Positions 1 to 47,594 of a stretch of DNA of 47,594 nt are shown here, one piece after another (position 1 is the first letter of the stretch; each line of letters starts with the position of its first letter). The translations under genes were made by a program, and so were the position numbers. Source of the DNA: Beijerinckiaceae bacterium (GTDB taxonomy: Bacteria > Pseudomonadota > Alphaproteobacteria > Rhizobiales > Beijerinckiaceae); the NCBI GenBank assembly GCA_024304885.1, contig JALJOM010000003.1:334516-382109 (forward strand), in the 5' to 3' direction. Under the pieces are notes generated by a model. It did no database searches. It was given only the letters and a program-made list of their open reading frames with translations, and had not been told where the DNA came from.

Positions 1-270
1 CGCGCCCGGGTTGTGCCCGACAATCCCCCCGCCGATCATGCTGGTGCCGTCGAGCTTCCAGATCGCGACCCGGCCGTCGGTGTTCTGCCAGAGGATGTCG
101 GACCTGCCGTCGGCGTTGAAGTCGCCGGTGTCGATCGCCTTCCAGGCCGCGCCCGGATTGTATCCGACAAATCCCCCGCCGATCACGCTGGTGCCTTCGA
201 GCAGCCAGATCGCCACCCGGCCGTCGGTGGCTTGCCGGAGGATGTCCGAGAACCCGTCGGCGTTGAAGTC
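1..270 (-). repeat. Tandem FG-GAP coding repeat, 147-base unit
   Basis: Two successive units inside the metalloprotease-like gene start at 270 and 123 (minus strand), each with the codons for DFNADG. The period is exactly 147 bases (49 codons). The second unit is cut by the window edge, so the copy number is unknown. Such repeats form beta-propeller blades that bind calcium through the DxNxDG loop. Confidence 0.85.
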
Positions 271-1692
271 CGAGCTATCCGACGCGTGATCGTCGTTGGT
301 GATCGTACCTATCCCCAGATTGTCGCTGATGGTGGCACCGGCGGTCGCTGCAGATAGGTTGACGAAGAAGGCTTCGTCCGGCTCGAACTCGGTATCGCCA
401 TTGACCGTGACCGAGATCGTCCGCGTGTTGACGTCGGCGCCGAAGTGTAGCGTGCCGGAGGTCGCCATGTAGTCGGCGCCGGCGATCGAGGCGCTTCCGT
501 TGGACGTCGCGAAATCGACATCGAATGCCGCTGTGCCGCCGGAGCGCGTCACCGTGAAGCTCGCGACATTCGTGCCGCTGTCACCCTCGTCGATCGTGAC
601 ATCGTCGATCGAAATGGAACCCGCCGGAGCCGATACTATCGGTACTCCCGAGTCCTCGAGGATCGCGATGTCGAGCGCGCTCGGGCCGGGACTTTTTCCG
701 GTCAAGCCGACGACTCCGTTCATGAGATCGCTCAGGAGGTCGGCGCCCGGAGCTCCCGTCGTGTTTCCGATGTGGTAGCGATTTCCCACGGTCAAAGGGA
801 CAGGACCACCGTACACTGCCTCTGCTCTTGGCCCCGTGAAATAAGGCACGTCGCCTATCATCGCGACGAATACATCGAATGTGGAAAGGGCACCCTGTGT
901 CGCTGCACCTGTGGCCCAATCGAGGTAGCCATTCATCCCGAAGGCGTGGCCGAGCTCGTGCTCGAAGAGTTCGACGGCATCGACCTTATCCGTTGGTACC
1001 GCGGATGTAGGCGAAGGTGCCGGATCGAGGTACAGCCATTGATTGATGTAGTCTGGATCTACATAGATGACAACATCGGGCTCGAACCCATTAGGGTCTG
1101 TACCGGACAGCATTTCGTCGATCGTCCCGAACCGCCAATAATCGAGCCCGTCGATCGTGTCCATAAAGACTGCTGTTGCAGCGGTACCATTTGCGGTGTT
1201 CGATGCTGTTTGGGCTATGTTGACCTCGACTTCGATCGATGCGGTACTATCAATGTAGGAGGCCCACACGGATCCTGCATATGCTAGATTGGTCCGAATA
1301 AGCTGCGCATACGAGCTGAAGCCGCCGACTGTATCGTTTACTACCACGTTGAAGCTCAGGTCGCCTGCCGGCGTGACCTCGGCGGGGCTCGTCCTGTAGG
1401 TGCCGGTACCGTCGGAACTGGAACCGGCTGCGGCGATATAGGTCCTGGGTGTCGTCACCTCATAGGCGAGCTGGGCATTGCAGCCCGTGCCGTCGATGTC
1501 GTTCTCCGCGAGCTTGGAGATGCCCGTCGAACGGCTGAGGCTCGGATAGGGGTCCGGGAGATCGAGACGCCAGGTACGGCCGGCGGTCAGCGTTGTCCTG
1601 AACCAGTCGGTGTCGTCGAGCAACTCGAGGTTGCCGAACGCGGGTCCGCCGACCCTGAACGGGCCTGCCATGTCAGAAAAATCATCAGCCAC
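1..1692 (-). CDS. Secreted metalloprotease-like protein with Calx-beta and FG-GAP/VCBS repeats (C-terminus outside window)
   Basis: An uninterrupted frame of 564 codons runs from a GTG at 1692 off the left edge. The GTG has a CGGAG Shine-Dalgarno-like site 8 bases upstream; an in-frame ATG at 1671 is the alternative. Residues about 15-100 resemble a pre-peptidase (PPC-like) beta domain (DTDWFRTTLTAG). Residues 245-255 read HELGHAFGMNG, a zinc-binding HExxHxxG motif (H245, E246, H249) in which the metzincin third His is Gly; a later YHIGN may supply a ligand. A Calx-beta domain covers about 355-470, and FG-GAP/VCBS repeats (DFNADGRSDILWQ) start near 475. There is no Sec signal, so type I secretion through a C-terminal signal outside the window is likely (inference). 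Codons in the protease part (about 830-1330) include many ATA, GTA and ACA, unlike the housekeeping genes, which hints at transfer. Confidence 0.85.
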   Translation of the reverse strand, partial: MADDFSDMAGPFRVGGPAFGNLELLDDTDWFRTTLTAGRTWRLDLPDPYPSLSRSTGISKLAENDIDGTGCNAQLAYEVTTPRTYIAAAGSSSDGTGTYRTSPAEVTPAGDLSFNVVVNDTVGGFSSYAQLIRTNLAYAGSVWASYIDSTASIEVEVNIAQTASNTANGTAATAVFMDTIDGLDYWRFGTIDEMLSGTDPNGFEPDVVIYVDPDYINQWLYLDPAPSPTSAVPTDKVDAVELFEHELGHAFGMNGYLDWATGAATQGALSTFDVFVAMIGDVPYFTGPRAEAVYGGPVPLTVGNRYHIGNTTGAPGADLLSDLMNGVVGLTGKSPGPSALDIAILEDSGVPIVSAPAGSISIDDVTIDEGDSGTNVASFTVTRSGGTAAFDVDFATSNGSASIAGADYMATSGTLHFGADVNTRTISVTVNGDTEFEPDEAFFVNLSAATAGATISDNLGIGTITNDDHASDSSDFNADGFSDILRQATDGRVAIWLLEGTSVIGGGFVGYNPGAAWKAIDTGDFNADGRSDILWQNTDGRVAIWKLDGTSMIGGGIVGHNPGA

Positions 1693-2009
1693 GAAATAAC
1701 TCCGTTCTGAATAAGGCGATCATGGCTTAGAACTAGGTTAAATGTAGCTCAATACACGACAAGAGTCCATTGATTTCAGGAAGAGCAATTTTCGCCACTG
1801 ACCGAAATGCCCAAGTATTCTAGATTGAAACTTGGAACTGATAATTGTGATATGATATACTACTTTATTGTTCTTGTGCCAATTCGGCGGCTGGAACGCT
1901 CCTCCGCTGCGTCTCGCAAAAGTCCCAGATGCTTTGGGGCACTTTTCATGCGCCCGCCCGTACGTGGTCGAGGCGTGGGCCCAATGGCGAGATTTCGTCA
2001 TGCGAGGGG

Positions 2010-2038
2010 TTGACGGGCGGAACCGACCTCACTAAGTT
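2010..2038 (+). promoter_or_regulatory. Candidate sigma-70 promoter for the rpsL array
   Basis: TTGACG, then a 17-base spacer, then TAAGTT. This fits the -35/-10 layout well and points towards rpsL, about 450 bases downstream. The long leader would include the decayed mosaic repeat. No experimental support; other promoters in the gap are possible. Confidence 0.4.
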
Positions 2039-2370
2039 CCGCGCACTTCAGACAGGCCGTAGGTATTCGTTCTTCGGGGCGACCCGCCCCGAAAGCTGTC
2101 GAGCCTAAACGCTGTCGACTTCAAGGACCGCCAAGAGAGCCGAGGATCCGGGGCAGAGCCGCGGGTCCGTTGTTCTATCGCAAGATCGCGGCGCATGCGT
2201 CGTGATCCTCTGCCTCCGTAGCGGCGTCGAGACCGATCCCGGTCCGAGGCCGTTGTTTTTCGTGCGCATCGTGCTTCGTCCTGGCCTGGGTCGGGCCGGG
2301 TGCGTGACACATATATGCCCCACCGTGAGCGCGGTCGGGTCGAGGCGTGTCGGGGTATGCCCGGGCACAA

Positions 2371-2472
2371 AAGCGTTTTCCAGCGAGCGGGACATCGGCT
2401 CTCGACGCGAAAATGCGACAGAGCAAGGTAATGTCGAGCGGCTTCCGATGGGTTCGGTAGTCGGTCGAGGAC
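2371..2472 (+). repeat. Decayed mosaic repeat, module A, upstream of rpsL
   Basis: AGCGTTTTCCAGCGA, then GCGAAAATGCGACA, then GAGCGGCTTCCGAT line up in order and spacing with module A of the complete copy at 41881-41985, with many changes. It ends about 25 bases before rpsL and would lie in the rpsL leader. Confidence 0.6.
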
Positions 2473-2496
2473 GAGACGAGGACCGGAAGGGCCAGA

Positions 2497-3472
<976 letters not shown>

Positions 3473-3510
3473 GTTACTCGAAGCGCTCTTTCGGTTGAAG
3501 GGATCAAGAC

Positions 3511-5586
<2,076 letters not shown>

Positions 5587-5629
5587 TCGGTCAGGGCAAC
5601 GCGCGAAAGGGTCATAGAGGAGCCGGACG

Positions 5630-6820
<1,191 letters not shown>

Positions 6821-6843
6821 GGCCTTTGCGGTCGTGAGGCCTG

Positions 6844-6870
6844 TCGCGGCGGAGGCGTCCTTCGCCGCGA
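6844..6870 (+). promoter_or_regulatory. Hairpin between tuf and rpsJ
   Basis: Perfect 8-base arms TCGCGGCG and CGCCGCGA around an 11-base loop. It is not followed by a clear T-run (only TGATTTAG), so it is a weak candidate for termination and may be an attenuator or an RNA processing/stability site separating the str and S10 parts of the array. Confidence 0.45.
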
Positions 6871-6940
6871 TGATTTAGGCAGGTTCGGACAGGGTGACAC
6901 GGCGCGGCCGGAGCGAGCGGCGTCGAGAGGAAGCGAGATG

Positions 6941-7249
6941 ATGAACGGCCAGAATATCCGCATCCGGCTCAAGGCATTCGATCATCGAATCCTCGATACC
7001 TCGACGAAGGAGATCGTCTCGACGGCGAAGCGGACCGGTGCGCAGGTTCGCGGTCCGATCCCGCTGCCGACGAAGATCGAGAAGTTCACCGTGAACCGGT
7101 CGCCGCATGTCGACAAGAAATCGCGCGAGCAGTTCGAGATCAGGACGCACAAGAGGGTGCTCGACATCGTGGATCCGACGCCTCAGACGGTCGATGCCTT
7201 GATGAAGCTCGATCTCGCCGCGGGCGTGGACGTCGAGATCAAGCTGTGA
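6941..7249 (+). CDS. rpsJ: 30S ribosomal protein S10 (uS10)
   Basis: S10 is part of the 30S head and also serves as the NusE antitermination factor. The 102-residue form starts [16 protein letters not shown] and ends [11 protein letters not shown], as in other Alphaproteobacteria. Two ATGs stand side by side at 6938 and 6941; the second gives the family start and lies 9 bases from AGGA, but the first cannot be excluded. First gene of the S10 part. Confidence 0.97.
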
Positions 7250-7314
7250 CCGGAACTGCGGGAACACGCCTTCGAGCCGAGACGTCTCGGCGCGAGGCCT
7301 GAAGGAAAGCAATC

Positions 7315-8028
7315 ATGCGGTCGGGTGTCATCGCACAAAAGGTCGGCATGACCCGGGTCTTTACCGAGGCCGGGGAACATGTGCCGGTCACGGTCCTGAA
7401 GCTCGACGGCTGCCAGGTCGTCGCGCACAGGACCAAGGAGCAGAACGGCTATACCGCGCTGCAGCTCGGGATCGGGCGTGCCAAGGTGAAGAACGTGTCC
7501 AAGGCCGAGCGCGGCCGTTTCGCGGTCGCGAAGGTCGAGCCGAAGCTGAAGCTCGCGGAGTTCCGGGTCGGCGAGGATGCGCTCCTGCCGGTCGGCGCCG
7601 AGATCACCGCGGATCATTTCGTCGTCGGGCAATTCGTGGATGTCACCGGGACGAGCACCGGCAAGGGCTTCGCCGGCGGCATGAAGCGGTGGAACTTCGG
7701 CGGCCTTCGGGCGACCCACGGCGTCTCGATCTCGCATCGCTCGCACGGCTCGACCGGCGGTCGTCAGGATCCCGGCAAGACGTTCAAGAACAAGAAGATG
7801 GCGGGGCACCTCGGGTGCGAGCGGGTAACCACGCTCAACCTGCGCGTGGTCACCGTCGATCCGGAGCGCGGCCTCCTTCTCGTCGAGGGCGCCGTGCCCG
7901 GCACGGCCGGGGGCTGGATCTATGTTCGTGACGCGGTGAAGAAGGCGCTTCCCGAAGCGGCGCCGAAGCCCGGCAAGTATCGCTTGGCGGCCGAGGCCTC
8001 CGAGACGACGCAGAGCGTGGAGGGCTGA
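7315..8028 (+). CDS. rplC: 50S ribosomal protein L3 (uL3)
   Basis: L3 binds 23S rRNA near its 3' end and its central extension reaches towards the peptidyl transferase centre. The 237-residue product starts [16 protein letters not shown] and has the conserved [10 protein letters not shown] and [13 protein letters not shown] stretches; the Gln in the latter is the usual site of methylation in bacteria. It has a somewhat extended C-terminus, as is common in Rhizobiales. rplD follows after 3 bases. Confidence 0.97.
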
Positions 8029-8031
8029 GGC

Positions 8032-8652
8032 ATGCAGATCGAGATCATCTCTCTCGACGGCGAGGCCGCCGGCTCGATCGAGCTCGACGACGCGATCTTC
8101 GGGCTCGAGCCGCGTGCCGATCTGATCCAGCGGATGGTGCGCTATCAGCTCGCCAAGCGTCGGGCCGGAACCCACGCGTCACAGACCCGCGCAGATGTCT
8201 GGCGCACCGGCAAGAAGCTCTACAAGCAGAAGGGGACCGGCGGGGCCCGTCACGGGTCGCGGCGCGCGCCGCAGTTTCGTGGCGGCGGCAAGGCCTTCGG
8301 GCCGGTCGTGCGCTCGCACGAGCACGACCTGCCGAAGAAGGTCCGCGCGCTCGCCTTGAAGCATGCGCTCTCGGCCAAGGCGCAGGACGGTGGGATCATC
8401 GTCTGGTCGGAGGCCAAGGTCGACGAGCCCAAGACCAAGGGCCTCAAGGCGAGCTTCGCCAAGCTCGGCCTGACCAATGCCTTGATCATCGACGGGGCCG
8501 AGCTCGAGCCGAACTTCCGCCTCGCGGCCCGCAACATCCCGCAAATCGACGTGCTGCCGGTGCAGGGGATCAATGTCTATGACATCTTGCGCCGCGAGAA
8601 GCTCGTCCTGACCCGTGCGGCGATCGCCGCCTTGGAGGAACGTTTCAGATGA
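8032..8652 (+). CDS. rplD: 50S ribosomal protein L4 (uL4)
   Basis: L4 lines the exit tunnel of the 50S subunit and in E. coli also represses its own operon. The 206-residue protein has the basic loop [20 protein letters not shown] that reaches into the tunnel. It overlaps rplW by 4 bases (ATGA), which suggests translational coupling. Whether it regulates the S10 genes here cannot be seen from the sequence. Confidence 0.97.
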
Positions 8653-8960
8653 GCGCGGCCAAGCTCGGCGTCGAGGCGCGCCATTACGACGTGATCGTCG
8701 CCCCGGTGATCACCGAGAAGGCGACGATGGCCTCGGAATCGAACCAGGTGGTCTTCAAGGTCAGGAAAGAGGCGACGAAGCCGCAGATCAAGGAGGCGGT
8801 AGAGCGCCTCTTCGAGGTCAAGGTCGAGGCCGTCAACACGCTGATCCGCAAGGGGAAGCGCAAGGTGTTCAAGGGAAGGCGGGGCGTCCAGTCCGACGTC
8901 AAGAAAGCCGTGGTGACCCTCGCCGAGGGGCAGCGGATCGACGTCACGACGGGGCTCTAG
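8649..8960 (+). CDS. rplW: 50S ribosomal protein L23 (uL23)
   Basis: L23 sits at the tunnel exit and is the docking site for trigger factor and SRP. The 103-residue product contains the typical [14 protein letters not shown] start region and the [13 protein letters not shown] segment. The start overlaps the rplD stop by 4 bases. Length and position in the S10 order are standard. Confidence 0.97.
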
Positions 8961-8982
8961 AGGTTAGTTCGGGATCACGCAG

Positions 8983-9822
8983 ATGGCACTCAAGACATTC
9001 AAGCCGGTCACGCCGGGCCTTCGCCAGCTCGTGATCGTGGATCGGCGCGGCCTGCACAAGGGCAAGCCGGTCAAGCAGCTGACCGAGGGCAAGCCCTCGT
9101 CCGGCGGACGCAACAACAATGGACGCGTCACCGTGCGGTTTCGTGGCGGCGGCCACAAGCGGTCCTACCGCATCGTCGATTTCAAGCGGCGCAAGGTGGA
9201 TATCCCGGCCAAGGTCGAGCGTATCGAATACGACCCGAACCGCACCGCGTTCATCGCGCTGATCCGCTATGCCGACGGCGAGCTCTCCTACATCATCGCG
9301 CCGCAACGCCTGGCGGTCGGTGACGAGGTGATCTCGGGCCAGCAGGTGGACGTGAAGCCCGGCAATGCGATGGCGCTTTCCAGCATGCCGATCGGCACGA
9401 TCGTGCACAATATCGAGATGAAGATCGGCAAGGGCGCCGCCATGGTGCGCTCCGCCGGTACCTATGCGCAGGTGGTCGGGCGAGACCAGGGCTATGTCAT
9501 CATCCGCTTGAACTCGGGCGAGCAGAGGCTGATCCACGGCCAATGCTTCGCGACGGTCGGGGCCGTCTCGAACCCGGACCACATGAATGCCTCGATCGGC
9601 AAGGCCGGCCGTAGCCGCTGGCTCGGGCGCAGGCCGCACAATCGCGGCGTCACCATGAACCCGGTCGATCATCCGCACGGCGGCGGCGAGGGACGCACCT
9701 CGGGCGGACGCCATCCGGTCACGCCCTGGGGCAAGCCGACCAAGGGCAAGAGGACGCGGACAAACAAGTCCACGACGCGGTTCATCGTGACCTCGCGTCA
9801 CAAGAGCAAGAAGAAAGGCTGA
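8983..9822 (+). CDS. rplB: 50S ribosomal protein L2 (uL2)
   Basis: L2 is needed for subunit association and for the peptidyl transferase centre. The 279-residue protein starts [17 protein letters not shown] and has the conserved C-terminal [20 protein letters not shown] loop with the key His residue. It is followed by rpsS after 2 bases. Confidence 0.98.
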
Positions 9823-9824
9823 CC

Positions 9825-10103
9825 ATGGCCCGCTCGATCTGGAAGGGTCCTTTCGTCGACGGCTACCTTCTCAAGAAGGCGGAAGCCTCGCGTATGTCAG
9901 GACGTTCCGAGGTCATCAAGATCTGGAGCCGGCGCTCCACGATCCTGCCGCAGTTCGTCGGCCTTACCTTCGGGGTCTACAACGGCAAGAAGCATGTGCC
10001 GGTCTCGGTGACGGAAGACATGATCGGCCACAAGTTCGGCGAGTTCTCGCCGACGCGGACCTTCCACGGCCACGCCGCTGACAAGAAGGCCAGGAGAGGC
10101 TGA
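9825..10103 (+). CDS. rpsS: 30S ribosomal protein S19 (uS19)
   Basis: S19 lies in the 30S head, next to S13, and contacts bridge B1a. The 92-residue product has the family motifs [27 protein letters not shown] and [12 protein letters not shown]. It is spaced 2 bases from rplB and 3 bases from rplV, so the three genes are probably co-translated. Confidence 0.98.
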
Positions 10104-10106
10104 GCC

Positions 10107-10481
10107 ATGTCGAAGGAGAAGACCCCGCGCGCGCTCGCGGACAACGAGGCTAAGGCGGTCACCCGCATGATCCGGGTGAGCCCGCAGAAGCTGAACCTGC
10201 TCGCGCAATTGATCCGCGGCAAGAAGGTCGAGACGGCGCTCGCCGATCTCGAGTTCTCGCGCAAGCGCATCGCCTTCGACGTGAAGAAGACGCTCGAGAG
10301 TGCGATCGCCAATGCCGAGAACAACCACAGCCTCGACGTCGACGATCTCGTGGTGGCTGAGGCCTATGTCGGCAGGGGAATGGTGATGAGACGGTTCAGC
10401 GCAAGGGCGCGGGGGCGGTCGGGACGGATCGAGAAGCCGTTCTCGCACCTGACCATCATCTTGCGCGAAGTCGCGGCCTGA
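10107..10481 (+). CDS. rplV: 50S ribosomal protein L22 (uL22)
   Basis: L22 lines the narrow part of the exit tunnel with a long beta hairpin, the site of some macrolide-resistance changes. The 124-residue protein has [17 protein letters not shown] and a hairpin region ending [17 protein letters not shown]. It sits in standard order before rpsC. Confidence 0.97.
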
Positions 10482-10491
10482 GGAGCACAGG

Positions 10492-11220
10492 ATGGGACAG
10501 AAGGTCAATCCGATCGGGCTCAGGCTCGGCATCAACCGCACCTGGGATTCGCGCTGGTTCGCGGACAAGGCCGAGTACGGCAAGCTCCTGCACGAGGACA
10601 TGAGCATCCGCGCGCAGCTCATGAAGACGCTGAAGCAGGCGGCCGTGTCGAAGATCATCATCGAGCGGCCGCACAAGAAATGCCGGGTCACGATCCATTC
10701 GGCCCGCCCCGGCGTGGTGATCGGCAAGAAGGGCGCCGACATCGACAAGATCCGCAAGCTCGTCGCGAAGATGACGGACTCAGAGGTGGTCATCAATATC
10801 GTCGAGGTGCGCAAGCCCGAGATCGATGCGTCGCTTGTCGCCGATTCGATCGCCCAGCAGCTCGAGCGGCGCGTCGCCTTCCGTCGCGCGATGAAGCGCG
10901 CAGTCCAGTCGGCGATGCGGCTCGGCGCTGAAGGGATCAGGATCAACTGCTCGGGCCGCCTCGGGGGCGCCGAGATCGCCCGGCTCGAATGGTATCGCGA
11001 GGGCCGGGTGCCTCTGCACACCCTGCGCGCCGACGTGGACTACGGCACCGCCACGGCCCATACGGCCTACGGCACCTGCGGGATCAAGGTCTGGATCTTC
11101 AAGGGCGAGATCCTGGAGCACGATCCTATGGCGCAGGACAAGAGGCTCGCCGAGCAGGAGCATTCGGGCGGGGGCGGCGGGGAGAAGCGCCGCCGCGATC
11201 GCGACCGCGACGCCGCCTGA
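10492..11220 (+). CDS. rpsC: 30S ribosomal protein S3 (uS3)
   Basis: S3 forms part of the mRNA entry channel and its helicase. The 242-residue product starts [20 protein letters not shown], has a KH domain ([16 protein letters not shown], residues about 73-88) and a C-terminal domain ([19 protein letters not shown]). The C-terminus ends in a charged tail ([12 protein letters not shown]), as in related bacteria. rplP follows after 36 bases. Confidence 0.98.
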
Positions 11221-11256
11221 CGCCTGACCCGAGAGTGAACCGAAAGCATCGCGACC

Positions 11257-11670
11257 ATGCTGCAACCGAAGCGCACCAGATTTCGCAAGGCCTTCAAGGG
11301 CCGCATCCATGGCGCCGCGAAAGGCGGCTTCGAGCTGAACTTCGGCCAGTTCGGCCTGAAGGCGATGGAGCCGGAGCGCATCACCGCACGCCAGATCGAG
11401 GCGGCGCGGCGGGCGATGACCCGTCACATGCGCCGCGCCGGGAGAGTCTGGATCCGGATCTTCCCCGATTTGCCCGTGTCCAAGAAGCCGACGGAGGTCC
11501 GCATGGGCAAGGGCAAGGGGGCGCCGGAATTCTGGTGCTGCCGGGTGGCGCCGGGCCGGATCATGTTCGAGCTCGACGGCGTGCCGGCCGAGCTCGCCCG
11601 CGAGGCCTTGCGGCTCGCCGCCGCGAAGCTTCCGATCAAGACGCGCTTCGTCCAGCGCATCGTCGAGTAG
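11257..11670 (+). CDS. rplP: 50S ribosomal protein L16 (uL16)
   Basis: L16 organises the A-site region of the 50S subunit. The 137-residue product starts [19 protein letters not shown] and contains [18 protein letters not shown], with the conserved loop that reaches towards the CCA end of tRNA. Length and order are standard; rpmC starts 11 bases after the stop. Confidence 0.97.
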
Positions 11671-11681
11671 GGGGCAGGGCC

Positions 11682-11900
11682 GTGAAGACGAAGCAGAGGT
11701 TCTCGGATCTCAAGGTCATGTCGCAGGATCAGCTCGAGCAGGAGCTCCTGAGCCTGAAGAAGGAGCAGTTCAACCTGCGCTTCCAGCGGGCGACGGGCCA
11801 GCTCCAGAATACCGCGCGGGTCAGGGTGGTGCGCCGCGACATCGCGCGGATCAAGACGCTCGCCGCGCAAGCGCGGCACGCAGCGACGGGCCAGAAATAA
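11682..11900 (+). CDS. rpmC: 50S ribosomal protein L29 (uL29)
   Basis: L29 is a small helical-hairpin protein near the tunnel exit, next to L23. The start is taken as the GTG at 11682, which has GGGGCAGGG just upstream and gives 72 residues; a later in-frame ATG ([11 protein letters not shown]) would cut off the first helix. The family segments [17 protein letters not shown] and [12 protein letters not shown] are present. Translated in the same array, with rpsQ 34 bases downstream. Confidence 0.95.
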
Positions 11901-11934
11901 GCGGTCGGGTGGGACGAGAGGTTTCGAGGACAAG

Positions 11935-12177
11935 ATGCCGAAGCGAATTCTCCAGGGGATCGTCGTCAGCGACAAGCAGGCAAAGACCGTCGTCGTGAAG
12001 GTCGAGCGGCGGTTCACCCATCCGCTCCTGAAGAAGACCGTGCGGCGGTCGAAGAACTACCACGCGCACGACGAGACCGAGGCCTTCAAGGTCGGGGACA
12101 CGGTCTCGATCGAGGAGACGCGGCCGATCTCGCGGCTGAAGCGCTGGGTGGTGGTCCCGGCGCCGAGCAAGGCCTGA
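11935..12177 (+). CDS. rpsQ: 30S ribosomal protein S17 (uS17)
   Basis: S17 is an early-binding 16S rRNA protein with an OB fold. The 80-residue protein has [20 protein letters not shown] and [20 protein letters not shown], both typical. It is the last gene of the S10 part; a 105-base spacer with a hairpin separates it from rplN. Confidence 0.97.
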
Positions 12178-12200
12178 GGCGGGCGAGCGAGCGGAAAACT

Positions 12201-12216
12201 GGAGGCCCGAGCCTCC
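12201..12216 (+). promoter_or_regulatory. Hairpin in the rpsQ-rplN spacer
   Basis: Arms GGAGGC and GCCTCC around the tetraloop CCGA, with no T-run after it. It stands at the boundary between the S10 and spc parts and is more likely an RNA processing or stability element than a terminator. Confidence 0.4.
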
Positions 12217-12282
12217 GTCAGACGAAGTCCGGCGGGTCCCGGTCGGGGCCGGAAACCGATCTGAATCGAAAGGTCGACAACG

Positions 12283-12651
12283 ATGATCCAGATGCAGACC
12301 AACCTCGACGTCGCCGACAACTCGGGCGCGCGCCGCGTCATGTGCATCAAGGTGCTCGGAGGGTCGAAGCGCAAGTATGCCGGCATCGGCGACATCATCG
12401 TCGTCTCGATCAAGGAGGCGATCCCGCGCGGGCGCGTGAAGAAGGGTGACGTGATGAAGGCGGTCGTGGTGCGCACGGCCAAGGACATCAAGCGGCCCGA
12501 CGGTTCAGTGATCCGGTTCGATTCCAACGCCGCCGTCCTGATCAACAACCAGTCGGAGCCGATCGGCACCCGCATCTTCGGGCCGGTCCCGCGCGAGCTC
12601 AGGGCGCGCAACCAGATGAAGATCATCTCGCTTGCGCCGGAGGTTCTGTAA
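12283..12651 (+). CDS. rplN: 50S ribosomal protein L14 (uL14)
   Basis: L14 forms part of the intersubunit bridges B5 and B8. The 122-residue product begins [20 protein letters not shown] and ends IISLAPEVL, both hallmarks. Its stop overlaps the rplX start (TAATG), so the two are coupled. First gene of the spc part. Confidence 0.98.
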
Positions 12652-12968
12652 TGGCGGCGAAGATCAAGAAGGGCGACCGGGTCGTCGTCCTCGCCGGACG
12701 GGACAAGGGACGCTCCGGCGACGTGATCCAGGTCCAGCCGAAGGAAGGCCGGGCGCTCGTGCGCGGCATCAACACGGTGAAGCGGCACCAGAAGCAGACC
12801 GGCAAGCACGAAGCGGGGATCGTCACCAAGGAGGCGACGATCGACCTCTCCAACCTCGCGATCGCCGATCCCAAGGACGGTAAGGCGACGCGGGTCGGGT
12901 TCAAGATTCTCGACGACGGCCGCAAGGTCCGCTTCGCCAAGCGCTCGGGAGATTTGATCGATGGCTGA
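12651..12968 (+). CDS. rplX: 50S ribosomal protein L24 (uL24)
   Basis: L24 initiates 50S assembly and lies near the tunnel exit. The 105-residue protein has the KOW motif region [20 protein letters not shown]. The start codon shares a base with the rplN stop, and its 3' end overlaps rplE by 8 bases, so translation of rplN, rplX and rplE is probably coupled. Confidence 0.97.
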
Positions 12969-13704
12969 CGCGAAGAAAGGTGGCGGCAAGGGCGGGGCGA
13001 AGGCGCCCGCCAAGGGTGGCAAGCCTGCCGCCAAGGGCGGGGCGAAGGCCCCCGCGGCAGCGGCGGCCGGCAAGGGCAAGAAGCCCGGCACCGAGACCGC
13101 GCATCGCGAGCCGGCCGTTTTCGCGACGGCCTCAGCCGAGTCGCTCGTCGCGCCGAAGGACTATGCGCCGCGCCTCAAGAGATACTACGAGGAGGTCGTG
13201 CGGCCGAAGCTCATCGAGGAATTCGGCTACAAGAACCCCTTCGAGGTGCCGACGATCGAGAAGATCGTCCTGAACATGGGCGTCGGCGAGGCGGTGAACG
13301 ACACGAAGAAGGCGACGCTCGCCGCGGCGGACCTCGGCCTGATCGCCGGCCAGAAGCCGGTGATCACGCGGGCGCGGCATGCGATCTCGACCTTCAAGGT
13401 GCGCGAGAACATGCCGATCGGGGCCAAGGTAACCCTGCGCAAGACCCGCATGTACGAGTTCCTCGATCGGCTCGTCACGATCGCCTTGCCGCGGGTGCGC
13501 GACTTCCGGGGCCTCAATCCGAAGAGCTTCGACGGCCGCGGCAATTTCGCGATGGGCATCAAGGAGCACATCGTCTTTCCGGAGATCGACTACGACAAGG
13601 CGGAAAGCATCCTCGGCATGGACATCATCGTCTGCACGACGGCAAGATCCGACAACGAGGCGCGCGCCTTGCTGCGCGCTTTCAACTTCCCGTTCCGGCA
13701 GTGA
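12961..13704 (+). CDS. rplE: 50S ribosomal protein L5 (uL5) with Lys/Ala/Gly-rich N-terminal extension
   Basis: L5 binds 5S rRNA and contacts the P-site tRNA. The core from about residue 64 ([18 protein letters not shown]) to 247 is ordinary, with [11 protein letters not shown] and the usual C-terminus. The first 63 residues are an extra low-complexity stretch of repeated K-G-G-A-K-A-P units, like a histone H1 or HU-type tail. L5 is normally about 180-190 residues; here it is 247. The ATG at 12961 overlaps rplX by 8 bases. No good in-frame start with a ribosome site lies at the core boundary, so I take the extension as translated, though a later start cannot be ruled out. Confidence 0.93.
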
Positions 13705-13743
13705 GGCACTCGGCTTCAGACGCGGACCCAGAGGTGAGCAGGT

Positions 13744-14049
13744 ATGGCGAAAAAGAGCTCGGTCGAGAAGAACAAGCATCGCTTGAAGCTGGTCAAGCAA
13801 TTCGCCGGTCGCCGGCAGCGCTTGAAGGCGATCGCCGATGACGCGACCTTGACCATGGAAGAGCGCTTCTCCGCCCGCCTCAAGCTCGCGGAACTGCCGC
13901 GCAATTCCTCCGCCGTCCGGCTCCGTAACCGCTGCGAGGTCAGCGGACGCCCGCGGGCCTTCACGAGCAAGATGAAGATGTCGCGTATCGCGGTCCGCGA
14001 GCTCGGCTCGAAGGGCTTGATCCCCGGCCTCGTCAAGTCGAGCTGGTAG
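13744..14049 (+). CDS. rpsN: 30S ribosomal protein S14 (uS14), long zinc-free form
   Basis: S14 is a late-assembling protein of the 30S head. This is the 101-residue C- form: it has only one Cys and no CxxC pair, unlike the short zinc-binding form. The motifs [13 protein letters not shown] and IPGLVKSSW are typical. Confidence 0.97.
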
Positions 14050-14061
14050 GGAGAGCGCGCC

Positions 14062-14460
14062 ATGGCGATGAACGATCCTTTGGGCGACATGCTCACCCGC
14101 ATCCGCAACGCGCAGATGCGCCGCAAGGGCAAGGTGCAGACTCCGGGCTCGAAGCTGCGCGCCCATGTCCTCGACGTGCTGCAGTCCGAGGGCTATATCC
14201 GCGGCTACTCGACGACCGAGTACGGCAACGGCCGCACCGAGTTCGAGATCGAGCTCAAGTACTACGACGGCCATCCGGTCATTCGCGAGATCCAGCGCGT
14301 CTCCAAGCCCGGCCGCCGGGTCTATACCGCGGTCGACGCCATGCCGCGGGTGGCGAACGGCCTCGGCATCACGATCATCTCGACCCCGAAAGGGGTCATG
14401 GCCGATCATGCCGCGCGGGAAGCCAATGTCGGCGGCGAGGTCCTGTGCAAGGTGTTTTGA
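14062..14460 (+). CDS. rpsH: 30S ribosomal protein S8 (uS8)
   Basis: S8 binds the central domain of 16S rRNA and in E. coli represses the spc operon. The 132-residue protein has [15 protein letters not shown] near its start and GGEVLCKVF at its C-terminus, both standard. Placed 12 bases after rpsN. Confidence 0.98.
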
Positions 14461-14542
14461 GCGGCCGAAGCGATTTCCGGCGTGCCGCACCGCGGCTCGC
14501 GTCGCGAGACTGCGGCCAGGCTATCATGTAGGGTGCAATTCT

Positions 14543-15082
14543 ATGTCGCGCATCGGAAAGAAGCCGGTGGTCATCCCGGCCGGTGTCTCGGCCAAGGTCG
14601 AGGGCCAGCACGTTGCCGTGAAAGGCGCCAAGGGCGAGCTCGGCTTCACCGCGCCGGAGGAGGTGAGCCTCGCCTTCGCCGGCAACGAGATCGCAGTTGC
14701 GCCGCGTAACGAGACGAAGCGGGCGCGGGCGATGTGGGGCATGACACGTTCGATGGTCAACAACCTCGTGATCGGCGTCTCGAAGGGCTTCGAGCGGAAG
14801 CTCGAGATCACGGGGGTGGGCTACAAGGCCGCTGTTGCGGGCAAGAACCTGCAGCTCTCGCTCGGCTACAGCCACGACGTCAACTTTCCGATTCCCGACG
14901 GGATCGCGATCGCGACGCCGAAGCCGACCGAGGTCACGATCAGCGGGATCGACAAGCGCAAGGTCGGGCAGATCGCGTCGGAAATTCGCGCGCTCAGGCC
15001 GCCCGAGCCCTACAAGGGCAAGGGCGTGAAATATGCCGGCGAGTTCATCTTCCGCAAGGAAGGCAAGGGCACCAAGAAGTAG
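14543..15082 (+). CDS. rplF: 50S ribosomal protein L6 (uL6)
   Basis: L6 lies near the sarcin-ricin loop and the factor-binding site. The ATG at 14543 gives 179 residues starting [15 protein letters not shown], the family start, although the frame stays open further upstream. The C-terminal repeat contains [16 protein letters not shown]. The spacer after rpsH is 82 bases. Confidence 0.97.
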
Positions 15083-15129
15083 CGCCTCGCCGATAGGTGC
15101 GACGGTTCGAGGGATCGAGGAGCCAGGTC

Positions 15130-15492
15130 ATGGCGAAGGACAACGAGGCGGCCGAGCGCCGCCGGGCGAGGGTGAGGCGCCAGCTGAGCAAGCATGCCTA
15201 TGGCAAGCCGCGGCTGTCGGTGTTCCGCTCGTCGAAGCAGATCTATTGCCAGGTCATCGACGACAGCTCGGGTCGTACCGTTGCGGCGGCGTCCTCGCTC
15301 GAGAAGGCCAACCGGGAAGCTCTCGCGACGGGGGCGACGGTCGAGGCCGCGAAGGTGATCGGCAAGCTGATCGCCGAGCGTGCGGTTCAGGCGGGCGTCA
15401 CCGAGGTCGTGTTCGACCGCGGCGCCTACATGTATCACGGACGCGTCAAGGCTCTGGCGGAAGGCGCGCGCGAGGGCGGGCTTCGCTTCTGA
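15130..15492 (+). CDS. rplR: 50S ribosomal protein L18 (uL18)
   Basis: L18 binds 5S rRNA together with L5. The ATG at 15130 has GAGGAG about 9 bases upstream and gives the standard 120 residues ([19 protein letters not shown]). An upstream in-frame ATG at 15097 would add 11 residues without a good ribosome site. [18 protein letters not shown] and the C-terminal [17 protein letters not shown] are typical. Confidence 0.96.
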
Positions 15493-15545
15493 CGGAAAGC
15501 CGGCGGCGAGACTGGACGAGGACACATTCGAGATGGACATGACCC

Positions 15546-16121
15546 ATGGCGCGTGACGGAGAAGGCGGGCGCGGTCGCGACCGCGATCGGGAAGAGCGCG
15601 ACAGCGAGTTCACGGATCGTCTGGTCCACATCAATCGCGTCGCCAAGGTGGTGAAGGGCGGCCGCAGGTTCGGCTTCGCCGCGCTCGTCGTGGTCGGCGA
15701 TACCAAGGGCCGGGTCGGCTACGGCCACGGCAAGGCCCGCGAGGTGCCCGAGGCGATCCGCAAGGCGACCGAAAGCGCCAAGCGCGCCCTGATCCGGGTT
15801 CCCCTGCGCGAGGGACGGACACTGCATCACGACGTCACCGGTCGCCATGGCGCGGGACGCGTGGTGCTCCGGGCGGCGCCCGCCGGCACCGGCATCATCG
15901 CCGGCGGACCGATGCGCGCCGTTTTCGAGACGCTCGGCATGCACGACGTGGTCGCCAAGTCGCAAGGCTCGTCGAACCCCTACAACATGATCCGTGCTAC
16001 GTTCGACGCGCTCATGAAGGAGGATTCGCCGCGTTCCGTCGCGGCACGGCGTAATCTGAAGGTCTCGACCCTCCAAGCCCGCAGGCAGGGCGGCGAGGCC
16101 GAGCAGGCCGCCGAGGCGTGA
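15546..16121 (+). CDS. rpsE: 30S ribosomal protein S5 (uS5)
   Basis: S5 lies at the mRNA entrance and takes part in decoding accuracy. The 191-residue product has a variable charged N-terminus ([13 protein letters not shown]), then [16 protein letters not shown]-like and [17 protein letters not shown] segments with the dsRBD-like fold. It is followed by rpmD after 10 bases. Confidence 0.97.
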
Positions 16122-16131
16122 GGACCAAACG

Positions 16132-16329
16132 ATGACGAGCACGGAACAGGCCCGCGTCACGATCGAGCAGACGAGAAGCCCGATCGGCCGGCCGGCCTAT
16201 CAGCGCGCGACCCTGATCGGGCTCGGGCTGAACAAGATCGGCCGCCGCTCTTCCCTTGTCGATACGCCCGCGGTCCGCGGCATGATCGCGAAGGTCGCGC
16301 ATCTCGTCCGCATCGTCGAGGCCGACTGA
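16132..16329 (+). CDS. rpmD: 50S ribosomal protein L30 (uL30)
   Basis: L30 is a small 50S protein absent from some bacteria. The 65-residue protein contains [20 protein letters not shown] and ends in the VRHLV-like segment ([12 protein letters not shown]). Its place between rpsE and rplO confirms the call. Confidence 0.96.
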
Positions 16330-16393
16330 GCCGCGATCGCGGCTCGAGATCGCGTGGACTCGCCGGAATGTCCCGGCAACGGAAAGCATGACG

Positions 16394-16885
16394 ATGAAGC
16401 TCAACGAGATTTCCGACAATGACGGCGCCACGAAGCCGCGCATGAGGGTCGGCCGCGGGATCGGTTCCGGCAAGGGCAAGACCTGCGGGCGCGGGGTCAA
16501 GGGGCAAAAGGCGCGAACCGGGGTCTCGATCAAGGGCTTCGAGGGTGGCCAGATGCCCTTGCATCGGCGGCTGCCGAAGCGCGGCTTCAAGCCGCCGTTC
16601 CCGACCGACTACAACGAGGTGAATCTCGGCCGGCTCCAGGCCGCCGTCGAGTCGGGCAAACTCGACCCGGCGAACCCGGTGACGATCGACGTGCTGGTCG
16701 CGGCCGGCCTTTGCGCGAAGCCGCGGGACGGCGTCAAGATTCTCGGCAGAGGCGAGCTCTCGACGAAGCTCGTGCTCGAGGTCGCTGCCGCCTCGAAAAG
16801 CGCGATCGCCGCCATCGAGAGCGCCGGCGGCTCGATCAGGCTCCTCGCCGCCGCTCCGGAAGCCGCCGCGGCGGGAGCCGGCTGA
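16394..16885 (+). CDS. rplO: 50S ribosomal protein L15 (uL15)
   Basis: L15 is an organiser of late 50S assembly. Two ATGs lie at 16388 and 16394. The ribosome site GGAAAG ends one base before the first, too close, and about 7 bases before the second, so 16394 is chosen (163 residues, [20 protein letters not shown]). [18 protein letters not shown] and [18 protein letters not shown] are characteristic. An unusually long 454-base gap follows before secY. Confidence 0.96.
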
Positions 16886-17339
16886 TCCTGCCGCCGATCG
16901 GTCGCGGAGGCCGGCCGGCGGGGAAGGTGCGCCTCTGCCGCACCAGGGCAAGGCTCCGTCGCAAGGAACTATATTGAGCTCGAACGTCGAAACGACATAA
17001 GATCGGAGCCGGTGCGGGGGAGCGCGTCGGTTCGGAGGTCGCGGTCGAAATGGGACGGCTCGTCCTCTTCCGGGCTCCGGAGGTTCGGGCGGGGCGCCGC
17101 CTGGTCCGGCGCGGCTAGCGCAATTTCCGCCGAACCGGATCGAGGTTCGCGTCGCGAAGTTGCGGCAGAACAGGACACAAGAGTCGCCATCGGGTTCTGC
17201 CCGATCGGCCGGCTCTCCGGGACGAGGTCCTCCGGCCGCGTGGCAATTGTCGAGCCGAAGCGATCACGGTCACGCCTTCGCGGCCGCGGCGTGTTTCGAG
17301 AACAAGGCAAAAGGTACGCGAGTACCACGGGAGCGATAG
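16886..17339 (+). other. Long spacer between rplO and secY
   Basis: 454 bases in a place that is usually short in spc operons. No credible open frame on either strand. It contains one mosaic repeat (17116-17186). Separate transcription of secY-adk from a promoter here is plausible, but I see no clear -35/-10 pair. Confidence 0.6.
17116..17186 (+). repeat. Mosaic repeat, partial module A, inside the ribosomal array
   Basis: AGCGCAATTTCCGCCGAA followed by TTCGCGTCGCGAAGTTGCGGCA matches the left two thirds of module A; the hairpin arms GAACCGGATCGAGGTTC are kept. The rightward GATCGGAAATCG half is missing. Confidence 0.7.
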
Positions 17340-18674
17340 ATGGTTTCGGCGGCGGAGCAGCTTGCAGCTAACGTGAACTGGGCCGCGTTCGGCAAGGCCG
17401 AGGAACTCAAGAAGCGCATCTGGTTCACCCTCGGAGCGCTGATCATCTATCGTCTCGGGACCTATATCCCGTTGCCGGGAATCGACCCGGCAGCGTTCGA
17501 GGAGAATTTCGTCAACAACCGCCAGGGCGTGCTCGAGCTGTTCAACATGTTCGCGGGAGGGGCCGTGCAGCGCATGGCGATCTTCGCGCTGAACATCATG
17601 CCCTATATCTCGGCCTCGATCATCATCCAGCTCCTGACCTCGGTGTTCCCGACGCTCGAGGCCCTCAAGAAGGAGGGCGAGGCCGGGCGCAAGGTCATCA
17701 ACCAATATACCCGCTACCTGACCGTCGTGCTCGCGGCCTTCCAGGCCTATGGGATCGCGCTCGGGCTCGAGGGCCAGGCCGGAGTCGTCACCGAGCCGGG
17801 GTTCTTCTTCCGTCTCTCGACCGTGCTCACCCTCACCGGCGGCACGATGTTCCTGATGTGGCTCGGCGAGCAGATCACCTCGCGCGGCATCGGCAACGGG
17901 TCCTCGCTCATCATCTATGCGGGCATCGTCGCCGCCTTCCCCTCGGCGATCGTCAATACGCTCGAACTCGGTCGCCAAGGCGCGATCTCGACCGGGCTCA
18001 TCCTCGTCGTCATCGCCATGTCGATCGCGGTCGTGGCCTTCATCGTGTACATGGAGCGCGCCCAGCGCCGCCTCCTGATCACTTATCCGAAGCGTCAGCA
18101 CGGCAACAAGGTCTACGAGGGCCAGACGTCCTTTCTGCCGCTCAAGCTCAACACGTCGGGTGTCATCCCGCCGATCTTCGCGTCCTCTCTGCTCCTCCTG
18201 CCGGCGACCGTCGCCAACTTCTCGCAGAGCCAGAGCGGGACCGGTATCCTCGCGACCCTCAATACCTTCCTCGGGCACGGCCGCCCTCTCTACATGGTCG
18301 CCTATGTGGGGCTGATCGTCTTCTTCGCGTTCTTCTACACGGCGATCGTGTTCAATCCGGTCGAGACCGCGGACAATCTCAAGAAGCACGGCGGTTTCAT
18401 CCCGGGCATTCGGCCAGGCGAGCGCACGGCGCAATTCATCGATACGATCCTGACCCGCATCACCGTGCTCGGCGCCGCGTATCTGGCCTTGATCTGTCTC
18501 CTGCCCGAGATCCTGATCTCGTATGCCGCCTTGCCGTTCTACTTCGGCGGGACCTCGCTCCTGATCGTCGTCAGCGTGACCATGGATACCGTGGCTCAGG
18601 TCATGGGCCACTTGCAGGCGCATCAATACGAAGGCCTCATCAAGAAGGCCAAGCTCAGAGGAAGACGCCGATGA
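17340..18674 (+). CDS. secY: Protein translocase subunit SecY
   Basis: SecY is the pore of the SecYEG translocon in the inner membrane. The 444-residue product has the usual ten membrane helices, starting around [20 protein letters not shown] (residues 23-42), and the cytosolic loop motifs [13 protein letters not shown] and [14 protein letters not shown]. The last codons overlap adk by 4 bases (ATGA), so the two are coupled as in many Alphaproteobacteria. Confidence 0.98.
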
Positions 18675-19252
18675 GGCTCGTCCTGCTCGGGCCTCCCGGT
18701 GCCGGCAAAGGCACACAGTCGGCGCGGCTTCAGGAAAAATACAAGATACCGCAGCTCTCGACCGGGGACATGCTGCGCGCGGCGGTCAAGGCGGCGACTC
18801 CGATCGGCCTCCAGGCCAAGGCGATCATGGCGGCGGGCAGCCTCGTCCCCGACGAGATCGTCATCGGCATCGTCGCCGAGCGCATCGAGGAGCCCGACGC
18901 GAAGCAGGGCTTCATCCTCGACGGATTTCCCCGCACGGTGAATCAGGCCGAAGCCTTGGCCGAGATGCTGAAGGCCAAGAACATGAGCCTCGATGCCGTG
19001 ATCGAGCTCAAGGTCGACGAGGCGGCGCTCCTGGCGCGCATCGAGAAGCGCGCCAGGGAGACCATGGCCGGAGGCGGCGTGGTTCGCCATGACGACAGCC
19101 CGGAGGTGGTGCGAGCCCGGCTCGACGCCTATCGGACGCAGACGGCGCCGGTCGTCGCCTACTACGCGGCGAAGAAGGCCCTGACGACGGTCGACGGCAT
19201 GGCGCCGATCGCGGCCGTATCGACGGCGATCGACAAGGTGCTCGGCGGCTGA
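18671..19252 (+). CDS. adk: Adenylate kinase
   Basis: Converts AMP and ATP to two ADP in the cytosol. The ATG at 18671 overlaps the secY stop and gives 193 residues. The P-loop [10 protein letters not shown] is at residues 7-16, the AMP-site motif STGDMLRA at about 31-38 and [10 protein letters not shown] at about 79-88. It lacks the long zinc-type LID insert, so it is the short form common in Alphaproteobacteria. It is the last gene of the array; the genes usually next (rpsM, rpsK, rpoA, rplQ) are absent. Confidence 0.97.
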
Positions 19253-19273
19253 CCTCGTGCCGGGACGGCGAGC

Positions 19274-19295
19274 GGGGGGATTACGTGATCCCCCT
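19274..19295. terminator. Likely bidirectional terminator between adk and the Rrf2 gene
   Basis: Arms GGGGGAT and ATCCCCC around TACGTG, extended by further G-C pairing outside. It lies exactly between two convergent genes (adk ends 19252, the Rrf2 gene ends 19302). There is no T-run, so its strength is uncertain. Confidence 0.55.
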
Positions 19296-19301
19296 CGATC
19301 G

Positions 19302-19742
19302 TCACGCGACCCGGGGGCTTCCAGAATCGGCGAGAGCGCGCATCTCTGCGAGGGAGCGCCTGTCGAGGACGTCGGCAATGGCATTGCGCGCCTCCAACAT
19401 GATGAGGCGGACGCTGCAATGCTTCTCGTCGGGGCAATCCTCGCAGCGTCGATAGGATGTCACGCTGGCACATTGGATCGGCGCCAGAGGTCCGTCGAGG
19501 ACCCTCACGATATGGCCGACCTTGATCTCGTGGGCCGGCTTGGCCAGGGTATAGCCGCCGCCTTTTCCCTTCTTCGAGTTGACCAGTCCTGCGTTGCGCA
19601 GCTCGCCGAGGATCGTGTCGAGAAACTTCTTCGGAATCTCGTTCGACACGGCAATGTCGGTCACGAGCGTGGCCTCGCCCGGCGGACGACCCGCGAGGTG
19701 GACCAGAGCTTTCAAGCCGTACTTGCCTTTCTTCGTGAGCAT
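19302..19742 (-). CDS. Rrf2 family transcriptional regulator
   Basis: A 146-residue protein with the Rrf2 winged helix at the N-terminus (LTKKGKYGLKALVHLAG; recognition region EIPKKFLDTILGELRNAGLV; wing KKGKGGGYTLAKP). The C-terminal half has four Cys in CASVTSYRRC-ED-CPDEKHC, in the zone where Rrf2 proteins such as IscR, NsrR and RirA bind an Fe-S cluster or sense thiols; the spacing differs from IscR and RirA, so the signal is unknown. The start is set at the ATG at 19742 rather than an upstream in-frame ATG because it gives the family N-terminus. Upstream lies a mosaic repeat. Confidence 0.9.
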   Translation of the reverse strand: MLTKKGKYGLKALVHLAGRPPGEATLVTDIAVSNEIPKKFLDTILGELRNAGLVNSKKGKGGGYTLAKPAHEIKVGHIVRVLDGPLAPIQCASVTSYRRCEDCPDEKHCSVRLIMLEARNAIADVLDRRSLAEMRALADSGSPRVA

Positions 19743-20340
19743 GGGGTCTCGCTCGCATGATGCTTGGCGCATTTTCCAGCGGACCGGCGTCCGGTTCGCG
19801 TCGCGAAAATGCGATAAAACAAGTATTTAGAGCGACTTTCCGATTCGACTGGATCGGATAGTCGCTCGAGGATCCGGAACCATCGATTCCCGGTACTTCC
19901 GTTGGATCGCCGCATCCGCTTCTTCGCCTTTGCCGTGCGACTCGCGCTGCAAAGGCGGCGGATACCGGAGGCGCTCGGGGGCAACATTGCTGCACCCTGA
20001 CATCGACCATGGACAAGAAATATTGAGGCCGCGCTAGACTGTCCACAAGTTTTATAGGCTTTGCGAGAGCAATTCTTCTCGAACGACGTCGGACCGGGAA
20101 TTTTATCCCGCTTTCGGGGAGCGCGGCAGCATGGCGCTTCCGAGCCTTGGTGCATCACGAATCGTCGTCGCTGACCGATGAAGCGTAGGTCGGCGTCCGC
20201 GCGATCTGCCGCGTGCGCTTCCTCACCCCTCGTTCATCCGAATTCCGGCAGTGTCCTTTGCGAAACAGAGGTCGGAGACTCGACTTAAGCCTCGCGCAAC
20301 CTCCGTCTGCTAGAAATCGAGCGAGTTTCGGAGCAAGACC
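19743..20340. other. Intergenic region upstream of the Rrf2 and YbjQ-like genes
   Basis: About 600 bases between divergent genes. It holds one mosaic repeat (19767-19870) next to the Rrf2 start, where its promoter should lie. The remainder shows no gene I can support. TGCTAGAAAT near 20310, just upstream of the YbjQ-like gene, resembles an extended -10 element but has no clear -35 partner. Confidence 0.5.
19767..19870 (+). repeat. Mosaic repeat, module A
   Basis: GCGCATTTTCCAGCG, then CGTCGCGAAAATGCGATAAAA, then TAGAGCGACTTTCCGATTC and GATCGGATAGTCGCTCGAG follow the module A layout throughout. The inner hairpin keeps pairing although its sequence differs (GGACCGGCGTCCGG). It starts 25 bases upstream of the Rrf2 start codon. 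Confidence 0.8.
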
Positions 20341-20628
20341 ATGTACATCAGCGCGACCAACGCCATCGCCGGTCGGCGTGTTCTGCACAGGATCGGCAAG
20401 ATCGAGGCAGCTTCCTCGTGGCATGCCGCGAACGGCGGCCAGCTTCAGGCCAATTGGCGCGAATTGATCCTGCGGGATCTCGTTCGCAAGGCCGAGGAGT
20501 TCGACGCCGATGCGATCATCGAGGTCGATTACGCGACCGACGGAGCCATTCCGGTGGACGAGAGCGGAGTGAAGCTCACTCGAGTCCTGGCGACCGGCTA
20601 TGCGGTGAAGCTTTCCTGCGCGGCCTGA
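20341..20628 (+). CDS. YbjQ-like (UPF0145/heavy-metal-binding domain family) small protein
   Basis: A 95-residue soluble protein. LRDLVRKAEEFDADAIIEVD and the ending LTRVLATGYAVKL match the second half of the YbjQ fold, in which a helix with a conserved Ala-rich face precedes a GADAVV-like strand. The glycine-rich first half of the family is not recognisable, so the match is partial. A good ribosome site (CGGAGCAAGACC) precedes the ATG. The function of the family is unknown. It stands alone, between the Rrf2 gene and a transposase remnant. Confidence 0.65.
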   Translation: MYISATNAIAGRRVLHRIGKIEAASSWHAANGGQLQANWRELILRDLVRKAEEFDADAIIEVDYATDGAIPVDESGVKLTRVLATGYAVKLSCAA

Positions 20629-20693
20629 GCCGGCTCGACCGTGGCCCGAAGTCGTCGCTCGGCCATTTGCGCGTGGACCGCAACTGACCGACG

Positions 20694-20866
20694 GCGCGAT
20701 CTCTGGCGCACATGGTCGCCACACGATGCCGCGGGAACGGCATCGAGCATCGTCTGACCGCGCCAAATCATCCTTTGGCAGATGGCCAGGTCGAGCAAAC
20801 GAACCGGACCCTGACAGACATCAGGTCGAGCGCGACCCCTACAAGAGCCACGACCAGCTCCGCCAG
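20694..20866 (+). pseudogene. Remnant of an IS481-type DDE transposase (integrase core C-terminal part)
   Basis: One frame reads GNGIEHRLTAPNHPLADGQV followed by EQTNRTLTD, the end of the integrase core including the catalytic Glu of the DDE triad. Near 20819 the match shifts to another frame, which reads VERDPYKSHDQLRQ, the segment normally next in IS481 transposases (compare ...YHYDSHDQLR). The homology stops where a mosaic repeat begins at 20865. Nothing upstream encodes the rest and no terminal inverted repeats are visible, so this is a dead fragment. The surrounding 20629-21030 holds nothing else that I can support. Confidence 0.7.
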
Positions 20867-20969
20867 AGCAATTTCCAGCGAAGTGCATGCCGCTTCGCGT
20901 CGCGAAATTACGCCAATACAAGGGCGTAGAGCTGGTTGCCGATTCGACTGGATCGGAAGCCGATCTAGC
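20865..20969 (+). repeat. Mosaic repeat, module A, joined to the transposase remnant
   Basis: AGAGCAATTTCCAGCGAAG ... CTTCGCGTCGCGAAATTACG ... GTAGAGC ... CCGATTCGACTGGATCGGAA is a clear module A with all its parts in order. It begins at the point where transposase homology ends, and lies about 60 bases beyond the 3' end of the ugd gene. Confidence 0.85.
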
Positions 20970-21030
20970 CCTTGCGGCCTTCGTGGCAGCCCAGACCTTC
21001 GCCGAGCGACTGCGGACGAAGAGGGACGGA

Positions 21031-22356
21031 TCACGGGCCGAGAGGCGGCACCTTTCCGCGCCCCACGCAGGAATAGTCGAACTCCTTCCGGTCGAGCTCG
21101 TCGGGATCGTAGATATTGCGCAGATCGACGAGGATCGGCGTCACGAGGAGCGACTTGATCCGGTCGAAGTCGAGCGCGCGGAACGCGTCCCATTCGGTGA
21201 TGATGACGAGGGCGTGCGCCTTTTCGCAGCAGGAATAGGGATCGTAGAAGAAGGTGAGGTCGTCGATGACCTGCCGCGCCTGGTCCATGCCCTCCGGATC
21301 ATAGGCGTTGATTCGAGCTCCGCAGTCTTGCAGCGCGGTGATGATCGAGATCGCCGGCGATTCGCGCATGTCGTCGGTATTGGGCTTGAAGGTGAGGCCG
21401 AGCACCGCGATCGTCTTGCCGCGCACCGAGCCGCCGCAGGCCGTGAGCACCTTGCGCGCCATCGCTCGCTTGCGCTGATCGTTCACCGCCGCGACCACCT
21501 CGACGATTCGGACCGGCGCGCCGTGGTCCTGCGCGGTCTTGATCAGGGCCTGCGTGTCCTTCGGGAAGCAGGACCCGCCATAGCCCGGGCCGGCATGGAG
21601 GAACTTCGAGCCGATGCGCTTGTCGAGGCCGATGCCGCGCGCGACATCCTGCACGTCGGCGCCGACTTGCTCGCAGAGATCGGCGATCTCGTTGATGAAA
21701 GTGATCTTCGTGGCGAGGAAGGCGTTCGCGGCGTATTTCGTGAGCTCGGACGTCCGCCGGCTCGTGAACACGAACGGGGCCTTGTTGAGATAGAGCGGAC
21801 GGTAGATTTCCGTCATCACCGCCTTCGCCCTCTTGTCGTCGACGCCGATGACGATGCGGTCGGGGCGCTTGAAGTCGTCGATCGCCGCGCCCTCGCGGAG
21901 GAACTCGGGATTGGAGACCACGGCGAAATCGGCGTCGGGGCGCGTCTCGCGAATGATTCGCTCGACCTCGTCCCCTGTGCCCACGGGGACCGTCGATTTC
22001 GTGACGACAACGGTAAACCCGTCGAGGCCCGCGGCGATCGCGCGCGCTGCCTGGTAGACGAAGGAGAGATCGGCATGGCCGTCGCCGCGCCGCGACGGCG
22101 TTCCGACCGCGATGAAGACCGCTTGCGCGTCCCGGACGGCGCCGACGAGATCGGTCGAGAAGGACAGGCGCCGCGCGCGAACGTTGTTGGCCACGAGCTC
22201 GGCGAGGCCCGGCTCGAAGATCGGCATCTTGCCCGCCTTCAGGGCCTCGATCTTGGCCGCATCGGCGTCGATGCAGCTGACTTCATGGCCGAAATCGGCA
22301 AGGCACGATCCCGAGACGAGTCCCACATAGCCCGCACCGACCATCGCAATATGCAT
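21031..22356 (-). CDS. ugd: UDP-glucose 6-dehydrogenase
   Basis: Oxidises UDP-glucose to UDP-glucuronate with two NAD+, giving the precursor for acidic polysaccharides and lipids. The 441-residue product starts with the NAD-binding motif MVGAGYVGLVSG and has the catalytic loop GPGYGGSCFPKD, with Cys263 as the nucleophile. The C-terminal domain begins around ALVIITEWDAFRALD. A GAGGCGAG ribosome site precedes the ATG. No other polysaccharide genes are adjacent, so its pathway here is open. Confidence 0.97.
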   Translation of the reverse strand: MHIAMVGAGYVGLVSGSCLADFGHEVSCIDADAAKIEALKAGKMPIFEPGLAELVANNVRARRLSFSTDLVGAVRDAQAVFIAVGTPSRRGDGHADLSFVYQAARAIAAGLDGFTVVVTKSTVPVGTGDEVERIIRETRPDADFAVVSNPEFLREGAAIDDFKRPDRIVIGVDDKRAKAVMTEIYRPLYLNKAPFVFTSRRTSELTKYAANAFLATKITFINEIADLCEQVGADVQDVARGIGLDKRIGSKFLHAGPGYGGSCFPKDTQALIKTAQDHGAPVRIVEVVAAVNDQRKRAMARKVLTACGGSVRGKTIAVLGLTFKPNTDDMRESPAISIITALQDCGARINAYDPEGMDQARQVIDDLTFFYDPYSCCEKAHALVIITEWDAFRALDFDRIKSLLVTPILVDLRNIYDPDELDRKEFDYSCVGRGKVPPLGP

Positions 22357-22848
22357 CGCTCGCCTCTAGCTTGGGGGGGATTTCGCGGAAACCGAACGGC
22401 AAAGCTCGACCGCACGAGAGAAGCCGCACGCGGCGGACGGATTGAAGCACGCCCGGATCGAAAAAGTCGAACGCCGTCTCGAGACCGCGCCAAGCTTTTT
22501 CGCCAATAGCGCCATATCACTGCCTCGAGGACCGTAGAAGCGGCAATCGGCAGATCGAAGCGATACTGCGGCTCGCGCCCGGATGCCTTCGCTCTCGGAT
22601 CCCTAGACTTGGTCCCGCGCAAGCAAATCGTCATGCAGCGGTCATGGAATTTTCATATCCGGCAAGAAAATCGCTCGGACCGTGCGGCAACGACGCAAGC
22701 TTTGCCCTCGGGCCGTACGCCGGCGGCGCGAGAATGTTCCGCCCCTGGCGGCAGGCCAAAGGCGCAAGCCTCGGCCGAATGAACGATGCGCGCCGGTCCT
22801 CTATGAGACATCGTCCGACCATATCCTGTGCGGCGACTAGGGAACAGG

Positions 22849-23135
22849 CTGGAGCGGGACGAGGAAGAGTGGACACCGGCCTTCCGGCGCAATCGAGTTC
22901 ATGCGGATTGCGCAAGCTCAATTGCCTATTTCGCTCCAGAGCGGCTTCCGATCCCGCGGAAGCGGATACCGGCTCTACATTCTTGTTTTGTCGTAATTTC
23001 GCATCGGTGTCGATCGATCGAACCATCGAGATCGAAATGCGAACCGGTCTCGGCTTCTGTGGAAGTTGGTCGAGCGCTCTCGGTATCGATCACGATGACC
23101 TCGAATCGATTCGATCCGCGGTCATCGTGATCTAG
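22849..23135 (-). repeat. Mosaic repeat, C-A-B arrangement, inverted
   Basis: Reading the minus strand, B (CTAGATCACGATGACC) is followed by A and C. On the plus strand this shows as GGAGCGGGACGAGGAAGAG ... GGACACCGGCCTTCCGGCGC (C), then GAGCGGCTTCCGAT ... CTACATTCTTGTTTTGTCG ... ATGCGAA (A), then GGTCATCGTGATCTAG (B). The order of modules differs from the complete copy at 41881, which shows that modules move or recombine separately. Confidence 0.8.
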
Positions 23136-23548
23136 CGCCGGGGCGGGGCCCTCGCTCGCCGGGCTCCGTGTCGATGTGCCGAAAGATCGGTTGGGTCGAA
23201 GCAATCGCACTCGAGTGTGCGCAAACGCACATCGTCGGAGCGTGACCTGTACCAAATGATTGCTTGGACGCCACTCGGCGCAATGTCCCCCGGCGGCCTC
23301 GTCGCCGCGCGGCGATGTGGGGAGGCGGATCGCAAGAGAAAGATTTCGCGGTCGATGTTTCGAATCGAAGGTAGCCGACCGGTGGATCGTCACTTTCGGC
23401 CCAATCGCCCGCTGCAGGCCGAGACGACGCTGCGCCGCTGCGCCGCGTCGCGCCACGCTTGCCGGAGACGAGACCGAGGAGCGCCGAGCCGTCAACATCT
23501 TGCCGCAGGGGAGTTGATCCCGCGCCTTGGGCTTTCCATATCGTGCGA

Positions 23549-23602
23549 CGGGTCGTGGGCGGGCCCGCGGTGCCGACGAGGTCGTGGGTCGCGCACGACC
23601 CG
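23549..23602 (+). promoter_or_regulatory. Inverted repeat upstream of the histidine kinase gene
   Basis: Perfect 9-base arms CGGGTCGTG and CACGACCCG, 36 bases apart, with a partial direct repeat (GGTCGTGGG) between them. It lies about 130 bases before the kinase start and may be an operator or leader hairpin. Confidence 0.3.
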
Positions 23603-23728
23603 CTGCACCATCGGCCGACACATGATGTCGCAAGGCGCCGGCATGTCGCGAGCCGCCGGTCGGCGGCGAGGGTCGGGGACGAGCGGCATGACTTACGGAT
23701 CCGTGAACGTGCCAGATAGAGGGATGGC

Positions 23729-25195
23729 ATGAGCGATCTCGTGATGCCTCCGGGCGGCGGGCTCGCCGCATTGCGTGACGTCATCGCCGGACGACGACGG
23801 CGGCCGATGAGCTTCGGCCTGGCGGCTCGCGTGCTCGTCCTGGTCACGAGCTTCGTCATGCTCTCCTCGACGATGATCTATATTCCGGCCATGGCGAACT
23901 TTCGTGACCATTGGCTGCACAATCGCCTGAGCGCCGCCTATACGGCTGCCCTCGTGCTTCAAGCCGCTCCGCGAGCCATGGTTCCCGAAACCTTGTCTCG
24001 GCAATTGCTGGACAGCGTCGGCGCGAGAATCATCGTCCTCGGCACCCAGGGCACGAAGCGGATCCTCGCCGCAGCCGAGCTGCCGCATCATGTCGACGAG
24101 GTCTACGACCTCCGCGAGCCGTCCCTCGTCGACTCGCTCGGGGGCGCCATCCGTGCGCTCGCCGCTCCTCCCGGCCGCGTCCTGACCGCGGTCGGAGAAG
24201 CCCCCATGGGCGGCGAGACCATCGCGATCACGCTCGACGAGGCACCGCTCAAGAATGGCATGCAGGCCTATTCGAAACGGATCCTGCTCTATACCTCGAT
24301 CATGTCGGCGGTCGTCGCGGGCCTCGCCGTCATCGCGTTCAACCTGATGGTGCTGCGCCCGGTGCGGCGATTGACCAGGAGCCTCATCCGCTTCGGCGCG
24401 GATCCCGCCAATGTGCAGAAGATCATCGTGCCGTCCGGTCAGCTCCACGAGATCGGCCAGGCCGAGGCTGCGCTCGCCGCGATGCAAGGCGCGCTCGCGC
24501 GCGAGCTGAACCAGAAGAGCCATCTCGCCGCGCTCGGCCTCGCGGTCGCGAAAATCAATCACGACATGCGCAATATGCTGGCCGCGGCGCAGCTTCTGTC
24601 GGACCGGCTCGGCAACCTGACCGACCCCTTGGCTCAGAGGCTCGCTCCGAAGCTCGTCGCCACGCTCGATCGTGCCATAAGGTTCTGCCAGGCGACCCTG
24701 ACCTATGGGCGTGCGGTGGACGAGCCGCCGAGCGTGCAGCGCTTCGCGCTGCGGCCCGTGGTCGACGACGTCGTCGAGACCGTCGTGCTCGGCGGCAGCG
24801 GCGCTGTCGAGATCGTGAACGACGTGGCTCCGGATCTCGAGATCGACGCCGATCCCGAGCAGATCTTCCGGGTTCTCATGAATCTCGTGCGCAACGGCGT
24901 CGAAGCTCTGGAGCAGGCCGGCGCGTCCTCGGCCGAGCCGCCTCGGGTCGTGGTGTCTGCTCGAGCGCAGGACGAGTCCTGCATTCTGGATGTCCGCGAC
25001 AACGGCCCCGGTGTGCCCGCGGGTGCCCGCGAGAAGCTGTTCACTGCTTTCTTCAGCACGAGTCGAGCCGGCGGCTCGGGCTTGGGGCTCGTGATCGCTG
25101 CCGATCTCGTGCGCGCCCATGGCGGAACCATCGCTCTCCTGTCTCAGGAGGATACGGGCGGGGCGCATTTCCGAGTGACCCTGCCGCAGGCCTAG
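23729..25195 (+). CDS. Membrane sensor histidine kinase, orphan
   Basis: A 488-residue kinase. A first membrane helix lies at about 30-52, a periplasmic sensor domain to about 185 and a second helix at about 188-210, followed by a HAMP-like linker (MVLRPVRRLTRSLIRFG). The phosphoacceptor box is KINHDMRNMLAAAQ with His278. The ATPase domain has the N box LMNLVRNGVEAL, G1 DNGPGVP and G2 GGSGLGLVIA. No response regulator is adjacent. The next genes are hpf and ptsN, in the position where rpoN often stands in Alphaproteobacteria. Signal unknown. Confidence 0.93.
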   Translation: MSDLVMPPGGGLAALRDVIAGRRRRPMSFGLAARVLVLVTSFVMLSSTMIYIPAMANFRDHWLHNRLSAAYTAALVLQAAPRAMVPETLSRQLLDSVGARIIVLGTQGTKRILAAAELPHHVDEVYDLREPSLVDSLGGAIRALAAPPGRVLTAVGEAPMGGETIAITLDEAPLKNGMQAYSKRILLYTSIMSAVVAGLAVIAFNLMVLRPVRRLTRSLIRFGADPANVQKIIVPSGQLHEIGQAEAALAAMQGALARELNQKSHLAALGLAVAKINHDMRNMLAAAQLLSDRLGNLTDPLAQRLAPKLVATLDRAIRFCQATLTYGRAVDEPPSVQRFALRPVVDDVVETVVLGGSGAVEIVNDVAPDLEIDADPEQIFRVLMNLVRNGVEALEQAGASSAEPPRVVVSARAQDESCILDVRDNGPGVPAGAREKLFTAFFSTSRAGGSGLGLVIAADLVRAHGGTIALLSQEDTGGAHFRVTLPQA

Positions 25196-25384
25196 GCACT
25201 CGACGACCTCGAATGCGCCGGGGACGGCCTGCTCTCCCGAGATCGAAGGCCGTGGGCCCCGCGTCGATCCGGACATTGACTCGGGACAATCGGCCCCTTA
25301 CCCCTTTAGGGTTCACCTTCAGAAGCTGAAGTGACAAATTGCCTCGAGCCCCAAATCTCGAGGACCCAATGTGGAGAATAGGCG

Positions 25385-25984
25385 ATGACCTTCCGCGTCT
25401 CTGGCAAGAACTTGGACATCGGCGAGTCGCTCCGTTCCTATATCGAGACACGGATCAAGGCGATGCTAAGCAAGTATCGTGCTGGAAAGCCCGTCGGGCA
25501 CGTGACGGTCGAGCGCGAGGGGTCCGGTTTCCGGTCGGACTGCACCCTGCACCTGAAGTCCGGCATGACGATTCAGGCCGATGCCGAGGCGCAGGACCCT
25601 TATGCGAGCTTCAATGTCGCCGCCGAAAGGATCGAAAGGCGGGTGCACCGCTTCCGCGACCGTCTGACCGGGCGCCGTTCCTCCGGCTCGAGCGAAGCGC
25701 TCGAGGCTCGGCCCGATCTTGTCGCAGAGACGACACGAGCGGCCATTGCCGAACTTGCCCGCCCCGAGCCGGACCGCGATGCCTTGATCGCGGAGAGCGG
25801 CGCCGCGGTCATCGCCGAGCCCTCGTCGCAGTTCAAGGAAATGTCGGTGTCGAGCGCGGTCCGCGAGCTCGATGTGACCAATGTGCCGGTCGTGGTCTTC
25901 CGTCATGCTTGCGATGGGCGTACCAATGTGGTCTATCGCCGTCCCGATGGGAATATCGGCTGGATCGATCCCACCCGGAACTGA
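25385..25984 (+). CDS. hpf: Ribosome hibernation promoting factor, long form
   Basis: Binds the 30S decoding region in stationary phase and pairs ribosomes into 100S dimers. The N-terminal 100 residues match the HPF/RaiA fold (FRVSGKNLDIGESLRSYIET). A variable linker follows, and then the C-terminal dimerisation domain of long HPF (VPVVVFRHACDGRTNVVYRR). At 199 residues it is a long form that dimerises ribosomes alone. GGAGAAT precedes the ATG. A TTGACT box at 25276 could be a -35 element, but the -10 is weak. ptsN follows after 103 bases, as in rhizobia. Confidence 0.95.
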   Translation: MTFRVSGKNLDIGESLRSYIETRIKAMLSKYRAGKPVGHVTVEREGSGFRSDCTLHLKSGMTIQADAEAQDPYASFNVAAERIERRVHRFRDRLTGRRSSGSSEALEARPDLVAETTRAAIAELARPEPDRDALIAESGAAVIAEPSSQFKEMSVSSAVRELDVTNVPVVVFRHACDGRTNVVYRRPDGNIGWIDPTRN

Positions 25985-26087
25985 TGGCTTTGCCGAGCGA
26001 TCTTGCCCGGCCACGGCGCCGCTCGCCCCCGGCCTTTTGTTACGTTCCGGCTCCCCCGGCCGGTCCGGTTCAGAGTGCTTCGACGCA

Positions 26088-26552
26088 ATGCTGCTGGCAA
26101 ACTTGATCACGCCCGAGGCGATCATCCCGTCGCTCAAGGTGAATACGAAGAAGCACGCCTTGCTGGAGCTGAGCGATCGGGCGGCCGCCGTTTCCGGGCT
26201 CGAGTCGCGAGAAGTCTACGACGCGCTCCTCCAGCGCGAACGGCTCGGCTCCACCGGGATCGGGCACGGGATCGCCATTCCCCACGGCAAGCTCGCCAAG
26301 GCCAAGTCGATCTTCGGAATTTGTGCAAGGCTCGTGCGCCCGATCGACTTCGAGTCGCTCGACGGCGCACCGGTCGACCTCATTTGCGTCCTGATCGCTC
26401 CGGAATCGGCCGGCGCGGACCATCTCAAGGCTCTCGCACGCTTGGCTCGCATCCTTCGGGATCCGAGCATAGGGGTGAAGCTTCGGGCCGCGCGCGACGT
26501 CAGCGCACTTTACGCCGTCTTGACCGAGGAAGCGGCCCCCCACGCCGCGTAG
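26088..26552 (+). CDS. ptsN: PTS EIIA-type regulatory protein PtsN (EIIA-Ntr)
   Basis: The terminal phosphoryl acceptor of the nitrogen PTS (PtsP-PtsO-PtsN), which modulates potassium and nitrogen responses. The ATG at 26088 gives 154 residues beginning MLLANLITPEAIIPSLKV. The active-site His is in GIGHGIAIPHGK, in the standard context. The frame is open further upstream, but the family start supports 26088; no strong ribosome site is seen. The stop codon TAG at 26550 is the first three bases of a mosaic repeat. Confidence 0.95.
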   Translation: MLLANLITPEAIIPSLKVNTKKHALLELSDRAAAVSGLESREVYDALLQRERLGSTGIGHGIAIPHGKLAKAKSIFGICARLVRPIDFESLDGAPVDLICVLIAPESAGADHLKALARLARILRDPSIGVKLRAARDVSALYAVLTEEAAPHAA

Positions 26553-26702
26553 ATCACGATGCATTTGGATCGAACCGATCCAAATTCATGAATGTGATCG
26601 ATGCTAAAGACTTAGCGCGGGATAAGCAGACGAGTTTACGCAATCTGCGTAAACTCGATGGCGCCGGAAAACCGGTATCCACTTTTCCTCCTCCCGCGCT
26701 AG
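26550..26702 (+). repeat. Mosaic repeat, modules B and C, starting at the ptsN stop codon
   Basis: TAGATCACGATG, then TTGGATCGAACCGATCCAAA (B), then TAGCGCGGGATAAGCAG ... GTTTACGCAATCTGCGTAAAC ... CTCCTCCCGCGCTAG (C). It is nearly the same as 41982-42136. The remaining 26553-26991 gap holds a second copy and nothing else recognisable. Confidence 0.85.
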
Positions 26703-26810
26703 GATCCGCCGCCTTCGAAGCCCGAGCAGATGTTGAAGCACGCTTCGTAGGCGAAGAAGCGGAAAGGGCGAATACAACCGACGTGCCGGGACTCGTCGAT
26801 TCCCGGTCCG

Positions 26811-26914
26811 AGCGCGATTTCGAGCGAAGTGGCTACCACTTCGCGTCGCGAAAATGCGATGATGCAAGAATGTTGAGCCGGTTTCCGATTCCGCCGGATC
26901 GGAAGCCGCTCGAG
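26811..26914 (+). repeat. Mosaic repeat, module A
   Basis: AGCGCGATTTCGAGCGAAGT, hairpin AAGTGGCTACCACTT, GTCGCGAAAATGCGATGATG, and GTTTCCGATTCCGCCGGATC then GGAAGCCGCTCGAG: a full-length module A with small changes, about 75 bases before cysQ. Confidence 0.8.
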
Positions 26915-26991
26915 AGCAAGCGCCAGCGAAGCAGACTACCGCGTCGGTAAGCTTCGCGGCAGGCTCCCTCCTCTCTTTCGGATCACCGCCC

Positions 26992-27849
26992 GTGGCCGAG
27001 CCGAACGGCGCTTCCCCGGTTGCAGCCTCGAACCGCGACGCCTTTGCCGAGACCTTCGCGGAGATCGCGCTCGAGGCTGCCGTGCCGGTCATGGCGGTCT
27101 ATGCCGCCACGACTATCGAGGTCCACCGCAAGCCGGACCTGAGCCCCGTCACCGAGGCCGACGAGGCCGCCGAGGCCGTCATCCTGAAGTGCCTCGCTGC
27201 GAAGCTTCCGGGTGTGCCGGTCCTTTCCGAGGAAGCCGCAGCCCGCGGTGAGCGCGTCACCATCGGTTCGACCTTCGTCCTCGTCGATCCGATCGACGGC
27301 ACCAGGGAGTTCCTGAGCCGCAACGGCGAGTTCACGATCAATATCGGCCTCGTCGTGGACGGCGAGCCTCGAGCCGGCGTCGTCTATGCGCCGGCGCTCC
27401 AGAAGCTCTGGATCGGCGGCGCGAGCGCCGCGCTGTGTACGGTCGCCCCCGGCGGGCGGCTCCCGCCGGCCCACGAGCGCAAGCCGGTCCACATCCGCAA
27501 GGCGCCGTCGCAAGGATTGACGGCAGTCGCGAGCCGGTCGCATTCCGACCCCGAGACCGAGACCTTCCTCGCCGGCCTCCCGATCGCCGAGCGGCACTCG
27601 GCCGGATCGTCGCTGAAGTTCTGCGCCGTTGCCGAAGGGAGCGCGGATGTCTACCCCCGCTTCGGGGTCACCATGGAATGGGATACGGCAGCCGGCGATG
27701 CGGTCTTGCGGGCAGCAGGCGGGACCGTGCGCGTCGCGGACGGCTCCCCGCTCCGCTACGGCAAGGCCGAGGCGCAATTCAGGAACGGCGCCTTCGTCGC
27801 CTGGGGCGACGCTTCGGCCATTCGCGGGATATCGTCAATCCTTCGTTAA
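26992..27849 (+). CDS. cysQ: 3'(2'),5'-bisphosphate nucleotidase
   Basis: Removes 3'-phosphoadenosine 5'-phosphate formed in sulfate assimilation by hydrolysing it to AMP and phosphate, using magnesium. The 285-residue product of a GTG start belongs to the inositol monophosphatase superfamily: metal ligands in LSEEAA (Glu), DPIDGTREF and EWDTAAGDAV are all in place. KPDLSPVTEADEAAE near the N-terminus is typical of CysQ rather than SuhB. No strong ribosome site is seen before the GTG, so the exact start is uncertain. Confidence 0.92.
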   Translation: MAEPNGASPVAASNRDAFAETFAEIALEAAVPVMAVYAATTIEVHRKPDLSPVTEADEAAEAVILKCLAAKLPGVPVLSEEAAARGERVTIGSTFVLVDPIDGTREFLSRNGEFTINIGLVVDGEPRAGVVYAPALQKLWIGGASAALCTVAPGGRLPPAHERKPVHIRKAPSQGLTAVASRSHSDPETETFLAGLPIAERHSAGSSLKFCAVAEGSADVYPRFGVTMEWDTAAGDAVLRAAGGTVRVADGSPLRYGKAEAQFRNGAFVAWGDASAIRGISSILR

Positions 27850-27882
27850 CCTCGATCCTGCAAAGCTCGCAGCGATGACTTT

Positions 27883-27996
27883 GGATCACGATGAGCTCGG
27901 ATCGAATCGAGCCGAATTCATGAACGTGATCGATTCCCGAAGTTTAGAGCGGGACGCGGGCGGAAAACCGATGTCCATTTTTCTCGCCCCCCTCTG
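27883..27996 (+). repeat. Mosaic repeat, module B with shortened module C
   Basis: GGATCACGATGAGCTCGGATC and its partner GAGCCGAATTCATGAACGTG (B), then TTTAGAGCGGGA running into GGCGGAAAACCGATGTCC. The hairpin TTTACGCAATCTGCGTAAA of module C is deleted. It ends about 23 bases before the eipA start. Confidence 0.75.
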
Positions 27997-28019
27997 GCCC
28001 GCGTTTCGGAGGACGTGAC

Positions 28020-28607
28020 ATGCGATCACGCAGGAAAGTGACGCGGCAGATTCTCTCGCTCGCGGCCGGCGTGTCCGCCTTGGCCGCCTGCGCCCTTTTC
28101 GCCCCGGCGCGCGCGGAGCGGCCGGAGGAATTCCGATCCGAGGAGGTCCTCGACAACGGGCATCGATTCTTCGGCTCGATCTCGCGCGGCCTCGCCGAGG
28201 CGATCGAGAAGGCGACGCAGCAATGGGGCCGGCCGAACGGCTACATCCTCGGCCAGGAGGCGAGCGGGGCTTTCCTCGGCGGGCTGCGCTACGGGGAAGG
28301 CACGATGTACACCCGCAATGCCGGCGACCAGAAGGTCTTCTGGCAAGGCCCTTCGCTCGGGATCGATGCGGGAGCCGACGGCGCCCGGACCATGATGCTC
28401 GTCTACAACCTGCCCGCGACGGCGGCGATCTACCAGCGCTTCGGCGGAGTCAACGGCTCGGCCTATTTGATCGGCGGTTTCGGGGTGACGGCACTGGCGC
28501 GGGACGAGATCGTCGTCGTGCCGATCCGATCCGGCATCGGTGCGAGGCTCGGCATCAATGTCGGCTATCTGAAGTTCACCCCGGAATCGACCTGGAACCC
28601 GTTCTGA
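28020..28607 (+). CDS. eipA: Periplasmic envelope protein of the DUF1134 (EipA) family
   Basis: A 195-residue exported protein. Residues 1-32 form a signal peptide with a cleavage motif near ARA (LAACALFAPARA). The mature part is a small beta-rich domain (GHRFFGSISRGLAEAIEKAT; LGGLRYGEGTMYTR; GGVNGSAYLIGGFGVTALA) typical of DUF1134. In Brucella the family member EipA is periplasmic and needed for envelope integrity. A perfect GGAGG precedes the ATG by 7 bases. A mosaic repeat lies just upstream and probably overlaps the promoter region. Confidence 0.88.
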   Translation: MRSRRKVTRQILSLAAGVSALAACALFAPARAERPEEFRSEEVLDNGHRFFGSISRGLAEAIEKATQQWGRPNGYILGQEASGAFLGGLRYGEGTMYTRNAGDQKVFWQGPSLGIDAGADGARTMMLVYNLPATAAIYQRFGGVNGSAYLIGGFGVTALARDEIVVVPIRSGIGARLGINVGYLKFTPESTWNPF

Positions 28608-28780
28608 GACCGCCCATCCGCCCTGGCAGCTCCGGCGATCGACCCACCCCCTAGGCTTCCGCGCCGTTCCTCCCGTTTCGTAGGCTCGGGAGGTCGGGTC
28701 CGCGCGGAGCCGTCATGGTCGTGCGCCATCCCCGGCTGTCCTGCTCGCATGGCAGGACGCGGCGGCAGGTGGGCGCGCGG

Positions 28781-28831
28781 GCATTTTTCCACGAACCGAC
28801 AGGCGGTTCGATTCGCTGGAAATTGCTCTAG
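28781..28831 (-). repeat. Mosaic repeat, partial module A, inverted
   Basis: ATTCGCTGGAAATTGCTCTAG is the reverse complement of the module A left end, and CGAACCG/CGGTTCG arms form the inner hairpin. The other half of the module is missing. It lies 33 bases before cobT. Confidence 0.75.
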
Positions 28832-28863
28832 GAACGTCTATCCGAACCCGATCGCGCTCGCCC

Positions 28864-29901
28864 ATGGCCTCGAGGGTAGACTCGTTTTCGTCGATTCGCA
28901 CCCGCCTCGCGGCCATGCCGGCGGCCGCGGCGGACTGCGTCGGCGCGGTCCGAGCGCGCCAGTCCTGCCTCACCAAGCCCGCGGGCTCGCTCGGCCGGCT
29001 CGAGGAGATCGTCGAGTTCCTGGCGGCTTGGCAGGAAAAGCCCTCACCGACGATCGAGCGCCCGCTCGTCCTCGTCTGCGCCGGGGCTCATGGGGTCGTG
29101 GCGCGCGGCGTCTCGGCGTTTCCCGCCTCGGTCACGCGCGAGATGGTCGCGAACTTCTCCGCCGGCGGCGCGGCGATCAACCAGATTTGCGCGACCTTCG
29201 GGATCGGCCTCGAGGTATTAGGGTTGGGGCTCGACACGCCCACGGCCGACATTACCGAGGCGCCCGCCATGGACGAGACGACCGCCGCGGCCAGCTTCTC
29301 CCGAGGGATGCAGGCGATCCCGGAGGGGATCGACCTCCTGTGCCTCGGCGAGATGGGAATCGGCAATACGACGATCGCGGCGGCGATCTATCATGGCCTC
29401 TATGGCGGGAAGGCCGCCGAGTGGGTCGGACGCGGCACCGGGCTCGACGCGGCGGGCCTCGCCCGCAAGATCGCCGCGGTCGAAGCCGCCGTGCGGCGCC
29501 ATCGAGAGCGGCTCGCCGATCCGCTCGCGCTCATGGCCTGCCTCGGCGGCAGGGAGATCGCGGCCATGGCCGGCGCGATCCTTTCCGCGCGGCTGAAGCG
29601 CGTTCCGGTGATCCTCGACGGCTACGTCGTCTGCGCGGCCGCGGCGATCCTTCATGCGCTCGATCGTTCCGCGCTCCATCATTGCCTCGCAGCCCATGTT
29701 TCCGCGGAAGGCGCCCACGAGGAGGTTTTGCGGCGGCTCGGCAAGGCACCGCTGCTCGACCTCGGCCTTCGCCTCGGCGAGGGAACCGGCGCCGCTCTCG
29801 CCGTGGGGCTCGTGAAGGCAGCGGTTGCCTGCCACAAAGGCATGGCGACCTTCGCAGAGGCCCGGGTCGCAGGCAGGCTCGAGGGGGACACCAATGGCTG
29901 A
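28864..29901 (+). CDS. cobT: Nicotinate-nucleotide-dimethylbenzimidazole phosphoribosyltransferase
   Basis: Transfers ribose 5-phosphate from nicotinate mononucleotide to 5,6-dimethylbenzimidazole, making alpha-ribazole phosphate for the lower loop of cobalamin. The 345-residue product has [36 protein letters not shown] and the catalytic Glu306 in [11 protein letters not shown]. No cobalamin riboswitch is seen upstream and no cobS or cobC is adjacent. The stop overlaps the next gene by 8 bases. No clear Shine-Dalgarno sequence is present. Confidence 0.95.
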
Positions 29902-30982
29902 AGGAATAGGCCGAGGCGCGGCGCGAGCGCGTGCGGAAAAATTCTGCGCGGCCTATGGGCTCGAGATCCCGATCCTGCTCGCGCCGATGGCGGGCGCGTC
30001 CCCACCCGCGCTTTCGATCGCGATCGCCGCTGCGGGCGGGATGGGGGCGCTCGGCGCGCTGCTCACCGACCCCATCGGGATCGCCGCCTGGGCGAACACC
30101 TTCCGGGCCGGGAGCCCTGGGCCGTTCCAGCTCAATCTCTGGGTTCCCGGCGCGGCCCCGGCGCGCGACCCCGCCGCCGAGGAAAAGCTGCGGAGCTTCC
30201 TCGGGCACTGGGGCCCCGCTGTTCCACCGGAGGCGGGCGATGCCCGACCGCTCGATTTCGACGCCCAATGTGCCGCCTTCCTCGAGGCTCGACCGACGGC
30301 GGTCTCCTCGATCATGGGTCTCTTCCCGCCCGCCTATGTCGCAGAGCTGAAGGCGCGCGGCATCGCCTGGTTCGCATGCGCGACGACGGTCCGGGACGCC
30401 TTGCGCGCCGAGGAGGCCGGCGCCGATGCCGTCGTCGCCCAGGGCATGGAGGCGGGCGGCCATCGCGGCGCCTTCGATCCGCAAAGTGCCGAGCGGGAAA
30501 CAGTCGGGCTCTTCGCGCTTCTGCCGAGGCTCGCCGACAGGCTCGGCGTCCCGATCATCGCGGCAGGCGGGATCGGGGACGGACGCGGGATCGCGGCAGC
30601 CTTGACGCTCGGTGCCTCGGCCGTCCAGATCGGCACCGCCTTCCTGCGGTGCCCGGAGGCTGGCATAAATCCGGCTTGGGCCAATGCCTTGGCCGGGCTC
30701 GAGCCGGAGGGGACCGTCTTGACCCGCGCCTACAGCGGCCGGACTGGACGCGCCGTCAGGACCGCCTATGTGCAAGCCGCAGGCGCTTCCGACTCGCCGC
30801 CCCCGGCCCCTTACCCCGTGCAAAGCGGTCTCACCCGCGCCATGCGCGAGGCGGCTCTGCGAGCAGGTGACATCGACCGAATGCAGGCCTGGGCCGGACA
30901 ATCCGCCGCGCTCGCCCGCGCCGAGCCGGCCGAGGATCTCGCACGGCGCATCTGGGAGGAAGCCTCCGCGCTGCTTCCGTGA
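29894..30982 (+). CDS. Nitronate monooxygenase-like FMN protein (NMO/2-nitropropane dioxygenase family)
   Basis: A 362-residue TIM-barrel flavoprotein; family members oxidise nitronates, and relatives act as enoyl-ACP reductases (FabK). [20 protein letters not shown] at the N-terminus, GMEAGGHRG (with the presumed catalytic His) and [14 protein letters not shown] plus [11 protein letters not shown] (phosphate of FMN) are visible. The ATG at 29894 lies inside the end of cobT, so the two genes are coupled, but no metabolic link is evident. Substrate unknown. Confidence 0.9.
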
Positions 30983-31019
30983 TATCGCGCTCGCACGCGA
31001 GGAATTCCGGAGAACTGCC

Positions 31020-32096
31020 ATGCCGCATTCCGTGACCGAAGCCATCGAGGCCATCGCGCGGGGCGAGATCGTCGTCGTGACCGACGACGACGACCGCGAG
31101 AACGAGGGCGACCTCGTCTGCGCGGCCGCACTCTGCACTCCCGAGAAGATGGCCTTCATCATCCGCAATTGCTGCGGGATCGTCTGCGCGCCGATCACGA
31201 GCGACGGCGCGAAGCGGCTCAACCTGCCGCTCATGGTCGCGACCAACGACGCCCCGCACGGCACCGCCTTCACGATCTCGGTCGACGTGCGGCACGGTCT
31301 CACGACCGGCATCTCAGCGGAGCAGCGCGCCAACACGGTTCGGGCACTCGCGAACGGCAACATGGGGCCGGACGACTTCGTCAGGCCGGGCCATGTCTTT
31401 CCCTTGATCGCGCGCGAGGGCGGAGTCCTCATGCGCTCGGGCCATACCGAGGCCGCGGTCGATCTCTGCAGGCTCGCGGGCCTGCCGCCGGTCGGCGTCA
31501 TCTGCGAGCTCGCCAACGACGACGGGACGGTGATGGCCGGGCCGCAGATCGAGGCTTTCGCCGAGAAGAACGGGCTGAAGCGGATTTCGGTCGCCGACCT
31601 CATCGCCCACAGGCAGGCGCGCGAGAAGATCGTCGAGCGGGTCGGGTCCTTCGCCGTCGCCGGCCCGAGCGGCCCGCTCATGGGCTATGCCTATGTCACG
31701 CCCTACGACCCGGTTCAGCATTTCGCCTTCGTGCAAGGCGAGATCGGCGACGGGCGCGACATGCCGACGAGGCTGCATCGCGTCGATATCATCGCCGACG
31801 TCATCGCCGGCGGCGAGAACATCAAGAGGACCTTCGCCCGCTTCAAGACCGCCGGGCGCGGCGTGTTCATTTTCCTGCGCGACGGCACCGCCGGCGTTCC
31901 CGTCAATCCCGCGGGCGCGGCCAAGCCCGATTCGGAGGCGCAGCGCACCAAGGAATGGCGCGAGATCGGGCTCGGCGCGCAGATATTGCGCGACCTCGGG
32001 GTCTCGTCGATCAAGCTGCACTCGTCGCGGCCGATGACCTATGTCGGCCTGTCGGGGTTCGGGATCGAGATCAGCGACCGCGAGGGGGTGGAGTGA
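31020..32096 (+). CDS. ribB: 3,4-dihydroxy-2-butanone 4-phosphate synthase with degenerate GTP cyclohydrolase II domain
   Basis: Makes the four-carbon precursor of riboflavin from ribulose 5-phosphate. The 358-residue product has a complete N-terminal RibB domain: DDDDRENEGDLV (metal and substrate site), THGLTTGIS-like HGLTTGISAEQRANT and RSGHTEAAVDLCRLAGL. The C-terminal 150 residues keep the RibA fold, but the zinc motif (normally HSECLTGD...RCDCG) reads RLHRVDIIADVIAG with no Cys, so cyclohydrolase activity is unlikely. This arrangement is known in Rhizobiales. The ATG follows GGAGAACTGCC. No FMN riboswitch is seen. Confidence 0.93.
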   Translation: MPHSVTEAIEAIARGEIVVVTDDDDRENEGDLVCAAALCTPEKMAFIIRNCCGIVCAPITSDGAKRLNLPLMVATNDAPHGTAFTISVDVRHGLTTGISAEQRANTVRALANGNMGPDDFVRPGHVFPLIAREGGVLMRSGHTEAAVDLCRLAGLPPVGVICELANDDGTVMAGPQIEAFAEKNGLKRISVADLIAHRQAREKIVERVGSFAVAGPSGPLMGYAYVTPYDPVQHFAFVQGEIGDGRDMPTRLHRVDIIADVIAGGENIKRTFARFKTAGRGVFIFLRDGTAGVPVNPAGAAKPDSEAQRTKEWREIGLGAQILRDLGVSSIKLHSSRPMTYVGLSGFGIEISDREGVE

Positions 32097-32211
32097 TTGC
32101 GGCGCCTTGCGCCGGGGCTGATGTGCGATACGTCACAGCCCGGGTCGCTGCAGATCCGGATGGTCGCCGCGCAGGGCATGCGCCGCTCTGCCTCGGTCCA
32201 GGAAAGGGTAC

Positions 32212-33960
32212 ATGATGGCTTACTCCGGTCCCGCCGCGCATGCGCGGCCGTGGCGCAGCCTCACTCGCGCGGAAACCGCGTGGGCCTACGCATTCGCCGT
32301 CGGCCTCGCGCTGGTAGGGGGGCCGTCGTTCGCCGAGCCGAAAACGGAGGTCGGTCCCTACAGCCATGCCTGCAGCGCCCCCCTGATCCCCGCGGGTGAA
32401 TTGCAGGGCCGTCCGCCGCTCTTCGACGACCTCGGCTCGCTCACCTATCCCGTCACCACGAAAAACGTCGAGGCGCAGCAGTTCTTCGATCAGGGCCTGC
32501 GGCTCGCCTATGCCTTCAACCATGCCGAGGCGCGGCGCGCCTTCCAGGAGGCGCAACGGCGCGATCCCACATGCGCGATGTGCTTCTGGGGCGAGGCCCT
32601 GGTGCTCGGCCCCAACATCAACGCGCCGATGGAGGCATCCGCCAATGCGCCTGCGCTCGCCGCGCTCGCATCGGCACGGGCCGTCTCCGGCGCCAAAGAA
32701 AAGGAGCGCGACCTGATCGCGGCTCTGAGCGCGAGATATTCCGATGCGCCGGGAGCCGAGCGGGCGGCCCTCGACAAGGCCTATGCCGATGCCATGGGCG
32801 CGCTCGTGGAGAAATATCCGCAGGATCTCGAGATCGCCGTGCTCTACGCGGAAGCCCTCATGGATCTCTCGCCCTGGGATTATTGGGAGGCCGGCGGCGC
32901 GCGGCCGAAGGGCAGGACCGCCGAGATCGTCGCGACCCTCGAGCGGGTCCTGAAGGGCTACCCCGACCACCCGGGCGCCATCCATCTCTATATCCACACG
33001 GTCGAGGCCTCGACCACGCCGAAACGCGCCGAGCACCATGCCGATCGTCTCGCGGCCTTGATGCCGGGCGCCGGCCATCTCGTGCATATGCCGAGCCACA
33101 TCACCTACCGCATCGGCCGCTACAAGGACGCGCTCGCCTCCAACAAGGACGCGGTGGCCGCGGACGAGCGCTACATCGATCGCGTGAAGGGGAGAAGCCT
33201 CTACACCGCGATGTACTATCCCCACAATGTCCATTTCCTCATGGCGGCGGCGCAAATGTCGGGCGACGGCACGACCGCCCTCGCAGCCGCGGAGAAGCTC
33301 GCGGCTCTCGTGCCCGACGAGGCGGCCCGCACCATTCCCTTGGCGCAGCCGATCAAGGCGGCGCCTTATTTCGCCCATGTGATGTTCGGGACCGAGGAGA
33401 GCACGCTCGCCCTCGCCAAGCCCGAGGGCATCCCCTATGTAGAGGCCATGTGGCACTACGCCCGTGGTGTCGCCTTCACGCGGAAGGGCGATCCGGCGAC
33501 GGCGCGGGCGGAAGCGGACCGCATAGCGGAGCTTTCGCGCACCGCCGACTTCTCGGCTCTCGAGGCCGTGGCGATCCCGAGCGTTCAGGTGCTCGATCTC
33601 GCCCGCGAGGTCCTGCTCGGCCGCATCGCGCAGGTGACGCACAACCTCGGCGAAGCGATCGACCATTTCTCGCGCGCGGCCCTGCTGCAGGACGGGCTCG
33701 CCTATATGGAGCCGCCCTATTGGTACTATCCCGTGCGGCAGAGCCTCGGTGCGGTTCTGCTCCAGGCCGGTCGCCCGGAAGAGGCCGAGGCCGCCTTCCG
33801 CGCGGTCCTGACGCAATCGCCGAGCAACGGCTGGGCGCTCTTCGGCATCGCAGCCGCGCACCGCGCGCGGGGGGACGAAAAGGCTGCCGCCGAGGCCGAG
33901 GCGAGCTTCGCGAAGGCTTGGGTCGGCGACCCTGCGCAGCTCGACCTCGCGAAGTTGTAG
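32212..33960 (+). CDS. Exported TPR-repeat protein of unknown function
   Basis: A 582-residue protein. The N-terminal 41 residues include a hydrophobic stretch (AYAFAVGLALVGGPSFA) that looks like a signal peptide, then CSAPLIPAG. Helical repeats begin near VEAQQFFDQGLRLAYAFNHA, and CAMCFWGEAL and NINAPMEAS are conserved in the family. A His-rich core, YIHTVEAS and GHLVHMPSHITYRIG (H292 and H296), may bind metal (inference). TPR units resume at the C-terminus (QAGRPEEAEAAFRAVL). AGGAAAGG precedes the ATG. No enzyme function is assigned. Confidence 0.85.
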   Translation: MMAYSGPAAHARPWRSLTRAETAWAYAFAVGLALVGGPSFAEPKTEVGPYSHACSAPLIPAGELQGRPPLFDDLGSLTYPVTTKNVEAQQFFDQGLRLAYAFNHAEARRAFQEAQRRDPTCAMCFWGEALVLGPNINAPMEASANAPALAALASARAVSGAKEKERDLIAALSARYSDAPGAERAALDKAYADAMGALVEKYPQDLEIAVLYAEALMDLSPWDYWEAGGARPKGRTAEIVATLERVLKGYPDHPGAIHLYIHTVEASTTPKRAEHHADRLAALMPGAGHLVHMPSHITYRIGRYKDALASNKDAVAADERYIDRVKGRSLYTAMYYPHNVHFLMAAAQMSGDGTTALAAAEKLAALVPDEAARTIPLAQPIKAAPYFAHVMFGTEESTLALAKPEGIPYVEAMWHYARGVAFTRKGDPATARAEADRIAELSRTADFSALEAVAIPSVQVLDLAREVLLGRIAQVTHNLGEAIDHFSRAALLQDGLAYMEPPYWYYPVRQSLGAVLLQAGRPEEAEAAFRAVLTQSPSNGWALFGIAAAHRARGDEKAAAEAEASFAKAWVGDPAQLDLAKL

Positions 33961-34311
33961 GAGGCCGTCGCAAACGGCGATCCGCGAGCGAGGAGCAAGA
34001 CCTTCGAGGACGACAGCCGCGACGGCGAGGAAGCTTTGCCGACAGTTTCATCAGCGACGGCGACGCCGCCTCGCGCCACGTGTAGATCATCGTGACGCTG
34101 AACCCATAGGAAACTACGACGATGTAGACTTGCTTCGCGGCGCCCGACGAACATCGTGACGGGCTCGGTTCGCCCCGGCGCCGTCGCTCTTCGCGAAAAT
34201 GTTACAGATGCAGTGCTAGCTCGGCTAGGATAGAGGTGCTCGACGGGAAACCGATCGAGGCGTTTCCGCCGTGATCCGAGATGCCCACCGAACCTCTTGG
34301 AGGCCTGCAGC
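33961..34311. other. Intergenic region before lemA
   Basis: About 350 bases with no supportable gene. GCGAAAATGTTACAG with GCTAGCTCGG near 34190-34230 vaguely resembles mosaic module A but is too changed to count. The lemA promoter should lie in the last 150 bases. Confidence 0.5.
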
Positions 34312-34926
34312 ATGACGCAAGAAAGCCTGTCCCTCGCTCCGGCGCGCACGGGCCTCGCCCGCCTGCTCATCCTCTGCCTCGTCGGAATCGGCCTGTCCGG
34401 TTGCGGCTACAACATCATCCCGACCCTCGAGGAGAAGGCCCAGGCGAAATGGGCCGACGTGCAGAACCAATATCAGCGCCGCGCCGACCTCATCCCGAAC
34501 CTCGTCGCGACGGTGCAGGGCTATGCCAAACAGGAGAAGGAGGTCCTGACCTCGGTGATCGAGGCCCGCGCCAAGGCGACCGCCGTCCGCGTCGATGCCT
34601 CGCAGCTCTCCGACCCCGAGAAGCTGAAGCAGTTCCAGGAGGCGCAGAACCAGCTCTCTGGCGCACTCGGACGGCTCCTCGCCGTCAGCGAGAACTATCC
34701 CGACCTCAAGTCGAACCAGAACTTCCTCGCCCTGCAATCCCAGCTCGAGGGCACCGAGAACCGCATCGCGGTGGCGCGGCGCGACTATATCGAGGCGGCG
34801 CGACTCTACAACACCGAGATCCGGACCTTCCCGAGCATGATCTGGGCGACCGTCCTGCGATTCAAGCCCATGGCCGATTTCACCGCGACCGAGGCCGCGC
34901 AGACCCCGCCCCAAGTGAAATTCTGA
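34312..34926 (+). CDS. lemA: LemA family lipoprotein
   Basis: A 204-residue membrane-anchored helical protein. The start at 34312 has a GGAGG 8 bases upstream. The N-terminus (RLLILCLVGIGLSGCGYN) carries a lipobox, LSGC, so it is probably lipid-modified. The LemA signature follows: AKWADVQNQYQRRADLIPNL, then coiled-coil helices (LSGALGRLLAVSENYPDLKS; TENRIAVARRDYIEAARLYN). The family's role is uncertain; it is often next to TPM-domain genes, as here. Confidence 0.94.
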   Translation: MTQESLSLAPARTGLARLLILCLVGIGLSGCGYNIIPTLEEKAQAKWADVQNQYQRRADLIPNLVATVQGYAKQEKEVLTSVIEARAKATAVRVDASQLSDPEKLKQFQEAQNQLSGALGRLLAVSENYPDLKSNQNFLALQSQLEGTENRIAVARRDYIEAARLYNTEIRTFPSMIWATVLRFKPMADFTATEAAQTPPQVKF

Positions 34927-34945
34927 AACCGCGCGGTCTTCCGCC

Positions 34946-35866
34946 GTGGCGCCGACCCGTCTCGCCTTTCGGTCGATCGCTTGCGCGCTCGCCGCCCTCG
35001 TCCTCGCGATCTTCGCCACGGCGGCGCTCGCGCTCGCCTTCCCGACGCTCACGGGCCGGGTCGTCGACGAGGCCGGGATCATTCCCGAGCCCCTCCGCGC
35101 CGCGCTCGAAGACAAGCTGAAGACGCTCGAGGACAAGTCGGGCATCCAGCTCGTCGTGGCGACGGTGAATTCGCTCCAGGGCGACGAGATCGAGCCTTTT
35201 GCCAACGCGCTCTTCCGGCATTGGCAGCTCGGCGAGAAGGAGAAGAACAACGGCGTGCTGCTGCTCGTCGCGCCGAAGCAGCGCAGGGTCCGCATCGAGG
35301 TCGGCTACGGGCTCGAGGGGACGCTGACCGACGCGCTCTCGAAGATCATCATCACCAATGCCATGACGCCGCGGTTCAAGGCCGGCAACTTCGGCGGCGG
35401 GATCGAGCGCGGCGTCGACGATATCATCACGGTGCTCACGACGGATGCGTCGGAATGGCAGAAGCGCCCCGAGCTTCGCATCGATCGGCACGACACGGCC
35501 ACGGATGATTGGGCGCCGTGGATCGCCTTTGCGCTTTTCCTGCTCGTCGTGTTCCTCTTGATCCGAGCGCCGCGCTATTCCGCGCGCGCCCCCGTGAGCC
35601 GCGGAGGCATGGGCCCCTATGGCCGCTGGGGTCCCGGGCCGCTCGGCGGCGGTTCGCATTGGGATCGGGATCCCTATTATGATCGCCGCACCGGGCGCTC
35701 GGACGCCGGCGACTTCCTGGCCTATTTGCTCTGGGTCCTCTCGCAGCGCCGCGACGGCGGCGGCGGAGGCTGGAGCAGCGGGTCGGGAGGCTTCGGCGAT
35801 TCGGGCGGGGGATTTTCCGGCGGTGGTGGGTCGTCCGGCGGCGGCGGCGCCTCGGGGAGCTGGTGA
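34946..35866 (+). CDS. TPM-domain membrane protein (YgcG-like) with Gly/Ser-rich tail
   Basis: A 306-residue protein from a GTG start. A signal or anchor helix (residues about 8-30) is followed by the TPM domain (GRVVDEAGIIPEPLRAALE; SGIQLVVATVNSL; RRVRIEVGYGLEGTLTDALS), a membrane helix near 190-207 (IAFALFLLVVFLLI) and a long Gly/Ser/Tyr-rich tail ending SSGGGGASGSW, typical of YgcG. The start 19 bases after lemA and the next gene 1 base after its stop indicate an operon. TPM domains occur in proteins linked to photosystem repair and membrane quality control; the role here is unknown. Confidence 0.92.
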   Translation: MAPTRLAFRSIACALAALVLAIFATAALALAFPTLTGRVVDEAGIIPEPLRAALEDKLKTLEDKSGIQLVVATVNSLQGDEIEPFANALFRHWQLGEKEKNNGVLLLVAPKQRRVRIEVGYGLEGTLTDALSKIIITNAMTPRFKAGNFGGGIERGVDDIITVLTTDASEWQKRPELRIDRHDTATDDWAPWIAFALFLLVVFLLIRAPRYSARAPVSRGGMGPYGRWGPGPLGGGSHWDRDPYYDRRTGRSDAGDFLAYLLWVLSQRRDGGGGGWSSGSGGFGDSGGGFSGGGGSSGGGGASGSW

Positions 35867-35867
35867 G

Positions 35868-36476
35868 ATGGTTCTTTCCGTTGACGAGCAGCATCGTATC
35901 GGCGCGGCGATCAATACCGTCGAGGAGCGCACCTCCGGCGAGATCGTCTGCGTGCTCGCGCGTGCCTCCTCCGACTACCTCAGCTATGCGACCGCTTGGT
36001 CGGCGCTCCTCGCCTTGATGGTCCCCTGGCTGCTCGTCGGCCTCAGCGATCTTTCGGTGCGGCAGATCCTGCTGGCTCAGATCATCCTCTTCACGCTGCT
36101 CTTCGTGATCACGTCGGCCACGCGACTGCGCTTCTGGCTGGTGCCGCGCCGGATCCGCCGCGCGCAGGCCCATCGCGCCGCGATGGAGCAGTTCATGATC
36201 CGCGGCATGGCGAGGAAGCACAATCGGGCGGGCATCTTGATCTTCGTCTCGCTCGCCGAGCACTACGCCCGGATCGTCGCCGACGACGGCATTGCGGAAA
36301 AGGTCGAGCAAGAGGTCTGGCAGGGGGCGATCGACGCGCTTCTTTCCGAGGTCAAGGAGGGCCGGATCGCCGACGGGTTCATCGTCGCGGTCGAGACCTG
36401 CGGCGCGGTGCTGGCCGAGCATTTCCCGCCGGGCGGCCCCAAGGACGACCTCCCCGACCGGATCTATGTGATCTGA
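35868..36476 (+). CDS. Second TPM-domain membrane protein
   Basis: A 202-residue protein. The first 30 residues (VDEQHRIGAAINTVEERTSG, then EIVCVLARASSDY) are the start of a TPM domain. Two membrane helices follow at about 45-90 (WSALLALMVPWLLVGL and ILLAQIILFTLLFVITSA). The rest of the TPM domain resumes after them, with HNRAGILIFVSLAEHYARIV and IDALLSEVKEGRIADGF. The domain is thus split by a membrane hairpin, a known arrangement. It starts 1 base after the preceding gene, completing a lemA-TPM-TPM operon. Confidence 0.9.
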   Translation: MVLSVDEQHRIGAAINTVEERTSGEIVCVLARASSDYLSYATAWSALLALMVPWLLVGLSDLSVRQILLAQIILFTLLFVITSATRLRFWLVPRRIRRAQAHRAAMEQFMIRGMARKHNRAGILIFVSLAEHYARIVADDGIAEKVEQEVWQGAIDALLSEVKEGRIADGFIVAVETCGAVLAEHFPPGGPKDDLPDRIYVI

Positions 36477-36515
36477 GCCTTCGCGCGAACCGAGAGCGCT
36501 CGCGTTCGACGGCGA

Positions 36516-36680
36516 TGGCGCGGCGGCTCCTGGGACTACGGTCGACACTATCTCCCTGCGGCCAGCCGCTACGGGAGTACCTCCGACAACCAGGTCACCA
36601 ATTTGGGTTTCCGGGTGGCGACGACGCTCACCCCTCGAGTCTTTGGCTTTTTGCTTCTCGGGTCCAGGGCGAAGCCCTGA
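36516..36680 (+). pseudogene. C-terminal remnant of a formylglycine-generating-enzyme-like (SUMF1) domain
   Basis: A 54-codon open stretch reads WRGGSWDYGRHYLPAASRYG, then DNQVTNLGFRVATTL, ending at a stop at 36680. RGGSW and NLGFRVA are the hallmark C-terminal motifs of SUMF1/FGE-sulfatase domains. Nothing before it encodes the other 200 residues of the domain, and the same frame meets the stop of the TPM gene at 36474 just upstream, so this is a decayed tail. The remaining parts of 36477-36824 hold a terminator and a palindrome. Confidence 0.7.
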
Positions 36681-36692
36681 CGAATTTTTTTT
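36665..36692 (+). terminator. Intrinsic terminator
   Basis: Perfect arms CAGGGC and GCCCTG around GAA, then ACGAA and a run of eight T. It is the clearest Rho-independent terminator in the window. It overlaps the stop codon of the SUMF1 remnant and would end transcripts from the lemA-TPM-TPM genes, or formerly from the SUMF1 gene. Confidence 0.8.
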
Positions 36693-36733
36693 CGAGGCAA
36701 GACGAACCTTATCGGTTTGCGACCGCCCATCAA

Positions 36734-36771
36734 CCCCGTCCATGCCCGGCCTCGAGCCGGCCACGACGGGG
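36734..36771. repeat. REP-like palindrome
   Basis: Outer arms CCCCGTC and GACGGGG enclose inner arms CCGGC and GCCGG with loop CTCGA. It is a two-step cruciform in the gap between convergent genes and is related to the palindrome at 2959-2978. Confidence 0.6.
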
Positions 36772-36824
36772 CGCGTTGGTGACGACGAGACTTGGTTCAG
36801 CCGGCTCTCGGCGGCCCGATGCCT

Positions 36825-38585
36825 TCACCCCTCGAGCCCGAGTGCCGCGCGCACCCGCCGCGAATAGCCGTAGAGGTCCTCGCGGGTCCGGAGCTCGCCG
36901 GCACCGTCCACATAGGCGGTGAAATATTGAATATGGACCGGGAGCGCCTTCGGCAGGGTCACGTAGCGTTCCTTGCCGCCGATGAGCTTCTCGAGGCGTG
37001 CCTTGCTCCAGCCCTTGCCGAGCACGGTCTCGGCGAAGCGGAACGGCTCGTCCACCCGCACGCAGCCGTGGCTGTAGGCGCGCCGCTCCTGCCCGAACAG
37101 CGCACGCGAGGGCGTGTCGTGCATATAGACCGCGTAGTCGTTGGGGAACATGAACTTTATGCGTCCGAGCGCATTCTTCTCGCCGGGCGCCTGGCGCGCG
37201 GCGAGCCGGCCCTCGCGCGAGAAGACCTCGTAGCCGTGGCTGCGCAAGCGCCCGGGATCCGACCCGTACTCGTTGCGGATGATGGACGGCGGGATGTTCC
37301 AATACGGATTGACGATGAGGTAGCGCATAGACTCCGAGAAGATCGGGGTCGGCGTCTTCTCCTTGCCCACGACGACCCTGTGGCGTTGGATGATCGTGCC
37401 TTGCTCCACGACCACGGCCTCGAAATCCGGGATGTTCACCTCGATGCGGGTCTCGCCGAGCTCGCGAGGCATCCAACGCCAGCGCTCCATGTTGGCGATG
37501 ACCTCGGCCTCGATCCGCGACGGGCGAGCGCCCGAGAGCATGGCGACCGTCTGCGTGTTCAAGAGCCCGGACCCCTCGAGACCATTGGCCTTCTGGAACC
37601 GTGCGACGGCGGCCGCGACCTTGGCATCGTAGAGGCTGTTCGCGGCGGCGTCGCCGGTAGCGGCGAGGCTCAGGCGGCCGCGAACCAGAGTGACACGGGG
37701 ATCGCGCATGCCGACCCGTAAGACCGGACCCTCGGGAATGCGCGCGGCCCGAGCCGCCGCCTTGCGATCGCGGCGCAGCTCCTCGAGCCGGTCACGCAGC
37801 GCTGCATAGGGAGCATGCGGCGGGTTGAAGCGCCGCAATGCCTCGCCGGCGTCGTCGCCGGCAGTCGAGACGAGGGCGAGCACGACGGCTGCATCCGCGA
37901 CCTCCGGCCGTGCACCGATCAGGCGGGAGATCCGGCCGGGATCGACCCGGCTGCCGCTGGCTTGGCGCCCATAGGCGACAACCGCGTCCGTCAAGGCGAT
38001 GTCCGCCTCGGCGATGGCCTCGGCGGTCGTGACCTCCGTCGAAGGCAGCGGAAAGGCCGCGAGGTCGAGGGCGTCCTCAGAGGCGCGCTGGAGCCGCGCG
38101 ATGACCGGTGCGACCGCGGCAACGGGCCTGCCTTCCGAGAACCAGAGCGGCGCGAAGTCGCGACCGGTGTAGAAGGCCGCGATCGCCTCTTGCTCCTGAC
38201 GCGACGGCCCCGCGAGCGTGCCGCGGCTGCTCGGCTCCGCTCGCGCCTCGAGGCGCGCTCGAATGGTCCCCGCGATCTCGGAGGGGGCCACGGGCTCCAC
38301 CGGCGAAGCCGTCGCGGTATCGTTTGCCGTCCCGGACTCGGTCCCCTCCGCTTCGGCGGTCGGAGGGATATCCGCGTCGCGCGGGCCTCGCGGTACGTCC
38401 GCGGCCGGATCGCCCTCGGGCGGGGGCAGCCCCTGGGGCAGGGCCCCGGCGACCGAGGTGCCGGGCAGCTCGGCTGGCGCTTCTTCGGAAAGGATCTCGC
38501 CCGTCGCGGCGCAGGCAACGTCGCCGGCATGCAGAGCCAGGGCAATGATGGTCGTGCCGAGGATCCTGCCGCCCGCCGTCCACAT
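36825..38585 (-). CDS. L,D-transpeptidase (YcbB/LdtD-like)
   Basis: Forms 3-3 peptide cross-links in peptidoglycan, or attaches partner proteins to it, in the periplasm. The 586-residue product has a signal peptide (residues about 1-27), a Pro/Ala/Glu-rich linker to about 110, a scaffold domain (about 130-280), a peptidoglycan-binding domain (LARFQKANGLEGSG-like) around 300-350 and a YkuD catalytic domain with SHGCVRV, where Cys508 is the nucleophile and His506 belongs to the motif. This is the large LdtD/YcbB architecture. A mosaic repeat lies only 25 bases upstream of the start. Confidence 0.94.
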   Translation of the reverse strand: MWTAGGRILGTTIIALALHAGDVACAATGEILSEEAPAELPGTSVAGALPQGLPPPEGDPAADVPRGPRDADIPPTAEAEGTESGTANDTATASPVEPVAPSEIAGTIRARLEARAEPSSRGTLAGPSRQEQEAIAAFYTGRDFAPLWFSEGRPVAAVAPVIARLQRASEDALDLAAFPLPSTEVTTAEAIAEADIALTDAVVAYGRQASGSRVDPGRISRLIGARPEVADAAVVLALVSTAGDDAGEALRRFNPPHAPYAALRDRLEELRRDRKAAARAARIPEGPVLRVGMRDPRVTLVRGRLSLAATGDAAANSLYDAKVAAAVARFQKANGLEGSGLLNTQTVAMLSGARPSRIEAEVIANMERWRWMPRELGETRIEVNIPDFEAVVVEQGTIIQRHRVVVGKEKTPTPIFSESMRYLIVNPYWNIPPSIIRNEYGSDPGRLRSHGYEVFSREGRLAARQAPGEKNALGRIKFMFPNDYAVYMHDTPSRALFGQERRAYSHGCVRVDEPFRFAETVLGKGWSKARLEKLIGGKERYVTLPKALPVHIQYFTAYVDGAGELRTREDLYGYSRRVRAALGLEG

Positions 38586-38996
38586 CTTCGCTACCTTCGT
38601 CCAGTGACATTAGAGCGGTTTCCGATCCGGCCGGACTGAAAACCAGCTCTACATTGTTGTTTCGCATCGATGCCGATCTATCGAAACATCGAGATCGAGA
38701 CGCGAAGTGGTATCCACTTCGCTGGAAAATGCTCTCGCCGCGACGCTCGCTGCGCGAGCGCTCGACGACTGAGAAATCCTTTCGGCTCTCGCGCGTTCCC
38801 GGACCGAGAGGAGTTCGCGGCCCGTCGATCGCCATCCGGGTTGCTCGTGGCGACCCGAGCGCCGAGGCACGGCTCGCCTCGAGCTTCCCGGATAGCCGAA
38901 CCTTAGTAGAAAATAAGAAGAAGGATCCGCCCTGCGCGAGGCTGATCTTCTGTCTGCACCGAATTTTTCCGCCCGTGGCCCTGCAGCAACAGAGGC
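38586..38996. other. Intergenic region between the LD-transpeptidase and NtrC-type regulator genes
   Basis: 411 bases. An inverted module A fills 38611-38736. The rest, including a short AT-rich patch around 38903-38925, has no supportable gene. It should hold the transpeptidase promoter on the minus strand. Confidence 0.5.
38611..38736 (-). repeat. Mosaic repeat, module A, inverted
   Basis: TAGAGCGGTTTCCGATCCGG, then CTCTACATTGTTGTTTCGCA, then the hairpin CGAAGTGGTATCCACTTCG and CTGGAAAATGCTCTC: a complete module A on the minus strand, with a short insertion around the two ATCGA repeats. Confidence 0.85.
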
Positions 38997-40526
38997 TCAT
39001 GCCGCGGCGTCGCCGAGGTCCGACCCCTCGGCTGCGTCAGTTCCTGTCGCCGCGCCGGCATCCGGGTCGAGCCCGTATTCCCTCATCTTGCGATAGAGCG
39101 TCGAGCGTCCGATGCCGAGGCCGCGCGCCATCGCCGAGATATGGCCCCGGTAATGGCCGAGCGCGAAACGGATCGCCTCGGCCTCGAGCCGGTCGAGCCG
39201 GCGCATGCGTCCCGCCTCGTCGAGGAGGGCGAGGACGTTCGGATCGCGCACCTCGACCGTCACGAATTCTTTCTGCGGCTCGGGCGAGGCCGCGACCGGC
39301 TGCGGCGCCGGAGGGATCCGGACGGCGAAAGTTCCCGCCCGCGCCGCGATCTGCGGAAACTCCGCCACGGTCAGCTCGTCGGCCTCGGCGAGAACGGTGG
39401 CGCGGTAGACGGCATTCTCGAGCTGGCGGACATTGCCCGGCCAATCATAGCTCTCGAGCAAGGCGAGGGCCTCTGCGCCGATCCCTCGTCTTCCCTTGCC
39501 GAGCTCGGCGCAAAAGCGGGCAGAGAAGCGGCGCGCGAGCGCACCGATGTCCTCGCGGCGGGCACGCAAGGGCGGAACTGCGATCGGGAACAGGCTCAGC
39601 CGGTAGAACAGGTCCTCGCGGAACGCCCCGCGTGTCACCAGCTCGATGAGGTTCTGCGTCGTCGCGACGATGAACCGTACGTCCACCTCGAGCGGCCGCC
39701 TGGCACCGACCGGGGTGATCTCCCCGGCCTGGAGCGCGCGCAGAAGCGCGATCTGGACATCGCTCGGCAGAGCCCCGACCTCGTCGAGGAAGAGGGTGCC
39801 GCCCTGCGCCGCGAGAACCTTGCCGGCTTTTTTCTCCTCGGCGCCGCCGAGCCCGCCTTTCTCGTGGCCGAACAGAGTCGAGAAGGCACTCTCGGCAGGC
39901 AACGTCCGGCACTCGACGGTGACGAAGGGACGGCCGCGTCGGTCGGACGCACCATGGATCGCCCGGGCGACGGCCTCCTTCCCGGTTCCGGCCTCGCCTT
40001 CGAGGAGGACCGTGATCGTCGTCCGCGCAGCCTTCTCCCCGAGCCTCGCGACGCGCTCCATGGCTTCGCTCGTCCCGACGAGCTCGGCGAAGGACGAGCA
40101 CAGGCTCGCCTGGAGCCCGAGCCGGCGCACCTCGTCCTCGAGCGCCGCGAGATGGAGCGCGTTCTCGAGCGAGACCTTGAGCCGCTCCGCTCCGACCGGC
40201 TTGACGATGAAATCGACGGCGCCCGCGCGGATCGACGGGAGGACGAGCTCGATCGCCCCCGGGGAGGCTTGAACGATCGTCGGGACGGTGCGGGACTCTC
40301 GCGCGAGAGCCGCGAGCAAGGCGGTCGCGTCGGAGCCGGTCGAGGCGAGATCGAGGATCAGAAGATCGATCGCGGGTGCGCGCGTCCTGCCGGCCCCGAG
40401 AAGGCGCTCGCGCAGAGCGAGCCCCGTCTCGGCGGTCTCCGCGGCGTAGCCGAACCGGTTCACGGCCGCCTCGAGATGGCGGCGCTGCACCGGATCGGCG
40501 TCGGCGATGAGAATGCGCGCGGACAT
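38997..40526 (-). CDS. NtrC-type response regulator (REC-AAA+-Fis HTH) with altered GAFTGA loop
   Basis: A 509-residue regulator. The start at 40526 (MSARILIADADPVQ) has AGGAAGG 5 bases upstream; an in-frame ATG 30 bases earlier has none. The receiver domain (about 1-120) has the Asp site in LLILDLASTG and Lys in FIVKPVG. The AAA+ domain has Walker A GEAGTGKEAVARA and Walker B GGTLFLDEVG. The loop that touches sigma-54, normally GAFTGA, reads GGLGGA here (context FGHEKGGLGGAEEKK). The Fis-type HTH is at the C-terminus (AMARGLGIGRSTLYRKMREY). Sigma-54 activation may be lost or changed. No partner kinase is adjacent. Confidence 0.93.
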   Translation of the reverse strand: MSARILIADADPVQRRHLEAAVNRFGYAAETAETGLALRERLLGAGRTRAPAIDLLILDLASTGSDATALLAALARESRTVPTIVQASPGAIELVLPSIRAGAVDFIVKPVGAERLKVSLENALHLAALEDEVRRLGLQASLCSSFAELVGTSEAMERVARLGEKAARTTITVLLEGEAGTGKEAVARAIHGASDRRGRPFVTVECRTLPAESAFSTLFGHEKGGLGGAEEKKAGKVLAAQGGTLFLDEVGALPSDVQIALLRALQAGEITPVGARRPLEVDVRFIVATTQNLIELVTRGAFREDLFYRLSLFPIAVPPLRARREDIGALARRFSARFCAELGKGRRGIGAEALALLESYDWPGNVRQLENAVYRATVLAEADELTVAEFPQIAARAGTFAVRIPPAPQPVAASPEPQKEFVTVEVRDPNVLALLDEAGRMRRLDRLEAEAIRFALGHYRGHISAMARGLGIGRSTLYRKMREYGLDPDAGAATGTDAAEGSDLGDAAA

Positions 40527-40703
40527 CTGGCCTTCCTCGGAGCCTCGATGCCCCATGGCCGGATCCTGCCGCGCCGAGGTAAATGCGGTGTTAATCGTAT
40601 CGAATTGTACCGAGAGCGCTGACCACGGCGATTCACGGCTCGCGCAATCGAGAGACGCATGTCGCCGTCGGACGCAGCGAATCCTCGCAGCGACAGTCTC
40701 GCC

Positions 40704-41687
40704 TCACGCCGCCGCGCGCATGCGGGTGAAAATCTCGTTCGCGAAGAGATCGAGATCCGTCATCCGCTTGGCGAGATCGGGCGCGATCGGCTTCAAGACC
40801 AATGTTCCCGGAGCGAGATCCTTCTCGAGCCGGCTCACCTCGACCGCGATATCCTCGGGCGTGCCGACGAGCGAGTCGGCAATGAGCCGCTCTGCCTCGA
40901 ACCACGGCGTCCACGCGGGCTGAAGCACCGACGTCGTCGCCTGCATGCGCTCGACGAAAGGGCCGAGCAGGCTTTTCGCCTCGGCGATCGCGGCGGCTCT
41001 CGTCTTCCCTACATGATAGAAGCGGACGAGAACGAGGTTCGGGTCCCCGGCCGCTTCCGTCTCGCGGTACTGCCGGGTCATGGCGGCGACATGGGCGAGC
41101 GGGAAGGGTGGCCCCGCCATGAGGCCGTAGCCGCGCCGTGCCGCCCAGTGGATCGTCGAGGGCGTCGAGGTGGCGACATAGGTCGGGACCGGCCTCTGCA
41201 GCGGCTTCGGGACGAGCGAGACATTTTCCGCCGTGAAGAAGCGGCCCCGGAACCGTACTGGGTCGTCGCGCAGGAGCTGCGTCACGAGCTCGAGGGCCTC
41301 CTGCATCCTCGGCCCGAGATCCTCGTGCCGCCGGCCGAGGTGCTTGGTCTGGGTCGGAAAAGGGCCGCCTTTCGCGATGCCGAGATCGAGCCGGCCGTCC
41401 GAAAGGACATCGAGCGTGGCGATGTCCTCGGCGGTCAAGATCGGATCGCGGAAGGCCAGAAGAACGGCGGCCGAGCCGAGGCGGATGCGGGAGGTCTTGG
41501 CCGCGAGATGAGACAGAAGCGACAGGCAGGAGGGGCTCGCCGCGTCCGGGTTGAAATGATGCTCGGCGAGAAAGACGCTGTCGAAGCCGAGCGCCTCGAC
41601 CTTTTGCACGAGGCTCGTCTGGTCCGCGATGGCGGCGCGGAAATCCTTGCGCGGATTCTCGTAGGTGCAGAAGAGCCCGTATTTCAT
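40704..41687 (-). CDS. Luciferase-like flavin monooxygenase (LLM class)
   Basis: A 327-residue member of the bacterial luciferase-like family, which uses reduced FMN or F420 from a partner reductase. MKYGLFCTYENPRKDF at the start, GFDSVFLAEHHFNPDAASPS, ILTAEDIATLDVLSDGRLDL and the C-terminal GTPEDIAVEVSRLEKDLAPG support this. EHHF is the usual substrate-pocket motif. The ATG at 41687 fits the family start. AT-rich sequence at 41745-41790 may be the promoter. Substrate unknown; it stands alone. Confidence 0.92.
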   Translation of the reverse strand: MKYGLFCTYENPRKDFRAAIADQTSLVQKVEALGFDSVFLAEHHFNPDAASPSCLSLLSHLAAKTSRIRLGSAAVLLAFRDPILTAEDIATLDVLSDGRLDLGIAKGGPFPTQTKHLGRRHEDLGPRMQEALELVTQLLRDDPVRFRGRFFTAENVSLVPKPLQRPVPTYVATSTPSTIHWAARRGYGLMAGPPFPLAHVAAMTRQYRETEAAGDPNLVLVRFYHVGKTRAAAIAEAKSLLGPFVERMQATTSVLQPAWTPWFEAERLIADSLVGTPEDIAVEVSRLEKDLAPGTLVLKPIAPDLAKRMTDLDLFANEIFTRMRAAA

Positions 41688-41880
41688 CGTGCCGCTCTCG
41701 GTAGGTTGCCGTCGCGATCGGACGCCACGACGCCGTGACGGAGCGGTCGTTATGTGCAACAAATATATAACATGCTTCGTAAGCAATATCCGCGCCACAC
41801 GGGCGGGCACGGCAGCGATCTCCGGTCCGCCGCGCCGGCTGAATGATCCCCCTCGAAGATTTGGTGCCCGTGCGGCGCTC

Positions 41881-42136
41881 TAGAGCAATTTCCAGCGAAG
41901 TGGTATCCACTTCGCGTCGTGAAATTGCGATAAAACAAGGATGTAGAGCGGCCTACCGATTCCGCGCGATCGGAAATCGCTCTAGATCACGATGACCTTG
42001 GATCGAAACGATCCAAGGTCATGAAACGTGATCGATTTTAAGAGTTTAGAGCGGGATAGGCAGATGAGTTTACGCAATCTGCGTAAACGCGATTGCGCCG
42101 GAAAACCGGTGTCCGCTTTTCCTCATCCCGCTCTAG
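41881..42136 (+). repeat. Complete mosaic repeat (modules A, B and C), best-preserved copy
   Basis: A (41881-41985): TAGAGCAATTTCC at one end and GGAAATCGCTCTAG at the other, with inner hairpin GAAGTGGTATCCACTTC. B (41982-42043): GATCACGATGACC, the arms TTGGATCG/CGATCCAA, then GGTCATGAAACGTGATC. C (42047-42136): TAGAGCGGGAT and ATCCCGCTCTAG as terminal inverted repeats, inner hairpin GTTTACGCAATCTGCGTAAAC. The final CTAG contains the ybbA-like gene stop codon. With it, 41688-42132 is accounted for apart from the putative promoter of the monooxygenase. Confidence 0.9.
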
Positions 42137-42837
42137 GCCGAGACGGCGGAAAGATGCGGCTCGTGCTCGTCGTCGATCCGCCCGGATCGGAGCCGAATGC
42201 GCCGCTCGCAGCGTGCCGCCAGCGCGAGATCGTGGGTCACGAGAATGAGGGTCGCGCCGCGATCGCGCTTCAGCGCGAGCATGAGATCCACGATGGTCTT
42301 GCCGGTCGCCTCGTCGAGGTTGCCGGTCGGCTCGTCGGCGACGAGGATCGACGGGCGCGGCACGAGCGCGCGGGCGAGGGCGACGCGCTGCTGCTCGCCG
42401 CCGGAGAGCTGGGACGGATAATGCGCGCGGCGATCCGCGAGCCCGACGGCGTCGAGCTCGCGCTCGGCGCGCGCGAACGCGTCCCGCTCGCCCCCGAGCT
42501 CGAGCGGGATCGCGACATTCTCGAGCGCGGTCATGGTCGGGATGAGATGGAAGGACTGGAACACGATGCCGATCCGCGCGCCGCGAAATCGCGCGAGCTC
42601 GTCCTCGTCGAGCCGATCGAGCGCGGTGCCGTCGACCTTGACTGTCCCGGCGTCGGGGCGCTCGAGCCCGGCGATGATCATGAGGAGGGTGGATTTGCCG
42701 GACCCCGACGGGCCGACCAGGCCGACGGTCTCACCGCGCTCTATATTGAAGGTCACGCCCTTCAGGACATGAACGAGCGCGGCGCCGCGCCCCAGGCTGA
42801 GGTGCACATTGTCTAGCTCGACCACGGAGGAGTTCAT
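42133..42837 (-). CDS. ABC transporter ATP-binding protein, YbbA/LolD-like
   Basis: A 234-residue ATPase with Walker A GPSGSGKST, Q-loop region VFQSFHLIPTMTALEN, signature LSGGEQQRVALARAL, Walker B ILVADEPTGNLD and switch His in ILVTHD. It belongs to the MacB/LolD/YbbA group, which energise FtsX-like permeases for lipoprotein or envelope-related tasks. Its usual partner permease (YbbP-like) is missing downstream, where a mosaic repeat supplies the TAG stop. It is divergent from the tesA-like gene with 2 bases between the start codons, the arrangement known for ybbA/tesA. Confidence 0.92.
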   Translation of the reverse strand: MNSSVVELDNVHLSLGRGAALVHVLKGVTFNIERGETVGLVGPSGSGKSTLLMIIAGLERPDAGTVKVDGTALDRLDEDELARFRGARIGIVFQSFHLIPTMTALENVAIPLELGGERDAFARAERELDAVGLADRRAHYPSQLSGGEQQRVALARALVPRPSILVADEPTGNLDEATGKTIVDLMLALKRDRGATLILVTHDLALAARCERRIRLRSGRIDDEHEPHLSAVSA

Positions 42838-42839
42838 CT

Positions 42840-43604
42840 ATGCGTTCCGGGGCTTCGATTCCTGGCGGGCACATCGATCCGCAGACGCCGGCCCCTGACC
42901 GCCGCGGATCGACAGCATATAGGTCGCGGCGCCGCTGGCTCCAAGCTTTGGCGTTGCTCGCGGCTTGCCCGCTTCTCGGATCGCGTCGGGGGCAAGCGCT
43001 CGGCCAGGACGGGACCTCGCGGCTCGTCGCCTTCGGCGACAGCCTCACCGCAGGGTTCGGCCTGCCGGCGCTCGCGGCGTTTCCGGCGGTCCTCGAGCGC
43101 GTGCTCAGGGCCGAGGGCTATGCCGTGGCGATCACGAATGCGGGGGTCTCCGGCGACACGGCCTCGGGCGGTCTCGCGCGGCTCGATTGGTCGGTCGGCG
43201 ACGGGACCGACGGGGTGATCCTGGCGCTCGGCGCCAACGACATGCTGCGAGGCATCGACCCGGCCGTGACGAAAGCCGCGCTCGACGCGATCCTCGTGAG
43301 GCTGTCGGAACGCAGGATCGCGGTCCTGATCGTCGGCATGAAGGCGAGCCCGAGCCTCGGCAAGGCCTACAAGGCGCGGTTCGATGCGATCTATCCGGCG
43401 CTCGCCGAGAAATTCGGGGCGCCGCTCTATCCCTTCCTGCTCGAGGGAATCGCGGACGAGCCGGGCCTGAAGCTTTCCGACGGACTGCACCCGAACGAGG
43501 CCGGAATTGCGCGAATTGTCGCGGGAATTCTCCCGGTCATGCGCAGCTTCCTGCAGCGTCTCGGCGCGAAAGCGGCCGATTCGAGCCCGGGCGATCGGAG
43601 GTGA
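42840..43604 (+). CDS. tesA: GDSL-type esterase, TesA/arylesterase-like
   Basis: An exported SGNH hydrolase of 254 residues. GDSLTAGFG holds the catalytic Ser, GANDML the block III Asn and DGLHPNEAG the Asp and His of the triad. The N-terminus (RSRRRWLQALALLAACPLLG) has twin Arg residues before a hydrophobic stretch, so Tat export is possible. The GGAGGAG ribosome site lies within the first codons of the divergent ybbA-like gene. Physiological substrate unknown: E. coli TesA is a thioesterase, protease I and lysophospholipase L1. Confidence 0.9.
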   Translation: MRSGASIPGGHIDPQTPAPDRRGSTAYRSRRRWLQALALLAACPLLGSRRGQALGQDGTSRLVAFGDSLTAGFGLPALAAFPAVLERVLRAEGYAVAITNAGVSGDTASGGLARLDWSVGDGTDGVILALGANDMLRGIDPAVTKAALDAILVRLSERRIAVLIVGMKASPSLGKAYKARFDAIYPALAEKFGAPLYPFLLEGIADEPGLKLSDGLHPNEAGIARIVAGILPVMRSFLQRLGAKAADSSPGDRR

Positions 43605-43667
43605 GGCGGCCCTCCTGCGCGCTCGAGGATGAAGCAAATCCTGCGAAGCGCATCGCCCGAAGCAGGA

Positions 43668-43743
43668 TGGTGGGCCGGGAGGGACTCGAACCCCCAACCA
43701 GACCGTTATGAGCGGCCGGCTCTAACCATTGAGCTACCGGCCC
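43668..43743 (-). tRNA. tRNA with CAU anticodon, probably tRNA-Ile2
   Basis: On the minus strand a full cloverleaf folds: acceptor GGGCCGG/CCGGCCC, D arm GCTC/GAGC, anticodon loop CTCATAA, T arm GGGGG-TTCGAGT-CCCTC, and encoded CCA. The anticodon CAT could mean Met or lysidine-modified Ile2. The body (TAGCTCAATGGTTAGAGC) resembles the E. coli ileX tRNA more than elongator Met tRNA, so I favour Ile2, the substrate of TilS. It lies opposite to its flanking genes. Confidence 0.93.
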
Positions 43744-43912
43744 CGGCCTCGGCCGAGGACAAGCGCATTAGACTCCTCGCGGGGCGCGACGCAATGCCCA
43801 AAAGGAGCGTGCCGCCGAGCCGGTTCGGGCTTTCGCACGTCTCCTGCAAGTGATCGGCTGCATCCGTTTGCGCCTTGATCCCGGCCGGGCGCTGGCCTTA
43901 ATCGCAGGACTC

Positions 43913-45790
43913 ATGTTCCACCGCCTCGAAGAGATCCTACAGCCGACGCGCCCCCCGCCGGACACGCCGCCGCCCGGCGGCCTCGTCGCCTTCTACCGCC
44001 ATTTCGCCTGGCAGGCCCGCTATTGCCTCGCCGCGCTCTTCGGCATCGGGCTCCTCGTCGCGCTCACCGACGTCTCGATCCCTTTCTTCATGGGCTATGT
44101 CGTGACGCTCGTCACGCGCTCGGCGCCCGGAGCCCTCGTCCGGGACCATTGGCCTGCGCTCGCCGGGATGGCCGTCGTGCTCGTCGTGCTCCGGCCCGCG
44201 CTCTACCTCGCGCAAAATCTCGTGAGGCATCAGATTCTCTCGCCGGGCCTCACCAACCTCACCCGCTGGCAGAGCCATTGGCACGTGGTTCGGCAGAGCT
44301 GGTCCTTCTTCCAGAACGATTTCGCCGGCCGCGTCGCGGGCCGCGTGGTCCAGACCGGCGCCTCGCTCTCGGAGTCGGTCGTCTCGCTCACGACCTCGAT
44401 CTGGCACATCGCCGTCTACGGCTTGAGCACGATCCTCGTCCTCGCCACGATCGATGCCGCCCTCGCGCTGCCCATCCTCGTCTGGTTCCTGTGCTTCGGC
44501 CTGCTCCTCGTCGGCTTCGTGCCGCGCATGCGGGACCGCTCGCGCAAAAGCTCGGACGCGCGCTCGGCGCTGAACGGGCGCATCGTCGATTGCTATACGA
44601 ATATCCTGACCGTGAAGCTCTTCGCCCGCGCCGTGGACGAGGACGATTTCGTCCGCGAGGCGGTCGATGCCCACACCGACGCTTTCCATGCGCAGCAGCG
44701 CCTGAACACGCTCTTCGCGCTCGGCCTGTCGCTCTTGAATGCGTTCCTGATCACGGGAACCGCCGCGGTCGCGATCCTCCTCTGGGACCGCGGCGCGATC
44801 GGCGTCGGCATGGTCGCGATGAGCCTACCGCTCTCGCTGCAGCTCAACGGGTTCTCCTGGTTCGTCGCGATGAGCGTCACCTCGATTTTCGAGGCGATCG
44901 GCACGGTCCAGGAAGGCATGCGATCGATTGCCGTGCCGAGGCAGATGCCGGACCCGCCGGACGCCGTCCCGCTCCAGGTGTCACGCGGGGACGTCCTGTT
45001 CGACAAGGTTCATTTCGGCTATGTGACCGGACGGCCGGTCCTGCAGGATTTCAGCCTTCGCATCCGCGGCGGCGAGCGCGTCGGCCTCGTCGGCCGTTCC
45101 GGGGCGGGGAAATCGACCCTCGTCAACCTGCTCTTGCATTTCTTCGATGTGGACTCCGGCAAGATCGCGATCGACGGCCAGGACGTCGCCCGCGTGACGC
45201 AGGAGAGCCTGCGCGGCCATATCGCCATGGTCACGCAGGATACCTCGCTCCTGCACCGCTCGATCCGCGACAATATCCGTTACGGCTGCCCGTACGCGTC
45301 CGAGGAGGCTATTCGCGCGGCCGCGGAACAGGCCCATGCGCTCGAGTTCATCGAAAGCCTCGAGGATGCGCATGGCCAGAAGGGCTTCGATGCGCTCGTC
45401 GGGGAGCGCGGGGTCAAGCTCTCGGGCGGGCAGAGGCAGCGCATCGCGATCGCCCGGGTGATCTTGAAGGACGCGCCCATTCTCGTGCTCGACGAGGCGA
45501 CCTCGGCGCTCGATTCGGAGGTCGAGGCGGCGATCCAGGAGCAGCTCGACACCTTGATGGAAGGGCGCACGGTGATCGCGATCGCGCATCGCCTCTCGAC
45601 CATCGCGCGAATGGACCGGCTCGTCGTGCTCGACCACGGCCGGGTGATCGAGGAGGGAACCCATGCCGCGCTGCTCGCCCTGGGCGGCGCCTATGCGCGG
45701 GCTTGGAACCGCCAGTCGGGCGGCTTTCTCGCACACGACAAGGCGGCACCCGCGAGTGCGCGGGCCGCGTCGATCTGCTTCGACGGGTGA
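43913..45790 (+). CDS. ABC exporter, fused membrane and ATPase domains
   Basis: A 625-residue half-transporter. AGGA lies 4 bases before the ATG at 43913; an earlier in-frame start at 43850 is possible. Six membrane helices occupy about residues 35-320, including FAGRVAGRVVQTGASLSESV as the coupling-helix region. The ATPase has Walker A GRSGAGKSTLV, signature LSGGQRQRIAIARV, Walker B ILVLDEATSALDSE and His in IAIAHRLSTI. It resembles lipid or multidrug exporters of the MsbA group. The substrate is not evident. It ends 2 bases before the convergent regA gene. Confidence 0.92.
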   Translation: MFHRLEEILQPTRPPPDTPPPGGLVAFYRHFAWQARYCLAALFGIGLLVALTDVSIPFFMGYVVTLVTRSAPGALVRDHWPALAGMAVVLVVLRPALYLAQNLVRHQILSPGLTNLTRWQSHWHVVRQSWSFFQNDFAGRVAGRVVQTGASLSESVVSLTTSIWHIAVYGLSTILVLATIDAALALPILVWFLCFGLLLVGFVPRMRDRSRKSSDARSALNGRIVDCYTNILTVKLFARAVDEDDFVREAVDAHTDAFHAQQRLNTLFALGLSLLNAFLITGTAAVAILLWDRGAIGVGMVAMSLPLSLQLNGFSWFVAMSVTSIFEAIGTVQEGMRSIAVPRQMPDPPDAVPLQVSRGDVLFDKVHFGYVTGRPVLQDFSLRIRGGERVGLVGRSGAGKSTLVNLLLHFFDVDSGKIAIDGQDVARVTQESLRGHIAMVTQDTSLLHRSIRDNIRYGCPYASEEAIRAAAEQAHALEFIESLEDAHGQKGFDALVGERGVKLSGGQRQRIAIARVILKDAPILVLDEATSALDSEVEAAIQEQLDTLMEGRTVIAIAHRLSTIARMDRLVVLDHGRVIEEGTHAALLALGGAYARAWNRQSGGFLAHDKAAPASARAASICFDG

Positions 45791-45792
45791 GA

Positions 45793-46392
45793 TCAGCGCG
45801 GCGCGCGCTTGGCCAGGATGCGTTGCAGCGTGCGGCGGTGCATGTTGAGCCGGCGCGCGGTCTCCGAGACGTTGCGGCCGCACAGCTCGTAGATCCTCTG
45901 GATATGCTCCCAGCGGACGCGGTCGGCGGACATCGGATTCTCCGGCACCTCGGCCTTGTCGTGGCCGGTCGCCATCAGGGCATTGTAGATCTCGTCGGCG
46001 TCGGCGGGCTTGGCGAGATAGTCGAAGGCGCCGAGCTTCACCGCGGTGACGGCGGTGACGATATTGCCGTAGCCGGTCAGGACGATCCCGCGGGCGTCGG
46101 GCCGCTTGGCCTTGAGCTCGCCGATGACATCGAGCCCGTTGCCGTCAGAGAGCCGCATATCCACCACGGCGAAGGCGGGCGCCGCGCGGCCGATCTCCGC
46201 GAGGCCCTCGGCGACGGTCTGGACGGCAGTCACGGTGAAGCCGCGCGTCTCCATGCTCCGCGCGAGCCGCGTGAGGAACGGCTTGTCGTCATCGACGATG
46301 AGGAGCGACCGATCGGCGGTGCTCGCGAGCGGCAGGGCTATGGCCTCGTGCTCGAGGCCCGCCTGGCTTGAATGCTCCTGATCCTTCTTCAT
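45793..46392 (-). CDS. regA: Redox response regulator RegA/ActR/PrrA
   Basis: Global regulator of respiration, carbon and nitrogen fixation in Alphaproteobacteria. The 199-residue protein has an N-terminal receiver domain with SLLIVDDDKPFL and phosphorylation site Asp78 in VVDMRLSDGNG, an Ala/Pro-rich hinge near 145-152 and a C-terminal Fis-type HTH (ETARRLNMHRRTLQRILAKR). The HTH is nearly invariant in this family, which fixes the call. The kinase gene lies upstream on the same strand with 280 bases between them. The opposing ABC exporter gene ends 2 bases away with no terminator in between. Confidence 0.95.
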   Translation of the reverse strand: MKKDQEHSSQAGLEHEAIALPLASTADRSLLIVDDDKPFLTRLARSMETRGFTVTAVQTVAEGLAEIGRAAPAFAVVDMRLSDGNGLDVIGELKAKRPDARGIVLTGYGNIVTAVTAVKLGAFDYLAKPADADEIYNALMATGHDKAEVPENPMSADRVRWEHIQRIYELCGRNVSETARRLNMHRRTLQRILAKRAPR

Positions 46393-46672
46393 GGCTGCCG
46401 GCTCGCTCGAAGGAGGTCTCGGGCACGGCGATTCGGCCTCCGAGATCCTCTACGAGAAAAAAACTCGACCGAAATTCGCCAGTGGAACTCGGTTACTCTA
46501 CGCTCGCCGGCCCGGCTTGGCATCAAGTTTTCGGTCGTGCCGACCGGACTCCGGGTCGTGAGCTCGCGGGTCGCGGCGGTCGCGGCCGGCCTCCCGAGCC
46601 GATCGAACCGGTATTGGTGAGCCGGTCGCAGGGTGTGTCCTTGCGCTGGATCAAGCTCTCGACTCCCGACGT

Positions 46673-47594
46673 TCATCCCATGCCGCTCCGTGCTTGCTCG
46701 AAGACAGCGCGCGGCCAGGAGATCGTGATCACGGCCCCGTGGTGCGGCGGTACCTTGTTCGCCGTCCTGACCGTCGCTCCCGAGCGCTCGAGCAGCGTCT
46801 TCGCAATGAACAAGCCGAGGCCGAGGCCAGATCCTTCCTCGGTCTTGGTCCGGCGATCCTTGCGCGTCGTGACATAAGGGTCGCCGACCCGCTCGATGAC
46901 GTCGGAGGGAAATCCCGGGCCGTCGTCCTCGATGGTCACGACGACCTCGTCGTCGGTCCATCGAGCGAGGATCTCGACCTTGGAGCCGGCGAAATCGGTC
47001 GCATTCTCGATCAGGTTGCCGAGGCCATAGGACAGCGCGGGATTGCGGCGGCAGACCGGCTCGCGGCCCGTCCCCTCTTTCGCGATCCCGATCGAGACCC
47101 CGAAATCACGGTGCGGCCCGACCGCTTCCTCGAGCAAATGGCCGAGGGTCAGCTCGTCCAGGATGCCGCCGGTCTCGCCGCCGAGCGAGGCGAGCGTCCC
47201 GAGGATGGCGCGGCAGCGCTCGACCTCCTGCGAGAGCAGGGCAAGGTCCTCCTCGTGAGGGCCGCCGCCGATCTGCTTCTCGAGGTCCCGCACGACGAGC
47301 GTGATCGTGGCGAGCGGGGTGCCGAGCTCGTGCGCCGCGGCGGCCGCGAGCCCGTCGAGCTGGTTCAAATGCTGCTCCCGCGCTGTCACGAGCTCCGTCG
47401 CCGCGAGCGCGTCGGCGAGCCTGCGCGCCTCGAGCGCGACGCGAGAGGCATAGATCGCGACGAAGATCGCGCTGATCGCGACGGCGAGCGAAATTCCGAC
47501 GCTGTAGAGGAAGGGCAGGACGAGCCGCTCCCCGGGACTCCAGGGAACCGGGTAGTGCCGGAAGGTCAGCACCGTCACGCAGCCGATCACGAGC
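46673..47594 (-). CDS. regB: Redox sensor kinase RegB/ActS/PrrB (N-terminus outside window)
   Basis: The C-terminal part of the membrane kinase that phosphorylates RegA. The visible 306 residues include the last membrane helix (FLYSVGISLAVAISAIFVAI), the H box AAAAHELGTPLATI with the phosphoacceptor His, the Cys in EVERCRAILGTLASL (in the zone of the family's redox-active Cys), N box GLGNLIENATDFA, G1 DDGPGFP and G2 GSGLGLGLFIAKTL. The first helices and quinone-site motif lie beyond the right edge. The Met near the window edge is internal, not the start. The 280-base spacer to regA (46393-46672) has no other gene. Confidence 0.93.
   Translation of the reverse strand, partial: LVIGCVTVLTFRHYPVPWSPGERLVLPFLYSVGISLAVAISAIFVAIYASRVALEARRLADALAATELVTAREQHLNQLDGLAAAAAHELGTPLATITLVVRDLEKQIGGGPHEEDLALLSQEVERCRAILGTLASLGGETGGILDELTLGHLLEEAVGPHRDFGVSIGIAKEGTGREPVCRRNPALSYGLGNLIENATDFAGSKVEILARWTDDEVVVTIEDDGPGFPSDVIERVGDPYVTTRKDRRTKTEEGSGLGLGLFIAKTLLERSGATVRTANKVPPHHGAVITISWPRAVFEQARSGMG

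Follow-up and report, generated by a model that had tools for sequence, protein, structure and literature searches.

Two palindromic repeats of a Beijerinckiaceae bacterium insert as whole units in related bacteria and are probably IS630-type MITEs

Results

We analyzed a 47,594-nucleotide stretch of Beijerinckiaceae DNA (the window), in which positions 41881-42136 hold two palindromic elements, A and BC, side by side with one TA in common (Table 1). The segment reads C-TA-[A, 41883-41982]-TA-[BC, 41985-42133]-TA-G. A ends in GAGCAATTTCC...GGAAATCGCTC and carries GATTC, a GANTC site, in its second arm. BC consists of the B hairpin, a spacer and the C palindrome, and its ends are GATCACGATGA / TCATCCCGCTC; the left TA of C (42047-42048) is internal to BC. 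All three arms fold far better than shuffled sequences (z -4.6 for A; B and C in Table 1). At the right end, positions 42133-42135 double as the TAG stop codon of a neighboring minus-strand ABC ATPase frame. We set the boundaries by analogy with empty sites in relatives, one in Bradyrhizobium for A and those on S. meliloti pSymB for BC. An earlier, sequence-only reading had divided the segment into three modules, A, B and C; the sequence is as it described and the repeats are real, but the boundaries differ, A spanning 100 bp and B and C together forming one unit of 149 bp.

Table 1. Repeat elements and associated features of the window
Feature	Position	Strand	Basis
Element A, short form, 100 bp between TAs	41883..41982	+	window sequence and profile
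Element BC, long form, 149 bp between TAs	41985..42133	+	window sequence and profile
B arm of BC, near-perfect hairpin	41985..42038	+	profile; fold z -8.2
C arm of BC, palindrome	42049..42133	+	profile; fold z -5.7
TA, left end of A, within CTAG	41881..41882	.	window sequence
TA common to A and BC	41983..41984	.	window sequence, junction count
TA, right end of BC, within CTAG	42134..42135	.	window sequence
ABC transporter ATPase frame, stop codon at BC end	42133..42837	-	PF00005, E 5.9e-39
A copy	2372..2466	+	profile, 54 bits
A copy, degenerate	14469..14559	+	profile, 37 bits
A copy	17117..17217	+	profile, 52 bits
A copy	19767..19867	+	profile, 85 bits
A copy	20865..20967	+	profile, 87 bits
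BC (B 23082-23132, C 22849-22936) with an A copy (22938-23068) between its arms	22849..23132	-	profile
BC, long form	26552..26702	+	profile
A copy	26811..26911	+	profile, 91 bits
BC, short form	27884..27995	+	profile
Half A copy, weak, one hairpin, either strand	28781..28833	.	17 bits
A copy, long form	38611..38735	-	profile

Iterated profile searches located 11 clusters in the window, with nine A, four B and four C matches on both strands, bearing out the earlier description of dispersed copies in both orientations. Two A copies (14469-14559 and 17117-17217) lie in what, judging by gene order, we take to be a ribosomal-protein gene cluster, and one of them may extend to the start of the next gene. 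At the gathering threshold, the sole Rfam match in the window was a tRNA (43671-43743), and the repeats matched no RNA family.

For genome-scale counts we used a sample of 447,594 bases of the 3.82-Mb host genome, comprising the window and 20 stretches of 20 kb. Several stretches were picked for first-look hits. The sample contains 66 A, 41 B and 38 C matches in 83 clusters, and eight round-number stretches (160 kb) contain 11 A, 3 B and 3 C; none of the three profiles matched an order-2 Markov sequence of the same length at E<=1e-4. A genome-wide first look with the full 258-base query returned 422 candidates, 40 of which were scored, well beyond the few unrelated palindromes that would have spoken against the earlier reading. 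A occurs in size classes of ~100 and ~134 bp, and BC in classes of ~150 bp (149 here) and ~113 bp. At 100 and 149 bp, A and BC are too short to accommodate a transposase gene. In an alignment of 10 copies, the long form of A (such as 38611-38735 in the window) stems from a ~34-bp insert in the first arm.

We compared filled and empty sites in relatives. At pSymB site 402118, BC is present in S. meliloti 1021 and SM11, and the site is empty in four other S. meliloti (Rm41, AK57, LMB1 and RU11), in K101 and in S. medicae ml49, making it polymorphic within S. meliloti. Among the 60 of 84 matching records that were listed, at least 19 S. meliloti records have full coverage and some others match over a length shorter by about 113 bases or more; eight of the listed records were aligned. 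The empty site reads AACCTTAGAGTAA in all six of the empty strains named, and the filled site of 1021 and SM11 reads AACCT-TA-[GAGCGGG...GTGATC]-TA-GAGTAA, an insert of 113 bases plus TA. Because the outgroups K101 and S. medicae are empty, the comparison points to insertion. A second site, 30045, carries BC in 1021 but not in S. kummerowiae or M103, the empty sequence GCCCTAAGACC (S. kummerowiae) becoming GCCCTA-[...]-TAAGACC. BC is flanked by TTAG on the left and CTAG on the right at 402118, and by CTAG on the left and CTAA on the right at 30045. As the first site excludes C from the duplication and the second excludes G, the BC duplication is TA.

A likewise inserts as one unit. Bradyrhizobium plasmids 26S5, 28S5 and 2S1 are empty at a site reading GCGCCTAGCAA, in CTAG, where 41S5 and 38S5 carry an A of 101 bases with a perfect 13-nt inverted end, TAGAGCATTTTCG. 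This single empty site is compatible with duplication of TA or of the four bases CTAG. Among the A units of our sample with both ends intact, 3 of 7 have ATA or GTA on the left and TAG on the right, and a left base other than C favors TA. Thus, A and BC each insert as a whole unit at TA in relatives, with TA duplication firmly established for BC at two sites and one site, allowing TA or CTAG, for A. The sequence-only reading had looked to presence and absence of modules between close relatives: exact sites exist in S. meliloti and Bradyrhizobium and involve whole units, whereas the host genus yielded no empty site at the one locus tried (L263), whose flanks had no ortholog in 39 other genomes. 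In the 2S1 record (L390), three extra bases (CAA) lie beside the empty A site relative to the other two empty records; either slippage or a footprint could account for them.

We turned to candidate sources of a transposase. DDE_3 (IS630) matches are present in 15 of 15 genus genomes, and sequence comparison indicates that the ends and target of A and BC are similar to those of IS630 elements. The BC-rich genome G011 has a single DDE_3 match, L233, which lies between TAGAGCGGGATGATTTTAG and TAGAGCGGGATGAGATTTG at a CTAG target. TAGAGCGGGATGA occurs at both ends of L233 and also at the right end of the window BC and of the S. meliloti copies; the identity to the window BC covers 13 nt, and many other BC copies are one base off within these 13 (TCGTC for TCATC; by eye). 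G011 also holds a partial relative of L233 at C1:1391480-1391941. In genome G001, eight IS630 copies measure 1,052 bp between TAs, end in GAGCAGTATCC and GAGCAATAGCC, and have the targets CTA..TAG (7 of 8) and CTA..TAA (1 of 8). A-like ends were found on L239 and on the truncated L270, which starts TAGAGCGTTTTCC. Over 20 nt, as many as 15 positions of TAGAGC-type IS630 ends agree with BC or A ends, and three IS630 ends of other types agree with A or BC at 8 at most. These scores do not cleanly separate A-type from BC-type ends, one L233 end also matching the right end of A at 14 of 20 positions.

In both the L233 and the G001 transposase, the catalytic half passes NF033545 (the NCBIfam IS630 cut-off) and PF13358, and the N-terminal half matches the NCBIfam IS630 model below cut-off. 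Relatives of the L233 transposase occur in 793 plasmid records, including 176 from Rhizobium and 162 from Sinorhizobium. Seven were inspected: five (L380, L381, L383-L385) have paired TAGAG-type ends, L382 yielded none, and L386 only an unpaired left end. From the ends and the target, we infer that an IS630-group transposase may mobilize A and BC in trans.

Several observations count against an IS630-type MITE. The left and right ends of BC agree at 11 of 14 nt, including CTAG (consensus, by eye), which is poor for a terminal inverted repeat, and BC is no simple internal deletion of any IS630 that we saw. At L263:1622-2754 in the host genome, a decayed IS630 occupies the place of C, immediately after an intact B arm and BC spacer; from the junction onward it is 77% identical to the G001 IS. 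We cannot fully account for this layout: an IS may have taken over the position of C, or a larger relative may have left a remnant. A candidate helper for BC is present in the same genome in G011, and in the host genome we found a decayed one only: none of its four DDE_3 matches is an intact IS630 with matching ends, two being pieces of L263, one having other ends and one lying near a contig end without recognisable ends.

CTAG is scarce in the sample (233 observed vs 1,429 predicted by base composition), and 83 of these sites lie in or at elements. The left TA of BC follows a C in 31 of 34 recognisable ends (5 more were unrecognisable), and the right TA is followed by G in 23 of 23 (14 more were not intact). 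For A, C precedes the left TA in 13 of 22 and G follows the right TA in 13 of 16 (34 and 35 ends were unrecognisable). IS630 itself prefers CTAG.

Other families also use TA or CTAG targets, IS5 members with YTAR targets among them, and one of these could have moved A and BC in place of IS630. The single A empty site would accommodate a four-base CTAG duplication, and palindromic repeats are known as IS targets, according to the accessible portion of one source (PMC1525189). In a plasmid of Methylovirgula sp. HY1 (L336:1502-2560), an IS5-family IS lies exactly at the right end of a full short BC, with CTAA on both sides. Here the element end served as an insertion site, and we rejected this IS as the parent of BC, an IS5 having inserted beside it. 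Its ends are GAGCCCGAC, whereas the 13-base end match of BC is to IS630, and the two BC empty sites together permit only TA. We therefore regard a mover from another family as unlikely.

Where neighboring elements meet, 16 of 26 junctions have one TA in common and in 5 that TA is mutated (by eye); the 5 of 26 that do not fit the one-TA pattern count against it. Element ends also coincide with stop codons. Among 81 ends with TAG that abut no other element, the TAG is in frame with an open frame in 25, vs 12 and 6 for the other two frames, a count that uses open frames of 200 or more codons and not gene calls. This association of element ends with stop codons is suggestive.

Among the matches in the sample, 39 of 41 B and 39 of 66 A contain GANTC, and none of 38 C does; 0.15 and 0.29 per copy are expected for B and A, respectively. 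By pattern, the arm center is its position in 27 B and 21 A matches; the window's own B reads GAAAC there. An odd-centered inverted repeat such as GATCGANTCGATC yields GANTC by itself, so a conserved site is not proof of methylation. Both the window A and the short BC of Methylovirgula fold into two arms with a linker. A Bradyrhizobium A (L379) differs from the two-armed A of the window: as single-stranded DNA, it folds end to end by pairing of the 13-nt inverted ends.

Strong folding, the excess of GANTC in B and A, and the ends at stop codons would each suit conserved regulatory elements held by selection (terminators, mRNA stabilisers or CcrM landing sites) and not mobile DNA. Such elements would not be expected to come and go between strains and species with clean TA boundaries, as A and BC do. 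Furthermore, regions of 40-60 kb from each of seven genus mates, which carry the same ribosomal genes and have ~16-18 kb in common with the window, hold one A and no BC in all by these profiles. A purely regulatory origin is in our view distinctly improbable, and a regulatory role is not exclusive of mobility.

The sequence-only reading favored a single mosaic of three modules that shuffle separately; such a mosaic would resemble pneumococcal BOX. A, B and C do stand together at 41881-42136, several orders exist, and on S. meliloti pSymB some short matches cover nothing but the C end. In our sample, however, C was never seen without B: all 38 C matches share a cluster with B, of which 36 are adjacent and co-oriented, 1 has an A between and 1 is opposite and partial. 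Of the 41 B matches, 3 stand by themselves, and A is alone in 40 of 83 clusters. The left end of C, which had been called perfect, is internal, and its TA is TA in 12 of 27 full BC copies and CA in 15 of 27; of these 27 copies, 23 preserve the outer left TA of BC and 19 the outer right CTCTA. What had been taken for an inverted C-A-B order (22849-23132) is really an A lodged between the B and C of one BC, and most other orders fit insertion of one element beside or into another at TA.

A and BC also multiply independently between species. We searched 15 genus genomes for both, scoring at most 40 candidates per genome. G011 has at least 77 BC vs at least 3 A matches, G005 at least 41 A vs at least 12 weak BC matches (the best BC only 3.8e-9), and G007 at least 40 A and at least 33 BC; neither element was found among the up to 40 candidates scored in each of G003, G009, G013 and G014. 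Across 199 genomes of the order, with four candidates per genome scored, full-length BC was seen in the host genome only, and six others had partial BC matches at E<=1e-8. A scan for contigs with the ABC ATPase returned distant loci only, and in the profile searches its 80 loci hold one weak half A. On pSymB of S. meliloti 1021, a search at E<=1e-8 gave 33 full or partial BC matches, some of which cover the C end only. Hence, the mobile units are two, A and BC, instead of three modules. We rejected three-module shuffling, a highly improbable reading, on the sample clusters, the independent amplification in the genus and the insertion of BC as one unit in S. meliloti; with A also entering its empty site as one unit, the separate occurrence and movement of modules that characterize a BOX-like mosaic were not found.

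REP/BIME-type elements moved by a RAYT (Y1) transposase are hardly credible here: the repeats are palindromic and of high copy number, A contains GTAG words, and G007, rich in both A and BC, has a Y1 match (PF01797 gives one match each in 3 of 15 genus genomes), but neither the BC-rich G011 nor the host genome (G000), for which we rejected this origin, has a PF01797 match, and TA duplication at the BC empty sites does not, to our knowledge, fit Y1 transposition.

Discussion

We consider it probable that A and BC are two separate non-autonomous IS630-type MITEs that landed next to each other. The IS630 group belongs to the Tc1/mariner superfamily. Each element is bounded by two TA dinucleotides, and its ends start with GA(G/T)C. 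In this reading, both ends would be bound by a transposase provided in trans, one of the IS630 group with TAGAGC ends. The enzyme would cut out the unit or copy it and place it at a TA, most readily within a CTAG-like site, and the TA would be duplicated. The ends of existing copies would then carry CTAG again, so that new copies would often land beside or inside old ones and produce the apparent mosaics. An insertion whose target TA belongs to a TAG stop codon should be harmless, since TAG would be supplied anew by the element end. The biochemistry of these steps, the harmlessness at stop codons and whatever the hairpins may do are inferred.

In the host genome, A copies have a mean pairwise identity of 0.78 (28 copies), and long BC units one of 0.89, with a best pair of 0.97 (n=27). 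Given such divergence and no intact matching IS630, the earlier suggestion of an active or recently active element finds no support there as far as current activity is concerned. Recent movement in S. meliloti and Bradyrhizobium is supported. The genome-wide copies and the sites in relatives agree with the other part of the earlier proposal, that the repeats are dispersed, non-autonomous, MITE-like and akin in kind to rhizobial repeats.

Catalogues of palindromic repeats between genes in rhizobia and other alphaproteobacteria go back to the 1990s. CcrM-associated intergenic repeats (CIRs), found in Caulobacter, Brucella and other alphaproteobacteria, are described in the available part of a 2007 review as ~110 bp long, with two inverted-repeat arms and a linker, GANTC in or near one loop and TA at the termini; more information on the mechanism of CIR mobility was stated there to be required (PMC2229807). 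Compared by that partial description alone, A and BC are alike in size, in having two arms and a linker, in terminal TA and GANTC, and in their alphaproteobacterial host. They differ in that unit insertion at TA and IS630-like ends were observed here, whereas CIR mobility is left open in that portion of the review. The CIR sequences reportedly come from Chen and Shapiro 2003.

In S. meliloti, RIMEs, Sm-repeats and 'AB, C' palindromes have been named, such rhizobial repeats being of unknown function in the text available to us (PMC2573895), and palindromes are catalogued in the accessible sections of two papers (PMC2573895, PMC2873474). The short form of BC is repeated on S. meliloti 1021 pSymB, with 33 full or partial matches, and is probably among the annotated palindromes of this species; the letters of 'AB, C' need not correspond to our A, B and C.

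RUP of Streptococcus pneumoniae is given, in the portions available of two sources, as ~107 bp, with IS630-Spn1-like ends, TA targets and about a hundred copies (PMC3049150, PMC2229807). On these excerpts, RUP has the mode of life that we propose for A and BC, but it is one simple, AT-rich repeat, whereas A and BC are two-armed. Bru-RS1/2 of Brucella measure 103-105 bp in the available text (PMC2267715). By this partial description alone, A and BC are like them in size and palindromic nature. Bru-RS is said to be palindromic in the title of Halling and Bricker 1994. IS630-family IS with TAGAG ends in Hyphomicrobiales share the ends and the TA/CTAG target of A and BC, but are ~1,050 bp long and carry a transposase gene. 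In the literature searched, which left out most subscription journals, we found no paper tying these repeats to IS630.

A broader reading would place A and BC in one alphaproteobacteria-wide superfamily of IS630-driven two-armed MITEs that would also account for CIRs, rhizobial palindromes and Bru-RS, with GANTC at the arm tip tying transposition to CcrM methylation and most movement taking place behind the replication fork. Some other transposons are timed in this way by Dam sites. We hold this extension to be speculative and rather unlikely. The narrower reading of A and BC as two IS630-type MITEs suggests how a puzzling group of palindromic repeats spreads and could explain, with no function invoked, both the mosaics and the element ends at stop codons. 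The mechanism becomes directly testable, given named strains with exact empty sites, the duplicated TA, the preference for CTAG and a group of candidate transposases.

Elsewhere in the window, positions 1-270 contain two 123-nt direct copies that are 85% alike and start 147 bases apart.
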